NCBI GenBank assembly: GCA_000317655.1
Contig: CP003940.1
Coordinates: 558,001-622,000 of the forward strand
Direction of reading: 5' to 3'
DNA: 64,000 bases
From: Cyanobacterium stanieri PCC 7202
Lineage (GTDB): Bacteria > Cyanobacteriota > Cyanobacteriia > Cyanobacteriales > Cyanobacteriaceae
Under the pieces are notes generated by a model that saw only the letters and a program-made list of their open reading frames with translations, was not told the origin of the DNA and did no database searches. Both the position numbers and the translations under genes were made by a program. Below, piece by piece: positions 1 to 64,000 of the stretch (positions are counted from its first letter, which is position 1; each line of letters opens with the position of its first letter).

Positions 1-212
1 CTTCTCATACTTGTGTTTCCCTGACAAATAGAGAAAAAGAGGTTTTGGATTTAATTATAAAGGGTTATTCTAATATTCAAATTGCCCAAGAGTTGTACCT
101 TAGTCCGAAAACCATCGAAAAATATGTGGCTAATTTACTAAAAAAAACTGATTCCCAAAATCGCACCGAATTAGTTACTTTTGCTTTTAAAAATAACCTC
201 ACTCATACTTAA
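1..212 (+). CDS. LuxR-family response regulator, C-terminal fragment (cut by window edge)
   Basis: The reading frame is open from the window edge and ends at TAA 210-212. The visible 69 residues form a complete GerE/LuxR helix-turn-helix: LTNREKEVLDLI, then the recognition helix region LSPKTIEKYVANLLKK, then a short basic tail. In this family the DNA-binding domain is C-terminal to a receiver or sensor domain, which would lie outside the window. Its target genes cannot be inferred. The gene converges on the ATP-grasp gene, and the two stop codons overlap in a shared TTAA (209-212). The family is secure; the specific regulator is not identified. Confidence 0.85.
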   Translation, partial: SHTCVSLTNREKEVLDLIIKGYSNIQIAQELYLSPKTIEKYVANLLKKTDSQNRTELVTFAFKNNLTHT

Positions 213-1729
213 AGGGTTTCAGTATCTAAAACTGTTTCAATGTTTTTGTATATATCCCTCGCTTCTTCGGGAGAGTTGCCTATGCTAGTCAAACCCAATT
301 TACCAAACTCTGATAATGCTCCCATGAGATGAAAAATAGTGCCTGTTTTAGTACTACTATCAAAATGGAGACGGTGTTTGGTGACTATGTCCATTAAATC
401 ATTGGGTAATAAACCATGATAGTTCGGTTTTTGTAAATTATCAGAAGCTATATAATATTTAGCTTTTTCTTCAGGACTATAAAATAATCCATCTTGGTAG
501 TTATAAGTGCCATTTGTTAAAAATTTTAGGGTCATAAAGGGGTGGGTTGTCCCTCCTTTTCTTAGATTAATTTCTATGGCGTATAACGACCATTGATTAT
601 TTTCTTTGACTGCTAAAAAATCGACTCCAAATCTTTCCATTACTCCTTTTGTTGCCAACTCTTTTCCTATTTTTAGCCCTAATTTTTGTAATTCTAATCG
701 ATAATTGTCATGGGCAGGGAATGAGCATCCTAAATAAATTTGTTGTTCTTCACCCCCTAATATTTGGTCATGGGTGGATAAGATTTCTACTTTTCCATGG
801 GGACTAATATAGCCTTGGACACTGGGAGAAAATTTCTCTTTTCCTTCGATAAATTCTTCTACTATTACTCCTAATTCCGAGATGCGATCGCAATATGTTT
901 GCCATGTTTCTCCCTCTCCTTGTACTTTGGCTCTATGGATAATTTGAGCTATTAAATGTTGAGCTTTTGTGAGGGATAAATCTTCAGAAAAAAGGGATTT
1001 TATATTACTAATATCTAATACGGCATTACCTTCCCCAGAAAAACCCTCATTTAGTTTGATTACTACTTTATTAATATGGGGTTTTCGGATCAATAACTGT
1101 GCTGTTTCTTTTATTAATTCGTCCATGGTAAATACTAATTTGCTACCGTCAGGATGTTGTAATTGACATTTAGCAAAAATTTCTCGACTACCACTTTTTG
1201 ATCCCCAGTAGCTTAATTCTGGACTAGCGGCGAGTAAGGGTATATCTAACTTTATTGATAACTCTTCTTCTAAGGGGGTGGAATTGAAACAAACCATATA
1301 ACTTTTGTTTGGTCGCAATGAGTTTTTTATTTTTGTTACTAAACGTGGTCTTTCTAAAATTTTTTGGGTTAGTGGTTTGAGGGAACAATCGTAGGTATTT
1401 AATAACAATAATCTTTCTCTGGCATGGGAGAAGGGAATGCCGGGGAGTAGTTGTAAATAATAATCAACAATTATCGGGGAAAGGGGATGAGCGGTAACAT
1501 AGATAAGTCTTGTATGGGGATTACGTAGGCGAATTAAAGAAAATAATTGCCTTTCTTCGTAGTGCAAAAAACCTGCAACTTTTTTACCAACTCTTTGATC
1601 GATGCTGAAGGAGGGAATTACTAATATATCGGTGTCATCTTCGTCTAAAATATCTCTATCTTGCCAACTATGACGCAATTTATCTTGTAATTGCATAAAT
1701 CTTTCTTTTTCCGCCGCCGTAACTGCCAT
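209..1729 (-). CDS. ATP-grasp protein (peptide ligase PGM1-related)
   Basis: A protein of 506 residues. The middle carries an ATP-grasp-like core (KVVIKLNEGFSGEGNAVLD, then GVIVEEFIEG, then the late metal-binding segment LYAIEINLRKGGTTHP, where E and N would bind Mg-ATP). The layout matches the cyanobacterial 'peptide ligase PGM1-related' family, whose members join a carboxylate to an amine using ATP; the actual substrate is unknown. I chose ATG 1729 because GGAG lies 7 nt upstream and the start then falls 4 nt after the creatininase stop, as in a coupled operon. The longer ORF from 1771 would overlap that gene. Pairing with a creatininase-type amidohydrolase suggests both act on one small amide or peptide metabolite (inference). 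Confidence 0.75.
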   Translation of the reverse strand: MAVTAAEKERFMQLQDKLRHSWQDRDILDEDDTDILVIPSFSIDQRVGKKVAGFLHYEERQLFSLIRLRNPHTRLIYVTAHPLSPIIVDYYLQLLPGIPFSHARERLLLLNTYDCSLKPLTQKILERPRLVTKIKNSLRPNKSYMVCFNSTPLEEELSIKLDIPLLAASPELSYWGSKSGSREIFAKCQLQHPDGSKLVFTMDELIKETAQLLIRKPHINKVVIKLNEGFSGEGNAVLDISNIKSLFSEDLSLTKAQHLIAQIIHRAKVQGEGETWQTYCDRISELGVIVEEFIEGKEKFSPSVQGYISPHGKVEILSTHDQILGGEEQQIYLGCSFPAHDNYRLELQKLGLKIGKELATKGVMERFGVDFLAVKENNQWSLYAIEINLRKGGTTHPFMTLKFLTNGTYNYQDGLFYSPEEKAKYYIASDNLQKPNYHGLLPNDLMDIVTKHRLHFDSSTKTGTIFHLMGALSEFGKLGLTSIGNSPEEARDIYKNIETVLDTETL

Positions 1730-1733
1730 TTTC

Positions 1734-2537
1734 CTACTCCACTGATGTTGAATATTTATATATATCCTCAATTAATCTGATCCAACCATTGGTAAGAGAT
1801 GCTAAAATGCGATCGCCCTTTTCCCTAGTTGCCACCGTAGCATCACCAATCACCCCACTTGTGCTTAACTCCTTCGTCACCCATGGGAAAGGTAAACGCC
1901 CCTCAAGGGATAACAAACTATCCCCCGCCAAATCCTTGGCATATTCTTTTACCGCCAACTCCATTTTTACCTGATGGGGTAAAAGAGATAACATTAAACT
2001 CGTTTCCGCATCTCCTGCATGGATACCCTCCTTTCCTTCCTTCTCACTCATCAAATCCTTTGTAATGTGAGGTACACGCCAAGTAAAAAAAGGAAACACT
2101 AAAAAATCATTATGCTCTTGATGCAAATCACGGCTGATAATATCTAATATGTGAGGTTGCCCACCGTGGGAATTCATCAAAACCAACTTACGAAACCCTG
2201 CCCGATAAATGCTCTCAGCCGTTTCTCTTAATACCCTTAATAAAGTTTCTGCACTTAGGCTAATGGTACCGGGAAAATCTAAATGTTCGTTAGACTTTCC
2301 ATAATAAAGGGTGGGTAAAGCATAGGCAGGAATTTCTGGGGCTAAACCCTCCAAAGCCCTGCCCAATACCCCCTGACTGATGGCAGAATCCACCACGAGG
2401 GGGAGATGATGCCCATGTTGTTCGATTGCCCCAATGGGTTGGATGATAACGACATTTTCTTTATTGGGCATTTTTTCGATTTCTTGCCATGTTAAATAAG
2501 CAAAAAAACGCTCTGGGGGAATAAAACCGTGAATCAT
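1734..2537 (-). CDS. Creatininase-family amidohydrolase
   Basis: A protein of 267 residues from ATG 2537. Family metal-site motifs are visible: QPIGAIEQHGHHLPL followed by VVDSAIS near the N-terminus, then YGKSNEHLDFPGTISL, then LMNSHGGQ and HAGDAETSL, which supply the usual Glu/His/Asp ligands for two divalent metals. The family hydrolyses cyclic or linear amides (creatinine, formamides in deazaflavin and riboflavin routes), so the substrate is open. A longer start at 2573 is possible, but those 12 codons lie in a GGGAATA-type tandem repeat and are unlikely to be coding. It is the first gene of a two-gene unit with the ATP-grasp ligase. Confidence 0.8.
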   Translation of the reverse strand: MIHGFIPPERFFAYLTWQEIEKMPNKENVVIIQPIGAIEQHGHHLPLVVDSAISQGVLGRALEGLAPEIPAYALPTLYYGKSNEHLDFPGTISLSAETLLRVLRETAESIYRAGFRKLVLMNSHGGQPHILDIISRDLHQEHNDFLVFPFFTWRVPHITKDLMSEKEGKEGIHAGDAETSLMLSLLPHQVKMELAVKEYAKDLAGDSLLSLEGRLPFPWVTKELSTSGVIGDATVATREKGDRILASLTNGWIRLIEDIYKYSTSVE

Positions 2538-2547
2538 AATATTATTA

Positions 2548-2575
2548 GGGAATAGGGAACAGGGAATGGGCAATG
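2548..2575. repeat. 7-nt tandem repeat tract (GGGAATA type)
   Basis: Four tandem heptads (gggaata, gggaaca, gggaatg, ggcaatg) lie in the gap upstream of the creatininase gene. They resemble the short tandemly repeated repetitive (STRR) sequences known from cyanobacterial intergenic DNA. Related tracts occur inside the repeat at 3074-3260 and at 61195-61229. Confidence 0.6.
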
Positions 2576-2626
2576 GTTGTGCTACTATAATTATTCATTA
2601 TCCATTCTCAATTATCAATTATTATT

Positions 2627-3076
2627 GTGAACTACTGGTTAATGAAATCTGAGCCTAGCGCTTATGGTATTGACGACTTACAAAGAGAAAAAACTACCAT
2701 CTGGGATGGGGTAAGAAATTATCAAGCCCGTAATATCCTTGGGGAAATGAAAAAAGGGGATTTAGCTTTTTTTTATCATTCTAATTGTAAACCCCCTGCG
2801 ATCGTTGGTTTAATGGAAATAGTTGAAACCAGTATAGTTGATCCTACCCAGTTCGATCGCACTTCACCCTATTTTGACCCCAAAGCAACTCCCGAAAAAC
2901 CCCGTTGGCATACTGTCAAAGTAAAATTTCGAGAAAAATTTGCTCAATCTTTATCCCTAGAAATTCTCAAGAAAAATTTTAATCCTGAAGATTTTTTAGT
3001 AGTAAAAAAAGGTAATCGTTTATCAGTTATGCCTGTAAATAATGCCGTTGCCAAAGCAATTATTGATTTAATATAA
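2627..3076 (+). CDS. EVE-domain (PUA-like) protein
   Basis: A protein of 149 residues that starts at GTG 2627. The N-terminus MNYWLMKSEPSAYGIDDL and the following IWDGVRNYQARN and GDLAFFYHS segments are hallmarks of EVE/thymocyte nuclear protein 1 domains, and the length is that of a single domain. The fold belongs to the PUA superfamily and is thought to bind modified bases in DNA or RNA; the physiological role in bacteria is not settled. It is divergent from the creatininase gene. Its stop codon TAA (3074-3076) forms the first three bases of a MITE-like inverted repeat. Confidence 0.9.
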   Translation: MNYWLMKSEPSAYGIDDLQREKTTIWDGVRNYQARNILGEMKKGDLAFFYHSNCKPPAIVGLMEIVETSIVDPTQFDRTSPYFDPKATPEKPRWHTVKVKFREKFAQSLSLEILKKNFNPEDFLVVKKGNRLSVMPVNNAVAKAIIDLI

Positions 3077-3260
3077 CCTGAGTTCGGGATAACATTTTCT
3101 AGTTAAGGCAGGCAATAGGGAATAGGCAATGGGCAATAGTGAAGTGAATATTTTTCACCATTTCTAGGTGTTATTTAGCAATTTGAAAACCGCCGTAAAC
3201 TTTTCACCGTCAAGGCTGACACTAAACAATACTCATAATTATTATCCCGAATTGAGGTTA
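3074..3260. repeat. MITE-like element, family 1, copy A
   Basis: The ends are TAACCTGAGTTCGGGATAAC on the left and TTATCCCGAATTGAGGTTA on the right, which are near-perfect inverted repeats of each other. The interior differs from the other four copies and instead holds GGCAATA/GGGAATA heptads (about 3107-3137). There is no ORF. Other copies: 11102-11330, 12316-12538, 28764-29023 and 34179-34420. The left end begins with the TAA stop of the EVE gene. Confidence 0.75.
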
Positions 3261-3318
3261 ATATAACTTCTATTTGACATACACTAATTTAATAGCTATA
3301 TGGAGATAACATTTTATT

Positions 3319-5565
3319 TTACTCCTTTATGTTCAAATTATGTTGAATCATTAAAATGTGAGAAGCTGACTGTTTAGCGTCTTTTTTGCTTCTACCATAG
3401 CCTTCCCCATTAAGAGTTATATTTTGATAATTAAGACTAATAAAACAGCGAAAAAAACTGTCAACTTTGATATATTTATACTCAGGATAATCTATTTGAT
3501 TAGTTTGACAAAAATCATGTAACAAAGAAACATAATCTTTTTCTGAGGGGAGGTGTGTATCAGTTTGCACATTATCACCAGAAGGGGTATTTTCTGTATT
3601 GATAGTATTATTATTATCCTGTTTTACCGAAGATATTTTGACGGGATTAGATGTCAATTCATCATTGAGAAATGCTTTGATATATCCCAAGGCTGATAGT
3701 TGTTTCGCCTTGCTTTTTTTCTGGTTAATGGCAGGTTGCTTAGTGGTAAAACCATCCACATAACAAAAACTATAAAACCCACTTTTATCAGGATGACTTT
3801 CTATCTCAAATTTTACCTCCTGATGGTCTAATTGCGATCGCACCAATAACACCGATACAGCATCAATATTTTCATAGTCAAAAAAACGATTCACCCTAGC
3901 CTCAAACCATAACTTATAAAAATCTTTGGGTTGTAAACTATCAATTCTCTTTTCTACTTCGTCCAAAAACTCATCCGTCAAACCATTCTCATCAATAGTT
4001 TGATGTAACAAATTAGAAAAAGCCTTATCATCCACAATATTATTCTCTCCCCCATCGGTATGGGTATCCGAGAGAATCTGAGCAGGATTCGTAATCAAAT
4101 TACCATTAACATAGGCTTGAATAGCCATTAAAGCAGAATCCTGTTTTACCCTAATCTTTTTGCTATCCTCCGCAAACTCGGAAGTCGTCAAACCGTTGAT
4201 ATAACATCTCCCTTGATAAATTTTTTGCTGAGAATTATATTTGATTTGATAATTAACCGTAATATTTTCAATTTGGGAAGCAATAAATAAGATTGACACC
4301 CCATCAATATTATCCAAATCAAAAAAGTCATTAATTTTTGCCACAAACCACAGTTGATAAAAATCCTTTAAAGATAAATTATCGACTCTTTCTCTTATAT
4401 AACCTAAAATACTTTTAACTCGATGACGATAAATATAATATTCTATAAACTCAGAAAACTCATCATCACTTAAAGTTCTAATTTTCTCCTCAGAAATATC
4501 ATTATACTTTTTAGCAATATCTTCCTTTCTTTTTATACGTAAATGATTAGACTTATTTTCCTTATATAAGCAATGAAAATCATTAATGTAATCAGCAATG
4601 TTTTGTAATTCATCCTTGCTATAAGGAGATGAATTATCCTTAATAAATGCTTTGATAATACGATGGTTTACCAAATCCACAAAACGCCTTAAGGGGCTAG
4701 TAAAATGGCAATAGGTTTCTAGGGCTAAACCAATGTGATAAAGTGGGCAAGGGCTATATATGGCCGGTACGAGACAATGCCCCATTTCCTTAATAGCTTT
4801 TTGAATATCTTGGATACCCACATCCTGAGTACGAAAAAGAGCAGGAATTTTTTCCCTAGCTAATAAATTAGAAATTGTTGTATTAGTTAAAATCATTAAC
4901 TCAGCAATTAGCTGATGAGTATTAACATTATCAGCAATTAAATTACCATCTTCATCGATATATCCATCTTCGGTTAAAACTCCTGAATTTCCCCTTCTTT
5001 TTCCTGCTAATATTTGAGAAATTTGTTGTAACTTTATTAACAATTGATCATGCTGTTGTCGACTAGGATTTTTGAGAATTTTTTCCACTTCTTCATAACT
5101 AAATGCCTTTAAATTTTCAAAAATAGTTTCTCGAATTTCAAAGCCAATAATATTACCTTGATTGTCGATAGTAAAAAAGATGGTTAGTGCAAGGCGCTTT
5201 TTACCTTCCTCCAAGGAACCCAAATTAGTGCTAATGTGAATCGGTAGCATAGGAGTGGGAGGTTTGGTATGATAAAGGGTCATCACCCTTTGTAGGGCCT
5301 CTTGATCAATGGGTGAGTTTTTGGCAATTAATGCCGCTACATCGGTGATACTAACTTGTAACTCAAAATTACCGTCATCCAGTTCAACTAACCAAATACC
5401 ATCGTCTCTGTCAACGGTAGTAGCATCATCAATGGTAATACCAAATACACTGGGGCGCTCTTTAAATATTGTGGAAATATCCCCTGTAACCCCTGTTAAA
5501 TTAATATTAGAAGCCTGATTAATATGTTCAGCACGAAATTTTCTGGGTGTAATGGATGGTTTCAT
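3319..5565 (-). CDS. RNB-family (RNase II/R) ribonuclease with tandem dsRNA-binding-like repeats
   Basis: A protein of 748 residues. Residues 41-56 read FGITIDDATTVDRDDG; Asp46, Asp52, Asp54 and Asp55 match in spacing the four Mg-binding aspartates of RNase II/R. HFTSPLRRFVDLVNHR (287-302) is the second RNB signature, so a 3'-5' exoribonuclease core is expected (about 35-340). There are no obvious cold-shock or S1 domains. Instead, two homologous segments (about 398-492 and 547-640, each with DFY-LWF-A and NIDxVS motifs and a dsRBM-like lysine helix) precede a C-terminal dsRBM-like domain (676-745, ending GRSKKDAKQSASHIL). The cyanobacterial Zam proteins are RNB relatives. I expect a nuclease acting on structured RNA (inference). 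Confidence 0.8.
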   Translation of the reverse strand: MKPSITPRKFRAEHINQASNINLTGVTGDISTIFKERPSVFGITIDDATTVDRDDGIWLVELDDGNFELQVSITDVAALIAKNSPIDQEALQRVMTLYHTKPPTPMLPIHISTNLGSLEEGKKRLALTIFFTIDNQGNIIGFEIRETIFENLKAFSYEEVEKILKNPSRQQHDQLLIKLQQISQILAGKRRGNSGVLTEDGYIDEDGNLIADNVNTHQLIAELMILTNTTISNLLAREKIPALFRTQDVGIQDIQKAIKEMGHCLVPAIYSPCPLYHIGLALETYCHFTSPLRRFVDLVNHRIIKAFIKDNSSPYSKDELQNIADYINDFHCLYKENKSNHLRIKRKEDIAKKYNDISEEKIRTLSDDEFSEFIEYYIYRHRVKSILGYIRERVDNLSLKDFYQLWFVAKINDFFDLDNIDGVSILFIASQIENITVNYQIKYNSQQKIYQGRCYINGLTTSEFAEDSKKIRVKQDSALMAIQAYVNGNLITNPAQILSDTHTDGGENNIVDDKAFSNLLHQTIDENGLTDEFLDEVEKRIDSLQPKDFYKLWFEARVNRFFDYENIDAVSVLLVRSQLDHQEVKFEIESHPDKSGFYSFCYVDGFTTKQPAINQKKSKAKQLSALGYIKAFLNDELTSNPVKISSVKQDNNNTINTENTPSGDNVQTDTHLPSEKDYVSLLHDFCQTNQIDYPEYKYIKVDSFFRCFISLNYQNITLNGEGYGRSKKDAKQSASHILMIQHNLNIKE

Positions 5566-5708
5566 GACCTCGGTTTGATACTACAATTTGGGGGGAAAAA
5601 TAGGCAAGGCAACGTCAATTTAAATTTTATTATCCAATATCGATTTTCAATTATCAATTATTTTATGTATATTTATGATTATAAAAATCAAAATAATCAC
5701 CCCAGACG

Positions 5709-7745
5709 ATGAAGCGTAAACCTTGGCAGAAAATACTTTCTATTCCTTTGACTCTTTTTGTGACTAATCCTGTGATGGCTGTGAATAACCCCCCCCGTAA
5801 TCCTGAACAAATCGAAGAATGTGATATTTTGGTCATTGGTGGAGGTTTGGCAGGGGCAGGGGCTGCCTATGAAGCGTTATTAATGGGTAAAACCGTCTGT
5901 TTGACGGAGATTACTGATTGGGTTGGGGGACAAATTTCTTCTCAAGGTACCTCAGCCCTTGATGAAAGAAGTACCCAAAGACAAGAGTTATTTTTTCCCA
6001 AGGGTTATTTAGAATTTAGGGATCGTATTGGAGATTTTTACGGTAAATTGAATTTGGGTGAATGCTGGGTTAGTGCCTCTTGCTTTTTGCCCAAGGATGC
6101 TGATTATATCCTCGAGACTCAACTGGCCGACGCTGCACGCAGGGGCAATGGTACTCTGAAATGGTTTCCTAATACTGTCATTAAGGATGTACAAGTCGAA
6201 CAGGTGGAAAATGGAGGCACGGGGGAACAAATTGTAAGTGCGATCGCCATTAGCCACGAACCCCAACCCAACACTCCCCCCCTCAATAGTGAACCCCTTT
6301 CGCAAATCATCGAGGACGCTTACAGCTACGAGGATTCCTCCAGACTCAAGAAAACGGTCATTAAATTTGTTCCTCCTCAAAATGAAAAATCAGACCAAAA
6401 AGCCCAATGGATGGTCATAGAAGCCACAGAAACGGGGGAAATTGTGGGTTTAACTGACATACCCTATCGCCTCGGCATTGATCCCCTTTCTCCCTACGAA
6501 CCCTCCTCCTCCAGCCGAACCCCTGACCCATACTGTACTCAGGGCTTTACCTACACCTTTGCCATGGAGAGAACAGAAACCCCCCAACCCCAACCCGAGC
6601 CAGAATTTTATCAACAATACGCCCCCTACTACAGTTATGAGTTGGAAAGACTAGCAGATTTTGATCTTGTTTTTACCTATCGTCGTATTTACAAAGCTCA
6701 ACCTAGCGAGAGAGTAACCTTCCGAGGTATTGGCTTCACCAAACCCACCCCTGGGGATATTTCCATGCAAAACTGGACTTGGGGTAATGATTATCGTCCC
6801 GGTACCTCCATTGATAACCTTGTTTATAGTCGAGATCAACTCCAAGCCACAGGGCAATTACAACCCCATGGCTGGATGGGAGGTTTACGCACCGAAACCC
6901 TCTTTAAAGGGGAACAAAATGCCATCGGTTTTTATCATTGGTTAGTGGCAGGAACTACTGACTCTCAGTTAGGAGACGGAGTAAAAGAGCCTAATCCTTA
7001 TCACATTTTCCTGACTGGTTTTGACTCTCCTATGGGTACTGCCCACGGACTTTCCAAATATCCCTATATCCGAGAAGGAAGAAGAATTATTGGGCGCCCT
7101 AACTATGCTCACCCCAATGGTTTTACTGTCAATGAAGTAGATATTTCTCGGGCAGATTATAATGACGAATATTACAAAGAAACCCTAACCACCGAAGAAT
7201 ATCGTCAACTCAGGGCAATTCTGGCAGGATTAGAAGGGTTTGCGGTAATTAGTGGAGAAACTCCTGCCGAAGAAGCGGCTAAAAGGAGTCGTTCTACTGT
7301 TTATGCCGACTCTGTGGGCATCGGACATTATGCCATTGATTTTCACCCTTGTATGACTGAAAGCCCCCACGAAAAACCGGGTAACACTGAGAGAGAGGGA
7401 GAAAGAAGGGGTCAGGGTCAGGCGTACCCGTTTCAGATTCCTCTTTCTGCCATGATTCCTCAAAAAATTGATAATATGATTGTGGCAGGAAAAAGTATCG
7501 CCACCAGCCATATCGCTGCGGCGGCTTATCGAGTACATTCCTTTGAGTGGTCATCGGGGGCAGCGGCAGGTACTACTGCCGCCATGGCTTTGGATAAAAA
7601 TATTTTGCCCTACGAGTTTACCGAAGGTTTTGCTTTTCGTAATCCCCATCTACAGGAGTTAAAAAGGGTTTTGGAAGGTAATGGTAATCCTACGGCTTTT
7701 CCTAATACTTCTATTTTCAATCAGGATTGGGATGGTTGGCGTTAA
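5709..7745 (+). CDS. Exported FAD-dependent oxidoreductase
   Basis: A protein of 678 residues. Residues 1-25 form a signal peptide (MKRKPWQK, hydrophobic core, PVMA), so a periplasmic or thylakoid-lumen location is likely. Residues 39-53 carry the dinucleotide-binding motif DILVIGGGLAGAGAA, followed by an acidic strand end (CLTE) and WVGGQISSQG. The C-terminal segment DNMIVAGKSIATSHIAAAAYRVH is the typical second FAD-contact region of the FAD_oxidored family. The substrate is unknown. It is divergent from the RNB gene with a 143 bp gap, and no partner gene follows. Confidence 0.8.
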   Translation: MKRKPWQKILSIPLTLFVTNPVMAVNNPPRNPEQIEECDILVIGGGLAGAGAAYEALLMGKTVCLTEITDWVGGQISSQGTSALDERSTQRQELFFPKGYLEFRDRIGDFYGKLNLGECWVSASCFLPKDADYILETQLADAARRGNGTLKWFPNTVIKDVQVEQVENGGTGEQIVSAIAISHEPQPNTPPLNSEPLSQIIEDAYSYEDSSRLKKTVIKFVPPQNEKSDQKAQWMVIEATETGEIVGLTDIPYRLGIDPLSPYEPSSSSRTPDPYCTQGFTYTFAMERTETPQPQPEPEFYQQYAPYYSYELERLADFDLVFTYRRIYKAQPSERVTFRGIGFTKPTPGDISMQNWTWGNDYRPGTSIDNLVYSRDQLQATGQLQPHGWMGGLRTETLFKGEQNAIGFYHWLVAGTTDSQLGDGVKEPNPYHIFLTGFDSPMGTAHGLSKYPYIREGRRIIGRPNYAHPNGFTVNEVDISRADYNDEYYKETLTTEEYRQLRAILAGLEGFAVISGETPAEEAAKRSRSTVYADSVGIGHYAIDFHPCMTESPHEKPGNTEREGERRGQGQAYPFQIPLSAMIPQKIDNMIVAGKSIATSHIAAAAYRVHSFEWSSGAAAGTTAAMALDKNILPYEFTEGFAFRNPHLQELKRVLEGNGNPTAFPNTSIFNQDWDGWR

Positions 7746-7762
7746 TTCGTCCCCAAATCTCC

Positions 7763-7800
7763 TACCCCTCTGTCTTCAGCATCTCCCCTTGAAAGGGGAG
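7763..7800. repeat. Hairpin repeat, family 3, copy 1
   Basis: TACCCCTCTG followed by TCTTCAGCAT and the perfect hairpin CTCCCCTTGAAAGGGGAG. A near-identical copy lies at 39751-39788 and a diverged, inverted one at 42695-42745. The hairpin sits between convergent genes (5709-7745 and 7835-8296) and could also act as a transcription end, although no clear T-run follows. Confidence 0.6.
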
Positions 7801-7834
7801 ACTTTCATTCTAATAATTTATTCCGACTTAGATA

Positions 7835-8296
7835 TTACAAAATAATTAGGCGACATCCTGAAGCGGTGGGGGGTTCGTCAATTTCCCGATATAAAATATC
7901 AATCCACTCGTCTTCTTCAGGAAAGTTTTTGCTTTTTACCACTATTACCCAATATTGTTCGATGTTGAGCTTTTCCCTAATGGCTGACTGTTGTTTCCCT
8001 TTGACATCATAAAAGAGATTTTGCCCTCTGCCTTCGTTATCTAAAAGGGATATGCCCACCCTAATTAATTTACCTTCCTGGTTTTCTAGGGCTATCACTG
8101 CGTCAATGCCGAGGATTTCCCATAGGGTTTCTAAGTCTTCTAAGTCTTGCCTCTGGGATATGGCTTTATCTAAGCGTCGAGGTAGATGATTGACTGCTAT
8201 ATTTAATAATCTTTTGGGGGTGAAATCTGGGGCTCTGAGATCTAACACTTGAATTCTCGATGCGATCGCCCTAAACTTTACACGTAAACTAAACAT
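7835..8296 (-). CDS. Conserved hypothetical protein
   Basis: A protein of 153 residues, soluble, with no signal peptide or membrane segment. It has an N-terminal basic helical part (IASRIQVLDLRAP, PRRLDKAISQRQDLEDLETLWEIL) and a C-terminal alpha/beta part (AVIALENQEGKLIRVGISLL, QYWVIVVKS). I do not recognise a named domain. The ORF has coding-like composition and lies alone between a convergent oxidoreductase gene and a divergent DUF3326 gene. Its function is unknown. Confidence 0.6.
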   Translation of the reverse strand: MFSLRVKFRAIASRIQVLDLRAPDFTPKRLLNIAVNHLPRRLDKAISQRQDLEDLETLWEILGIDAVIALENQEGKLIRVGISLLDNEGRGQNLFYDVKGKQQSAIREKLNIEQYWVIVVKSKNFPEEDEWIDILYREIDEPPTASGCRLIIL

Positions 8297-8331
8297 AGTG
8301 TTTCTCCATTTAATCAGCTATTTTGGACAGT

Positions 8332-8350
8332 ACTAACCCTTGGGGTTAGT
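8332..8350. promoter_or_regulatory. 8-bp perfect inverted repeat between divergent genes
   Basis: ACTAACCC-TTG-GGGTTAGT lies 36 bp upstream of the start of the 7835-8296 gene and 166 bp upstream of the DUF3326 gene. No T-run follows on either strand, so an operator is a possible reading; no known regulator site matches. Confidence 0.3.
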
Positions 8351-8515
8351 TTGTGGCGTTATCAAATCTGATTTTGAAGAAACAATGATAGACCAGTTTT
8401 TTTTGGCATCATTTAGTCCCTAAGTATGATTATAACCAAAAAGCCTTCATCTTAGCAATACAATTTGATCAACCCCACTGTTATAATTTTTAGTTCAACG
8501 GAAATGTCGTGATCA

Positions 8516-9565
8516 ATGTTTAATCAAAAACCTTACTGTGCAGTTTTAATTGTTCCTACGGGGGTAGGGGCTTCTATTGGTGGTTATGCAGGAGATGCTT
8601 TACCTGTGGCTAGGGCTATGGGGCAAGTGTGCGATCGCCTCATAACCCATCCCAATGTCATGAATGGAGCGAGTTTGTATTGGTCAGCACCGAATATCGA
8701 CTATGTGGAAGGCTATGCCCTTGATAAATTTGCTGGGGGTGAATGGGGCTTAAAATCAGTGCATCAAAATAAAATTGGTTTAATTTTAGACCAAGCCATA
8801 GAGCCTGAATTACGCCATCGCCATCTCCAAGCCATGGATGCCCTTCGGGCTACCGTCGGCATTAATGCCCGGGACTACATCATTACTGATGCCCCCCTCA
8901 ATGTCGAATTAAGAATTGCTGAAAGTGGGGCTAGTTGGGGAACCATTGGTAATCCTGATAGTTTATTGAGGGCAGGAAAAAAATTAGTAGACCAAGGCAT
9001 CAACGCTTTGGCAGTGGTGGCAAGATTTCCCGATGATACAGATTCCCAAGCCCTCACCGATTATCGCCATGGTAGTGGTGTAGATGCCCTCGCAGGGGCA
9101 GAAGCGGTTATATCCCATCTCTTGGTCAGAGAGTTTCAAATTCCCTGCGCCCATGCACCCGCCCTATCTCCGTTACCGTTAGATGTCAATATATCTCCCC
9201 GGGCAGCCGCCGAAGAATTGGGACACACATTTTTGCCCTGTGTTTTGGTCGGTTTAAATAAGGCTCCCCAATTTAGTTTAGAAAAAGATAACCGTAGTCT
9301 CTGGGCGGAGGATATAGATGCTTTAGTAATTCCCCATCACGCCTGTGGTGGCAGTGCTACCCTTAGCTTTGCCCATTCCCATACCAAAATAATTGTGGTA
9401 GAAGACAATGAAACTATTATCAAAGTACCTGCTGAACCGTTAGGTATTAAAACCATCAGGGTAAAATCATACCTAGAGGCCATTGGCGTAATGGTTGCCC
9501 ATGGAGGAGGCATTAATTTTCAGGGTTTAACCTCTAACAATCAAAAGTCCATATTTTTAAGTTGA
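8516..9565 (+). CDS. DUF3326-family protein
   Basis: A protein of 349 residues, soluble. It opens with CAVLIVPTGVGASIGGYAGDALP and contains YWSAPNIDYVEGYALD, LGLILDQAIEPELRHRH-like and IPHHACGGSATLSFAHSHTKIIVVEDN segments, which I associate with the DUF3326 family of cyanobacteria and plants. No catalytic activity is established. The gene stands alone, downstream of a gap with an 8 bp inverted repeat, and is followed by the convergent CAAD gene. Confidence 0.75.
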   Translation: MFNQKPYCAVLIVPTGVGASIGGYAGDALPVARAMGQVCDRLITHPNVMNGASLYWSAPNIDYVEGYALDKFAGGEWGLKSVHQNKIGLILDQAIEPELRHRHLQAMDALRATVGINARDYIITDAPLNVELRIAESGASWGTIGNPDSLLRAGKKLVDQGINALAVVARFPDDTDSQALTDYRHGSGVDALAGAEAVISHLLVREFQIPCAHAPALSPLPLDVNISPRAAAEELGHTFLPCVLVGLNKAPQFSLEKDNRSLWAEDIDALVIPHHACGGSATLSFAHSHTKIIVVEDNETIIKVPAEPLGIKTIRVKSYLEAIGVMVAHGGGINFQGLTSNNQKSIFLS

Positions 9566-9668
9566 GGTTAGTTTAGAGTGCAAAAATTGGCACAAAAAAT
9601 GGGTTAGGCAAGGAATAATCGGTTTAGATATAACCACAACTATAATTGCTCTAACCCAATACGGAGAT

Positions 9669-10097
9669 TTATTTGCCGCCCAAGATTTGTTTTTTCAAAC
9701 CGTTAAATTCAGCAAACAATTCCTCACGAGTGGAAGCCTTGAGTAAGTAACGGGTAGTAAACCATGCTGTATAACCCAACCCAACTAATTCAAGAATGGA
9801 GGATAGTAAAGGAATATTACCAATGGCATCTAATACAGAAAGGGTAATGTAAACTGTAATAGCGGCAGTGATGATTAAACCAAGGGTGGTGAGGGGTTGT
9901 TTATATTCACCAAAAAAATTGCCCAATTGTTCGGGTACTCCTGACAAAAAGTCCACGGCAACATCAACCCATTCCTGCCAAGGTTGTTCTCCTGCAGACG
10001 CTGATTGATTGGCACTGAGCATTCCGCCCATATCGTCATCCACGTTACTCATTGTTTCTGGTGCTTTTGATTCTGTATCTTTAAATTGAGATTCCAT
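9669..10097 (-). CDS. curT: CAAD-domain thylakoid membrane protein (CURT1/CurT-like)
   Basis: A protein of 142 residues: a hydrophilic acidic N-terminus (1-50), an amphipathic helix (WVDVAVDFLSGVPEQLGNFFGEYK), two transmembrane helices (about 70-90 and 98-118), and a short C-terminal helix (STREELFAEFNGLKKQIL). This is the stand-alone CAAD architecture shared with plant CURT1, which shapes curved thylakoid membranes; the cyanobacterial homologue is called CurT. The symbol rests on architecture rather than an alignment, and another CAAD paralogue cannot be excluded. It is monocistronic with a long upstream gap. Confidence 0.7.
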   Translation of the reverse strand: MESQFKDTESKAPETMSNVDDDMGGMLSANQSASAGEQPWQEWVDVAVDFLSGVPEQLGNFFGEYKQPLTTLGLIITAAITVYITLSVLDAIGNIPLLSSILELVGLGYTAWFTTRYLLKASTREELFAEFNGLKKQILGGK

Positions 10098-10487
10098 AAT
10101 AATAATTCTCCCTGATTTTTATGTAAGTTAAAAATGTTGCAGTCAGAATAACCAATTATTAAATTTACTGACTTTTGCTCATATTATCAAACACTTTTGC
10201 CAAATTTTGCTTAATTTCTTATTAACCGTTAATGATTTTCCCTCTTGGGTAGGTAAAAACTAACAATTAATAAGGGATAATTAATTATTTGGGTGTTAAA
10301 TATTCGCTTTTTTGTTCTCAAAACTTTATTAATAATAGAATAGTTGTTCGGCTATTCGTTAAGTTTTTATTTTATAGTTCAATTACTTGATCCCAATTCT
10401 TATTACTTTACTAGGTTTCTTTCCTACTTTTACTTTTTTTACTTTCCTCTAAGTTAATCTTAATAACTGTTTACAAACAACATTTTT
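10098..10487. other. Gene-free region between curT-like and lepB
   Basis: 390 bp of AT-rich sequence between divergent genes, presumably holding both promoters. I saw no conserved hairpin, riboswitch-like fold or ORF of note. Confidence 0.5.
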
Positions 10488-11045
10488 ATGACTAAATCAT
10501 CCCCCGAAACTGCTTCTATCAAAAAACAACAAATTAAGGAAAACTCTCTCATTATTTTGGTCGGCTTAATAATGGCGATCGCCATTAGAATTTTTATTGC
10601 TGAACCCCGTTATATTCCATCAGAATCCATGATACCAACATTGGAAACGGGCGATCGCATCGTAGTTGAAAAAGTATCTTACAAATTCTCCTCCCCCCAC
10701 CGTCAAGACATCGTCGTTTTTACACCCCCTCCCCAGTTACAAATCCTTGGCTATGAAACCAATCAAGCCTTTATTAAACGGATTATTGCCACAGGGGGAG
10801 ACATGGTAGAGGTAAAAAATGGACAGGTATATATCAACGATAACCCCCTCCCAGAGGATTATATCTTAGAAACCCCTAACTACACCCTAGAGCCAACCAT
10901 CGTCCCAGAAGGAGATTTGTTTGTAATGGGTGACAACCGTAACAACAGCAACGACTCCCACCTTTGGGGATTCTTGCCCCAAGAATATATCATCGGCAAA
11001 GCCATTTTTCGTTTTTATCCCTTTTCTAATATTGGCAAAATTTAA
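10488..11045 (+). CDS. lepB: Signal peptidase I
   Basis: A protein of 185 residues. One N-terminal membrane segment (about 19-37) is followed by box B, RYIPSESMIPTLETGDRI, with nucleophile Ser47, then FIKRIIATGGD with the general base Lys97, and GDLFVMGDNRNNSNDS, the conserved box E. The enzyme cleaves signal peptides on the trans side of the plasma or thylakoid membrane. The short form is usual in cyanobacteria, which often carry two paralogues. A strong terminator follows. Confidence 0.93.
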   Translation: MTKSSPETASIKKQQIKENSLIILVGLIMAIAIRIFIAEPRYIPSESMIPTLETGDRIVVEKVSYKFSSPHRQDIVVFTPPPQLQILGYETNQAFIKRIIATGGDMVEVKNGQVYINDNPLPEDYILETPNYTLEPTIVPEGDLFVMGDNRNNSNDSHLWGFLPQEYIIGKAIFRFYPFSNIGKI

Positions 11046-11061
11046 ACACAACTAACTCCCC

Positions 11062-11088
11062 AGAGGCTTTATAAAGCCTCTTTTTTTT
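11062..11088 (+). terminator. Rho-independent terminator after lepB
   Basis: A perfect inverted repeat AGAGGCTTTATAAAGCCTCT (11062-11081) followed by a T-run to 11088, 17 bp after the lepB stop. Confidence 0.85.
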
Positions 11089-11101
11089 GACTGATTGCTA
11101 A

Positions 11102-11330
11102 TTAACCTCAGTTCGGGATAATAGTTGTCAGTATGGTTAGGTTGCAGGTTGCAGGTTACAGGTTACAGGTTTAAAATACGACCAGCCTTTGTTAGTTCCT
11201 TGATGGAACTAAGTATCAGAAAATTAATTAACATTACAGTTTTTGTAAATTTCTTAACCTGATACCTGACACCCGATACCTGACACCTTTATTTGTAAAG
11301 ACTAAAAATGTTATCCCGAACTCGAGTTAA
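11102..11330. repeat. MITE-like element, family 1, copy B
   Basis: The left end TTAACCTCAGTTCGGGATAA pairs with the right end TTATCCCGAACTCGAGTTAA. The interior holds AGGTTGC/AGGTTAC heptads, then a segment shared with copies C and E, then CCTGATA-CCTGACA-type heptads that are roughly complementary to the first set, so the whole unit could fold back on itself. Its right part (TTTATTTGTAAAGACTAAAAATG) is shared with copy D. It lies just upstream of the metal-binding lipoprotein gene. Confidence 0.8.
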
Positions 11331-11388
11331 TTATGAAAAGATTATGATAAACTACTTTTTGATAATTATGAAAAGATTATGAAAATAA

Positions 11389-12309
11389 ATGTTGAAAAAG
11401 ATTGCTCAAATCAAACTAATTGTTATCACCCTTTTTACTATTAGCGCCTGTGGCACCACCGAAGTAGTCAACAACACTAACGATGAAAGGTTAAACGTAG
11501 TTAGTACCACCACCATTATCGCCAACCTAGCCGAAGAAATAGGGGGAGAAGTCATTAACCATAGGGGAATATTACCAAGAGGAACAGATCCCCATGTGTA
11601 TGAACCCGTACCACAGGATAATATCACCCTCGAAAATGCCGATCTCATTTTTTATAATGGCTATGATTTAGAACCCAACTTAATTCGCCTGATCAATTCA
11701 TCGGGTATCAATGCTCAAACTCTGGCAGTGGGTGAATTAGTACCCGCTTTGGATTTTGAAGAAGAAGGTCAAATGGTGCCTGATCCTCATGTTTGGGGTA
11801 ATGTAGAAAATGTAATTATTATGGTGGCAGGTATCAGGGATAAACTAATTGAGTTACAGCCTGAAGACGAGGAGACTTTTACACAAAATGCCGAAAATTT
11901 AACTCAAGATTTGGAGGAGTTGCATGGTTGGATACAAGAACAAATTGAGACGATTCCCCCCGCTCAACGACTTCTCATAACCACCCATGACGCATTCCAG
12001 TATTACGGAGTTGCCTACGGTTTGGAGATACCGGGTACTTTGATTGGGATTAGTACAGAGGAACAACCTAGCGCCCAAACAGTAAGGGATTTGGTGGAAA
12101 CTATTAGAACTACAGGGGTAAGCTCTATTTTTGCGGAAACCACTATCAATCCGACTCTCATTGAAACTGTTGCCCAAGAGGCGGGCATTGAAGTGGCGCC
12201 CACGGAACTTTATTCCGACTCCCTCGGCTCGGAAAATAGCCCTGCAGGTACTTATATTGGTATGATGAGGGTTAATACTGAAACTATTGTTAATGCTTTG
12301 AGTAATTAA
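11389..12309 (+). CDS. Zn/Mn ABC-transporter substrate-binding lipoprotein (ZnuA/TroA-like)
   Basis: A protein of 306 residues. The lipobox ISAC puts the lipidated Cys at residue 21, so the protein is anchored on the periplasmic face. Predicted metal ligands of the cluster 9 family are His69 (TDPHVYEP), His134 (PDPHVWGN), His200 (TTHDAFQYYG) and Asp277 (YSDSLG). A His at the third position is typical of ZnuA/TroA, whereas MntC/PsaA have Glu, so zinc or mixed Zn/Mn binding is more likely. There is no His-rich loop. No permease or ATPase gene is adjacent, so this is an orphan binding protein. Near-identical repeats flank it on both sides. Confidence 0.85.
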   Translation: MLKKIAQIKLIVITLFTISACGTTEVVNNTNDERLNVVSTTTIIANLAEEIGGEVINHRGILPRGTDPHVYEPVPQDNITLENADLIFYNGYDLEPNLIRLINSSGINAQTLAVGELVPALDFEEEGQMVPDPHVWGNVENVIIMVAGIRDKLIELQPEDEETFTQNAENLTQDLEELHGWIQEQIETIPPAQRLLITTHDAFQYYGVAYGLEIPGTLIGISTEEQPSAQTVRDLVETIRTTGVSSIFAETTINPTLIETVAQEAGIEVAPTELYSDSLGSENSPAGTYIGMMRVNTETIVNALSN

Positions 12310-12315
12310 TTAATA

Positions 12316-12538
12316 TAACCTCAGTTCGGGATAATAGTTGTCAGTATGGTTAGGTTGCAGGTTGCAGGTTACAGGTTACAGGTTTAAAATACGACCAGCC
12401 TTTGTTAGTTCCTTGATGGAACTAAGTATCAGAAAATTAATTAACATTACAGTTTTTGTAAATTTCTTAACCTGATACCTGACACCCGATACCTGACACC
12501 TTTACAAGACTATAAATTTTATCCCGAACTCAGATTAA
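12316..12538. repeat. MITE-like element, family 1, copy C
   Basis: The first roughly 190 bp match copy B almost base for base. The right part (TTTACAAGACTATAAATTTT) is shared with copy E, and the right end reads ATCCCGAACTCAGATTAA. It starts 6 bp after the stop of the lipoprotein gene and ends about 70 bp before dnaE-C, in the same orientation as copy B. Confidence 0.8.
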
Positions 12539-12610
12539 TTAGTATAGGTGTGTGGCGGATGGGAAACATAGATTAGTGGGAAAAGTTCAATTTATTATTG
12601 ATGATTAGTT

Positions 12611-14011
12611 ATGGTGAAAATAGTTAAAAGGCGATCGCACGGTATCCAAAAAGTATATGATATAGGGGTAGCAAAAGACCATAATTTTTTACTTCATAAT
12701 GGTTTAGTCGCTTCCAATTGTTTTAATAAATCCCACTCTACCGCCTACGCCTATGTCACTTATCAAACAGCATATTTAAAGGCAAATTATCCTGTAGAAT
12801 ATATGTCGGCTTTAATGACGGCAAGTAGTGATACTCAGGAAAAGGTAGAAAAATATCGAGAAAATTGCCTCAAAATGGGGATAGAGGTAAAACCTCCTAA
12901 TATTAATAAATCCCAAAAAGATTTTACTCCCGATGGGGATACTATAATTTTTGGTCTATCTGCTATTAAAAATTTAGGTGAAGGGGCGATCGATAATATT
13001 CTTCATGCGAGGGAAGAAGCAGGGGGAGAATTTAAAGATATGAGCGATTTTATGGGGCGTATTAACTTAAAAACGGTTAATAAAAGAGCCTTAGAAACCC
13101 TTGTTTATGCGGGTGCTTTTGATCCTATTCATAACAATAGAAAACAACTCTTAGAAGGATTAGAATTACTCATCAGTTGGTCACAAAAAAGACATCAAGA
13201 AAAAGAAAGTGGTCAGCTTAATATGCTTGATTTATTGGGAGGTTCTGCCGAATCAAGTAATACTAATCAAGTGGTTTATGCCAATGCTCCCCAATTACCT
13301 AAAATAGAAGATTTTTCGGCCCAAGAAAAACTAAAATCTGAAAAAGAATATTTAGGTTTTTATGTTTCTGAACATCCCTTAAAGCCCTTCGTTGATTCTG
13401 CCAAAATACTCGCCCCTATCAATATTGGTGATTTACCGGCTCAAAAAGCAAGAAAAAAAATCTGTGTGGTAGCCATGCTTACCAGCATTAAGCCTCACAT
13501 CGATAAAAATGGTAATACCATGGCATTCCTCACCGCCGAAGATATTTCTGGACAAGTAGATGCGATCGTATTTGCTAGTACCTACGATGAAGTGAAAAAT
13601 CAACTCAGGGAAGATGTACCTGTGATTATCTGGGGTAAAGCAGATAAAAATAAAAGAGATGATAAACCGCAAATTATCATCGACTATATCGAAATAATTG
13701 ATCAAGTGAAAATGGTGTTAGTAAACTTAAACTACCATCAAGCCGAAGATCCCAAAACTCAGGGAAAATTGAAAAGTATATTACAGGAACAATCAGGAGA
13801 AAAAAATAAAGCCAAAATTCCTGTTTTTGCCGTCATCAATGAATTGCAAGAAAGAATTTTTATTCGTTTGGGACACAACTACTGGGTACAAAATGCTGAA
13901 AATACAGTCAATGCCTTACGCAATGCAGGGTTTAATGCCCATAGTCAATGTTTGCAAACTTCTTCTTCCCCTTCAGAAATCATTGAAAAAGAAACCATCC
14001 CCAACACCTAG
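12611..14011 (+). CDS. dnaE-C: DNA polymerase III alpha subunit, C-terminal half with split intein (Int-C)
   Basis: A protein of 466 residues. Residues 1-36 (MVKIVKRRSHG to GLVASN) are the C-intein of the cyanobacterial split DnaE intein, including YDIGV and DHNFLLHNG. Splicing joins after Asn36 to Cys37 of the C-extein, CFNKSHSTAYAYV, a conserved alpha-subunit sequence. The extein holds the end of the polymerase region, a helix-hairpin-helix region and an OB domain (ICVVAMLTSIKPHIDKNG, near 300-390). The partner dnaE-N with the N-intein is encoded elsewhere and is not in this window. Trans-splicing makes the full replicative polymerase subunit. Confidence 0.95.
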   Translation: MVKIVKRRSHGIQKVYDIGVAKDHNFLLHNGLVASNCFNKSHSTAYAYVTYQTAYLKANYPVEYMSALMTASSDTQEKVEKYRENCLKMGIEVKPPNINKSQKDFTPDGDTIIFGLSAIKNLGEGAIDNILHAREEAGGEFKDMSDFMGRINLKTVNKRALETLVYAGAFDPIHNNRKQLLEGLELLISWSQKRHQEKESGQLNMLDLLGGSAESSNTNQVVYANAPQLPKIEDFSAQEKLKSEKEYLGFYVSEHPLKPFVDSAKILAPINIGDLPAQKARKKICVVAMLTSIKPHIDKNGNTMAFLTAEDISGQVDAIVFASTYDEVKNQLREDVPVIIWGKADKNKRDDKPQIIIDYIEIIDQVKMVLVNLNYHQAEDPKTQGKLKSILQEQSGEKNKAKIPVFAVINELQERIFIRLGHNYWVQNAENTVNALRNAGFNAHSQCLQTSSSPSEIIEKETIPNT

Positions 14012-14155
14012 GCATACTAGTCACAAAACTGAAACCGATCAGAAAAATTCCTGAGAAAACTGTGACATTTTGTAAAATTTTTGTTAACAATGGTAAAGAG
14101 CAGGTCAAAAAAAAGGATTTATTTCGGAAAACGATTAGGATATATCCTTGACTCA

Positions 14156-14164
14156 TGCTATATT
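14156..14164 (+). promoter_or_regulatory. psbD: Candidate extended -10 for psbD-psbC
   Basis: TGCTATATT fits an extended -10 element, about 110 bp upstream of psbD, with no clear -35. This would leave a leader of roughly 105 nt. It is judged by eye only; the true start site could differ. Confidence 0.3.
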
Positions 14165-14276
14165 AAGAAAAGTTAATGGTGTACTGATACTATTACTCAG
14201 TGCAGAGTCCGTCTTTTCTCATAAAAAAAAGAGACAAAATAAAAGTAAAACTTGAAAAGTTAAGAAAAGAAACATT

Positions 14277-15335
14277 ATGACTATCGCAGTCGGACGCGCG
14301 CCAGCGCAAAGAGGCTGGTTTGAAGCCCTCGACGACTGGCTCAAAAGAGACAGATTTGTTTTCGTGGGTTGGTCTGGAATCCTTCTTTTCCCTTGTGCCT
14401 ACATGGCTTTGGGTGGTTGGTTAACAGGCACTACTTTTGTAACCTCTTGGTACACTCACGGTTTAGCTAGTTCCTATTTAGAAGGTGCTAACTTTTTGAC
14501 CGTAGCTGTATCTAGTCCTGCTGATGCTTTTGGTCACTCCATCTTATTTTTATGGGGTCCCGAGGCTCAGGGCGATTTTACTCGCTGGTGTCAAATCGGT
14601 GGTTTATGGTCTTTCGTAGCATTACACGGAGCTTTCGGTTTGATTGGCTTCATGTTACGTCAATTTGAAATTGCCCGTCTTGTCGGTATTCGTCCCTACA
14701 ATGCGATCGCATTTTCTGGTCCTATCGCCGTATTTGTCAGTGTCTTCTTGATGTATCCTCTAGGACAGTCTAGCTGGTTCTTTGCTCCTTCCTTCGGAGT
14801 AGCAGGAATCTTCCGCTTTATCTTGTTCCTACAAGGATTCCATAACTGGACTCTTAACCCCTTCCACATGATGGGTGTAGCAGGTATTCTTGGTGGGGCG
14901 CTACTTTGTGCCATTCACGGTGCAACCGTAGAAAACACCCTATTCCAAGATGGTGAACAAGCCAACACCTTCCGTGCATTTGAGCCTACCCAAGCAGAAG
15001 AAACCTACTCCATGGTTACTGCTAACCGTTTCTGGTCTCAAATCTTCGGTATTGCTTTCTCCAACAAACGTTGGTTACACTTCTTCATGTTGTTTGTGCC
15101 TGTAACAGGCTTGTGGATGAGTTCTATCGGTATCGTCGGTTTAGCATTTAACCTTCGTGCTTATGACTTCGTCTCTCAAGAGTTAAGAGCCGCAGAAGAT
15201 CCAGAATTTGAAACATTTTATACCAAAAACATCCTATTAAACGAAGGGTTGCGCGCATGGATGGCGCCCCAAGATCAACCCCATCAAAAATTTGAATTTC
15301 CTGAGGAGGTACTTCCCCGTGGTAACGCTCTCTAA
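14277..15335 (+). CDS. psbD: Photosystem II D2 protein
   Basis: A protein of 352 residues, the standard length. The sequence [20 protein letters not shown], the five transmembrane helices and the conserved reaction-centre segments (GSFGV-like [29 protein letters not shown] with the P680/iron His) identify D2. D2 and D1 form the photosystem II reaction centre in the thylakoid membrane and carry Q_A. It is cotranscribed with psbC, whose start lies inside the last codons. Codon use is GC-richer than neighbouring genes, as expected for very highly expressed genes. Confidence 0.98.
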
Positions 15336-16698
15336 TAATTCTATGGGTGGTCGTGACCTACAATCTACTGGATTCGCTTGGTGGTCTGGTAATGCTAGAC
15401 TTATCAACCTATCTGGGAAGTTGTTAGGTGCTCACGTTGCCCATGCTGGTCTAATCGTATTTTGGGCCGGTGCAATGACTTTATTTGAAACCGCTCACTT
15501 CATTCCTGAAAAGCCAATGTATGAGCAAGGTTTAATCCTTCTTCCTCACATTGCGACTTTGGGATGGGGTGTCGGTCCTGGTGGTGAAATCACCGACACA
15601 TTTCCTTTCTTCGTAGCTGGTGTATTACACATCATTTCCTCTGCCGTATTAGGCTTAGGTGGACTTTACCACGCTTTACGTGGTCCTGAAACTTTGGAAG
15701 AATATTCCAGTTTCTTTGGCTATGACTGGAAAGATAAAAACCAAATGACCAACATCATTGGTTATCACTTGATCCTTTTAGGTTTGGGTGCTTTCTTACT
15801 GGTATTTAAAGCCATGTTCTTTGGTGGTGTATATGATACCTGGGCTCCTGGTGGTGGAGATGTCCGTATTATCACTAACCCAACCCTAAACCCTGCAACC
15901 ATTTTTGGTTACTTGGTTAAAGCTCCTTTCGGTGGAGAGGGTTGGATCATTAGTGTGAACAACATGGAAGACATCATCGGTGGTCATATCTGGGTAGGTT
16001 TCATTTGTATCAGTGGCGGTATTTGGCATATCCTAACCAAGCCTTTTGGTTGGGCTCGTCGTGCGCTCATCTGGTCTGGTGAAGCATATCTTTCTTACAG
16101 CTTAGGTGCTTTATCCTTCATGGGATTCATCGCCTCTGTAATGGTATGGTACAACAACACTGCTTATCCTAGTGAATTCTATGGTCCTACTGGTGCAGAA
16201 GCATCTCAGGCTCAAGCATTAACTTATTTAATCCGTGACCAACGCTTAGGTGCTAACGTAGGTTCTGCTCAAGGTCCTACTGGTCTTGGTAAATACTTGA
16301 TGCGCTCTCCCACTGGTGAAATCATCTTCGGTGGTGAAACCATGCGTTTCTGGGATTTCCGTGGTCCTTGGTTAGAGCCTCTTCGTGGTCCTAATGGTTT
16401 GGACTTGGATAAAGTCAGAAATGATATTCAACCTTGGCAGGTACGTCGTGCGGCTGAATACATGACCCACGCACCTTTAGGTTCCTTAAACTCTGTTGGT
16501 GGTGTAATCACTGACGTTAACTCTTTTAACTATGTATCTCCCCGTGCATGGTTGGCTACTTCTCACTTTGTATTAGGTTTCTTCTTCTTGGTAGGTCACT
16601 TGTGGCATGCAGGCCGCGCCCGTGCTGCTGCTGGTGGTTTCGAGAAGGGTATCGATCGTGAGACTGAACCTACTTTATTCATGCCTGACCTCGACTAA
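15319..16698 (+). CDS. psbC: Photosystem II CP43 chlorophyll protein
   Basis: 459 residues from GTG 15319. I chose this start because GAGGAGGT (15303-15310) sits 8 nt upstream and because psbC classically starts at GTG within psbD; the overlap is 17 bp. The longer ORF from ATG 15292 would add nine residues out of family. Six transmembrane helices with antenna-chlorophyll His residues are visible, and the large lumenal loop contains GPTGPEASQAQ-like residues ([13 protein letters not shown]) and the [18 protein letters not shown] segment that touches the Mn4Ca cluster. CP43 is the inner antenna of photosystem II. Confidence 0.97.
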
Positions 16699-16729
16699 TA
16701 TTTTTAGTCTGGTTTAAGACATAGTTTCG

Positions 16730-16761
16730 GAGGGTGTTGTTTTACAGCACCCTCTTTTTTT
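16730..16761 (+). terminator. Rho-independent terminator after psbC
   Basis: GAGGGTGTTGT pairs with ACAGCACCCTC (one G-T pair) around a short loop, followed by seven T's. It ends 1 bp before the stop of the convergent glcE-like gene, so it may serve both strands. Confidence 0.85.
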
Positions 16762-16762
16762 A

Positions 16763-18031
16763 TTAAAAAAGGGTGTTGCGGAATACTTCTTGGGGATCAA
16801 ATTTTTCTTTAATTTTTTTCATCATGGTGAGTCCGTTTCCTACATATCCCCACGGTTCGATTTGTTTTTTTAGTTCTAAGGGCGATCGCACCATAGACAA
16901 ATAACCACCATTATCCTCACAAAATTGACGCATTACCCGAATTTGGTGACTTTTCACCTGATTAGAAAGAAAAATAAATCCAACTCCACTACTAATATTG
17001 ATAAACCCCGCAACATTAAAGCGGTCAAAAAAATCAACAATCCTATCTCCCAAAATTCCTACCTTACAAAAAATAGGAAGATCACTGACCTTAAGACTAC
17101 TCCAAAAATCAAGCTCCTTTTGCCCCCCAAAAACCTCAGCAGATAAATTCAAATCCTTCACCCAAGCCTTCACCTGATCCATTTGCTGATTCACACTCGG
17201 CTCAATACTTTGAAAACGCAACCCGAAACCTAAACCCTGAGAACCAAAAATAAAATCCGCCATAGTGGGAGTTAACCCCGACTTAGTGACTAAATTTCTT
17301 AATTGTTTTAAACCCTGATTATCCCCCCTAACCAAGAGCGAAGCAGAATGAGATAAAAGAGGATAGAGACGAAAAGTAACCTGTGTAATAATCCCTAAAC
17401 TACCATAGGAACCCGTAAACAACTTCATCAAATCATATCCCGCCACATTCTTAACCACCTTACCCCCTGCCTTGACAACATCCCCATCGGCTCGAACGAA
17501 AGATAATCCCAAAATTAAATCCCTTATGCCCCCATAGCGTTGTCGCCAAGAACCAGCATTCGCCGTCCCCACCACTCCCCCTACCGTTGCCTCTTCCTCA
17601 AAAAAAGGATCAATGGGCAAAAATTGACCTTTGGTAGCGAGAAACTGATTTAAATCTTTAATTTTCATTCCCGCTTCCACCGTGATCACCAAATCTTCTT
17701 CCCCATAATCAACAATATTATTTAAGTTAACCGTACTTATTAATAAATGCCCCAAATTTCCTAAGCCTCCCCACGATAACTTTGTAGCTTCACCAGTAGG
17801 GATAACTCGCCAATGATTTCTATAGGCAAAATTAACTAATTGTGATAGGATAACGGTGGTATTTGGAAAAACTAAGTAACGAGGAATACAATCTGCCAAC
17901 CCAGCCATTTGAATTTTATTTTGCCATCTTAAATTTTGCTGCCATTCCAAAATTTCTATAGAATTAACCTTACAAAAATCTAATATTTCCTTGATTTGTC
18001 TTGGAGAAGAAGCCTCAAAAATTTGGTTCAT
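16763..18031 (-). CDS. glcE: FAD-binding oxidase, glycolate oxidase GlcE-like
   Basis: A protein of 422 residues. The PCMH-type FAD domain is evident: YLVFPNTTVILSQLVNFAYRN, VIPTGEATKLSWGG, then DPFFEEEATVGGVVGTANAG, YGGIRDLILGLSFVRADG and GGKVVKNVAGYDLMKLFTGSYGSLGIITQVTFRLYP. Length and order match GlcE, the FAD subunit that works with GlcD and GlcF in glycolate oxidation. GlcD and GlcF are not adjacent here. Cyanobacteria often scatter these genes and may use glycolate dehydrogenase instead, so the partner set must be sought elsewhere. Confidence 0.8.
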   Translation of the reverse strand: MNQIFEASSPRQIKEILDFCKVNSIEILEWQQNLRWQNKIQMAGLADCIPRYLVFPNTTVILSQLVNFAYRNHWRVIPTGEATKLSWGGLGNLGHLLISTVNLNNIVDYGEEDLVITVEAGMKIKDLNQFLATKGQFLPIDPFFEEEATVGGVVGTANAGSWRQRYGGIRDLILGLSFVRADGDVVKAGGKVVKNVAGYDLMKLFTGSYGSLGIITQVTFRLYPLLSHSASLLVRGDNQGLKQLRNLVTKSGLTPTMADFIFGSQGLGFGLRFQSIEPSVNQQMDQVKAWVKDLNLSAEVFGGQKELDFWSSLKVSDLPIFCKVGILGDRIVDFFDRFNVAGFINISSGVGFIFLSNQVKSHQIRVMRQFCEDNGGYLSMVRSPLELKKQIEPWGYVGNGLTMMKKIKEKFDPQEVFRNTLF

Positions 18032-18361
18032 TTTGAAAAGATATTTAATAATTTTTTAAACTTGTAATCTGCAACTTATATTTAACAGATATTACTTGAT
18101 GAAAATAAAAGGATGATACTAATATGACATTGTAAATTATAATTTGATAGTATTAGTGGATGATATATAATTTAGTAACATTGACATCCATGTCAAAATA
18201 ACAAAATGGTCAAACTTGGTAGTTATATACCAATAAGGATACCTATTTTGTACTTGTCTTGTGAGTTTTATCAAAAGTTTAGGATTAAAATTTTAGAAAC
18301 TTCTTCGTTTGACAAGATATGAAAATAAATAAGTAAAGAATAGTCGAGTTTTAGCATAAAA
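18032..18361. promoter_or_regulatory. Upstream region of desC with a 7-bp palindrome
   Basis: 330 bp between the divergent glcE-like and desC genes. It contains TTGACATCCATGTCAA (18181-18196), a perfect 7 bp inverted repeat with a 2 bp centre, about 165 bp upstream of desC. The half-site also resembles a -35 box. I recognise no regulator for it. The rest is AT-rich with no other visible signal. Confidence 0.35.
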
Positions 18362-19189
18362 ATGACAGTTTCAACTTCAGAAAAACTACCACTAGCGTGG
18401 AATGTAATTATATATATGGCTACCATTCATCTAGTAGCACTTTTTGCCTTTTTACCTAGCAACTTCAGCTGGGGCGCAGTGGGCCTTTTCTTCGTTCTGT
18501 ACTGGTTAACCGCCTGTATCGGAATTACTCTAGGATTTCATCGCTTGGTGTCTCACCGTAGCTTTGAAACCCCCAAATGGCTTGAATACCTATTAGTACT
18601 CTGTGGTTCTTTAGCCTGTCAAGGTGGCCCTATTCAATGGGTTGGCTTACATCGTGTTCATCACAAATTTTCTGACCATGATGGCGATCCCCATGATTCT
18701 AACAAGGGTTTTTGGTGGAGTCACATGGGTTGGATGTTTGTCCAAAATCCAGCCAATCAATTAGTACCCAAATACACCAAGGACATTCAAAATGATCGCT
18801 TTTATCAATTTTGCGATAAATATTTCATCCCCATTCAAGTAGCATTAGGTTTACTCCTTTTCTGGTGGGGTGGATGGTCTTTCGTGGTGTGGGGAATCTT
18901 TTTACGCCTTGTGGTGGTTTTCCACGTAACTTGGTTTGTAAATAGTGCTACCCATAAATTTGGTTATGTTAGCCACGATTCTAACGATCACTCTCGTAAT
19001 TGTTGGTGGGTTGCAGTATTAACCTTTGGCGAAGGTTGGCACAACAATCATCATGCTTATCAATACTCTGCCCGTCACGGTTTACAGTGGTGGGAAGTTG
19101 ACTTAACTTGGATTACTATCAAAACACTATCTTTGTTTGGTTTAGCCAAGAATATCAAGTTAGCACCTACCACCGTACCAACTAAGTAA
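18362..19189 (+). CDS. desC: Acyl-lipid delta-9 fatty acid desaturase
   Basis: A protein of 275 residues with three histidine boxes: HRLVSH (60-65), HRVHH (97-101) and, near the C-terminus, HNNHH within EGWHNNHHAYQYSARHG. Hydrophobic stretches flank box 1 and lie between boxes 2 and 3. This is the cyanobacterial DesC pattern: a di-iron enzyme that puts the first double bond into C18 chains of membrane lipids, using ferredoxin. The gene is usually constitutive or mildly cold-responsive. It stands alone and ends in a strong terminator. Confidence 0.93.
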   Translation: MTVSTSEKLPLAWNVIIYMATIHLVALFAFLPSNFSWGAVGLFFVLYWLTACIGITLGFHRLVSHRSFETPKWLEYLLVLCGSLACQGGPIQWVGLHRVHHKFSDHDGDPHDSNKGFWWSHMGWMFVQNPANQLVPKYTKDIQNDRFYQFCDKYFIPIQVALGLLLFWWGGWSFVVWGIFLRLVVVFHVTWFVNSATHKFGYVSHDSNDHSRNCWWVAVLTFGEGWHNNHHAYQYSARHGLQWWEVDLTWITIKTLSLFGLAKNIKLAPTTVPTK

Positions 19190-19210
19190 GGTTTAACATC
19201 AAGTGATACT

Positions 19211-19245
19211 AAAAATCTCCCTTGCTAGTAAGGGAGATTTTTTTG
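19211..19245. terminator. Bidirectional terminator between desC and pyk
   Basis: AAAAATCTCCCTT-GCTAGT-AAGGGAGATTTTTTT has a long stem with A's on the left and T's on the right, so it can end transcripts from both convergent genes. Confidence 0.85.
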
Positions 19246-19256
19246 TGTTAGGTAGA

Positions 19257-21035
19257 TTAATCTACACCATCTTGACTGCCATCAGTACCAAGATAGACCA
19301 AACCCTGTTCAATTTTCATGGTGACAAAACTAGCATCCCGAATGATTCGGGTGGCATCTTTTACTCCCACAATTACGGGAATACCTAAACGCATTCCTAT
19401 CTGGGCTGCGTGCGATCGCACCCCACCCTCTTCGGTAATAATGCCACTGGCTAGGCGCATAGCATCTACATAATTATTATCAGTGCTTTTTGCCACCAAA
19501 ATATCGCCCTGATTAAAATTGGTGAGATTGTTAATATCATAAACCACCTTAGTGCGACCAGTAATTATCCCCTGTCCGATACCAAGCCCTTCACTGAGTA
19601 AACCCTTAACAATTTCTACCTTAATCAAATCGGTAGAACCTGCCACCCCTTGCAAAGTTCCTGCGGTCATCACCACTAAATTACCATCTTCTAATAACTC
19701 CTCTTCCCTCGCCAACTCGATAGCCGAACTAAACACCTGCTTTAAGCCCGGCATATCCAACAACAATAAAGGTTTCACACCCCAGACCAACTGTAATTGA
19801 CGGGAAACACTGACATGGGGGGTAATTGCCAAAATGGGAGTTTTAGGACGAAATTTGGAGACGTTACGAGCCGTAGCACCCGTTTTCGTTAGGGTCATGA
19901 TGGCACTAGCCTTAAGCTGTTTGGCGATTTGTCCCACCGCCCCAGAAATGGCATTAGGAATATTTTGGTTATCCATAGGACTCAACAAATGGGGGGCAAT
20001 GGAATCCCTTTCTTCCTCCGTGCGTCTAGCAATTTTTGCCATGGTAGCCACAGCTTGTACAGGATATTTACCCACAGCGGTTTCATTGGAAAGCATTACC
20101 GCATCGGTGCCGTCTAAAATGGCGTTGGCAACATCGGAAACCTCTGCACGGGTAGGACTAGGACTGTTTGCCATACTGTCTAACATTTGGGTAGCGGTAA
20201 TAATGGGAATACCCAAACGGTTGGCAGTGCGAATCAAGCGTTTTTGGAGGATAGGCACATCCTCAGCGGGTAACTCAACCCCTAAATCTCCCCTTGCCAC
20301 CATTACCCCATCACAGAGGGATAAAATTTCTTCCATTTGTTCGATGGCTTCGTGTTTTTCAATTTTGGCAATGACGGGGGTAGATTTTCCTGCACTGGCA
20401 ATTAAATCTTTGATTTCCAACACATCTTGGGGATTTCTCACGAAACTGAGGGCTACCCAGTCCACCCGTTGATCTAAACCAAACATTAAATCTTTTTTGT
20501 CTTTTTCCGTTAGGGCTTTGACGGATAAATAAACATTGGGAAAGTTTACCCCTTTGTTGCTAGACAGTACACCCCCTACTACTACCTGACAATGGAGATC
20601 TTTATTTTCTTTATCAATTTCCTTTACTACCATTTCCACCCTACCATCATCAAGGAGGATTCTGGCATTGAGGGGTACTTCTTCGGCTAAATATTCGTAA
20701 CTAATACAGGCGATTTTTTCATCACATTTGACATCTCGACTGGTGAGTACGTAGCGATCGCCCTCATGTAATTCAATAGAACCACATTCATATTTACCTA
20801 ACCTAATTTTCGGACCTTGTAAATCTTGCAAAATACCGATGGGACGATTTAACTCATTTTCCACTTGGCGAATCATCCGAATACTACTTTGATGGACTTC
20901 ATGGGTACCATGGGAAAAGTTGAGACGAAAAGTATTAGCGCCAGCAAGAATCATCTTGCGCAATGTTTCGGGATTCGCACAACCTGGGCCTACGGTTGCT
21001 ACAATTTTGGTACGGCGGGAAAATTTCTCAGACAT
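19257..21035 (-). CDS. pyk: Pyruvate kinase with C-terminal PEP-utiliser domain
   Basis: 592 residues from ATG 21035 (a GTG at 21038 is the alternative; AGGTG lies directly upstream of both). The catalytic barrel is clear: TKIVATVGPGC, TFRLNFSHGTHE, GILQDLQGPKIRLG, VIAKIEKHEAIEQ, DGVMVARGDLGVE and ITATQMLDSM. After the regulatory C-domain an extra roughly 100-residue segment (GDILVAKSTDNNYVDAM, then GVRSHAAQIGMRLGIP) is the PEP-utilising mobile domain found in many cyanobacterial and Bacillus pyruvate kinases. The enzyme makes pyruvate and ATP at the end of glycolysis. Confidence 0.96.
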   Translation of the reverse strand: MSEKFSRRTKIVATVGPGCANPETLRKMILAGANTFRLNFSHGTHEVHQSSIRMIRQVENELNRPIGILQDLQGPKIRLGKYECGSIELHEGDRYVLTSRDVKCDEKIACISYEYLAEEVPLNARILLDDGRVEMVVKEIDKENKDLHCQVVVGGVLSSNKGVNFPNVYLSVKALTEKDKKDLMFGLDQRVDWVALSFVRNPQDVLEIKDLIASAGKSTPVIAKIEKHEAIEQMEEILSLCDGVMVARGDLGVELPAEDVPILQKRLIRTANRLGIPIITATQMLDSMANSPSPTRAEVSDVANAILDGTDAVMLSNETAVGKYPVQAVATMAKIARRTEEERDSIAPHLLSPMDNQNIPNAISGAVGQIAKQLKASAIMTLTKTGATARNVSKFRPKTPILAITPHVSVSRQLQLVWGVKPLLLLDMPGLKQVFSSAIELAREEELLEDGNLVVMTAGTLQGVAGSTDLIKVEIVKGLLSEGLGIGQGIITGRTKVVYDINNLTNFNQGDILVAKSTDNNYVDAMRLASGIITEEGGVRSHAAQIGMRLGIPVIVGVKDATRIIRDASFVTMKIEQGLVYLGTDGSQDGVD

Positions 21036-21258
21036 CACCTAATATTTACAGATCGAATGTGATTGAATATTATACCCTAGGGGCGTTCAAAATTCATAAT
21101 TGACCATGGACAATAAGCAATTATTTCCTTTTTTCCCCTTACCCCTTGCCTTTTACCTCCACTGAGTCATCAACCCAATTTTAATACTGATTTCCCCACG
21201 TTCAAATTTGAATTGATTGTATAGAATTGGAAGTAGTTTAGATTTTCTATATGTCATC

Positions 21259-21957
21259 ATGAATAACAATAATAACTCGGCAGTTATCAATGACGAGGTG
21301 CAAAAATTGGACGATCGCACCATAACTGCTTGGCTCAGAGGGCTATTAACCGTAGCCTATGCTGACGGACATTTTGATCCCGAAGAGCAAGAACTGATCG
21401 CCAGTTTAACTCAGGATGAATTGATGCCTAATACCACATTAGGAGAATTAGAACCCATTTGCCCCGAAGATTTAGCCACGGAATTAGGGGATGATGTGGA
21501 AGTCAGAGAAAATTTTTTACGTACTGCGGTGATGATGGCGATCGCCAATGGGGTATATTCCCAAGCCGAAGCCGATTCTGTCCATAGTTTTCAACAAGCC
21601 TTAGAGTTAGATATAGAAGCCCTCAAAGCCCTAGAAGCCACCCTCTGGAATCCTGAGCAAGGGCAAAAATCAGTTTCTCAGGGTAAAGAAGAAAGTGCGA
21701 TCGATGTCTTAAATCCCGTCAAAAAATGGCTCGATGGTATGGATGTACAAGATCCCAGAGTGGCCCGTTTCTTGTGTAAAATGATTCCCCCCCAATGCCC
21801 CTTTGAAAGAGACATCAAATTATTTGGCAAAAAAATTGTCCATATTCCCCCCATGTGTAAATTAAACCCCCTCTATGAACAATTAGTAGGTCTAAGGTTT
21901 CGCTCCCTTTCCTACCTTGCTGATGAATGTGACGAGGACATTTCCGCCTATATTTAA
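21259..21957 (+). CDS. TerB-like / Mo-dependent nitrogenase C-terminal-like protein
   Basis: 232 residues from ATG 21259; an upstream in-frame ATG at 21217 would add 14 unlikely residues. The N-terminal half looks like a TerB helical bundle (WLRGLLTVAYADGHFDPEEQELI, MMAIANGVYSQAEADSVHSF). The C-terminal 70 residues (DPRVARFLCKMIPPQCPFERDI, IPPMCKLNPLYEQLVGLRFRSLSYL) match the Mo-nitro_C family, which despite its name occurs in non-diazotrophic cyanobacteria. Three Cys residues fall in this part. The function is unknown. It is followed by the structured RNA candidate. Confidence 0.7.
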   Translation: MNNNNNSAVINDEVQKLDDRTITAWLRGLLTVAYADGHFDPEEQELIASLTQDELMPNTTLGELEPICPEDLATELGDDVEVRENFLRTAVMMAIANGVYSQAEADSVHSFQQALELDIEALKALEATLWNPEQGQKSVSQGKEESAIDVLNPVKKWLDGMDVQDPRVARFLCKMIPPQCPFERDIKLFGKKIVHIPPMCKLNPLYEQLVGLRFRSLSYLADECDEDISAYI

Positions 21958-22020
21958 CTGAAAAAGGCAAGAGATAATCACAATTCCTCCTCGTTTTCAC
22001 AAAAAAATGTTATGCTAGAT

Positions 22021-22165
22021 ACAGTACCGTCGGGCGGACGGGAATTTAACGCTTGAGGAGTAGGTCGTAAAGCCTAGACATGAACACGTAAGACTCGTGA
22101 GTAGCGTAAGTGAAAGGAGCTAGTTCAGCCCAAGAATCCTTCACCTATGGTGATTGGAACGTCAC
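22021..22165 (+). ncRNA. Candidate structured RNA, HEARO/omega-RNA-like, without a nuclease gene
   Basis: This block is more GC-rich than typical gaps here and contains several short hairpins: CCGTC-gggcg-GACGG (22027-22041), TAGGT-cgtaaa-GCCTA (22061-22076), ACTC-gt-GAGT (22093-22102) and TCACC-tat-GGTGA (22141-22153). It has GTAG/GTAA-rich internal loops and an AAGAATCC element just before the last hairpin. GAATCC plus a terminal hairpin is typical of the right ends and guide-RNA scaffolds of IS200/IS605-type elements, and the overall look recalls HEARO RNAs of cyanobacteria. No IscB or TnpB ORF is adjacent. TATGCTAGAT just upstream (22013-22022) could be a -10. The identity is inference from memory of the families. 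Confidence 0.4.
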
Positions 22166-22184
22166 TCGATTTTATATCAAAAAA

Positions 22185-22206
22185 AAGGGCTGGTTTTCCA
22201 GCCCTT
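22185..22206 (-). terminator. Rho-independent terminator after the arsA-like gene
   Basis: AAGGGCTGG-TTTT-CCAGCCCTT is a 9 bp perfect stem. On the minus strand it is followed by a run of eight T's, and it lies 20 bp after the stop of the ArsA-like gene. The plus strand has no T-run, so it is a poorer end for the RNA candidate. Confidence 0.85.
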
Positions 22207-22225
22207 AAAAAATGTCTATTTTTAT

Positions 22226-23407
22226 CTAAGAAGGAGTAGAAAACTTAATTTTTAGATAATCCTCTTCAATTTTTGCCCCAGAAGGTTGTAATGCCGCCAA
22301 GGCTTGGGGTAATACCAAGTTACGGCGATGGTTGCCGATTCTGACATTCAACTCATCCCCTGTCTTATTCAGTTTTATTTGTTCTTTGGGAATACCGGGT
22401 AAATATAACTCTAAACTGTAATGAGAATCCTCTTGGATAACCCTAATGGTATTTTCGGCATAATATACCTGACTAGGATCTTCATCCTTGTATAAAGTAT
22501 CTTTCAAACGTTCCAAGGCTTCTAAACCACACATTTCCTCAGAATATAAAGGAACTTCCTTTACGGGGAGAGGGTGGAAGTTATCATAAATTTCTTGTTT
22601 ATACACTGATTGATTTTCTTTCCATTTTTGGAAAAAGGGATCATCTACCTGATCAGGGATAATTCTATTCGCTATTACTAAATCGGTAGATACATTATAA
22701 AGACTCAGATAAGCATGGGCTCTCAAAGACTCTTTGATGACCATTCTTTCAGGATTAGTTACCAAACGCACAGAGGTTTGAGTATTATCGGTTAATACCT
22801 TTTCTAGGGCTTCAATTTGTTGATAAAATTCATAGGGTGCATCCATTACCTCATTAGTGGGCAGGGAAAACCCTGTGATGGGTTTAAAGAAAGGCTCAAA
22901 TAAAGGGCGTAGGGTGGCAGACATACTTTGGAGAGGTTTATAAAACCTTCTCATATACCATCCCCCCACTTCGGGAAGACTCAATAATCTTAGGGCTGTG
23001 CCAGTGGGTGCAGAGTCGATAATTAAAACATCAAATTCGCCTTCGTCATAATGACGCTTCATTCTTACTAAACCAAAAATCTCATCCATACCGGGTAAGA
23101 TGGCTAATTCTTCGGCCTGTACACCATCCAAACCTCTAGCTTGTAATACTTCGGTGATGTATTTTTTCACCGCTCCCCAGTTGCCTTCTAGTTCCATGAG
23201 AGCGTCTAATTCTGCACCCCAGAGGTTTTCTTTGACTTTGCGGGGTTCATGACCTAATTCTAAATCAAAACTGTCGGCTAGGGAATGGGCAGGGTCGGTA
23301 CTTAAGACTAAGGTTTTATGTCCTAATTCAGCGCACCTTAAACCCGTGGCGGCTGCTACGGAGGTTTTACCTACTCCGCCTTTTCCTGTCATTAAGATTA
23401 CTCGCAT
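22226..23407 (-). CDS. ArsA/Get3-family ATPase with C-terminal HSP20-like domain
   Basis: A protein of 393 residues. The P-loop GKGGVGKTS (about 8-16), the switch segments [12 protein letters not shown] and [15 protein letters not shown], and [12 protein letters not shown] identify the ArsA/Get3 deviant Walker ATPase family. The last 80 residues ([36 protein letters not shown]) form a small alpha-crystallin-like beta domain known as ArsA_HSP20. There is no arsenite pump gene nearby, and a role in membrane-protein targeting or metal handling is open. It is a single gene with its own terminator. Confidence 0.85.
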
Positions 23408-23624
23408 TTTTATACCTAACTATATTTTTTCTTATGGATGGAGATATTATTATTCCTATTCTCTTAGAATATAACGTTTTGTAACGAACTTGTGGGGAGT
23501 TGAGGAAAATAAGCCATCAAGAGAGCATCTTGTCTGAGGTAGAATATGGATATAGATAATGTTGGTTTATCAAGGAATTGACTGAACATTATTTAGATTG
23601 TGTACCAAGGTAGAAACTGCAAAC

Positions 23625-25253
23625 ATGAATCGGAAAAAAATTTGGCTCTATGATACTACCCTCAGAGATGGTTCTCAAAGAGAGGGAATTTCTTTATCTC
23701 TTAATGATAAGTTGCAAATTGTACGCAAACTTGATGAGATGGGGATTCCTTTCATTGAGGGGGGCTGGCCAGGGGCTAATCCGAAGGATGTACAGTTTTT
23801 TTGGCGTCTGAAAGAAGAACCGTTAAAACAAGCTCAGATTGTGGCTTTTTGTTCTACCCGTCGCCCCCAGCAAAGGGCGGAGGATGATCCGATGTTAAAG
23901 GCTATTTTGGCGGCCAATACCCATTGGGTGACTATTTTTGGTAAGTCTTGGGATTTGCACGTTACGGAGGGGTTAAAGACTTCTTTGGATGAGAATATCG
24001 CTATGATTAAGGACAGCATTAGTTATCTAAAATCCCAAGGGCGACAAATTATTTATGATGCCGAGCATTGGTTTGATGGTTATAAAAATAATCCCGATTA
24101 TGCTTTGGCTACTCTCCGAGGGGCGATCGCCTCGGGGGCTAAATGGTTAGTATTTTGTGACACCAATGGCGGTACTTTACCCCATGAAATTAGCCAGATT
24201 GTAGCGGAAGTAGTGGAAAAATTAGATTTGGATTTGGATGATCCTGATGGGGTACAATTGGGCATCCATACTCACAATGATAGTGGTACAGCGGTGGCAA
24301 ATGCGATCGCCTCTGTCCTTGAAGGGGCTACCATGGTGCAGGGAACCATTAATGGATATGGAGAAAGATGTGGTAATGCCAACCTGTGTACCCTCATTCC
24401 TAACCTACAACTAAAACTAGGTTATCACTGTCTTGAACCCCAGCAACTCACCCAGCTAACCCCCAACAGCCGCCTGATTAGCGAAATCGTCAACCTCGCC
24501 CCCGATGATCATGCCCCCTTCGTAGGACGTTCAGCCTTTGCTCACAAAGGGGGAATCCACGTGTCAGCGGTGGCCAGAAATCCCCTCACTTACGAACATA
24601 TAGTCCCCGAAGCCATTGGCAATGAGCGCCGCATCGTCATTTCCGATCAATCAGGATTGAGTAATGTTCTTTCCAAAGCCAAAAATTTCGGCATTGATTT
24701 GGATAAAAAAGATCCTAAATGTCGGGAAATCTTACAAAGACTCAAAAACCTCGAACACCAAGGCTATCAATTTGAAGCGGCCGAGGCAAGTTTTGAGTTA
24801 CTCATGCGTGAAGCCCTCGGGCAAAGAAAAGAATTATTTGAAATCAAAGGGTTTCAAGTTCATTCGGACATCACCGTTGCTGAACAAACACCATACACCC
24901 ATGCCCTAGCAACCATCAAGCTAGTGGTAGGAGAACAGGAATTATTAGAAGTTGCCGAGGGTAATGGCCCGGTGAGCGCCCTAGACTCAGCCCTGCGCAA
25001 AGCCTTGGTGAAATTTTATCCAGAAATTGCCACATTCCACCTCACGGACTACAAAGTCAGGATTTTAGATAGTACCGCAGGAACCAATGCCAAAACAAGG
25101 GTTTTGGTGGAATCTACCAATGGACATAAACGATGGACTACCGTAGGGGTATCCACCAATATTATTGACGCTTCCTATCAAGCCGTGGTGGAGGGTTTGG
25201 AATATGGTATTAATCATGTTTTGAAACAATCCACCGTGACCATTGAGGGCTAA
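23625..25253 (+). CDS. cimA: Citramalate synthase
   Basis: 542 residues from ATG 23625 (a GTG at 23598 is the in-frame alternative). The N-terminal HMGL-like barrel opens with LYDTTLRDGSQREGISLS and contains GIHTHNDSGTAVAN, supplying metal ligands, and TINGYGERCGNANL. The C-terminal part (after about 400) is the LeuA allosteric-type domain. The pattern and length match CimA: condensation of pyruvate with acetyl-CoA to citramalate for isoleucine synthesis, a route used by many cyanobacteria. The related LeuA and NifV are less likely given the LRDGSQREG and AFCSTRRPQ signatures. Confidence 0.88.
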   Translation: MNRKKIWLYDTTLRDGSQREGISLSLNDKLQIVRKLDEMGIPFIEGGWPGANPKDVQFFWRLKEEPLKQAQIVAFCSTRRPQQRAEDDPMLKAILAANTHWVTIFGKSWDLHVTEGLKTSLDENIAMIKDSISYLKSQGRQIIYDAEHWFDGYKNNPDYALATLRGAIASGAKWLVFCDTNGGTLPHEISQIVAEVVEKLDLDLDDPDGVQLGIHTHNDSGTAVANAIASVLEGATMVQGTINGYGERCGNANLCTLIPNLQLKLGYHCLEPQQLTQLTPNSRLISEIVNLAPDDHAPFVGRSAFAHKGGIHVSAVARNPLTYEHIVPEAIGNERRIVISDQSGLSNVLSKAKNFGIDLDKKDPKCREILQRLKNLEHQGYQFEAAEASFELLMREALGQRKELFEIKGFQVHSDITVAEQTPYTHALATIKLVVGEQELLEVAEGNGPVSALDSALRKALVKFYPEIATFHLTDYKVRILDSTAGTNAKTRVLVESTNGHKRWTTVGVSTNIIDASYQAVVEGLEYGINHVLKQSTVTIEG

Positions 25254-25411
25254 AATCAATCTATGAGCAAGAAATGACATTTTTTGTTATCATCTTCAAC
25301 AAAGTTAACCCCCAACTCAAGGATTTTGGCAATGGTTAATGATCTTAAAAATACATTCTTTTCAATAGCTTTTCAGCAAAAATCCTCCATCTAAAATCAT
25401 ACTGAACTTTT

Positions 25412-27091
25412 ATGTCTTCTTTACCCATCACCACAAAACATCGTATCAACCGTATTCCTAAATTGCCCCATGTTTGGGAGGGGGATATTTTTCCCATCGG
25501 AGATATGCTCCAAAACATCGAGCCTGATTTGCGGGATAATGGTCATTGTATTGTATGGGTTGATGGTTCTGAGGGGTTTGTTCGTGCTATGGAAGTGGTG
25601 CGGAGTAATACAGGACCTGATGCCATGGTGAGATCCCTTTTAAAAGCCATTGAAAAGCCCCAAAGTCCTGCCGAACCTGCCCGTCCTCACAAGGTGGTAG
25701 TGAGGGATAGGGAATTACAATTTTTCTTGAGGGGGGCCTTACAGGGTTTAGATATTGAGGTGGATTATCAGGGAGAATTGCCTTTGTTGGATGAGTTGTG
25801 GCGTAATTTACAGGCTGTTCAACCGAGTATGGCGGGTAATATTCCCCCCAAAATGTTAAAGGATTTGGAACAAAAGGCGATCGCCTTTATATGGCAACAA
25901 GCCCCATGGGAAATACTAGCCGAATATAATCTACTAGAAATCCAAATTAATGCCTATAATGTGGAATCCCTCTATGCCTGTGTGATGGGGATGATGGGCG
26001 AGGAATTTGGGGTTATTTTTTATCGTTCCTTAGAATCCATGAAAAAATTTAGACTCATGGCAGGGGAAATAGATGATGAAATGATGGAAGAAGGAGACAT
26101 AGAAAGAGCATTTTTGCAACAGGATTGCTGGTTTGTGAACTTCTCCGTCGATGATGAATTTGATGAAGAAGAATTAGACGATGAAGAGTTTGACGATGAA
26201 GATACCCTCTTCCTCAAGATGATTGTCTCCAAAATGAAAAAAAATCTTCCTGTGGATGTGGTATTTGGTAGTATTCACCCCTATGAAGGGATCCGTCCTA
26301 TCGTTGATACAGAAGAACTAGATCCCCTTTATTTAGCCATTGAAGCCCTCGGTAAATTTATCAAAAAAAATAAAGTATCCCTAGAAAAAGATCCCACTCA
26401 GGCAATTCGCCATAAATATTCCGTAAAACTTCCTTGGAATAATAATAAACCTCATCAGGTGACAGTGAAAACTATGCCCGAAGTTACCGCTGAATTAGAA
26501 GCCTTAGAAGGGGATTTAGACCATGATTTTGATGAATATGAAGATCATCCTCAGATCAGCAGTGATTTATTTCCCTATGACTGTCTGATTACCTTTGCTT
26601 CTTTTTCGGAAAATATCATCAAATCCATAGAAAAGAAATCTTCTGTATGGGTTGACACTCAAGGGATCGTGTTTGGTAAAAATAAAGAAAAAATCCCTGC
26701 CGTAGTGGTACAAACTACCCGTCCTAAAGGTAAGTTAATCGTCGAACAATTGATCAATGAGGAGGGCATAGAGCATTTATTTTTCACCGTGGGAGAAGAT
26801 CTATTTGACGGTGAAACATTTGATCTACCCATAATAACAACCCGAGCAGGGGTAAATCATGTAATTGCAGAAATAGTGAAAGAGGACTCCAGATTTAGTG
26901 ATGCAGTCAAAAAATGGTCTAAGGAAATCAAAAATTGGCAGGGTAAATGTGGTTTTGCCATCGCCATGGGTGTCACTGGGGTAAATAAAGGCAAACCCCG
27001 AGAGCAACATATATTGGCGTTTTTTGTGACCGACTTTGTTTCTAAGGAAGAAGCAGGATTAGAAAAACTTGTCCTTAATTCAATAATGTAA
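25412..27091 (+). CDS. Conserved cyanobacterial protein with acidic linker
   Basis: A protein of 559 residues, soluble and acidic. Three parts are visible: an N-terminal domain (about 1-150, HVWEGDIFPIGDML, IVWVDGSEGFVRAMEVV), a middle helical part (about 150-240) ending in an extremely acidic run of D and E (around 248-268), and a C-terminal domain (about 270-559) including WVDTQGIVFGKNKEKIPAVVVQTTRP. It may belong to DUF6930, but I cannot confirm this. There are no catalytic motifs I can name. It follows cimA after about 160 bp and converges on ntcA. Its function is unknown. Confidence 0.6.
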   Translation: MSSLPITTKHRINRIPKLPHVWEGDIFPIGDMLQNIEPDLRDNGHCIVWVDGSEGFVRAMEVVRSNTGPDAMVRSLLKAIEKPQSPAEPARPHKVVVRDRELQFFLRGALQGLDIEVDYQGELPLLDELWRNLQAVQPSMAGNIPPKMLKDLEQKAIAFIWQQAPWEILAEYNLLEIQINAYNVESLYACVMGMMGEEFGVIFYRSLESMKKFRLMAGEIDDEMMEEGDIERAFLQQDCWFVNFSVDDEFDEEELDDEEFDDEDTLFLKMIVSKMKKNLPVDVVFGSIHPYEGIRPIVDTEELDPLYLAIEALGKFIKKNKVSLEKDPTQAIRHKYSVKLPWNNNKPHQVTVKTMPEVTAELEALEGDLDHDFDEYEDHPQISSDLFPYDCLITFASFSENIIKSIEKKSSVWVDTQGIVFGKNKEKIPAVVVQTTRPKGKLIVEQLINEEGIEHLFFTVGEDLFDGETFDLPIITTRAGVNHVIAEIVKEDSRFSDAVKKWSKEIKNWQGKCGFAIAMGVTGVNKGKPREQHILAFFVTDFVSKEEAGLEKLVLNSIM

Positions 27092-27142
27092 ATTATCCAT
27101 CAATTACCCTCACGAGTGCCTCATGTATCCTGCCCTTAGTGC

Positions 27143-27820
27143 CTAGGCAAATTGTTGGCTGAGGGCCACAGGATTATGAACAGTAATTTTTTTCTTGGTG
27201 ATGGAAATCATACCATCTTGACGTAGTTCTCCCAATAGTCGGGTGACTGTTACACGGGTTGAACCAATGGCCTCGGCGATCGCCTGATGGGATAATTTAA
27301 GATCAATAGTGATACCATTGAGACTAGGAATGCCAAAATCACGACAAAGAATCAATAAAAAGCTCACCAAACGAGAAGCCATATCACGGTGAGCGAGGGT
27401 TTCGATCATCATTTCCGTTTGCAAAATACGAGAAGATAAACCCTGCAACATAAGACGGGATAATTCAGGATTATCTTGCAAAGAACGCTGAAAATGCTCA
27501 ATGGGTGCTGATAATAATTCTACAGGAGTGAAGGCTACCGCATGATAAAAGCGATCGCTCTTTTGCCCAGTAATCAAAGATAGTACCCCAAAAATACTAT
27601 TTTCCCTCAAAAGAGCCACAGTAATCTCCTCCCCAGCCTCATAGAGACGAGACAACTTAACCGCCCCTTTTACCAAAAAATATACCCTTTCCGCAGGATC
27701 TCCGGGGAAAAAAATAGTTTTTCCTCGTTCAAACTTTTCCATCACGGGGGTATACATTCCCCCTCCTATTTGACGAAATACCGAGGCGAGGGGTTGCTCT
27801 TGAGTAGGTATTGGTTGCAT
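27143..27820 (-). CDS. ntcA: Global nitrogen regulator NtcA
   Basis: A protein of 225 residues, CRP/FNR family. The N-terminal cyclic-nucleotide-type beta roll ([32 protein letters not shown]) binds 2-oxoglutarate in NtcA, and a long dimer helix follows ([26 protein letters not shown]). The helix-turn-helix [20 protein letters not shown] is the NtcA recognition element. NtcA activates nitrogen assimilation genes at GTA-N8-TAC sites and usually its own gene. It is divergent from fabI across 149 bp. Confidence 0.97.
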
Positions 27821-27886
27821 AGACAGTAGTTAATATTTAATAATTGATCGTGCAAATGACGCTTTCTATAAGAAAATAGCTTAAGT

Positions 27887-27900
27887 GTAAACTAGATAAC
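27887..27900. promoter_or_regulatory. Degenerate NtcA box in the ntcA-fabI gap
   Basis: GTT-N8-TAC on the minus strand (GTA-N8-AAC on plus) differs from the GTA-N8-TAC consensus at one base. On the minus strand a TATAGA -10-like element follows 16 nt later, closer than the usual 20-24 nt spacing. Autoregulation of ntcA is known in cyanobacteria; this particular site is a candidate only. Confidence 0.35.
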
Positions 27901-27969
27901 CATTTTATCGTTTAATTGGTTTAACAGACCATTGTCTTTTATTTCAATCCCTAAAATTATTTATTCATT

Positions 27970-28755
27970 ATGTTAGATTTAACAGGAAAAAATGCCCTCG
28001 TAACAGGTATTGCCAACAATCGCTCCATTGCATGGGGAATCGCCCAACAACTACACCAAGCAGGGGCAAATATTGGAGTCACCTATCTCCCTGACGACAA
28101 AGGACGTTTTCAAAAAAAAGTAGGCGAATTAGTCGAACCCCTCAACCCCAGTATTTTCTTACCCTGTAACGTTCAGGATGACGCTCAAATTGAGCAAACC
28201 TTTAACGAAATCAAAGAAAAATGGGGACATATTGACATTCTGATTCACTGTTTAGCCTTTGCCCAAAAAGATGATTTGAGCGGTGATTTTAGCAATACTT
28301 CCCGAGATGGGTTTAAAACCGCCCTTGATATTAGTGCCTATTCCCTTACTCGCCTTACCCAAGCCGCCAAACCATTATTTAGGGATGGTGCTAGTATTGT
28401 CACCCTCAGCTATCTTGGAGGAGTCAAAGTCATCCCTAACTACAACGTAATGGGTATCGCTAAATCTGCATTGGAAATGAGCGTCCGTTATTTAGCCGCT
28501 GAGTTAGGTTCTCAAAATGTGAGAGTAAATGCCATTTCTGCCGGGCCTATTCGTACCCTTGCATCCTCTGCTGTGGGTGGTATCCTTGACATGATTCACC
28601 ATGTGGAAGCCACTGCCCCCCTCAAACGTACCGTAACCCAAACAGAAGTAGGTAACGCCGCTGCTTTCCTTTGTAGTGACTTATCCAGTGGTATTACTGG
28701 GCAGGTTCTCTATGTGGATGCAGGTTATGAGATTATGGGTATGAGCCAAGGTTAA
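27970..28755 (+). CDS. fabI: Enoyl-[acyl-carrier-protein] reductase (NADH)
   Basis: A protein of 261 residues. It opens with DLTGKNALVTGIANNRSIAWGIA, the FabI-specific nucleotide-binding motif. It contains LPCNVQDDAQIE, LIHCLAFA, the catalytic Tyr-x6-Lys (YNVMGIAK), VNAISAGPIRTLAS and a C-terminus ITGQVLYVDAGYEIMGM. The enzyme makes the last reduction of each fatty-acid elongation cycle in the cytoplasm. It is a single gene divergent from ntcA, and a MITE-like repeat starts 9 bp after the stop. Confidence 0.97.
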   Translation: MLDLTGKNALVTGIANNRSIAWGIAQQLHQAGANIGVTYLPDDKGRFQKKVGELVEPLNPSIFLPCNVQDDAQIEQTFNEIKEKWGHIDILIHCLAFAQKDDLSGDFSNTSRDGFKTALDISAYSLTRLTQAAKPLFRDGASIVTLSYLGGVKVIPNYNVMGIAKSALEMSVRYLAAELGSQNVRVNAISAGPIRTLASSAVGGILDMIHHVEATAPLKRTVTQTEVGNAAAFLCSDLSSGITGQVLYVDAGYEIMGMSQG

Positions 28756-28763
28756 ATTATTCA

Positions 28764-29023
28764 TTAACCTCAGTTCGGGATAACAGTTGTCAGTATGGTT
28801 GGTAGGGGACGTAGCATGCTACGTCCGTACAGGTTTCAGGCGGCAGGTTGCAGGTGGCAGGTCATAGTTTGTTCATTGTTCATTGTCAATTCTCCCTCAT
28901 GACCCCACTTTTTCATCAACCCCTAACATAGACTTTTTGTAAATTCTTTAACCTAACACCTGATACCCGATACCTGACACCTTTATTTGTAAAGACTAAA
29001 AATGTTATCCCGAACTCGAGTTA
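28764..29023. repeat. MITE-like element, family 1, copy D, with nested palindrome
   Basis: The ends are TTAACCTCAGTTCGGGATAA and TTATCCCGAACTCGAGTTA. Compared with copies B and C, the left arm carries an extra GTAGGGGACG to CCGTAC block, whose core GGACGTAGCATGCTACGTCC (28807-28826) is a perfect 20 bp palindrome. The interior is otherwise diverged. It lies between fabI and the DnaJ-like gene; the remaining 136 bp up to 29160 hold no visible signal. Confidence 0.8.
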
Positions 29024-29159
29024 TATAGAATGGTGGTTTAACCGAACCTAATCCTCAACATAATTTTGCTACCGTAGAAGTAGATAAAATATGATTGAGC
29101 AATTATTAATATATTTAAATACGTTTTATTGTTAATTTTAAAAGCACGAAATTAGACCT

Positions 29160-30149
29160 ATGGCAAGTACAGATTTTAAAGATTATTATTCAATATTAGG
29201 AATTAGTAAAAGTGCCACAGCAGATGAAATTAAAAAGGCTTTTCGTAAATTAGCAGTAAAGTATCATCCAGATCGTAACCCTGATAATAAACAAGCTGAG
29301 GAAAAGTTTAAAGAAATTAGCGAGGCTTACGAAGTTTTAGGAGATTCCGATAAACGAAAAAAATACGATCAATTTGGACGTTATTGGCAACAGGCAGGGC
29401 AAGGAAGCCAGTCTCCGTGGGGAAATGCTAGTGCAGGGGCAGGTGTCAATTTTGATGGTTTTGATTTTAGTCAATATACGGGATTTGATGATTTTATAGA
29501 TCAATTATTAGGACGTTTTTCTAATACATCCCGCCCATACGGAGGAAGTAATGCCCGTAGTGGAGGTTTTGGTGATTTTGGAGGTTTTGGGCAACAAACC
29601 CCAAGTAATACTGCCTATGATGTGGAAAAAAATATTAGTTTAACTTTTGGTCAAGCATTTAGGGGAGTAGAAAGCAAGATTAATTTAGGTACGGAAACCG
29701 TTAGTGTAAAAATTCCCCCTGGGGCGAAATCAGGCACAAAAATTCGTCTGCGGGGTAAGGGTAGTGTTAATCCTTTAACCCAACAAAGGGGAGATTTATA
29801 TCTAAAAGTGGATTTGAAACCCCATAGCTTCTTTTCCTTTGAGGATGATAAATTGATTTGTGAGGTGCCGATTACCCCCGTTGAGGCAATATTGGGTGAT
29901 GAGATTTCTGTGCCGACTCCTGATGGTAGTGTGAGTGTAAAAATTCCTGCTGGTATTCGTCATGGGCAATCTTTACGGTTGAAAGGTAAGGGGTGGAGTA
30001 GTGCGAAGGGTAATCGAGGTGATTTGTTGGTGCGCGTGGCGATCGCAACTCCTGTTAATATTAATAATCAGGAAAAGGAATACTATCAAAAAATAAAAGA
30101 AATCAGCAGTTACAATCCCCGAGAAAAACTGGACAATATTAAGTTATAA
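29160..30149 (+). CDS. DnaJ-like co-chaperone (CbpA type, no zinc finger)
   Basis: A protein of 329 residues. The N-terminal J domain has the HPD motif ([10 protein letters not shown]), followed by a G/F-rich linker (about 75-145: [17 protein letters not shown]). Two C-terminal substrate-binding barrels follow ([21 protein letters not shown] and [21 protein letters not shown]). The Cys-rich zinc-finger domain of DnaJ is absent, so this is a type II protein like CbpA that stimulates DnaK and delivers clients. No dnaK or grpE is adjacent. Confidence 0.92.
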
Positions 30150-30295
30150 AAATAATTACTATGCTGATAGTGAGGAAAAAATCTTAGGAAAATTGTTACC
30201 AATGATATAATTTTAATAACCATTATCTAACAATATGCTAATCAAATAGTATTTATACTTAGATTTTTTCCCACCAAAAAAACTCCCTTTCTACT

Positions 30296-31396
30296 ATGAC
30301 AAAAATATTAGTAATAGATGATAATAATGATCTGAGGGATAGTGTTAGGGAAATTCTCACCACCCTAGGCTTTGAAATCATTACCGCTGTTAATGGTAAG
30401 GAAGGATTAGAGTTAATTAAACAAAATACACCTGACTTAATTCTTTGTGATGTCGCTATGCCTACTATGTCGGGTTATGAGTTGTTAGAAACCTTACAAA
30501 AAGAAGATGAAATAGACTATATTCCCTTTATATTTTTAACGGGTAATTCTGACCGTCGTGATATGAGAAGGGGTATGGAATTAGGGGCGGATGATTATTT
30601 ATTTAAACCTTTTACCATTGATAGTTTAGTTAAAGCAATTAACACCCGTTTAGAAAAAACTGCTCGATTAAAAAAACAATCGGTAGAAAAATTGGCAGAA
30701 TTAAGACAGAATATTAGTTTTGCTTTACCCCACGAAATTAACACCCCTCTTAATGGTATTAATAGTTCGGCACAATTATTAAAAGACTATCATGATAGTT
30801 TAACGAGGGAAGAATTGAGAGAAATTGCCGATTTAATTTTGGATAGTACCCAAAGATTAACTCACTTAATGCAGAATTTTTTACTCTATGCTGAACTAGA
30901 ATTGATTAGCAAAGATGATCATAAAATAGAGCAAATTAGAAATTCTGATAGGTCTAAATGTAATATTAAAAATATCCTTTCCTCTATTGCTCAAACAATA
31001 TCTAGTAATTATAATCGACAGTCAGATTTATTTTTGGATGTGGAAAATGTGTTTGTGAAAATTGCCGAAAATAATCTGGAAAAAATATGTCATGAAATTA
31101 TCGATAATGCTTTTAAATATTCTCAATTTGAAAATCCCGTTACCATTACTTCTCAACGGCAAAAAAATAATTTTTTAAAGGTATCTATCCATAATAAAGG
31201 AAAGGGTATGACAAAAGAGGAAATTGAGAGAGTGGGGGCATATATGCAGTTCCAAAGGCGAAAATATGAACAACAGGGAAGCGGTTTGGGATTTGCCATT
31301 GCCCAGAAAATGTTAGAAATTTATGGGGGTAGTATTAGTATCAATAGTATTTATGATCAAGAAACCCAAGTCGATCTTATTCTTCCCATGGTGTGA
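30296..31396 (+). CDS. Receiver-histidine kinase hybrid protein
   Basis: A protein of 366 residues. The N-terminal receiver (1-120) has the acid pocket IDDNND, phospho-acceptor Asp in LILCDVAMP, Thr in IFLTGNS and Lys in LFKPF. A HisKA segment follows with the H-box FALPHEINTPLNGI, then a HATPase domain with N-box HEIIDNAFKYS and G-box GSGLGFAIAQKMLE. The receiver-first order is common in cyanobacterial kinases that are themselves controlled by an upstream phosphorelay. There is no sensor or membrane domain and no adjacent response-regulator gene. Confidence 0.9.
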   Translation: MTKILVIDDNNDLRDSVREILTTLGFEIITAVNGKEGLELIKQNTPDLILCDVAMPTMSGYELLETLQKEDEIDYIPFIFLTGNSDRRDMRRGMELGADDYLFKPFTIDSLVKAINTRLEKTARLKKQSVEKLAELRQNISFALPHEINTPLNGINSSAQLLKDYHDSLTREELREIADLILDSTQRLTHLMQNFLLYAELELISKDDHKIEQIRNSDRSKCNIKNILSSIAQTISSNYNRQSDLFLDVENVFVKIAENNLEKICHEIIDNAFKYSQFENPVTITSQRQKNNFLKVSIHNKGKGMTKEEIERVGAYMQFQRRKYEQQGSGLGFAIAQKMLEIYGGSISINSIYDQETQVDLILPMV

Positions 31397-31614
31397 TTCT
31401 CAATTCTCTACAATCAATTGTGGATTACAGCCAAATAGCCTATAATTTTATCATTATTGATTATTGTTTTTCTCCTGTTCGAGATAAAACTTAAGACAGT
31501 CAAAAATATACCTTCTTCTTGGGTTAACTGTTCGAAAAATAACTCAACAAAAAGGTGATTTAAGTTCTAAATTATCTCACCTTTATTTATTCTTATATAT
31601 TAGTGAAAATATAA

Positions 31615-33015
31615 ATGTTAGTAACAGAAAAAAATAGCTCCGAAAAATTTATTCAACCATTTGATGATAGTTTATCTCCAAATCAACAACTTTTGCCTTT
31701 AACTGCCAAAATTAATGATCAAAATCATTTAGAAATAGGCAGTTGTGATGTAATTGATTTGGTTAAAAAATTTGGCACTTCTTTGTATATTGTTGATGAA
31801 AAAACCTTACGCACCAGCGCTCGTCAGTATCGAGATGCTTTCAAAAAATATTATCCGGGAGAATCTCAAGTTATCTACGCTTCTAAGGCTTGGTGTTGTA
31901 TGGCGATCGCATCTATCCTAGCTAGTGAGGACATAGGATTTGACGTGGTTTCTGGGGGGGAACTATACACCACCACCAAAGCCCTCGAAATGAGCCATAA
32001 AAGTCAAGAATACATCGAAAACAACATCTATCTCCATGGTAATAATAAATCCATCGCCGAGTTAGAATTGGCAATGGATAGTAAGTGCAAAATCATCGTT
32101 GATAACTGGCTAGAATTAGAAAACCTCGCCAAACTATCTGCCCAAAAACAAACCCCCGTCTCAATTTTGGTACGCCTTACCCCCGGCATTGAATGCCATA
32201 CCCACGAATATATCCGCACAGGAAGCATTGATAGTAAATTCGGTTTTGATGCCAACCAACTAGAAGCCGTATTCACCTTTGCCAAAGAGCAACAATTTAT
32301 TAACTGTATTGGCTTACACGCCCATATCGGTTCACAAATTTTTGAACTACAACCCCACCACGACTTAGCAGGGGTTTTAGCAGACTGGTATCAAAAAGCC
32401 CTTGATTATGGCTTACCCATGACAGAATTTAATGTCGGTGGTGGTTTGGGTATTCGTTATACCCAATCGGATGATCCCCCCAGCATTGATCAATGGGTGC
32501 AGACTGTATCTGAAGCCGTCCTCAAAGCCTGTCAGGAGCGTAATCTTGCCCTACCTAAACTGATTTCCGAACCCGGACGCTCCATGGTTGGCAGTAGCAC
32601 CGTAACCGCTTATACCGTGGGAGGAAGAAAAGTAATCCCTGATGTAAGAACTTATGTTTCGGTGGATGGCGGTATGTCGGACAATCCCCGCCCCATTACT
32701 TATCAATCCCTTTATGAGGTGGTAATTGCCAATAAGATGACTAGCCCTAATACTGAAACTGTCACCATTGCAGGAAAACACTGCGAATCAGGGGATATTT
32801 TAGTAAAAAATGTTAGTCTTCCTGATACAAAAGAGGGAGATATTCTGGTAGTATTAGGAACAGGAGCTTATAACTATAGTATGGCTTCTAACTACAACCG
32901 TCTAGCACGTCCTGCCGCAGTTTTAGTTAATGAGGGAGAGGCAAGTTTAATAATTCGTCGTGAAACCTATGAGGATTTGGTAAGACAGGATTTATTACCC
33001 AGTCGCCTAGGGTAG
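31615..33015 (+). CDS. lysA: Diaminopimelate decarboxylase
   Basis: A protein of 466 residues. The fold-type III PLP barrel has the Schiff-base lysine in VIYASKAWCC, then FDVVSGGELYT, GLHAHIGSQIF, NVGGGLGIRY and the SEPGRSMVG motif. The active-site Cys lies in HCESGDIL and the late GAYNYSMASNYNR binds PLP from the partner subunit. It makes L-lysine from meso-diaminopimelate. The gene precedes cdaA in the same direction after 234 bp, an order I associate with cyanobacterial lysA-cdaA-uppS clusters; uppS is missing here. Confidence 0.95.
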   Translation: MLVTEKNSSEKFIQPFDDSLSPNQQLLPLTAKINDQNHLEIGSCDVIDLVKKFGTSLYIVDEKTLRTSARQYRDAFKKYYPGESQVIYASKAWCCMAIASILASEDIGFDVVSGGELYTTTKALEMSHKSQEYIENNIYLHGNNKSIAELELAMDSKCKIIVDNWLELENLAKLSAQKQTPVSILVRLTPGIECHTHEYIRTGSIDSKFGFDANQLEAVFTFAKEQQFINCIGLHAHIGSQIFELQPHHDLAGVLADWYQKALDYGLPMTEFNVGGGLGIRYTQSDDPPSIDQWVQTVSEAVLKACQERNLALPKLISEPGRSMVGSSTVTAYTVGGRKVIPDVRTYVSVDGGMSDNPRPITYQSLYEVVIANKMTSPNTETVTIAGKHCESGDILVKNVSLPDTKEGDILVVLGTGAYNYSMASNYNRLARPAAVLVNEGEASLIIRRETYEDLVRQDLLPSRLG

Positions 33016-33249
33016 GTGAAATATAACCATCGACTTTGATTGGTTAAAGCCGTTGTTTCCCTGTTGATAGAAATAATCTCTTAGTACGGAGTAAATAAAT
33101 GAGTAGGAGGAATTCCCTCCTCTCATTAGATAAGGGGATTTCTGTGATTAATGTATTAAGAAAAAATTAGACGGTTGTTGATTTAGAATTAATATGTAGT
33201 TATTGGCTTTGAGTAAACAACATAATAAAACGGGTTAGAATTTAATGTC

Positions 33250-34182
33250 TTGGTCGGGTTTTTTCCTGACAATTTGAAAATTTTTTTGCTATTTTTCCTC
33301 GATGTTGGTTTAGTTAGTATCTTTTTTTATCTAATTACTACCCTTCTCCAAGAACGTCGGGCGCAAAGAATGGTAAGGGGTTTACTGTTTCTAATTATAC
33401 TTTATCTACTGTGCGATCGCATCTTAGAATTAACATTAATTAGCTTTTTTCTACAGCAATTAATCTTAATTTGTTCCCTCTCGATGGGAGTAGTATTCCA
33501 ATCAGATTTTCGACGTTTTTTAGAACAAATAGGCAAAGGAGAAATCAATGTACTATGGCAATCAGATAATATCATCCCCAAAGGAGACACCATTATCGAT
33601 GAAATAGTAGAAGCAGTCAAAGAATTATCCCAAAATCGTACGGGAGCATTGATTGTGATTGAAACCTTTAACACCGTAGAAGAAAGAGTTTTTCTGAGTC
33701 CAGGTGTCCAATTAAACGCCGAAATCACCAAGGAATTATTACAAAGTATCTTTCAAACCAAAACCCTATTACATGATGGGGCCGTCTTCATTCGGGGCTC
33801 AGAAATAGTCTCCGCCAGTGTTATTCTCCCCCTATCGGAAAAAAGTGCCTCCAAAAGATTGGGTACTCGTCATCGTGCGGCTATGGGGATTACAGAATTA
33901 GTAGAAAACTGTGTCTGTGTGGTGGTTTCCGAGGAAACAGGCTCTATTTCCTTGGGGGAAAAAGGTGTTTTAAATCGTCCCCTCACCAGTACCAAACTAA
34001 AGGAATTATTGGAAGAAAAATTAAATGTCAGTCAAGATACCGAAGTGGTAACAGGGGTTACTCGTATCAGTCGCCAATTGGGTTTTACGGGTTGGAATTT
34101 TATTACAGGTTTATTTAAAAGAAAAAAATCCAAGGAGAAAAATTATTACAATCAATTACCTAAACCCAAAAACAAAAATTAA
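33250..34182 (+). CDS. cdaA: Diadenylate cyclase (c-di-AMP synthase)
   Basis: A protein of 310 residues. The N-terminal hydrophobic helices (to about 80) anchor the protein; FQSDFRRFLEQIGKGEI links to the DAC domain, with catalytic motifs LLHDGAVFI (DGA) and GTRHRAAMGI (RHR). The enzyme condenses two ATP to cyclic di-AMP, a messenger for potassium and osmotic homeostasis. The frame has no ATG: TTG 33250 is the only plausible start before an upstream stop. An ATG at 33245 in another frame (MSWSGFFLTI, then stop) hints at a possible frameshift. The tail is basic (LFKRKKSKEKN). Confidence 0.92.
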   Translation: MVGFFPDNLKIFLLFFLDVGLVSIFFYLITTLLQERRAQRMVRGLLFLIILYLLCDRILELTLISFFLQQLILICSLSMGVVFQSDFRRFLEQIGKGEINVLWQSDNIIPKGDTIIDEIVEAVKELSQNRTGALIVIETFNTVEERVFLSPGVQLNAEITKELLQSIFQTKTLLHDGAVFIRGSEIVSASVILPLSEKSASKRLGTRHRAAMGITELVENCVCVVVSEETGSISLGEKGVLNRPLTSTKLKELLEEKLNVSQDTEVVTGVTRISRQLGFTGWNFITGLFKRKKSKEKNYYNQLPKPKNKN

Positions 34183-34420
34183 CCTCAGTTCGGGATAACA
34201 GTTGTCAGTATGGTAGGGGACGTAGCATGCTACGTCCGTACAGGTTACAGGTTGCAGGTTACAGGTTTAAAATACGACCAGCCTTTGTTAGTTCCTTGAT
34301 GGAACTAAGTATCAGAAAATTAATTAACATTACAGTTTTTGTAAATTTCTTAACCTGATACCTGACACCCGATACCTAGCACCTTTACAAGACTATAAAT
34401 TTTATCCCGAACTCAGATAA
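34179..34420. repeat. MITE-like element, family 1, copy E, with nested palindrome
   Basis: The left end TTAACCTCAGTTCGGGATAA starts inside the cdaA stop (TAA 34180-34182). It carries the same 20 bp palindrome GGACGTAGCATGCTACGTCC (34218-34237) as copy D, and an interior matching copies B and C. The right end is that of copy C. It fills nearly the whole gap between convergent cdaA and pgpH. Confidence 0.8.
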
Positions 34421-34425
34421 ATTAA

Positions 34426-36837
34426 TTATTTAGAGGTTTTCATTTCCAAAGCACCTTTAGGGTAAGAAATTCTTTGATGATTAAACTGTTGCCAAACGTT
34501 AATAAATACCTCGGCAATGATGGGTAATTCGTCATAACGTAAACCACAATCATCCAATTGATGATCGCGCCAACGTGCCTTAAAAATCTTGTTAACCATT
34601 GCCATGGCTTGTTCTGGGGTAGCGTCTTTGAGCGATCGCAACGCAGCCTCACAACCATCTGCTAACATAACAATACCTGTTTCCCGAGATTGAGGGATAG
34701 GACCATCATAGCGGAAATTATGCTCTTCAATTTCGATGGCGGGATCCTCTTCAGCTTGGTTTTGTGCTTGATAATAGAAATAAGAAATTAAAAGGGTGCC
34801 TTGGTGTTCGGGGATAAAATTACGAATAGCTTGGGGTAAACCATGTCTTTTTGCCATGGCAAGACCTTCGCTCACGTGCTTTTTGATAATATCAGCACTC
34901 TCCCAAGGATCATTAATTTGATCATGTTTATTTTTTCCACCCATCTGATTTTCAATAAATCCGAGGGGATCGTGCATTTTACCAATATCATGGTACAGAG
35001 TACCCGCCCTGACCAACTCCACATTGCAGTTTAGCTTCCGTGCCGCCGCTTCGGCGAGGGAAGATACAAACATGGTATGTTGAAAAGTGCCGGGGGCTTC
35101 GGTGGCAAGTCTTTTTAATAAGGGGCGATTGGGGTTGGATAATTCGGCGAGACGAATGGGGGTGATGAGGTCAAAAAATCTTTCTAGGTAGGGAGAAATA
35201 CCTAGAGCGATGACACCATAGGTTAGACCCACTGCACCATGCCAAATGGCTCCGGGGATGATAACATACCACAGGGTACCCACAGCGGCACTAGAGGCGA
35301 GGGTAACGACAAAATAAACCGCACCTTGGGTTAAACCAACTCCACCCCCCAAAAAGGCTAACTCTTCCCGTGAGCGCAGACGGGAGGCGATGATGGCGGC
35401 GAGAATGGAGGAAGCGTAGGAGGAAATTAGGTATTCCCAACCGATGGCGCCTGTTTGAAATAGGGTTAATCCTGCGGTTAAGCTAACATGGCTGACGGCC
35501 ACCACCGGGCCATAGAAACTACTCATCAAAAAGCCCACGGCAGGTAAAGAGTTGTAGCCCACATCAAATAAGCTGATAACAGGTACTGATATGCCTAATA
35601 ACCACCAGAGAAATTGATCTCTCCTTCGTAATCTTCTTTGGGTTCGTTTAGTGGCGATCGCCATAAAACCGACTAATCCTCCCCCTGTCAGGGCAGCAGA
35701 AGTTAGAACACCAACCCAATTAATACTACGACGACTCAGACCAAAATTATCTAATAAAACAAAATCCGCCTGAGTAATTTGTTCCCCTTCACGGACAATG
35801 GTTTCATTTTGTTCCACAGAAACCATAATAGGCTCAATTTCCTCTGCGGCCCTTTCTGCCCTAGCCTTGGTGGCTTCTTCATCAACGGTTAAATTTGTGC
35901 GTAAATTAGAGCCAATTAAACGCACCAAAGCCCCTTTTAAGGGGGATGGTATTTCCCGATTAGATAAATGAGTTTCCACGGTGCTAAGACGCATTGCCTC
36001 TGGCAAACCAAAAGGAATCCCCTGAGTTAGAATGCGGTTGGTGACTCGATTGACAATATCTCTGGTTTCTCGCCATTGTTGTTCATCTAAATCCAGAAAT
36101 TGTCGTCTATCCTCATCAGTCATTTCTGAAAAATTGACCAATAAAGTTTCGGCAACTTGGTAGTTACTTCTTTGGGTAGCAATTTTGTTAATTAAATTTT
36201 CAAATTCGGGCTCATCAACCCTCTGTTGATAATTTATTAATTCTCCTATGGCCTGTGCAAAAATAGAATTTGATTCTTCTGATAGTGCATTTAAATCAGT
36301 ACGGTTATCGATAATATTTTCCCACTCACTCTCTTGGGTAGTTCTCAAATATTGTTGAACCCCAGAAGAAAGGACATCAGTTTCAATTTCAGGATTTGCT
36401 AATAAAATCTCCCTTGCTTCTTGGATTCTTTCTAACCTTTCCCGAATACTACTTTTAATCGATTCTGTGGCACTTTCATCATGTCTGAGGGTGGGTAACA
36501 AACCACTGCGAGTATTACGTCTCATTTCCTCGGTGGTTTGATGATCTACAAAAGAGCCATCTTCGGGGGCTACGATGGTAGTGGGGGCAATGGTACCTAC
36601 AGCCAATTCAGGTTGATTATAAAAGCGATAACTGATTACCCCTGTGATGGTGGTGACGGAGAGGAGAATCATCACAGGAGGATGAACTTTACAGATAAGT
36701 TTAAACCACTTTGGTTTTGTACCCATGTTTTGCTCAGTGTCAGAGCAAGATTGTTGAGGGTACTCCTGATGGCTCGGGTTATCATAATTTTGTTGCCATC
36801 TTTTCAAAGTCTGGCTAATAGACTGTAAAGTTTTCAT
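34426..36837 (-). CDS. pgpH: PgpH-type 7TM-HD phosphodiesterase (c-di-AMP hydrolase)
   Basis: A protein of 803 residues. One membrane segment near 50-70 is followed by a large extracytoplasmic 7TMR-HDED region (about 75-360), then a seven-helix membrane block (about 370-590), then a cytoplasmic HD domain: FQHTMFVSSLAEAAARKL, LYHDIGKMHDP (the HD pair), RHGLPQAI and MLADGCEAA. PgpH proteins hydrolyse cyclic di-AMP to pApA. Its convergent neighbour is the synthase cdaA, so synthesis and breakdown genes sit side by side, separated only by a MITE-like repeat. Confidence 0.92.
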   Translation of the reverse strand: MKTLQSISQTLKRWQQNYDNPSHQEYPQQSCSDTEQNMGTKPKWFKLICKVHPPVMILLSVTTITGVISYRFYNQPELAVGTIAPTTIVAPEDGSFVDHQTTEEMRRNTRSGLLPTLRHDESATESIKSSIRERLERIQEAREILLANPEIETDVLSSGVQQYLRTTQESEWENIIDNRTDLNALSEESNSIFAQAIGELINYQQRVDEPEFENLINKIATQRSNYQVAETLLVNFSEMTDEDRRQFLDLDEQQWRETRDIVNRVTNRILTQGIPFGLPEAMRLSTVETHLSNREIPSPLKGALVRLIGSNLRTNLTVDEEATKARAERAAEEIEPIMVSVEQNETIVREGEQITQADFVLLDNFGLSRRSINWVGVLTSAALTGGGLVGFMAIATKRTQRRLRRRDQFLWWLLGISVPVISLFDVGYNSLPAVGFLMSSFYGPVVAVSHVSLTAGLTLFQTGAIGWEYLISSYASSILAAIIASRLRSREELAFLGGGVGLTQGAVYFVVTLASSAAVGTLWYVIIPGAIWHGAVGLTYGVIALGISPYLERFFDLITPIRLAELSNPNRPLLKRLATEAPGTFQHTMFVSSLAEAAARKLNCNVELVRAGTLYHDIGKMHDPLGFIENQMGGKNKHDQINDPWESADIIKKHVSEGLAMAKRHGLPQAIRNFIPEHQGTLLISYFYYQAQNQAEEDPAIEIEEHNFRYDGPIPQSRETGIVMLADGCEAALRSLKDATPEQAMAMVNKIFKARWRDHQLDDCGLRYDELPIIAEVFINVWQQFNHQRISYPKGALEMKTSK

Positions 36838-37110
36838 ATATAAAAGGTTGTGAGAAGTTAAGAGGACGAAGGCAATTGCTTATTTACTATGATTGTTTAT
36901 TTTTGTCCTTCTCTAATTCTAATGAATTATATTTACTATCTTATCTAAAACAAATCATACCTTGGATGGTATTGTCCGATAAAGCCTATAAGCCAGATGA
37001 AAAAAACTTTTTAGCCCTTTTTATGATCAGTAGACACTTTTACTATTCGGTAAACAACACCTCGGGGAGGGGAAAATGCTACCGATGAGTCAGATATTTT
37101 ATAATTTTTA

Positions 37111-37182
<72 letters not shown>

Positions 37183-37239
37183 GTTTTTTTGCCATTTATT
37201 ATATTAACTTAAAATAAGTCCAATTTGCAAGGAAAAATT

Positions 37240-37728
37240 ATGGCTATTGAAATCGAACGTAAATTTTTGGTCAATAAAAACCTTTGGCAGCCTCCTGATG
37301 ATGGGGTTATTTATCGACAAGGTTATATTCACACCCATAATGGTACCACTGTTCGAGTTCGGGTGGCAGGAGATCAAGGATTTATGACCCTTAAAACTAA
37401 AACACAAAGCCTTAGTCGTTCTGAGTTTGAGTATTCTATTCCTCTCCATGATGCCGAGGAAATGTTAATGATTATGTGCGATCGCCCCTTAATCGAAAAA
37501 AAACGCTATAAACTAAAAATTGGTGAATTAGTGTGGGAAATAGACGAATTTTTTGGCGATAATCAAGGTTTACTACTAGCAGAAATAGAACTGACCTCAG
37601 AAGAGCAAACCATTTCCCTTCCCCCATGGATAGACAAAGAAGTCACAGAAGATAGTCGCTATTACAACTCCAACCTCGTAAAAAATCCCTATAACAATGG
37701 TCAGTGGAACAACCCTGACTCAAAATAA
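37240..37728 (+). CDS. CYTH-domain protein (triphosphate tunnel enzyme family)
   Basis: 162 residues from ATG 37240, with AAGGA 7-8 nt upstream. The signature ExExK appears as IEIERKFLV at the N-terminus, with further tunnel residues TVRVRVAGDQGFMTLKTK, EFEYSIP, KKRYKL, WEIDEFFG and LAEIELTSEEQ. Bacterial members of this size are usually tripolyphosphatases or broad triphosphatases; a class IV adenylate cyclase role is less likely. It precedes ndk by 83 bp in the same direction, so both may concern nucleotide or polyphosphate metabolism. Confidence 0.9.
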   Translation: MAIEIERKFLVNKNLWQPPDDGVIYRQGYIHTHNGTTVRVRVAGDQGFMTLKTKTQSLSRSEFEYSIPLHDAEEMLMIMCDRPLIEKKRYKLKIGELVWEIDEFFGDNQGLLLAEIELTSEEQTISLPPWIDKEVTEDSRYYNSNLVKNPYNNGQWNNPDSK

Positions 37729-37811
37729 TCCATAAAAACTATCAAAAGGTGCAACATCTAAGGTAATCTTTTTTAGGAAATAAAAATAAACTATTATTCT
37801 AGGAGATAACC

Positions 37812-38261
37812 GTGGAACGCACCTTTTTAATGATTAAACCCGACGGAGTACAACGTAACCTCATAGGAGAAGTCATCAAACGTTTAGAAAATAAAGGCTT
37901 CACCCTCGTAGGCTTAAAATTAATGTCCGTCTCTCAAGAACTAGCCGAAAAACATTATGATGTTCACAAAGAGCGCCCCTTCTTTGGTAGCTTAGTAGAC
38001 TTTATCATCTCCTCCCCCGTTGTTGCCATGGTATGGGAAGGAGAAGGAGTAGTCGCCTCCGCCCGTAAAATTATCGGTGCCACTGATCCCCTCAGTGCAG
38101 AACCCGGTACCATTAGAGGAGATTATGGTGTTAGTATTGGTAGGAACCTTATCCATGGTTCCGATGCCATCGAAACCGCCCAAAGAGAAATCAGTCTTTG
38201 GTTCAAAGAAGAAGAACTTTGTCATTGGCAAACCACCATTACACCTTGGTTATACGAATAA
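37812..38261 (+). CDS. ndk: Nucleoside diphosphate kinase
   Basis: 149 residues starting at GTG 37812 with AGGAG upstream. [20 protein letters not shown], the VHKERPFF segment, and the active-site [10 protein letters not shown] with phosphohistidine His115 identify NDK. It transfers phosphate from ATP to other NDPs, giving dNTPs and GTP. It is followed by a weak hairpin (CCCTATCCC / GGGGTAGGG, 38312-38346) and then a promoter for the next operon. Confidence 0.97.
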
Positions 38262-38352
38262 TTGAGATCGTGAACTTAAGTCCAATTATTACGCTTTTCC
38301 CTTGATCCTTTCCCTATCCCATCAAAAAAAACATTAAGGGGTAGGGAAATTT

Positions 38353-38361
38353 TGCTATGAT
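38353..38361 (+). promoter_or_regulatory. Extended -10 promoter of the HNH operon
   Basis: TGCTATGAT is a near-perfect extended -10, 31 bp upstream of the first gene of the operon. No good -35 is visible, which is normal for extended -10 promoters. It suggests that the operon has its own promoter rather than read-through from ndk. Confidence 0.5.
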
Positions 38362-38392
38362 TAATCTTAGATTAAGTTAGTTCTTAAAAACC

Positions 38393-38857
38393 ATGATCAA
38401 AAGGGAAGATTTAGAAAAGGAAGCTCTCAAAAAATATAGTGAACTACGGTTAACAAACCTCAGATTTCTTAATAAAAAAGAACTTCAGGCATTTTTAGAA
38501 AACGATCAATTTACTATCTCCAATGAAAGTTTACTCAAAATTTTTGTAGAAAGAAATGAACGGGCGGATATAAATAAAAGACTTAATAATGATAACTTTG
38601 GATTGAGAGCAAAACTTAAATCTTTTACAAAAAATATGACTGATTGGTCAAAAAGTGAAATAGTCCAACAGTTCAAAAGCATATTTGGTAGGGTCAAAAA
38701 AGAAGACGATCAGTTACTCAAAGAAATCGGTGCTATCTCCACAGAAACAGCCCGAGAGGATTTAGAAAAAGCAGAGAAAGTGGTTGATGATGCCAAAAGA
38801 ATCGCTGACATTTACATAAAAAAATATGGAAACTCCAAGGATGAAGATGTAGCATGA
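38393..38857 (+). CDS. Unrecognised coiled-coil protein, first gene of HNH operon
   Basis: A protein of 154 residues, strongly charged and almost wholly helical by inspection, with no membrane segment. The N-terminus (MIKREDLEKEALKKYSELRLTN) and C-terminus (TAREDLEKAEKVVDDAKRIADIYIKKYG) look like coiled coils; the middle holds LRAKLKSFTKNMTDWSKSEIVQQFKSIFGRV. I recognise no family. The stop overlaps the next start (ATGA, 38854-38857), so the two are translationally coupled. The composition is more lysine- and AT-rich than housekeeping genes nearby, consistent with recent acquisition. Confidence 0.6.
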   Translation: MIKREDLEKEALKKYSELRLTNLRFLNKKELQAFLENDQFTISNESLLKIFVERNERADINKRLNNDNFGLRAKLKSFTKNMTDWSKSEIVQQFKSIFGRVKKEDDQLLKEIGAISTETAREDLEKAEKVVDDAKRIADIYIKKYGNSKDEDVA

Positions 38858-39171
38858 AAGAACAAAAAAAACTTGATAATTTAAACTATAGAGAAGCTCA
38901 AAAAAGAAATTCTCAACATTTTAAAAACCTGCAAAAAAAAGAGCAAAAACTACTCAAAGAAAAAGGTTATCGTAACGTAGGCTGGAATAATGTAATTAAT
39001 TCTTGGCAGTTGTTACAGACGAAAAATAATTATAAACCCATTGATTTTGTTGATTTTGCTATTCAAAAAGCAGAAGAAAACTATCAAAAAGCAAAAGAAG
39101 AAGATGATTTAATGGAGGTTTTAAACGCTGGTAAAAAAGTTATTAGTGCCTTAAAAATGAAATATCAATAA
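38854..39171 (+). CDS. Unrecognised small basic helical protein, second gene of HNH operon
   Basis: A protein of 105 residues, very rich in Lys and Gln, with a basic N-terminal helix (REAQKRNSQHFKNLQKKEQKLLKEKG), a central VGWNNVINSWQLL segment and a C-terminal helical pair (FAIQKAEENYQKAKEEDDLMEVLNAGKKVISALKM). It has no known domain. It overlaps the first gene by 4 nt and is followed after 13 nt by the HNH gene, so the three form one operon. Confidence 0.55.
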   Translation: MKEQKKLDNLNYREAQKRNSQHFKNLQKKEQKLLKEKGYRNVGWNNVINSWQLLQTKNNYKPIDFVDFAIQKAEENYQKAKEEDDLMEVLNAGKKVISALKMKYQ

Positions 39172-39184
39172 CTTCTAAAAAATC

Positions 39185-39673
39185 ATGTTAATTCATATAT
39201 ATGAAAGTTGGGAAATCATTTTAAAAGAATTATCAGAAATATTTTTATTTGATTTTGAATTGGTAACATACACTCTAAATTCGTGGGGAAAAAAACAAAG
39301 CTGTTATAAAATTCATCCCATGAGTTTCGCCACAAAACAATACCTTGATGATTTTATTAACAATGATCAATTTAGTGGTTCAGCTTATGCCAAGGCTTCG
39401 GTATTATATTCTTTATATGCCTGTGGTTATTTGACGATTAATGATATAGAATATCCCACCTATCAACACTGGAAAAATCGACATCCGGGAATGACCATCG
39501 ATCATCAATTACCAAGAAAATGGTTTCCTGAATTAACTTTTGATTGTACTAATTGGAAACCAATGAAGCCAGAACAAAATCGTCAAAAAAGCGATGATTT
39601 TTTGCAGGAGGGGCGAGAAAGATTGGATATGTTATCGGACACTTTGCTCGATATAAAAGATAAATATTTATAG
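39185..39673 (+). CDS. HNH-family endonuclease
   Basis: A protein of 162 residues. The C-terminal half carries a plausible HNH core: TIDHQLPRKWFP with His107, then FDCTNWKPMKPEQN with Asn123 and Asn132, and QKSDD with Lys135. The N-terminal half (1-95) is helical with no recognised fold and has two Cys residues (40, 80) but no zinc-knuckle pairs. HNH enzymes nick or cut DNA in restriction, homing, toxin and phage packaging systems. Operon context with two unknown helical proteins makes a defence or competition role possible, but nothing here proves it. Confidence 0.7.
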   Translation: MLIHIYESWEIILKELSEIFLFDFELVTYTLNSWGKKQSCYKIHPMSFATKQYLDDFINNDQFSGSAYAKASVLYSLYACGYLTINDIEYPTYQHWKNRHPGMTIDHQLPRKWFPELTFDCTNWKPMKPEQNRQKSDDFLQEGRERLDMLSDTLLDIKDKYL

Positions 39674-39750
39674 ACTGAGTAGGTAGGGATTTATATCAAG
39701 TTCTAGTAATCCGTTATGAAAATGATCGCCCTAATCGCGCCTTAAATTCT

Positions 39751-39788
39751 TACCCCTCTGCTTTCAGCATCTCCCCTTGAAAGGGGAG
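39751..39788. repeat. Hairpin repeat, family 3, copy 2
   Basis: TACCCCTCTGCTTTCAGCAT followed by the hairpin CTCCCCTTGAAAGGGGAG, nearly identical to 7763-7800. It sits between the HNH operon and the convergent gyrA-type gene. Confidence 0.65.
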
Positions 39789-39832
39789 AAAGATAGGGAG
39801 AGGTGGTACTCACAACGATGCTGTAACGTCAG

Positions 39833-42334
39833 TTATTGGTTGTTGCCCCACCAGTTGAGGGCAAAGGTAATTTTTTCCCCATGGGCTAATTTAACGATCG
39901 CCCTTTCACCGTTATTATTAAATAACTTATTAGTGTCAATAATCAGTCGTTTATCTAAATCAGTGGTGGCAATGACTATTTTATGGTCACAGGGTAATAA
40001 CATACTGACCAAATTATCATCCTCATGTTTGAAACGGAAACTTTGATTACCTAAACCGCCACCTTTACCAGTACCAAGAGGACGTAGATTATTAATAGGA
40101 ACTATTTTTCCGTAACCCATCTCAGAAATTAATAATACATTATCCCCTTTCTCAACCACCGCTGAACCGATAATTTTTTCTCCCAAGCGTAGTTTTACAC
40201 CGATATTACCTTGGGCGGATTTACCCATAATTGACATATTTTCATCATTTACTGTGTGCCGTAGCAAACGCCCTCCGCTGGTGGCGGTAATTAATTCCTG
40301 CCCTGTATGGGTAACAAAAAGACTATGGAGGGCATCCTTGGGTTTAAGTTTAATGAGGGTAAAGCCACGATTGCCGATATTATCTAATTCATCCATGGCA
40401 ATACGTTTGATAAAGCCTCCTGCGGTGAGTAATACGAGGCTCTGATGTGTATTGTCTGGGGTGATGGTAATGTAGTTGATAGGTTGATGGTTGTCTTTGG
40501 TGGCACTCTCAGAAATTAGGCGACTTATGGTTTGTTTGGTAGGGTGACGGGGAATATCTGCCACGGTTAGGGGGTAGGCTTTGCCACTGTCGAGGATAAC
40601 TATGATTTCTTGTTTGTCTTTGATCAATTCTTGATGGATGATGAGATCAGTATTTTTCTTAATCATCGGTTGATCTAAAATCGCACTTTGGGGCTGCCAA
40701 TATACTTTGCCCTTGGCACTGATTTGTACCACTGCATCATCGGTTAATTCTTGACTGGTAATCAGAGGAAGGGTTGGCTGTTTTGATTTACTTTTACTGC
40801 CCGAGGATTTGGTGTTTTTTTCGGGGGTTGTGACGGTAATAATTTTGGTGCGACGATTATCGCCAAATTTACGTTTAAAACTGCGTAATTCTTTTTTGAG
40901 GGCTTTTAAAAATTCCTTTCTGTCAGCTAATAATTCTTGGAGTTGATTGATACGACTTTGTAAGTCTTGATATTCCTGCTCTATTTTTTGTCTTTCTAAG
41001 CCTGTCAGACGACGCAGGGGCATGGCGAGGATGGAATTGGCTTGGTTGTCGTCAATGGCTAGGGATGATTTGAGGGTAGTTTTGGCGGTGGTGCCATCGG
41101 GGGCATGGCGTAAAATATCAATGACGGTATCTAGGTTATCGAGGGCTTTGATTAATCCTGCTAGGAGGTTAACTTTATCTTGTTTGTCTTCTAGTTCGTA
41201 GTTATATTGTCTGGTTAGGGTTTGTTCTCGGAATGTTAAGAATTCTTGTAATAATTCCTTGAGGGAAAGTTGGCAGGGTTTGTTATTGACTAAACCGAGT
41301 AAAATAACTCCGAAGTTACTTTGTAATGCGGTTTGGCGATAGAGTTGATGGAGGATGGCTTGGGGGTTAGCATCTCTTTTTAATTCTATTACTACTCGAA
41401 TCCCGGTGCGATCGCTCTCATCCCGTATATCAGCAATATCATTAATTTTACCCTGATTTACTAGATCTGCTACTTTTTCAATCCATCCTGCTTTGTTTAC
41501 TTGAAAGGGTAACTCGGTGATAATAATGGCGGTTTTAGCACGACTGCGTTTTTTCTGGATTTTTAACTGTTCAATGGTGGCAACTCCTCGCACGGGAATT
41601 ATACCTTTCCCTGTGAGATAAGCATCCCTGATACCTTTACCGTCAATTATTTCTCCCCCTGTGGGAAAATCAGGGCCGGGAATGAGCTTCATTAATTTCT
41701 CATCACTCACATCGGGTTGATCGATGAGGGCAATTAAACCGTCTACAATTTCATTGAGGTTATGGGGGGGGATATTGGTTGCCATACCTACGGCAATTCC
41801 TGAGCAACCGTTAAGGAGTAAAATGGGCAGTTTGGCGGGTAAAACGACGGGTTCTTGTTGGGAGTTGTCAAAATTGGAGCTAAAGTCCACCGTGGACTCG
41901 TTTACTTCCTCTAACATGGTTTCAAAGGCGATCGCCCCTAACCTCGACTCGGTGTAACGCATAGCCGCAGGAGGATCATTATCCACACTACCAAAGTTAC
42001 CATGTCCTGCCAAGAGGGGATAACGGCTAGAAAAGTCCTGTATCAGCCTTACCATGGCATCATACACCGCTTGATCTCCATGGGGGTGATATTTCCCCAA
42101 AACATCCCCCACTACCCTTGCACACTTGCGAAAAGGGCGATCGGGACTTAACCCCAATTCATACATAGCATACAAAATCCGCCGATGTACAGGCTTCAAA
42201 CCATCCCGCACATCAGGCAAAGCCCGTCCCACAATCACACTCATGGCATATTCTAAATATGAGCGTTCCATTTCTGTATGTAGTGCCGTGGGAATAACTT
42301 GACCTTGATTCAGTAAATTTAATTGTTCAACCAT
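39833..42334 (-). CDS. Type IIA topoisomerase subunit A (GyrA/ParC family)
   Basis: A protein of 833 residues. The breakage-reunion domain is clear: [37 protein letters not shown] and the catalytic Tyr127 in [14 protein letters not shown]-terminal six-blade beta-propeller (about 530-830) wraps DNA. I do not see a clear GyrA box (QRRGGKG) in the propeller, so this may be the cyanobacterial ParC-like paralogue rather than GyrA proper. It acts with a GyrB/ParE subunit encoded elsewhere to change DNA supercoiling or decatenate chromosomes. Confidence 0.9.
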
Positions 42335-43365
42335 GAGTATTATTGCTCAGTTAGTACGCTATGAGTGTAATATGACTATTTTTTAGAGATTAGCAAACAA
42401 ATGGCAAGTTATACACTTTTCTATGGAAGAAAATTAAAAGTCTTTTCTCAAGAGAATGGATATTTACAAATTATTTCGATGGTTTTCTCATCATGAATCG
42501 TAGTAAAGCATTAATAATAGTGTACGTTTAATTTTTGTACTGTTTCTAAGTAAAAACAAGTAAGTAATTGTCAATAGTAAAATCTTAATAAAATAAATTA
42601 CGTAGATGTGTTTTTGCCACTACAATAAAGTCGAATTATTCGCTAAGAATAACTATATAGTCTTAGGCTCAAATAAATTATTATCACAAAAGTTTCCCTC
42701 TCCTCTCGCCTTTTGAGGGCGGATGCTGGAAGTAGGGCAGAGGGAGGAAGATTTGGGAGGTGAAACAAGAGTCGTTATATAATTTTTTATATGTGGTCAT
42801 TTTCTTACTTAATTAGTTATACTTACGGTGTATCTTAAAAATCTTAACTATAGCTAACTAAATTTAATTACCTTTCTGGCTTGAGCCGATGGAAAATATA
42901 ATCTATATGAAAACATCATAGGAGGTGAATTCACAATAAGTAAAAAATATTTATAGATCATATCAATTGATGATATATATGATGCAAAGACTGTCATTTA
43001 TAACGATCATTAATTGTTACCGAACTATGACAATGGCATTTTTGTCTTTTTCACTTATTCCATAAACCCCTAAATAAAGACTATTCAGCAATTATAAAGT
43101 TAAATATCTTATCGGCTTTCAGTATAAACACGTACTTTTACCGATAAAATATTATAATAATATTTACATTAGACCCTAGTTTTTACTGGTTCTTTTTTCC
43201 CTAAACAGGTAGAATTTAAGAGAGTGGTAGACATTCTCATCACACGGCAATTATAAACAAGTCTTTCTTTTGGCACCATCTCCTAAAAAATACTTAGGAA
43301 TAACTAAACAATCATACTCAATTCAATGATATTAATTACAGACCACCACTATTTTGTGTAGTAAG
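42335..43365. other. 1-kb gene-poor region
   Basis: Very AT-rich, with no ORF that looks coding. It contains an inverted, diverged copy of the hairpin repeat (42695-42745). It also has an unusually strong ribosome-binding-like sequence TAGGAGGTGA (42919-42928), not followed by a start codon in a useful frame; a 4-codon ATG-TAG frame at 42907-42921 runs into it. These could be relics of a lost gene. The last 200 bp presumably hold the promoter of the PEP-CTERM gene. Confidence 0.4.
42695..42745. repeat. Hairpin repeat, family 3, copy 3 (inverted, diverged)
   Basis: TTCCCTCTCC-TCTCGCC-TTTTGA-GGGCGGATGC, then TGGAAGTAGGGCAGAGGGA. It aligns with the reverse complement of copies 1 and 2, with several changes in the hairpin. 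Confidence 0.45.
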
Positions 43366-44151
43366 ATGAAATACTATTTTTCTTCCCTCCATCGTCATTC
43401 CTTATTTCTTTTGCCCCTAGGCTTCCTGATGACTATGGGAATTTTCCAAGAATCTGCCTCAGCAGCATCTCTGATTCAACTTAACGTTACATTCTTCGTA
43501 CCAAATGGTCCACCTAATTCACCAACACGACCAGATACCATTAATCCAGGTCAGGGTAACGGAAACGATTGTTCAGGTTTTTTTGGTAAATTTGATGATC
43601 CTTGTGATGTTGGTGAGCCTCTGAATACTACAATAGCCCCCATATTTGCAAAACTCGATACGGTAGGGAGAAATAGTCAAGGAGGATGGAGTGTCAACAC
43701 AAGTATTTTCCCGTCTCCTAACGATCAAGCTCTTATTAATGGATTCACTGTAACCGATCTAAATGGTAATAGTGGTGTTAATGCAACTGGAAATAGTGGA
43801 ACTTGGGAATTCAGTGGCAATATATCTGATTTAAATCCAAATTTTACAGGAATAACTCACTGGTCATCAAAGGGAGGTAATGGTTTTGTTCTTTCTTGGA
43901 TGGTTGATGCAGATGATCAGAAAACAAATGATGTCTGCGATCTGAATAATCTTTCTAACCCCACGAATTATAATAAAGGCTGTTTAAATGCCGCCATTGC
44001 AGTTAATTCTGGTAATTGGTTTGCACCTGAGGACAGGGGATTATCGCACATTTCATTTTACGGGAGGGAAATTCCTGAGCCTAGCACTACTATTCCTGCC
44101 ATATTATTTGGTTTGGCTGGTTGGTATGGTCGTAAAAAATCTACCCAATAG
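43366..44151 (+). CDS. PEP-CTERM sorting-signal protein
   Basis: 261 residues from ATG 43366. A basic N-terminus with hydrophobic core and ASAAS cleavage region (about 1-35) is a signal peptide. The mature part is rich in N, G, S and P, with LNVTFFVPNGPP and ITHWSSKGGNGFVLSWMVDADD. The C-terminus reads EIPEPSTTIPAILFGLAGWYGRKK: a PEP motif, a hydrophobic span and a basic tail, which is the exosortase/PEP-CTERM sorting signal. The protein is probably exported and cell-surface or matrix associated. Its function is unknown. Confidence 0.85.
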   Translation: MKYYFSSLHRHSLFLLPLGFLMTMGIFQESASAASLIQLNVTFFVPNGPPNSPTRPDTINPGQGNGNDCSGFFGKFDDPCDVGEPLNTTIAPIFAKLDTVGRNSQGGWSVNTSIFPSPNDQALINGFTVTDLNGNSGVNATGNSGTWEFSGNISDLNPNFTGITHWSSKGGNGFVLSWMVDADDQKTNDVCDLNNLSNPTNYNKGCLNAAIAVNSGNWFAPEDRGLSHISFYGREIPEPSTTIPAILFGLAGWYGRKKSTQ

Positions 44152-44230
44152 GTAACTAACACCAAATCGTTTTTAGATTCATATATTCATTAACCTAAAA
44201 TTAGGCTTATAAACTGTTCCCTATCCCCTT

Positions 44231-44338
44231 TGATATTAAGTCTTGATAAGTTATTACAATAAAAGTCCCCCAGAATTGGGGGATTTAGGGGGCAAAACTA
44301 TAATTTTTTCAAAAACTGATCCCCCGAACTTAATGTAA
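44231..44338. repeat. MITE-like element, family 2, copy 1
   Basis: It starts TGATATTAAG and ends CTTAATGTAA (8 of 10 inverted). The core GTCCCCCAGAATTGGGGGAT is a hairpin followed by TTAGGGGGC. Other copies are at 46956-47063 and 49067-49174. It forms part of the 615 bp gap between 44152 and 44766, which otherwise holds the terminator below and AT-rich sequence. Confidence 0.7.
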
Positions 44339-44398
44339 TTCGTATTTTCATCATAATAGTATTTTCATCATTGACTCGAAATAGTCTGTAATATTTTG

Positions 44399-44424
44399 CC
44401 TCCGTAATTTTACGGGGGTTTTTT
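44399..44424 (+). terminator. Terminator-like hairpin
   Basis: CCTCCGTAA pairs with TTACGGGGG (one G-T pair), followed by six T's. It is 250 bp after the PEP-CTERM gene, so either that gene has a long 3' UTR including repeat family 2 copy 1, or an unannotated short transcript ends here. Confidence 0.6.
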
Positions 44425-44766
44425 AATGATGAAACCCTTTATATAAAGAGTTTGTAAAGATTGAGCAAGGATTTTTTAGGGCAGAAAACTGAGAGAATAT
44501 AAGTTATAAGTAAAGAAATGTAACAAATGGGATAAAAGAAAAGAAAAAAATCCTAGAAATCAATGAGAATAAGACGAAAATGGATTTTTATAGCACAGTT
44601 TTTTAGAAAAAGTGTAACAAAGTATTGCAAAAACCCTCATTTCCGTTTTTGTTCCCCTATACTAAAAATATACAGAAAAAGTTTTGAAGTTTCTGAGTTT
44701 CCGATCTAGGATGTAGGGTTCAGAAAAATCTTTGTTGTCTTTAATAAATAGAAGGAGTACCATATA

Positions 44767-45147
44767 ATGCAAATATCCAATCGAGACAGTTGGCAGAGTA
44801 ACTATCTCTTGGCGATCGCCAGTAGTTTTCTGCTCTGGACATTCACTCTAACGGTGTGCTTTTTGGTGGTAGGTTTCCCTGTAGTCGTAGTTTTAATGAC
44901 CGTGGGAGTTTTGGCGGCGATCATTTTGCAGTCGATATTACCAGCAAGTGCGATTCTGTTAGTGACAGGAAGCATTTTAGGGGCTACTGCCGTGGCGATT
45001 CTAGTTAGTTCTTTACTATTAACTATCAAAGGAATCGATCCCCACGATGTCAGATGGCTCGGTTGGTTGCATGAAAAAGAAGCAAAACAACAAATCCTCC
45101 CTTTATATGCTTCTTGTCCTTTAACCTGTGACATTAGCCACATTTAA
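44767..45147 (+). CDS. Small membrane protein, unrecognised
   Basis: 126 residues with AGAAGGAG upstream of ATG 44767. Two long hydrophobic stretches (about 13-55 and 56-87) give three to four transmembrane helices. A polar C-terminus follows, IKGIDPHDVRWLGWLHEKEAKQQ, ending in two Cys residues (YASCPLTCDISHI). I recognise no named family. It is a single gene with its own terminator. Confidence 0.7.
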   Translation: MQISNRDSWQSNYLLAIASSFLLWTFTLTVCFLVVGFPVVVVLMTVGVLAAIILQSILPASAILLVTGSILGATAVAILVSSLLLTIKGIDPHDVRWLGWLHEKEAKQQILPLYASCPLTCDISHI

Positions 45148-45202
45148 GTTTTTTGATCCAAGTCAAATTAATCCTTGTTAATTCATGATGATTGAGCAGT
45201 TT

Positions 45203-45230
45203 AACCCGATTACAACTCGGGTTTTTTTTT
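45203..45230 (+). terminator. Rho-independent terminator
   Basis: AACCCGA-TTACAAC-TCGGGTT followed by a T-run to 45230. It ends the 44767-45147 transcript, 16 bp before the convergent tRNA-Leu gene. Confidence 0.85.
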
Positions 45231-45245
45231 GCTCATTTTTGGTAA

Positions 45246-45327
45246 TGGGCAGAGCGAGACTCGAACTCGCATGACCGAAGCCGCCACATTTTGAGTGTGG
45301 TGCGTCTACCAATTTCGCCATCCGCCC
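45246..45327 (-). tRNA. trnL: tRNA-Leu (CAA)
   Basis: The minus strand begins GGGCGGA, paired with the 3' TCTGCCC, with A73. The anticodon loop CTCAAAA has anticodon CAA; the long variable arm (GGCTTCGGTCA region) is that of a class II tRNA. The T-arm has GTTCGAGTC. The 5' 22 nt overlap the end of the upstream protease gene on the same strand. Confidence 0.93.
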
Positions 45328-46172
45328 TTGGTTTGACTCTGACTATTATAACTAACTTTTGGTTTTTCTAGCAAGTCATAATATTCAGCCGAACTAGACC
45401 AGTTTTCGATCGCCTTTGCCCGTAAGATAGGAAGGGGATGGGTAAGCTGGGCAGTTTGCATTTCCCTGAGCATTTCGCCGATGTCGGTATTACTCATTTC
45501 TTGATAATCTTTCACCTGCTCCATAAAAGCGTCTAAGTTGAGCTTAGAGGCAAGACTAGGAGAGCCTCCTGTGAGTTTCATTAGTACGGACATAACAATT
45601 TTTGGATCTTGAGCTACCAAAAGCGCCGCGCGATCGCAACTAAACTCAGCACAGCGTAACCATTGCAACAACTGACTTTGCATGGATTGAGCCAAAATAC
45701 TTCCCCAAGTGGGCAATAACCCTGCGGCTAAAACGATGAGATTAGCGAGGGTGAGATATACCCCATGTTCACACTTTAAATGTCCTAACTCATGGGCAAT
45801 TACCGCCTCCACTTCCTCATCGGTTAAAATTTCCAACAAAGATGTGTGAATTACCATAAAAGGTTTTCTACCCCTAATGGCGAGGGTATAGGCATTGGGT
45901 ACGGGATTCTGCTTTAAGTATAGTTGGGGAGGTTCAATATCAAGGATAGAAGAAGCATTTAGTAATAATTGATGGAGATGGGGTAGTTGTTTTTCACTAA
46001 TTAAAATACTCGAGGCAATATTGTTGAGATAAAAAAAGTCCTCTGCCACAGAGCCCAAAATGCCCCTCATGGCGATGTCTAATCCGGGTAACTGTTTTAA
46101 GTTGGTGGTTGCTTCTAAATCGAGGGGATGTCTAAAATCGTCTGCTTTTAAACCAATTAATTGAGTTTTCAT
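45306..46172 (-). CDS. M48-family metallopeptidase
   Basis: 288 residues from ATG 46172 (the longer ORF from 46283 would overlap the moaE region and reads as non-coding). The zinc motif HELGH lies in AVIAHELGHLKCEHG, followed by a hydrophobic hairpin (TLANLIVLAAGLLP) and the distal Glu in CAEFSCDRAALL, as in Ste24/HtpX relatives. The last residues (GGWRNW) and stop are read from the first 22 nt of tRNA-Leu, so RNase P cleavage at the tRNA 5' end would cut the mRNA just before its last codons. Confidence 0.88.
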   Translation of the reverse strand: MKTQLIGLKADDFRHPLDLEATTNLKQLPGLDIAMRGILGSVAEDFFYLNNIASSILISEKQLPHLHQLLLNASSILDIEPPQLYLKQNPVPNAYTLAIRGRKPFMVIHTSLLEILTDEEVEAVIAHELGHLKCEHGVYLTLANLIVLAAGLLPTWGSILAQSMQSQLLQWLRCAEFSCDRAALLVAQDPKIVMSVLMKLTGGSPSLASKLNLDAFMEQVKDYQEMSNTDIGEMLREMQTAQLTHPLPILRAKAIENWSSSAEYYDLLEKPKVSYNSQSQTKGGWRNW

Positions 46173-46267
46173 AGTTATCTCGGCGGTGGATGGTGTTTTT
46201 ATTTTATCGTAACGAAATGGTAATATAGGGCGATATATATTGATGAGTGAAAAAAAATAACTATGCC

Positions 46268-46753
46268 ATGGCGGAAATATCACAGGTTAGCTTAAATCAT
46301 TCTGAATCCTTAAAAATTAGCTTCGCCCCCCTATGTGTGGAGGAAGTCTATCAGTTGGCGGATTCCCCCGAAAATGGAGCCGTGGTTGTGATGAGTGGCA
46401 CTGTGCGCAATCAAACCGAGGGCAAACCTGTTAAGTATTTAGAATATCAAGCCTATGAACCCATGGCAATTAATATTTTTCGTTTAATTTGCGATCGCAT
46501 TTATGACCAGTGGCAAGATACAAAAACCATCGTCATTCACCATCGCATCGGTAAACTAGCCATCGGTGATATAAGTGTTTTGGTAGCGGTGGGATGCCCT
46601 CATCGGGGGGAAGCCTTTGAAGCCTGTCGCTATGCCATTGATACCCTCAAACATAATGCCCCCATCTGGAAAAAAGAACATTTTGCCGATGGTGCTACGA
46701 GTTGGGTAAGTATTGGTGCCTGTGAAGAATTTGCCCACAAACAAAAACTTTAA
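46268..46753 (+). CDS. moaE: Molybdopterin synthase catalytic subunit
   Basis: 161 residues from ATG 46268 (GTG 46247 would add seven). GAVVVMSGTVRNQTEGKPVKYLEYQAYEPMA, VIHHRIGKLAIGDISVLVAVGCPHRGEAFEACRYAID and the catalytic WKKEHFADG identify MoaE. It transfers sulfur from MoaD to precursor Z to make molybdopterin. No moaD or other moa gene is adjacent. It is convergent with the small zinc-ribbon ORF, whose stop overlaps the moaE stop by 4 nt. Confidence 0.95.
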   Translation: MAEISQVSLNHSESLKISFAPLCVEEVYQLADSPENGAVVVMSGTVRNQTEGKPVKYLEYQAYEPMAINIFRLICDRIYDQWQDTKTIVIHHRIGKLAIGDISVLVAVGCPHRGEAFEACRYAIDTLKHNAPIWKKEHFADGATSWVSIGACEEFAHKQKL

Positions 46754-46893
46754 TAATCGCTATCGGCGACACAAATCCCCTTACATTTAATACCATTGGT
46801 GGCAGTTCGTTTACAATGGGGGCAGAGAATCTCCTCCTCTTGCTCTTTTTCGGCGACTCCATTATTTTCTTGAGTGTCTTGGTTGTCAATCAT
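46750..46893 (-). CDS. 47-residue zinc-ribbon-like protein
   Basis: The frame from ATG 46893 to TAA 46750 encodes 47 residues. The first 20 are acidic (MIDNQDTQENNGVAEKEQ), then LCPHCKRTATNGIKCKG and ICVADSDY. CPHC plus two later Cys make a plausible one-metal ribbon. Cys spacing and the C-terminal GICVADSDY look conserved in nature rather than random. The frame overlaps moaE only in the stop codons. It is too short for routine gene callers. Its function is unknown. Confidence 0.7.
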   Translation of the reverse strand: MIDNQDTQENNGVAEKEQEEEILCPHCKRTATNGIKCKGICVADSDY

Positions 46894-46955
46894 CGTTTAT
46901 TGTAAAGTTTTGTATCTTAATTCCATTTTAGGGGAGAAGGTAGATAATCGACAAA

Positions 46956-47063
46956 TGATATTAAGCACGGATAAATTATTATAATAAAAGTCCCCCAGAA
47001 TTGGGGGATTTAGGGGGCGAAACGAGGATTTTTTTTATAACTCATTACTTGGACTTAATATCA
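46956..47063. repeat. MITE-like element, family 2, copy 2
   Basis: Perfect 10 bp inverted ends TGATATTAAG and CTTAATATCA, with the core hairpin GTCCCCCAGAATTGGGGGAT and TTAGGGGGC. It is 108 bp long with no ORF. It lies between the small zinc-ribbon gene and the MFS gene. Confidence 0.8.
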
Positions 47064-47137
47064 CTCAGTAGGCAAGGGGTAAAAAAGTAATTGATAATTG
47101 AAAATGAATAATTATTTTTTCTTTATACCTTACCTTA

Positions 47138-48532
47138 ATGAAAAATTTTGCTCAACAGTTGGATGAATCGTCTATTACTCGCCCTATGTGGCTATTATGG
47201 TCATTGTCCGCCTCATTAATTGCCCTTGATGGTTTTGATTTTTTTGTTATTGGTATTGCTTTACCTTTCCTCAAAATAGATTTTGGACTCACTCCCACTG
47301 ATACCGCCATGATAGCAGTAAGTGCGATCGCCGGGGCGCTGGTAGGTTCTCTTACATTGGGGGCAATTACTGACAAAATTGGTCGGCAAAAAATGCTCTT
47401 AATTGATGTCTTTTTGCTCATTACAGCTAGTTTAGCGTCGGCTTTGTCTCCTAACACCACCTTTCTAATTGTTACCCGTTTTTTGGTGGGGGTTGGCATT
47501 GGGGCAGATTATCCCATCAGTGTCGCCTACATCACCGAAAACGTACCTTCACGGCATCGGGGCAGAATGGTAATTGGGGCATTTGCTTTTCAAGGGGTGG
47601 GAACAGTCATAGGCGCACTCACGGGTATAATTGTAATTAGTTATTTTCAATCTGTATATGGAGAAACCCCTAGTTTTGCCATTCATTACGCTTGGCGATG
47701 GATGCTAGGGATTGGAGTATTATTAGGTTTTTTGGTGGGAATTTTAAGATTAAAATTTTTATTGGAAAGTCCTTCTTATTACATTAGTCGGGGAGAGTAT
47801 GAAAAGGCTTCTGAATCGGCATCTGTTTTATTAGAAAAAGAAATAATCATTAATGCTGAAACTGAGCCAATAAGTGACCAAAAGCCTTTACAATACACAG
47901 CTTTATTTTCTTCTGAGTATCGTATAAATACTTTATTTGCTTCTTTTCCTTGGTTTTTGCAGGATATTGCTACCTATGGTATCGGCATTTTTACCCCAAC
48001 AATTATTGCTTTTTTAGCATTAAATAATGAGGCGGATTTTTTAGTACAACAAATTAAATCCGCTCAAGGGGCGATCGTGGTGGATTCTTTTTTGGTATTA
48101 GGTTTTATTTTAGCAGTTTTATTAATTAATAAATGGGGTCGCATATTTTTGCAAGTAACAGGTTTTTTGGGCATGTCTTTCGGCTTATTTATACTTGCAA
48201 CCTCTTCTCTTTTTCCTGAGCAAAGTATGGCTAATATTGGTTTAATTATAGGAGGTTTTTTCCTGTTTAATTTATTTATGAATGCTGGCCCTAACTCTAC
48301 CACTTTTTTATTATCAGGGGAGGTGTTTCCCTCTTCCATCCGAGCTAGTGGTGCAGGTTTAGCAGGGGCGATCGCCAAGGCTGGAGCGATTTTAGGAGCT
48401 TATCTATTGCCCATAATTCAAGAATATATAGGAGTAAAAAATGTATTATTTATTCTTTGTGGATGTTGTTTTTTAGGAGCAATTACAACCTATTACCTAT
48501 CCACAAAATTAACTTATTTTAAAGAAAAATAG
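47138..48532 (+). CDS. MFS transporter (sugar/anion porter type)
   Basis: A protein of 464 residues with twelve predicted membrane helices. The A-motif-like loop GAITDKIGRQKML, the RFLVGVGIGADYPIS segment, ENVPSRHRGRMV and, between helices 6 and 7, LLESPSYYISRGEYEKA place it in the sugar-porter/metabolite:H+ symporter branch. FDFFVIGIALPFLK in helix 1 resembles phosphate and aromatic-acid symporters. The substrate is unknown. It is a single gene. Confidence 0.85.
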   Translation: MKNFAQQLDESSITRPMWLLWSLSASLIALDGFDFFVIGIALPFLKIDFGLTPTDTAMIAVSAIAGALVGSLTLGAITDKIGRQKMLLIDVFLLITASLASALSPNTTFLIVTRFLVGVGIGADYPISVAYITENVPSRHRGRMVIGAFAFQGVGTVIGALTGIIVISYFQSVYGETPSFAIHYAWRWMLGIGVLLGFLVGILRLKFLLESPSYYISRGEYEKASESASVLLEKEIIINAETEPISDQKPLQYTALFSSEYRINTLFASFPWFLQDIATYGIGIFTPTIIAFLALNNEADFLVQQIKSAQGAIVVDSFLVLGFILAVLLINKWGRIFLQVTGFLGMSFGLFILATSSLFPEQSMANIGLIIGGFFLFNLFMNAGPNSTTFLLSGEVFPSSIRASGAGLAGAIAKAGAILGAYLLPIIQEYIGVKNVLFILCGCCFLGAITTYYLSTKLTYFKEK

Positions 48533-48684
48533 TTAATATAAGATGATTTATTACCAGAACCAATAATGGTTATATCTTCATGATTCTCTGCAAGGCTATT
48601 GACATTTTTAGAAAAAAATTATATAATCACTGCAAATGTAACCCGTAAGACATTTGAGACAAAAACAACAAGGAGGAAATAAAC

Positions 48685-49011
48685 TTGGCTAGAAAAAGAA
48701 AGCGCAAAAGTCGTCGCCGTCTTGAGGGAAGAAAAATATTAGAGTTAGTACCCCATCACTACATTGAAAGTGGAGAAGACAAGCCCGTAACCGCAGCTAG
48801 AAAACATATTCGGGCTAATGGTATCACTCCTCCTGCTTTATTGGTAGTAAAAAGAAACGAACATACAACAGATCGTTATTTTTGGGCAGAAAAAGGTTTA
48901 TTTGGAGCTCAATATGTGGAGGAAAATCATTTTCTTTTCCCCAGTCTCCGTAGCATTAAACCTCAAGTAAAAACCACAACGGCAAACCCTGCATTATCTC
49001 TTAGCAGTTAA
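48685..49011 (+). CDS. DUF3155-family protein
   Basis: 108 residues starting at TTG 48685, supported by AAGGAGGAAA about 9 nt upstream. It has a very basic N-terminus (ARKRKRKSRRRLEGRKIL), then VPHHYIESGEDKPVTAARKHIR, ITPPALLVVKRNEHTTDRYFWAEKGLFGAQYVEENHFLFPSL. This is the pattern of the cyanobacterial DUF3155 family. The function is not known; the basic tail suggests nucleic acid or ribosome contact (inference). Confidence 0.82.
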   Translation: MARKRKRKSRRRLEGRKILELVPHHYIESGEDKPVTAARKHIRANGITPPALLVVKRNEHTTDRYFWAEKGLFGAQYVEENHFLFPSLRSIKPQVKTTTANPALSLSS

Positions 49012-49035
49012 TTTTCAATAGTATTATATTTTTTT

Positions 49036-49063
49036 AGGATGGAATGTTTCTCCATCCTTTTTT
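49036..49063 (+). terminator. Rho-independent terminator after DUF3155 gene
   Basis: AGGATGGA-ATGTTTC-TCCATCCT followed by a T-run, 25 bp after the stop. Confidence 0.85.
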
Positions 49064-49066
49064 ATG

Positions 49067-49174
49067 TGTGTTTAAGTAGATAAATGATTGCAATAAAAAG
49101 TCCCCCAGAATTGGGGGATTTAGAGGACATTGGCGGTGATTCTTTTTATAACTGATTACTCAGACTTCATATAA
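49067..49174. repeat. MITE-like element, family 2, copy 3
   Basis: The core hairpin GTCCCCCAGAATTGGGGGAT is conserved, with diverged ends TGTGTTTAAG and CTTCATATAA; the length is the same 108 bp. Its right end runs into the last codons and the stop (49167-49169) of the glycosyltransferase gene, so it may have supplied that gene's present C-terminus. Confidence 0.65.
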
Positions 49175-50429
49175 TAGAATCCATCAATTCAACATATTTT
49201 TGAGCTACTTTTTCCCAATTCCATCGATTTTGATAATTGATAATTTTATCTTCTTCTAAAATATCAATAGGTTTCTCGATAAAATTTTTAATTCTTTGTG
49301 CTAATTCAACAGCATTTTGTGTCCCAAAAAAAGAGACTCTTTCCGAACATTGATATAAATCCACTTGTTCTTTGAATACATTTAAATCAGATGCTATAAC
49401 GGGGATTCCCCTCACAATAGCTTCTGAAATAGCTAACCCAAAACCCTCGTAACGAGAGGGAAAAATAACACAACTACTTTTTTGATACCATCCTTCTAAT
49501 TCTTCATCACTACAGTATCCCAAACCTAAAAAATGCTGATCAATAATTTCTTTATTGTTTTGGTAAATTATTTCTAATTCTTTGATATAGTTTTGATATT
49601 CTTTTGTACTATTTTGTTGAGATAAATTTATATTTGAAGATAGGATTTGATCAGTTTCTTTTCCTATAAAGACAATCTTAAAATTGTGTTTTTTTTCTTT
49701 TGCTAATATAACTCCTGCTTTAACTAAAGTGAGATGATCTTTATAAATGCCAAAAGATGATGGAAATAAGAAAATAATCTCATCACTATGTTTGTTAATA
49801 ATGATATTGCTTTTTTTATTAGATGGTATAAACCCTGCATTGGCAATAATTTTTATTTTCTCTTGAAATTGAGGAAAAAGTTTAACTATATCATTCTTAG
49901 TTTTTTCTGACACAGTGATAATCCCATCCGCTTTGTTTAACCACTTTAACAGGCTTTCATCATATTTATTTATATATTCTTGATCATAAGTAAGGGGGGA
50001 AAAATGCCAAAATAGATCATGACTAATGGTGAATAATGGTACTTTTATAGCGGGTGGTACAGTTTTATTGGCGATCGCATATAAACAATGAGTAATATTG
50101 TACTTATTAATAATTTGCTCAAAGACCAAATTTTGATAGTAATTTTGTTTACAAGAATTCAAAAAATCGAATTTGACTCTTTTTGCTAAAGCATTAAGTT
50201 TATTAACTATTCCGAGTAATTTATTTTTATAGGAATAATTAACTAAAGTAAGTGGCTGATAAATAACCTTGCAATTACTAGGAATTTGACCTTGCAAACG
50301 ATTTAAAATAGAAGGGGAAGCCACTAAAACAACTTGCTCAATATTTGTAGCAAATTCCATAACCAAAGAGATGATAACTCTTTCTACACCACCAGGACGA
50401 TAATAGGGAACATAGAAAAGTAACTTCAT
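49167..50429 (-). CDS. Glycosyltransferase, family 4
   Basis: A protein of 420 residues with a GT-B fold. The N-terminus MKLLFYVPYYRPGGVERVIISL holds the acceptor-side glycine motif; the C-terminal domain has PSSFGIYKDHLTLVKAG, GLGYCSDEELEGWYQKSSCVIFPSRYEGFGLAISEAIVRGIPVIASD with the EX7E nucleotide-sugar motif. It probably builds a cell-surface polysaccharide. It forms a same-strand pair with the next glycosyltransferase gene (34 bp gap). The last codons come from repeat family 2 copy 3. AT-rich codon use suggests a variable surface-sugar locus. Confidence 0.85.
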   Translation of the reverse strand: MKLLFYVPYYRPGGVERVIISLVMEFATNIEQVVLVASPSILNRLQGQIPSNCKVIYQPLTLVNYSYKNKLLGIVNKLNALAKRVKFDFLNSCKQNYYQNLVFEQIINKYNITHCLYAIANKTVPPAIKVPLFTISHDLFWHFSPLTYDQEYINKYDESLLKWLNKADGIITVSEKTKNDIVKLFPQFQEKIKIIANAGFIPSNKKSNIIINKHSDEIIFLFPSSFGIYKDHLTLVKAGVILAKEKKHNFKIVFIGKETDQILSSNINLSQQNSTKEYQNYIKELEIIYQNNKEIIDQHFLGLGYCSDEELEGWYQKSSCVIFPSRYEGFGLAISEAIVRGIPVIASDLNVFKEQVDLYQCSERVSFFGTQNAVELAQRIKNFIEKPIDILEEDKIINYQNRWNWEKVAQKYVELMDSII

Positions 50430-50463
50430 AAAATAAAATGTTTATAACAACAAATATTAGGCA

Positions 50464-51600
50464 TTATTTATCAAACTCAGCTAACCATTTAAGAGCAATT
50501 TTATCCCAAGTTTCCTGTTGTGCTAATTCCATAAATTCTTCTCTAATTTGCGATAATTTTTCAGGATTTTTAAGTAAATCTACTACCTTATAAGCCAAAG
50601 CCTCTTGGGTTTCTTTCGCTTTAGGCTCTCCCTCCACTAAAACAGAGTATTTTTTCTCTGCAAATACCCCGCAAGTAGTAGTCACAGGTACACAACCAAC
50701 CGCCGCAGACTCTCGAATAGAAATACAATCTACTTCAGGATAAGTACCACCATAATAATGAATAGATGCAGTAGATTTTTCCTTAATTAGTTCCTCCTGA
50801 GCAACCATACCATGGTTAAAAACCCCCTCTTGTTCCATCAACTTAATCATTTTATTGCGCCATTCTTCCTGATTTTTGCCCATTTCTCGAAAGACAAAAC
50901 CGTAATAAATATGTAACTCTGCTTCCGGGATTTCCCTTTTTATAATATGCCAACCATACTCGAGCATATCTTCTAAACCTCGATAATAACGGGAAGCGTA
51001 AATTAATTTATAAGGATTTTTTTGATTATTACTAAACTGCGTAATACTTGGATCAATTCCATTGGTAGCAATCACAAATTTTTCATCAGGTAAAAAATCC
51101 ATTAATTGCCTTTGATATTGGGATTTAGAAAAAATGACATCTATTTTGTTTAATTTTTCTCTAGGCTGAGTTTTATCATTATATATATCTTGCCATTCAA
51201 AACAAATCTTTCTCGCCTTCACTTGTAGGGGTAAAATATAGGCGTGTTGGAAAATAATTAATATATCAAATTGATCTTCGGGGTTAAATTTATAATGTTC
51301 CACATATTCAACCCCATCATAATTACCTGCTTTACCCTCACAAGGTGCATAAACCGTTACTTTGCGCCCTAATTTAGCCCATTCCCGACAAAGATAAATA
51401 AGAGCCGTATAGCTTCCACTGGTACCCTCTTTTAAAGCATCAGGAGTCAAAGGTACTTTTCTGTTGCCTACATAATAAACAATGGAATCTTTTTCCCATT
51501 TTTTTGCCTTAAGTTTTCTACCCCATGTTTTGAGTTGAGGAAATTGTTTAATTAATTTATCTTTTAGCTTCATACCTTTTGAGAAATGAATGGGCAACAT
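50464..51600 (-). CDS. Glycosyltransferase (GT-B-like)
   Basis: 378 residues from ATG 51600; ATG 51573 (MKLKDKLIKQFPQ) is an equally plausible start, since neither has a clear ribosome site. A middle segment (FEWQDIYNDKT, IFSKSQYQRQLMDFLPDEKFVIATNGID) and a C-terminal IYASRYYRGLEDMLEYG, HYYGGTYPEVDCISIRESAAVGCVPVTT resemble GT4-type donor domains with a Glu in RESAAVG. The donor and acceptor are unknown. It is transcribed away from tkt and starts at the foot of the tkt terminator, so it may depend on read-through. Confidence 0.75.
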   Translation of the reverse strand: MLPIHFSKGMKLKDKLIKQFPQLKTWGRKLKAKKWEKDSIVYYVGNRKVPLTPDALKEGTSGSYTALIYLCREWAKLGRKVTVYAPCEGKAGNYDGVEYVEHYKFNPEDQFDILIIFQHAYILPLQVKARKICFEWQDIYNDKTQPREKLNKIDVIFSKSQYQRQLMDFLPDEKFVIATNGIDPSITQFSNNQKNPYKLIYASRYYRGLEDMLEYGWHIIKREIPEAELHIYYGFVFREMGKNQEEWRNKMIKLMEQEGVFNHGMVAQEELIKEKSTASIHYYGGTYPEVDCISIRESAAVGCVPVTTTCGVFAEKKYSVLVEGEPKAKETQEALAYKVVDLLKNPEKLSQIREEFMELAQQETWDKIALKWLAEFDK

Positions 51601-51603
51601 TAT

Positions 51604-51658
51604 AAAAAAGCCACCAAGGGCTTTTGACTTATCATAGTCAATTTTGCCCTCGGTGAGC
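51604..51658 (-). terminator. Terminator after tkt
   Basis: On the minus strand an outer imperfect stem (GGCTCACCGAGGGC with GCCCTTGGTGGC) encloses a perfect inner stem (TTGACT-ATGAT-AAGTCAA), followed by six T's. It lies between tkt and the glycosyltransferase pair. Confidence 0.7.
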
Positions 51659-51684
51659 CAAGAGATTTAATTAATTAATAAAAA

Positions 51685-53697
51685 TTAACCAAGGATAGAT
51701 TTTGCTTTAGCGACAACGTTGTCCACGGTGAAACCAAATTTTTCCATGACAACTCCACCGGGGGCAGATGCACCATAAGTATTAACACCGATACATACCC
51801 CTTCATCACCGACAAAACGTTCCCAACCAAAGGTAGTACCCGCTTCGACGGAAACACGTTTTTTGATCGCTTTAGGTAATACAGATTCTTTGTACTCATC
51901 GCTTTGTTTGTCGAATAGTTCCACACAAGGCATGGAAACCACACGAACTTTTAAGCCTTCTGCTTTTAGTTTCTCGGCGGCATCTACACAAAGAGATACT
52001 TCGCTTCCAGTACCAATGAGGATTAAATCTAACTCCTCGGGGGCAAAACCACAGGCAACCACATAACCACCTTTAGCAACTCCCTCGACGGAAGAACCTG
52101 CGAGGTTGGGCAAACCTTGACGGGTTAAAGCCATGAGAGAAGGAGTTTTCTTGGTTTCGATCGCCACTTTGTACGCCCCAGAAGTTTCGTTACCATCAGC
52201 AGGACGGAATACGAGTAAATCAGGGATTAAACGTAAAGAGGCAACGTGTTCGATGGGCTGGTGAGTAGGGCCATCTTCACCCAAAGCGATAGAATCATGG
52301 GTCATTACCCAGATTACTTGAGCTTCGGAAAGGGCAGAAAGACGAATGGAGTTTCTCATGTAGTCAGTGAATACCAAGAAGGTAGCACCATAGGGAATTA
52401 AACCAGTGTTATGGAGGGCAATGCCGTTACAGATAGCACCCATGGCGTGTTCCCTAACCCCAAAGTGAATGTTACGGTTTTCGTAAGCACCTTTTTGGAA
52501 GTCTCCAGAAATTTCTAATTGAGTTAAGTTGGAGTGGGTTAAATCCGCAGAGCCACCAACCAACTGAGGTAATACTTTGGAAATAGCATTTAAGCAAATT
52601 TCAGAGTGTTTACGACTAGCCAAGGCTTTATCTTCGGGGGTGTAGGTAGGAAGACAATCTGCCCAGTTGTCGGGAAGTTTACCAGAAGTGATGGTTTCAA
52701 ATTCGGCGGCTTCGGTGGGATATTTAGATTTATAAGTAGCGAGGGTTTCGTTCCACTGCGCTTCTAAATCAGCACCTTTTGCCCCTGCTTTTTGGAAATG
52801 ATTGTAAGCATCTTGGGGAACTTCAAAGGGTTCGTAGTTCCAACCGAGGTTTTTACGGGTTGCATCTACTTCATCACCACCTAAAGCGGCACCATGTACC
52901 CCTGCGGTATTAGCTTTTTTGGGAGAACCATAACCGATGGTGGTGGTTACTTTGATCATAGAAGGTTTATCGGTAACAGATTTAGCTTCTTCGATCGCCC
53001 TTGCAATGGCTTCTAAATCGGTGTTACCATTTTCCACGTGGAGAACGTGCCAACCATAAGCCTCGAAACGCTTACAAACATCTTCGGTGAAAGCGATGTC
53101 GGTGGAACCATCGATGGAGATGTGGTTATCGTCATATAAAGCAATGAGTTTACCTAAACCCCAATGTCCAGCAATGGAAGCCGCTTCCCCAGAAATACCT
53201 TCCATGTTACAACCATCACCCAAGATAACGTAGGTGTAATGATCGATGAGGGTGCAGTCAGGCTTGTTGTATTTAGCCGCTAAATGAGCTTCAGCGAGGG
53301 CTAAACCCACACCATTGGCGATACCTTGACCGAGAGGACCTGTGGTAACTTCTATCCCTTCGGTAACAAAGTTTTCGGGGTGACCGGGGGTTTTAGATTT
53401 CCACTGACGAAATTGTTTAATATCATCGATACTGACGCTATCATATCCATAGAGGTGTAATAGGGAGTATTGAAGCATGGAACCGTGACCCGCAGAAAGT
53501 ACGAAGCGATCTCGGTTAATCCACTGAGGATTTTTAGGGTTAAACTTCATGAATTGATCCCATAGCACGAAAGCCATAGGAGCCGCCCCCATGGGTAAAC
53601 CGGGGTGTCCGGACTTAGCTTTTTCTACCCCATCAATAGAGAGAAAACGAATAGCATTAATGCAAAGTTCTTGAATAGATTGGGTTGCAACCACCAT
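51685..53697 (-). CDS. tkt: Transketolase
   Basis: A protein of 670 residues, full length. The thiamine diphosphate motif runs from [46 protein letters not shown] lies near the N-terminus, and the pyrimidine domain has [16 protein letters not shown] and [18 protein letters not shown]. The enzyme moves two-carbon units in the Calvin-Benson and pentose phosphate cycles. Codon choice is richer in G and C than flanking surface-sugar genes, in line with high expression. Confidence 0.97.
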
Positions 53698-53875
53698 AAT
53701 TATTTTTTGTACTCGATTTGACTTTTAATTTAAAAATTGTTAGAGAATTTACCGTTTATCTTCTCATTGTTTAGCAGAGATCGCAAGTTTTACCTGTCTT
53801 GAAAATATAAAAACATTTCACAAAGAGGACTTACGTATTCAATGTTGTTCTAATAGTCCAATTCTAACAGCAAGA

Positions 53876-54862
53876 TTAACGATGACCATGTCTTTGTTGA
53901 TGCCATTGCCAAGCGTGTTGGATAATGGTTTCAATCTCAGGATATTTTGGTTGCCAATGGAGAATTTTATGGGCTTTGTCACTACTAGCCACCAGCATGG
54001 GGGGATCTCCTGCACGTCGATCGCCCTTATTCACCTTAAAATCGATATTAGTAACTTTCTTGGTAGCTTCGATTACTTCTTTAACAGAAAAACCACAACC
54101 GTTACCAAGGTTAAATATTTCACTCTTGCCACCTTTTAGTAAATATTCTAACCCTAAAAGATGGGCTTGGGCTAAGTCGGTGACATGGATATAATCCCGA
54201 ATACAAGTACCATCGGGGGTGTCATAATCCTCTCCAAAAATAGTGATACTATCTCTTTTTCCTAGGGCAGTATGGATAATTAGGGGAATGAGATGGGTTT
54301 CTGGGTTATGATCTTCTCCTATAATACCGTCAGGATCTGCCCCTGCGGCGTTGAAGTAGCGAAAAGCAACGTATTCCCAGTTATAAGCCCGTTGAAAGTC
54401 GGCTAACATCTGCTCTATCACCAATTTGGTATAGCCGTAGGTGTTGATGGGATTTTGGGCATGGGTTTCGGGAATAGGAATGGTGGTGGGCATCCCGTAG
54501 GTAGCAGAGGTAGAGGAAAACACCATTTTTCTAACTTGGGCTGATTCCATGGCTTCTAAAAGATTAAGGGTAAAAGCAACATTATTTTGATAATATTTAG
54601 CGGGATTTTGCATGGATTCTTCCACATAGGCATAGGCGGCAAAGTGAATTACTGCTTCAATGTTGTGGTCCTGAAAAAGTTTGTCCAATAAAGGGCGATC
54701 GCCCAAATCCCCTACAATCAATTTTGCATTAAGTTTTTCGGCTATGTCTTGATGACCATAAACAAGATTATCAAAAACGATCAAATCATAATTTTTTTCC
54801 TTTAACAATTTCACCGTATGAGAACCAATATAACCTGCTCCCCCTGTCACCAAAATAGCCAT
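53876..54862 (-). CDS. galE: UDP-glucose 4-epimerase
   Basis: A protein of 328 residues, extended SDR. The NAD motif TGGAGYIGSH (6-15), the catalytic region SSTSATYG and YGYTK (Tyr-x3-Lys), RYFNAAGADPDG and DGTCIRDYIHVTDLAQAH are those of GalE. It supplies UDP-galactose for surface glycans and galactolipid precursors. The nearby glycosyltransferases are on the same strand, separated by tkt. Confidence 0.93.
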   Translation of the reverse strand: MAILVTGGAGYIGSHTVKLLKEKNYDLIVFDNLVYGHQDIAEKLNAKLIVGDLGDRPLLDKLFQDHNIEAVIHFAAYAYVEESMQNPAKYYQNNVAFTLNLLEAMESAQVRKMVFSSTSATYGMPTTIPIPETHAQNPINTYGYTKLVIEQMLADFQRAYNWEYVAFRYFNAAGADPDGIIGEDHNPETHLIPLIIHTALGKRDSITIFGEDYDTPDGTCIRDYIHVTDLAQAHLLGLEYLLKGGKSEIFNLGNGCGFSVKEVIEATKKVTNIDFKVNKGDRRAGDPPMLVASSDKAHKILHWQPKYPEIETIIQHAWQWHQQRHGHR

Positions 54863-54919
54863 AGAGATAATTTACCTTTACCAAACAACTCCATTATTTT
54901 AGCGAAATTCTCACTGGTA

Positions 54920-57130
54920 TTATTCTTCGCTCTCATCTACGGGTAAAGTTGACTCTAACTCAGCCGAGGAATTTCGCTTATTTTTGGTATCGATGAGTTT
55001 TTCCATCAATTTTAACCAATTTTCTTCCTCTGGGGTCAATTCTTGGTTAATAAGGGTGTCTGAGATGGATTTTTGTTGGGGGGTGGAGATCGTTAAAATG
55101 GGCAAATTACATAGTTGTGGTAAATCCCATTTCCATAATTTTAGGGTGTGATCGTCACTGGCGGTAATGATAAAAGTGCGATCGCCACTTATCTTGACAT
55201 GACGAATAGGTTTTTGATGAGTTTTTAGCACTCCCATGGGGGTGCCATCGGGCAAACTCCATAATCTGATGGTATTGTCTCGGCCTCCCGTGGCAAGAAG
55301 ATTACCATCTCCGCTTATATCCTGACACCAAATAGACTGCTGATGCCCTTCGAGGGTGGCTTTGAGGTTTCCTGTGGCTAACTGCCAAACCTTGATAGTA
55401 GTATCCTCGCTGACGGTAACTAAATATTTGCCATCAGAGGTAATACTGACTTGCCATATCGTGCTATCATGCCCCTCTAGGGTGGCTTTATTTTCCCCCG
55501 TAGATAAAGACCATAGTTTGACAGTACCATCTTTACTTGCCGTGGCAAGGGTTTCATTAAAAGGACAAATGGCAAGGGATGTAATGGCGCCTTGATGCCC
55601 TGTGAAGACATACTGATTTTCTCCATCAGGCAGACTCCATACCCTGACGCTATGATCGTTTTTTCCTCCCCCACCCACCAAAAATTTATCATTGGGGCTG
55701 ATAAGGGTGCATTCTACCTCTGTCTTAAACCCTGTGAGAGTTTTATAAAGTTTTCCTGACGGATATTGCCAAAGACGAATTTCTCGATAACTAGCACTGG
55801 CAATCAGTTTACAATCACTGGTCATGGATAATGACCAAACCGAGGCGGCATTGGCAGACAAATTAGTTAAATTATTGCCCTCGGGGATGCGCCATACCGA
55901 TACGGTTTTATCTCGGCTACCACTGGCGAGGGTGATGCCATCATCACTAAGGGCGAGGGTTGTTACTCCCTTGATGTGTCTTTTTAGGCTGGTAATTTGT
56001 TCTCCTGTGTGGGTATGCCAGAGTTTAATTTCTTCTCCCCCTGCACTAATCAATATTTTATTATCTGGGGTAAGGGCGATCGCACTTATTTTATTTTCAT
56101 GGTCGTAGGTATAAACACAACGAACTAATTTACCTTGAGGAATTGACTTACCCTTAATTTTGAGGGTAAAGTTGAGTATATCGTTAAATACCCCCTTCTC
56201 CTCGGGGGCATCGGGCAACCAACGGTTATTTTTGAGGGTTTTCACAATTTCCCGACTCCATCTCACTGGTACTACTGTTACCAATTGCCAGAGAATATCC
56301 CAATTTCTACCCGAAGCCAATACGTCTAAAATTCTTTTCCATCTATCAGCGGATATACTTTCTACCCTTCTTCCTTCTTTTCCTCCTAATATCATCCATA
56401 ACCATTCCAATCGTTTTAAACCAATGCCATGGCTATCAATTCTCGTCTGTAAATCCTCGGAGGCAGTATAGTAAATTTCCTCCAAAAGAGCATAATTTGG
56501 ATCAATTTCTTGATAACGCTCCCATTGCTGAGTAAAATAATAAAACAAGGCAGATTGTGAGGGTTCTACGGGGCGATAATTTACCTCTACCGCAATGTCT
56601 AAGGCATCCTGATTATTTTCTTCACTCGCCAAACGACAAACATGGGCTTGTAAATCTTCATCTTTGAGGGATAATAACCATTCCCTTGCTTTTTCGGCGA
56701 TGTCTTTATCTTTGTCGTTTAATAAATTGAGGAGAATTTCGACTACTTCGATTTTGTTTTCTTCTTCTAATATCCCTTGCCACCCAAGACAAACTGCCGT
56801 TAAAACCCTTAGAGAAAGAGGTTGATAAGCAACCCATCCCTTTAACTTAATTAATTTTGTTAATTCAATTTCTCGATTATCTGCCCACAATTGACAGACG
56901 GCATTTATTAAAGATTTATCCTGTAGTTTGATTTGTCTGAGGGTGTTTAATACACCGTTTCTGACATTCTTGTCCTCACTAAAAATCAAAGCCTTGGTTA
57001 ATATTTCAATAGATTGAGGAGTTTTAATGGTTGATAATTCTTTAATGGCCTGTTGTCTAATGCGATCGCCCAGCAGGGGAATTTCGCTATATAATTTAGA
57101 CTCTAGTTTAGTTAGTTTTTCTGTATCCAT
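54920..57130 (-). CDS. HEAT-repeat / WD40-repeat protein
   Basis: A protein of 736 residues. The N-terminal half (1-330) is all helical with HEAT-like pairs (IRQQAIKELSTIKTPQSIEILTKAL, NVRNGVLNTLRQIK). The C-terminal half (about 340-650) is a WD40 propeller with seven or more blades; the clearest repeats are GHQGAITSLAICPFNETLATA-SKDGTVKLWSL, GHDSTIWQVSITSDGKYLVTV-SEDTTIKVWQL and GHQQSIWCQDISGDGNLLATG-GRDNTIRLWSL. No enzymatic domain is present, so a scaffold or sensor role is likely. It lies 129 bp from the end of a Tn3-type element. Confidence 0.85.
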   Translation of the reverse strand: MDTEKLTKLESKLYSEIPLLGDRIRQQAIKELSTIKTPQSIEILTKALIFSEDKNVRNGVLNTLRQIKLQDKSLINAVCQLWADNREIELTKLIKLKGWVAYQPLSLRVLTAVCLGWQGILEEENKIEVVEILLNLLNDKDKDIAEKAREWLLSLKDEDLQAHVCRLASEENNQDALDIAVEVNYRPVEPSQSALFYYFTQQWERYQEIDPNYALLEEIYYTASEDLQTRIDSHGIGLKRLEWLWMILGGKEGRRVESISADRWKRILDVLASGRNWDILWQLVTVVPVRWSREIVKTLKNNRWLPDAPEEKGVFNDILNFTLKIKGKSIPQGKLVRCVYTYDHENKISAIALTPDNKILISAGGEEIKLWHTHTGEQITSLKRHIKGVTTLALSDDGITLASGSRDKTVSVWRIPEGNNLTNLSANAASVWSLSMTSDCKLIASASYREIRLWQYPSGKLYKTLTGFKTEVECTLISPNDKFLVGGGGKNDHSVRVWSLPDGENQYVFTGHQGAITSLAICPFNETLATASKDGTVKLWSLSTGENKATLEGHDSTIWQVSITSDGKYLVTVSEDTTIKVWQLATGNLKATLEGHQQSIWCQDISGDGNLLATGGRDNTIRLWSLPDGTPMGVLKTHQKPIRHVKISGDRTFIITASDDHTLKLWKWDLPQLCNLPILTISTPQQKSISDTLINQELTPEEENWLKLMEKLIDTKNKRNSSAELESTLPVDESEE

Positions 57131-57258
57131 TGAAGCCCATCCACAATCATTTCATAGCCTATTATACTAATTTCTAGGTTGGGAAAAACAATTAACTCTC
57201 AGCAGAAAAATCAAGGAGACACATAATTATTGCTCGAATTTTATTTTACTGATTATAT

Positions 57259-57302
57259 GGGGTAAAGCTAGGGAAGTTGCAAAATCGGCAAAGTAGCTGA
57301 AA
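57259..57302. repeat. Left terminal inverted repeat of Tn3-type element
   Basis: 44 bp; differs from the right end only at one T/C position. The recombinase gene stops 6 bp inside it. Confidence 0.9.
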
Positions 57303-57307
57303 ATCAA

Positions 57308-58015
57308 TCAGAGAGGGAACTTAGACATAACGTTGTCATAAGCAGACTGAGCTTCATTTAAACTTAAACGAGAATAAACTTCTAACGACTGTCGAGAAGA
57401 ATGACCAGAATAGGGTTGAATTAAAGCATCATCAATTCCTTGTTTTTTCAGCCAAGTCAACAAAAAATGTCGTAATTGATAAGGTGAAATGGAATGATCT
57501 AATTCTGCTTGGTGCGCATACTTCGTCAAAATCTTTCTGATTCCACGATCGCTATATTTTTGATGTCGATTAGACTCGAATAAATAATTAGCTCTTTTAC
57601 CCTTCATCTTATCAACGTGCATAGCCAAAACTTCCTTAAAAGAAATAGGAAACGGAACTATTCTATCCTTTCTCCCTTTCCCTGAATTAATCCGAATTTG
57701 ACAACGATCAAAATCCACATCTTCCAATCGAATATTAACTAACTCCAATACTCTTACACCCGTATAGAGAAAAGTCTTAATAATCACCATATCCTGCACA
57801 TTACGAGTTTTCCAAACAGCTTGATAATATTTATGCAACTCTTCTTCGGTGGGAACTTTAGGCAGTTTCTTTTCAGAATGAGTTACCTCAATATTTAACT
57901 CAGTACGCAGATGGCAAAAAATACTTTTAAGATAATTGTAATCAGGATGTTCATCCCTTAATAACTTAGCGATAGCCCTAGCTTTAACTTTAGCACTGGT
58001 ACGTTTCATGATCAT
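57308..58015 (-). CDS. Tyrosine recombinase (TnpI-like)
   Basis: 235 residues, shorter than typical TnpI/Xer proteins because the N-terminal core-binding domain is minimal. Catalytic positions visible: Arg88 ([16 protein letters not shown]), Lys in SGKGRKDR (113-116), Arg182 ([14 protein letters not shown]), His205 (PYSGHSS) and nucleophile Tyr214 (LEVYSRL). The usual first His of HxLRH is Tyr179 here. The start overlaps the transposase stop (ATGA). In Tn4430-type transposons TnpI resolves cointegrates, which fits its place here. The frame is intact, so the protein may still be made. Confidence 0.85.
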
Positions 58016-58603
58016 CCTAACCCCTCCTCCACCTTAAGCACAAGTCGCTCATTCATATCCAAATGAAATGTACCATAAGGATTGATATGACTATAAATAA
58101 GAGGCGTTAAAGCACGTTGGTCATTTTTTGTTAGTTGATTATGCCAACTGGAACTGGTTAAAACTTCTTGTATCATTAAAGTATTGATATAAATTAAGCA
58201 TACTTGTAATAAATGCAGAGATAAAACCGCCAATAACTGTTCAGTTGGTTGATTAGTAGAAATTTCCCCACTCTTACCATAGAAAATAAAACCATTAGTA
58301 CTATTCCAGTTTTCCACCACATTTAAACCAGCATTAATCTCTTGCCGTAACTCCTCTGACTGTAAGTATCGACATAAGAAAATAGTTTTAATTACCTTTC
58401 CCAATTCTCCTAAAGCCTGATAAGTAGGATGTTTTACATTGGCACGGGTAAAACGACGTAAAATCGCTTCGGGTTCAGCAATACCTAATCTTAACGGCAA
58501 AACCAATTCGTTTTGCTCCTGTTTTATTTCTTAATAATGCTATTTCAGGTGGTAACAAAGTCCAATATTCAATTAGTTCTTCTACTTCCCAATTTTGTTT
58601 CAA
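58012..58603 (-). pseudogene. tnpA: Tn3-family transposase tnpA, internally deleted
   Basis: The minus strand starts at TTG 58603 with LKQNWEVEELIEYWTLLPPE and continues to [10 protein letters not shown], which matches TnpA N-termini. At about 58500 it jumps, with a frame change, to [21 protein letters not shown] and the TnpA C-terminus ([39 protein letters not shown]). A full TnpA is near 1000 residues; only about 200 remain, and the catalytic Asp residues are gone. The short ORF 58012-58506 is the C-terminal part. Confidence 0.85.
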
Positions 58604-58817
58604 CTAATATTACGCTCCTCTAATAAATTATTTCGCTTTTAGGTAGAGTCGGAACTTATTTACTATAACTATATCCCAAAAGGCTTTTTTTAACCTTTAT
58701 ATTTCAAAAAAAATCATAAAGTGTCATCTCTAAATAAAATTAGGAACTTTGTCACAGTTAATCTGTAGTATTCAAGAAGTATTGTGAAACTATTATATAA
58801 CCTTTACAATAACAGAG

Positions 58818-58861
58818 TTTCAGCTACTTTGCCGATTTTGCAGCTTCCCTAGCTTTACCCC
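58818..58861. repeat. Right terminal inverted repeat of Tn3-type element
   Basis: TTTCAGCTACTTTGCCGATT to CTTTACCCC, the inverse of the left end. The 214 bp between it and the tnpA relic would be where a resolution site lies; GTCACA and TGTGA motifs occur there (58751-58795), but I cannot define the site. Confidence 0.9.
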
Positions 58862-59240
58862 TATATGCAGTTTGTTACAACTGAGATATTTTGTAACTAA
58901 AGTTTACACAAACGGAGTAAACCTAAAAATAAGTTAAAAATAAATGTTTTTTGGATCACAAAAGTGTTATGGTATTAGTATAAGGAAAAAAAGGAGGAGA
59001 AAATTTAGTAAGCAACAATTAACAAGTTATTTTCTGCCTTAAAGATATAAATATTTCCTAAAAAGCAATTAAAGAAAATATTTGCAATAGTCTTTTATGG
59101 TCAAAAAAGAATCTAACTTAAAGGAAATGAGAGAAAAACTAGCTAATATCTCTTGATTTGAAAAAAGAGAAAGCAAAAAAAATATCCAACATCAACACAA
59201 GTTGAGATATTAATATTGTGCGTAAAATGGAGTATAAATT
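58862..59240. promoter_or_regulatory. lrtA: Long upstream region of lrtA
   Basis: About 375 bp between the transposon end and lrtA. It holds a purine-rich AAGGAGGAGAAAA (about 58990-59003) with no start codon behind it, and a 5-codon ATG-TAA frame at 58970-58984. Cyanobacterial lrtA transcripts are known for long leaders that govern light and dark stability, so this may be leader sequence. The transposon inserted just upstream may have trimmed the promoter region. Confidence 0.4.
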
Positions 59241-59819
59241 ATGAAACTATTAATTCAAGGAAACAACATCGAAGTCACTGATTCTATCCATAATTATGTA
59301 GAGGAAAAACTAGAAAAAGCAGTCAAACATTTCCAAAATTTAGCTAGTAAAGTGGATGTTCACTTATCGGTTGCCCGTAATGCTCGTATTAGTAATAAGC
59401 ATAAAGCAGAGGTGACTGTGTATGCCAACGGTACTATTATCAGAGCCCAAGAAAATAGTGAAAACTTATATGCCAGTATTGATTTAGTTTCCGATAAAAT
59501 TACTCGTCAATTACGCAAATATAAAGAAAAAAATCTCGACAAAAAAATCCACCCTGTGGAAAAAACCGTGGAAGCCATTGAAGAAAAACCCGTGGAAGAT
59601 AGTTTAATTGGCGATCGCCATGTAGAACTTCCTGCAGAGGTAGTGAGAATGAAATATTTTGCCATGGAGTCCATGAGTATAGAAGAAGCCAAAGAGCAAT
59701 TACAATTAGTTGACCATGACTTCTATATGTTCCGCAACAAAGAAACTAACGAAATTAACGTTATCTATATCAGAAACCATGGTGGTTTCGGAGTAATTCA
59801 ACCCCGAGCCAATAAATAA
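59241..59819 (+). CDS. lrtA: Ribosome hibernation factor, long form (LrtA)
   Basis: A protein of 192 residues. The N-terminal domain (1-100: [63 protein letters not shown]) is the ribosome-binding HPF/YfiA fold. A linker (105-130) and a C-terminal dimerisation domain follow ([43 protein letters not shown]). The long form makes 100S ribosome dimers in the dark or under stress. In cyanobacteria it is the light-repressed transcript LrtA. A strong terminator follows. Confidence 0.95.
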
Positions 59820-59849
59820 ACTCTTGATCCGAGCTTTATTGTGATGCTC

Positions 59850-59874
59850 AAGCCCCCCACGGGGGCTTTTTTTT
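59850..59874 (+). terminator. Rho-independent terminator after lrtA
   Basis: AAGCCCCC-CAC-GGGGGCTT followed by eight T's, 30 bp after the stop. Confidence 0.9.
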
Positions 59875-60346
59875 GTGCAAATAAGATCAAATCCCTAATT
59901 TTTTGTAACAATTTTGTTAAATTTTTTACCAAAAGATTATTTATAATTAATTTTTTCTTAAAAATCTAAAAAAGCCGAAAATATATTTTTTGTTAATAAC
60001 AAACTAAGGTAGTTGTATGTAAATATTACCGTAGTATAAATTAATTAAACCCTCATCCAGATTGAATTATAACCTCTCACTGCTGTTTTTAACTCAATAT
60101 TTTTTTTAAAAAGTATTCTACAAGACAATATAAAAATAATTAATAGAAAATCAGCTTTAGCATTAATAAATCTTTATCAACCATCGGTAATAACAAGTAA
60201 GTGTTTATCTTTTCTTTTTAAAAAAAAGCAGTAATTTTGCTGTTGTGTAAACCCAAAATATTAAATACGATGTAATTGTGTCATCAAAGATTCGTTAGCC
60301 TAACTGAATTGCCAAGACGAAAATGTAATTGTGAGAGTGTAAAAAA
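59875..60346. promoter_or_regulatory. Upstream region of the sigF-type gene
   Basis: About 470 bp of very AT-rich sequence between the lrtA terminator and the sigma factor gene. I see no hairpin, repeat or ORF that stands out. The promoter must lie here. Confidence 0.4.
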
Positions 60347-61123
60347 ATGCCTATAAAATCTGCTACTCAATACAAAACAGAAAACGAAGAATTATTCTCT
60401 CTTTACTCTAAAGATCAAAGTAAAAGAGTTCGTAATCGTATCGTTGAGTTAAATTTAGGTTTGGTAAAAAAAGAAGCCTCCCACTGGACTAACCAATGTC
60501 AGGAAAACTTTGAAGATTTATTACAAGTTGGTAGTCTTGGGCTGTTAAGGGCGATCGAAAGATTTGACGTAGAAAAGGGCTATGCCTTTAGTTCCTTTGC
60601 AACCCCTTATATTCGGGGTGAAATTCAACATTATTTAAGAGATAAAGGTAATTCTGTTAGGATTCCCCGCCGTTGCCAAGAGCTAAAAAATAAAGCCAAT
60701 CGCATCGTTAGACAACTAAGGGAAGAATTGAATCGTCAACCCAATGACCGTGAAATTGCCAGTAGACTAGGAGTATCCCTTGGGGAATGGCAAGAAGTAA
60801 AATTGGCTCATAGAAATAGAGAGCCTTTGAGTTTGGATGCAAAAACCAGTAATGATGAAGATAAAAGCACCCTTGGGGAAATGCTTCCTGATCATCAATA
60901 CCATAGTTTCCAGTTGGTAGAAGAAGATAAAATAAGAATCCAAAGCGCTTTATCTCAGTTGGAAGATACTACTCGCAAAGTATTGGAATTTGTTTTTTTA
61001 CAAGATTTAACTCAAAAAGAAACCGCCGAACGTTTGGGGGTGAGTGTGATTACTGTTTCCCGTCGCATTAAAAAGGGTATTAGCAGTATGAGAGGAATGA
61101 TTAAAGAGGATGAATTTGAGTAA
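60347..61123 (+). CDS. sigF: Group 3 RNA polymerase sigma factor (SigF type)
   Basis: A protein of 258 residues. Region 2 (LGLVKKEASHWTNQCQENFEDLLQVGSLGLLRAIERFDVEKGYAFSSFATPYIRGEIQHYLRD), region 3 (RIPRRCQELKNKANRIVRQLREELNRQPNDREIASRLGVS) and region 4 (LEDTTRKVLEFVFLQDLTQKETAERLGVSVITVSRRIKKG) are all present, and there is no region 1.1. This is the SigB/F/G branch; the cyanobacterial member is SigF, which in Synechocystis controls pili and motility. No anti-sigma gene is adjacent. Confidence 0.88.
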   Translation: MPIKSATQYKTENEELFSLYSKDQSKRVRNRIVELNLGLVKKEASHWTNQCQENFEDLLQVGSLGLLRAIERFDVEKGYAFSSFATPYIRGEIQHYLRDKGNSVRIPRRCQELKNKANRIVRQLREELNRQPNDREIASRLGVSLGEWQEVKLAHRNREPLSLDAKTSNDEDKSTLGEMLPDHQYHSFQLVEEDKIRIQSALSQLEDTTRKVLEFVFLQDLTQKETAERLGVSVITVSRRIKKGISSMRGMIKEDEFE

Positions 61124-61194
61124 AAGGCATTGCTTAATCATGGTATGAAATATAACTGAATGACAGTAAAAATTGAGATGTGAAAATCTTATTA

Positions 61195-61229
61195 CTGTTC
61201 CCTGTTCCCCGTTCCCGATTCCCTGCCCC
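61195..61229. repeat. 7-nt tandem repeat tract (CTGTTCC type)
   Basis: Five heptads: ctgttcc, ctgttcc, ccgttcc, cgattcc, ctgcccc, in the 198 bp gap after sigF. It is the complement-type relative of the GGGAATA tract at 2548-2575. Confidence 0.6.
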
Positions 61230-61321
61230 CATGAGAAATCATATCTAAAATCAGCAACGTCGATTAAAATATTTAGTAGGATTATTGGTAAGATAATCTA
61301 TTAAAATTAACTTTTTTTCCT

Positions 61322-62167
61322 ATGAATAAAATATCTATTTTATTTCTCTCTAGTTTAATTTTGCTGGGGGGGTGTACCATTCCCACGGAGGAGGATGATT
61401 TTTCTACAAGTTTCCCTCCTCCTACCCCTGTAGAAGAGCCTGACGATGATTTGGATGATGTTGATCCTTCTGTGGTTGGCACGGTGGGGGGTATTATTCC
61501 CTCGACAGATCCTACTAATCGTTTAAGACAAATTCAGGAGGGAAGAAATGATCCTTTTGCTTTACCTACTCCCCGTGTGAGTATTCAAAGGGTACCTGTT
61601 CCTGATGCCGAAACAGCTGTGAATGGTACGACTCCGAGCGCCCCTACCCCTACCCCTGGTCCTAATGGTGTTACTCCCGGTCAACCGGGTGTTAATGGTG
61701 TCAGCCCTGGTGTTATGCAACCTGATGGTAGTATTCTCAGACCTGATGGGGTTGTAGTTCAACCTGATGGTAGTATTGTTAGACCTGATGGTACTGTGAT
61801 TCCTCCCGATGCTAATGGACAATTGGAACCACCTCCACCTCCACCACCGACTTTTGCCGAAAGAATTGTTATTTCTGGGGTGATGGATATGGAAGGTCAA
61901 AGAGTGGCTATTATTTCTACTCCAGAGGGCGGTTCTACTCGTTCTGTGAGGGTGGGAGAGTCTATTATGGGTAGTGATGGTATGGTGATGGTGAGAGCTA
62001 TTAATATTAATCGTCCTAGTGGTCAATCGGTGAGATTGAAGGAGGATTTATATTTTGTGGACAGAAATCTCGGTGCCTTTGAGGGATCTGTGGTTTTTGA
62101 GGAAATGGGTAAACAGGTGGTTCGCCGAGTTGGGGAAATGGTTCCCGATGGCGCTGATAATTCCTAG
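61322..62167 (+). CDS. Lipoprotein with PDG heptapeptide repeats
   Basis: A protein of 281 residues. The signal peptide with lipobox LLGGC gives a lipidated Cys18. Residues 20-130 are acidic then Pro-rich. Residues 133-167 hold five 7-residue repeats of the form [QR]PDG[STV][IV][LV] (QPDGSIL, RPDGVVV, QPDGSIV, RPDGTVI, PPDANGQ), then a polyproline run. The C-terminal 100 residues (RIVISGVMDMEGQRVAIIS, VRVGESIMGSDGMVMVRAI) look like a small beta domain, somewhat like pilus or secretin lipoproteins. Its place after a sigF-type gene makes an envelope or pilus role possible (inference). Confidence 0.7.
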   Translation: MNKISILFLSSLILLGGCTIPTEEDDFSTSFPPPTPVEEPDDDLDDVDPSVVGTVGGIIPSTDPTNRLRQIQEGRNDPFALPTPRVSIQRVPVPDAETAVNGTTPSAPTPTPGPNGVTPGQPGVNGVSPGVMQPDGSILRPDGVVVQPDGSIVRPDGTVIPPDANGQLEPPPPPPPTFAERIVISGVMDMEGQRVAIISTPEGGSTRSVRVGESIMGSDGMVMVRAININRPSGQSVRLKEDLYFVDRNLGAFEGSVVFEEMGKQVVRRVGEMVPDGADNS

Positions 62168-62202
62168 ATCTTAAGTTAAATTTATTGTGTGCAGGAGTAA
62201 AT

Positions 62203-62466
62203 ATGGAAAGAGTACAAAGAAAAATTAAGTGCGATCGCCTCCCATTGGCAATTTATAGGGAAGTAGCGGCGCATATCAGACAAATAGAAGGCATTGATGT
62301 TAGTTTATTAGAACAAACCTCCAAGGATTTTGACTATCGACAAAGTCAGGTGGGAGGGTTATTAATAGAATATGATGGGGATCTCCCTACCAAGGCAACA
62401 GAGCAACTAGAGTCGATTTTGGCTTACTATGCTAGTAAGTATAATTCATGGTCGAACCTTACTTAA
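62203..62466 (+). CDS. Conserved small cyanobacterial protein
   Basis: 87 residues from ATG 62203, with GCAGGAG 6 nt upstream; the longer frame from 62185 is less likely. It is a soluble alpha/beta protein: IKCDRLPLAIYREVAAHIRQIEGIDVSLLEQ, DFDYRQSQVGGLLIEYDG, ATEQLESILAYYASKYN. I recognise no named domain. It is followed 3 nt later by the ABC ATPase gene, so both are probably translated from one transcript. Confidence 0.7.
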   Translation: MERVQRKIKCDRLPLAIYREVAAHIRQIEGIDVSLLEQTSKDFDYRQSQVGGLLIEYDGDLPTKATEQLESILAYYASKYNSWSNLT

Positions 62467-62469
62467 GTA

Positions 62470-63204
62470 ATGGATAATAAAGATTCTAGTTTAGATAATT
62501 GTTTAATTAAGTTAGAAAATATTTATAAAATTTATGGCAGTGGTAACACCGAAGTGGTTGCCCTGTCAGCGGTGAATCTTATCATTGAGTCAGGGGAATA
62601 TTGTTCTATTATGGGAACCTCTGGCTCTGGAAAATCCACCATGATGAATATTCTAGGTTGTTTGGATCGACCGACTAGGGGAGAATACTATTTGAATGGG
62701 GATAACGTAGCTTCTTTGTCTTCTCGACAGTTGGCAGTAATTCGTAATCAAAAAATTGGTTTTGTTTTCCAACAGTTTCACCTTTTACCCCAACTAAGTG
62801 CTTTAGACAATGTCATCCTACCCATGAAGTATGCAGGAGTAACCACAGAACAACAAAGAGCTAGAGCCGTAGAAGCCCTAACCAAGGTAGGCTTAGAAAA
62901 TCGTCTGTACAATCGCCCTAATCAGCTTTCGGGAGGACAACAACAGCGAGTGGCGATCGCCCGTGCCATTGTCAATAAACCCTTAATTCTCCTTGCGGAC
63001 GAACCCACAGGGGCATTAGATTCAGAAACCACCAAAGAGGTGATGAAAATATTTGCCGACCTAAACCAAGAAGGAATGACCATTATCCTTGTCACCCACG
63101 AACATGAAGTAGCCCAACTAACCCATCGAATCATTCAGTTTTCCGATGGTAAAATCATCCAGAACAATCAAAGGACTCTTTCCCTAAATCATAAACCCCT
63201 TTAA
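62470..63204 (+). CDS. ABC transporter ATP-binding protein (MacB/LolD type)
   Basis: A protein of 244 residues. Walker [11 protein letters not shown]-loop [14 protein letters not shown], signature [14 protein letters not shown], Walker [12 protein letters not shown] and the H-loop VTHEHEVA are complete. The sequence belongs to the MacB/LolD/DevA group that drives lipoprotein or small-molecule export by a mechanotransmission permease. No permease gene is next to it. The last 4 nt overlap the convergent hybrid-kinase gene. Confidence 0.9.
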
Positions 63205-64000
63205 AAACCCATACGCTCTAGCTCATTATTCATAATAACCTCAACATTTTGATATTCTGCCACCACAAGGGGAACTAACTCACTAATAGCCATCATATTT
63301 CCTTTGATAGTATGGCTTTCTACCTGACGACATAATTCCGACAAATAAGTAGCCCCAAGGGTAAGACTACTAGACTTGAGGGTATGGGAACTAATTTTAA
63401 TTTGGTCTAAATCTTTATTCTCTAAACCCATTTTTAAATTTTCCATCAATTGAGGACTATCTTCTAAATAGGAATTGATTAAGTCTCGGAAAACTTCGAC
63501 GAAATCTTCTTCTCCGATCATATCTTTCAATTCGGCAATAATATTTTCATCTAATTTGGTCATGGATCCTTCTATAACAGGTTTTTGCTTGAGATAATTA
63601 CTATTAAATATAACGGCAGTGTCAGATTTTCTAACGGTTTTTAACTTTTCAATCAATGCCTCCACTTTAACGGGTTTAGATAAATAATCATCCATTCCCG
63701 CCTCAAGACATCTTTGTCTATCTCCCTCCATAGCATTGGCCGTCATGGCAATAATACAAGGGCGTTGTCCCTGAAAATCGCTATTAGAACTATTCCAGAG
63801 GGTACGAATTTGACGAGTGGCCGTTAGACCATCCATTTCTGGCATTTGTACATCCATTAAAATTAAATCATAGGATTGACGACGTAAAGCATCTAAAACT
63901 TCTAAACCATTGCCCACCACATCAGCACGATAGCCCAGACGTTTGAGAATATTAGTAATCACTTTTTGGTTAATAATATTATCCTCGGCGATCAATATTT
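63201..64000 (-). CDS. Hybrid histidine kinase, C-terminal part (receiver + Hpt), cut by window edge
   Basis: The frame is open to the window edge. The first visible residues (ILIAEDNIINQKV) begin a receiver domain with the acid pair, phospho-Asp in LILMDVQMPEMDG, Thr in IAMTANAM and Lys in LSKPVK. The last 110 residues form an Hpt domain with phospho-His in ISSHTLKSSS. This order is typical of the end of a large hybrid sensor kinase whose kinase core would lie beyond 64000. Its partner regulator is unknown. Confidence 0.88.
   Translation of the reverse strand, partial: ILIAEDNIINQKVITNILKRLGYRADVVGNGLEVLDALRRQSYDLILMDVQMPEMDGLTATRQIRTLWNSSNSDFQGQRPCIIAMTANAMEGDRQRCLEAGMDDYLSKPVKVEALIEKLKTVRKSDTAVIFNSNYLKQKPVIEGSMTKLDENIIAELKDMIGEEDFVEVFRDLINSYLEDSPQLMENLKMGLENKDLDQIKISSHTLKSSSLTLGATYLSELCRQVESHTIKGNMMAISELVPLVVAEYQNVEVIMNNELERMGF

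Follow-up and report, generated by a model that had tools for sequence, protein, structure and literature searches.

The guide RNAs of TnpB are usually regarded as parts of their own transposons. Stand-alone omegaRNAs that act in trans with IscB are reportedly present in Ktedonobacter. The TnpB reRNA is roughly 150 nt long, with a guide of about 16 nt (PMC8612924). Also described are PATEs, the palindrome-associated transposase-free derivatives of IS605-type elements in Haloquadratum (PMC3119063), and TldR proteins, which are nuclease-dead TnpB repressors whose guides need just a 6-nt seed (PMC13418256). Below, we describe a locus that is very probably a stand-alone RNA gene of the TnpB type under selection; no report of its RNA family was found among open-licence papers. 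The locus lies in a window of 64 000 nt (positions 558001–622000) of a cyanobacterial genome, G000, which is a single contig of 3.16 Mb. Positions of features are given within that window.

Position and anatomy of the RNA gene

A first-pass annotation had marked a multi-hairpin block at 22013–22175; on our reading of the sequence, the RNA gene reaches further in the 3′ direction, to about 22206. The block was rightly placed between two ordinary genes. Upstream is the gene for a TerB/Mo-dependent nitrogenase C-terminus protein, named by domain family and called TerB-like here (21217–21957, + strand); downstream, and convergent with the RNA gene, is an ArsA-type ATPase gene (22226–23407, – strand). 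The window also holds, at 15727–15913 on the – strand, the antisense RNA IsrR (RF01419, 190.9 bits), which is a regulator of isiA; this hit and the named relatives point to the cyanobacterial phylum.

All elements of the RNA gene are on the + strand. The predicted promoter is an extended –10 element, TGTTATGCT (22008–22016, with TATGCT at 22011–22016), which reads TGTTATCTT in the congeneric genomes G001 and G004. Of 55 related loci, some of which are nearly identical to each other, 21 have a TANNNT motif 7–9 nt upstream of the scaffold; no other spacing tested accounts for more than four. The scaffold itself, TACCGTCGGG...GGAACGTCA, occupies 22025–22164 and is the single match in the whole window to R1, a covariance model built from eight stand-alone sequences; the block is one of the eight, and its score of 153.7 bits (E = 2.5e-46) thus includes itself.

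The scaffold has a 5′ hairpin, CCGTC-GGGCG-GACGG (22027–22041), in which four of the five pairs show compensatory changes, and a closing helix (22052–22134) formed by CTTG.GG from 22052 and CC-CAAG ending at 22134, for which the compensatory variants are CTTGAGGAG/CCCAAG and CCTGAGAAG/TCCAGG. An inner hairpin is formed around TAGG(TCGTAAAG)CCTA (22060–22077), and a long-range helix pairs TGAAC (22081–22085) with GTTCA (22123–22127), replaced by ATCACC/GGTGA in relatives. The terminal hairpin, TCC-TTCACC-TAT-GGTGAT-TGGA (22137–22157), stands 3′ of AAGAA and has CATC/GATG in G001 and G004. Both motifs picked out in the first pass are present, AAGAATCC before the terminal hairpin (22132–22139) and TAGGTCGTAA in the hairpin/loop region (22061–22070). 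The right end of the block is TCAC, not TCAA, and G000 has no left-end palindrome. After TCA there is a segment of guide length, CTCGATTTTATATCAAAAAA (20 nt, 22165–22184), which may be used as a guide. It is followed by a terminator hairpin, AAGGGCTGG-TTTT-CCAGCCCTT (22185–22206, the hairpin being at 22187–22204), with GGGCTAG/CTAGCCC in G001 and G004. The T-run of this terminator in G000 is weak on the + strand and strong on the – strand, so that it is probably shared with the convergent gene.

The folding energy of the single sequence is no better than that of shuffles (z = +0.56 for the + strand and +0.16 for the – strand), and the term ‘multi-hairpin’ is therefore not significant when drawn from one sequence alone; it is upheld, however, by covariation across 19 related loci. 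RNAalifold, applied to these 19 immobile loci (class A, see below), gave five helices with 96.6% of cells paired. Compensatory changes are carried by 14 of 23 pairs, and 78 cells are changed on both sides, compared with 25.4 in shuffles. The covariation score of 0.507 exceeds the 0.216 of shuffles and the values obtained with partners slid, which do not rise above 0.074. Because the structure was derived from the same 19-sequence alignment, the slid control is biased in its favour; the double-sided changes carry more weight. The structure of the block is real.

A promoter, a structured RNA and a terminator make up a typical sRNA gene, and the RNA might be a protein-independent sRNA in which the scaffold is transposon-derived and the unpaired AU-rich 3′ segment, or the loops, pair to mRNAs. 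We consider this unlikely. The TnpB-type helices and invariant residues are kept across lineages, whereas a protein-free sRNA should have lost them.

A TnpB-type scaffold

The first-pass annotation had described the block as HEARO/omega-RNA-like. What stands of this is a solitary guide-RNA scaffold of the OMEGA kind; the attribution to HEARO and IscB does not. The Infernal search that it proposed finds no Rfam family in the block, and no HEARO (RF02033) even at E-values up to 10, while the same library detects a genuine HEARO at a control locus, L256, with 140.6 bits. Within a few hundred bases of that HEARO (2429–2674, – strand, genome G204) there happens to be an immobile RNA of the TnpB type. 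A HEARO would be expected upstream of iscB, and the genes that flank the block are the TerB-like and ArsA genes.

Kinship in sequence leads to the 3′ ends of tnpB genes. R1 matches the reRNAs of tnpBs in G111, G225, G383 and G377 (29.7–38.1 bits, best E = 4.5e-10) and three tnpB-linked reRNAs of G000 (L009, L010 and L018; 32.1 bits, E = 3.4e-8), and DNA homologous to the block in other cyanobacteria (L069, L070, L073 and L074) is the 3′ end of tnpB. The 3′ ends of tnpB at 38 loci of G000 share the plan of the block; that of L009 consists of a 5′ hairpin, ACGCTTGGGGAG, CCAAGAATCC, a hairpin and GTGTCAA, after which comes flanking DNA. In the block itself, the frame from 22026 reads TVGRTGI and then a stop, which is the C-terminus of an IS605-type TnpB. 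Since R1 and this 5′ TVGRTGI tie it to tnpB 3′ ends, the block is, as judged from sequence, a TnpB-type (IS200/IS605) reRNA/omegaRNA scaffold and not HEARO. The original proposal of a HEARO/IscB omegaRNA served by a distant IscB is scarcely credible: it has in its favour the general resemblance among OMEGA RNAs and nothing more, whereas RF02033 fails to match where the control scores highly, which refutes membership of that family, and the kinship just described points to tnpB.

The block has a scaffold homologous to the tnpB 3′ end, or right end, as an ordinary TnpB reRNA does, but it does not overlap a tnpB 3′ end in cis, and its TCAC and conserved segment take the place of the TCAA and copy-specific guide that are found in the mobile relatives. 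None of the 38 TNB-domain TnpB loci found by searching G000 falls inside the window. The first-pass statements that no TnpB is in the window and that the scaffold is solitary, with no nuclease gene nearby, are therefore borne out; a nuclease acting in trans is kept as a possibility, and the genome-encoded TnpB to be looked for exists in the form of those 38 loci elsewhere. The TnpB load of G000 is heavy, with several families present in near-identical copies that have differing flanks; G001 and G004 have 5 and 7 TnpB matches, respectively, compared with its 38.

Conservation at the locus

An orthologous RNA gene follows the same gene in three congeneric genomes (G000, G001 and G004), and, among the family genomes compared, the order of TerB-like gene and RNA gene is seen only in these three. 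The scaffolds of these genomes are identical at 129–135 of 139 positions (93–97%), whereas the fourfold-degenerate sites of the two neighbouring genes are 53–73% identical. The guide segment is identical at 18–19 of 20 positions (90–95%), which is somewhat less forceful for a segment that is AT-rich. Where the congeners differ in the terminal hairpin or the terminator stem, pairing is preserved by compensatory changes; the promoter position and the terminator are likewise kept. Homology with the window stops at the terminator; the 3′ neighbour is the ArsA gene in G000 and a UvrB gene in G001 and G004, and this difference points to a rearrangement breakpoint just past the terminator (22185–22226).

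Comparison of the same gap in related genomes, as advised in the first pass, gave a divided result: the RNA gene is fixed in the three congeners and absent in nine other family genomes, including G003, the nine being those in which the TerB-like gene is present and sufficient DNA follows it, unlike in G010, where the contig stops short. The gap in G003 (L212) contains GGCGGAGAGTGTCAA, which looks like the remnant of a TnpB right end. The block is single-copy in G000, where a DNA similarity search found no further copies, and it has no match in the plasmid collection. Mobile behaviour, to which the first pass had drawn attention, is seen in relatives and not in the block itself.

It had also been suggested that the block is a relic of an excised element. 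A mini-element that is slowly decaying, and is now without function save perhaps as a terminator, would account for the missing left-end palindrome in G000, for TCAC in place of TCAA, and for CTTGT-TTAT-ACAAG in G004, which may be what remains of a left end and is degraded in G000. Such a relic is quite improbable, and indeed already disfavoured, given a scaffold so much better conserved than the neighbouring fourfold sites and the compensatory nature of the changes in hairpin and terminator. An excised relic is equally hard to reconcile with the retention of scaffold, guide segment, promoter position and terminator in three species.

Mobile and immobile relatives

Matches to R1 are spread throughout the cyanobacteria, and 250 of the 391 genomes of the order contain one or more. 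The DNA fetched for the first 37 strong matches contains no tnpB, as judged with a profile that detects tnpB in control loci. Many of the matches are mobile relatives (class B), protein-free mini-elements of about 205–410 bp, with TTAT before the element, TCAA at its right end and a flank (the guide) that is different for every copy. G266 has eight copies of about 205 bp; nearly all follow TTAT, have a palindrome close by and end in TCAA, with two of the eight departing from this pattern. G501 has three copies of about 410 bp each, with differing flanks. The combination expected of a PATE-like mini-element, namely several copies, a palindromic left end and different flanks, is found in G266 and G501 and not in the block.

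In the immobile relatives (class A), TCA is followed by C in place of A, the –10 element keeps a constant distance from the scaffold, and no left end could be found. The genomes listed have a single strong match each, often with a terminator 12–22 nt downstream; in several, this is the distance that separates scaffold from terminator. Their sites are near a rhodanese gene (genus g16), near atpC (f5) and near other genes, all named from reading translations. The segment past CTCA is variable in g16. At some loci (L244 and L248), the 4 kb of fetched DNA also contains a tnpB, which does not overlap the RNA, and L260, tabulated with class A, is an ordinary tnpB-linked reRNA. Class A, the block included, is made up of immobile stand-alone reRNA genes. 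A tree was built from 139 alignment columns of 76 scaffolds, and many of its forks are unresolved. Class A occupies three separate positions in it, namely a clade of 17 with good support (99/97), g195, and the genus of the window; the last of these joins the TCAA-type copy from Pleurocapsales LEGE 06147 (support 80/88). The best tree would imply three changes to class A, a single origin of all immobile copies also being admissible.

Two further occurrences may be mentioned. At L178 (3925–4062, – strand, G389), a stand-alone omegaRNA lies in a tRNA gene array, and its 3′ segment past TCA resembles antisense tRNA. In another order, a 2.7-Mb genome (L283, G126) has seven copies of a 95-nt match to the TnpB-type scaffold, with a second right-end-like hairpin after it. 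Stand-alone copies also occur in Pseudanabaena phage Pam2 (L229 3987–4116, – strand, 95.1 bits) and in two IMG/VR contigs of 298 kb (L242 6963–7113, – strand, 74.1 bits) and 208 kb (L243 72–209, – strand, 96.2 bits). The copy in the 208-kb contig is probably a mini-element insertion, because its left end is the same as that of the multi-copy elements of G266. This host mini-element left end weakens the case for phage-encoded guide RNAs as a separate class.

Candidate partners and targets

There are two intact TnpBs in G001 and six in G004, and TnpBs of one type, that of L022, occur in all three species. The D-E-D residues are kept in every TNB-domain protein of more than 300 aa examined in G000, G001 and G004, and a nuclease-dead partner of the TldR type is not evident. 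R1 recognises no scaffold beside any TnpB of G001 or G004. In G711, a class A RNA is present and a TNB-domain TnpB is not detected, a persistence that would suit the protein-independent sRNA considered above; this copy differs at two near-invariant positions, which would fit loss of constraint in what is one case.

Near matches to the guide segment, with mismatches allowed, show no excess over a reversed control in three genomes, although this search would miss a 6-nt seed of the TldR kind. Among the matches read, a TTAT-like motif stands beside them at chance level only, and no good match is flanked by TTAT. The best match in motif context is an orthologous site, AATTAG-CTCGATTTTATCTC, in G000 and G004, and is itself at chance level.

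These results bear on whether the RNA is a decoy or brake, with a scaffold that binds TnpBs and blocks the loading of their own reRNA, or cutting, and a segment after TCA that is a mere linker. Such an RNA would presumably resemble phage RNA anti-CRISPRs. The failure to find targets in three genomes is in keeping with it, as are the weak conservation of the segment after TCA in g16, the stand-alone copies in three phage sequences and the richness in TnpB of genomes with such RNAs (15–150 in most). We nevertheless regard a decoy as rather unlikely. The guide segment is conserved in the genus of the window, the phage copies may be plain mini-element insertions, as the left end of L243 indicates, and a decoy should resemble the scaffold of a resident reRNA, to which there is no close match in G001 or G004.

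Proposed origin and mode of action

The history of the block would begin with a protein-free IS200/IS605-type mini-element, carrying an reRNA, that inserted after the TerB-like gene in an ancestor of the three congeneric species. The left end would then have been lost and the right end changed from TCAA to TCAC, so fixing the element in place. We infer this course of events from the sequence relations and conservation observed; an origin from a mini-element is suggested by the TTAT- and TCAA-bounded relatives and by the grouping of the block with the TCAA-type copy of LEGE 06147. From its own promoter, the predicted signals would yield a natural single-guide RNA of ~160–180 nt, comprising scaffold, a guide of 20 nt or less, and terminator. 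This RNA may bind a TnpB-family protein encoded elsewhere and direct it to DNA in trans; the conserved segment CTCGATTTT would be the seed.

A TnpB-family partner in trans is most likely, being the most economical reading of a sequence in which the scaffold helices are kept. Whether the RNA acts as a guide in trans is, in our view, about evenly balanced, and an even chance also attaches to the whole proposal, that of a TnpB-type guide RNA gene which stands alone, came from a mini-element and acts with TnpB in trans. Arguing for a guide gene are the homology of the scaffold to tnpB 3′ ends, the compensatory pairs, the conservation at one locus in three species, what appears to be a dedicated promoter at fixed spacing in related stand-alone loci, a gap between scaffold and terminator that in several immobile relatives is close to TnpB guide length, and intact D-E-D TnpBs in all three genomes. 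Arguing against it are the lack of an evident cognate nuclease in G001 and G004, whose TnpBs have no scaffold that R1 recognises, the related RNA of G711 without a detected TnpB, the absence, in the three genomes, of an excess of near matches to the guide segment and, among the matches read, of a good one flanked by TTAT, and the variable segment past CTCA in g16, which would be odd if the target of the guide were conserved.

Comparison with known systems

The locus suggests that what was retained as a gene is the RNA and not the nuclease, and that such guide RNAs can persist as host genes. If so, immobile stand-alone reRNA genes would be a second route of domestication, parallel to TldR, in which the RNA takes the place of the nuclease, and one could test whether hosts exploit or restrain the TnpBs that they harbour. 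More tentatively, and with a little less than even confidence, cyanobacteria may repeatedly have made the guide RNAs of mini-elements into fixed host genes that program or restrain TnpBs in trans, which would bring the many TnpBs of a genome under host RNA control. There would, in addition, be a structured RNA family missing from Rfam, and guide-RNA-carrying mini-elements that reach large cyanophages.

The omegaRNAs that are said to stand alone in Ktedonobacter would likewise be OMEGA RNA genes with no nuclease in cis, but of the IscB/HEARO type, whereas the block is of the TnpB type. TldR guide RNAs (PMC13418256) would be matched in their mode of action by a TnpB-type guide RNA that had been domesticated and had a short conserved guide; the block, however, has no tldR beside it, and in G000, G001 and G004 every intact TnpB examined has D-E-D. 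The relatives in G266 and G501 are like PATEs (PMC3119063) in being short and protein-free, with a palindromic left end and variable flanks; the window copy, in contrast, is single and without a left end, and its family carries a conserved structured RNA of the guide type. Unlike the TnpB reRNAs of IS200/IS605 elements such as ISDra2 (PMC8612924), the block overlaps no tnpB, has what are predicted to be its own promoter and terminator, ends in TCAC instead of TCAA and has a guide segment that is conserved in place. It shares with them the sequence and helices of the scaffold, the AAGAATCC hairpin before the right end, and the overall plan of a scaffold, here of about 140 nt, with about 16–20 nt of further 3′ sequence.
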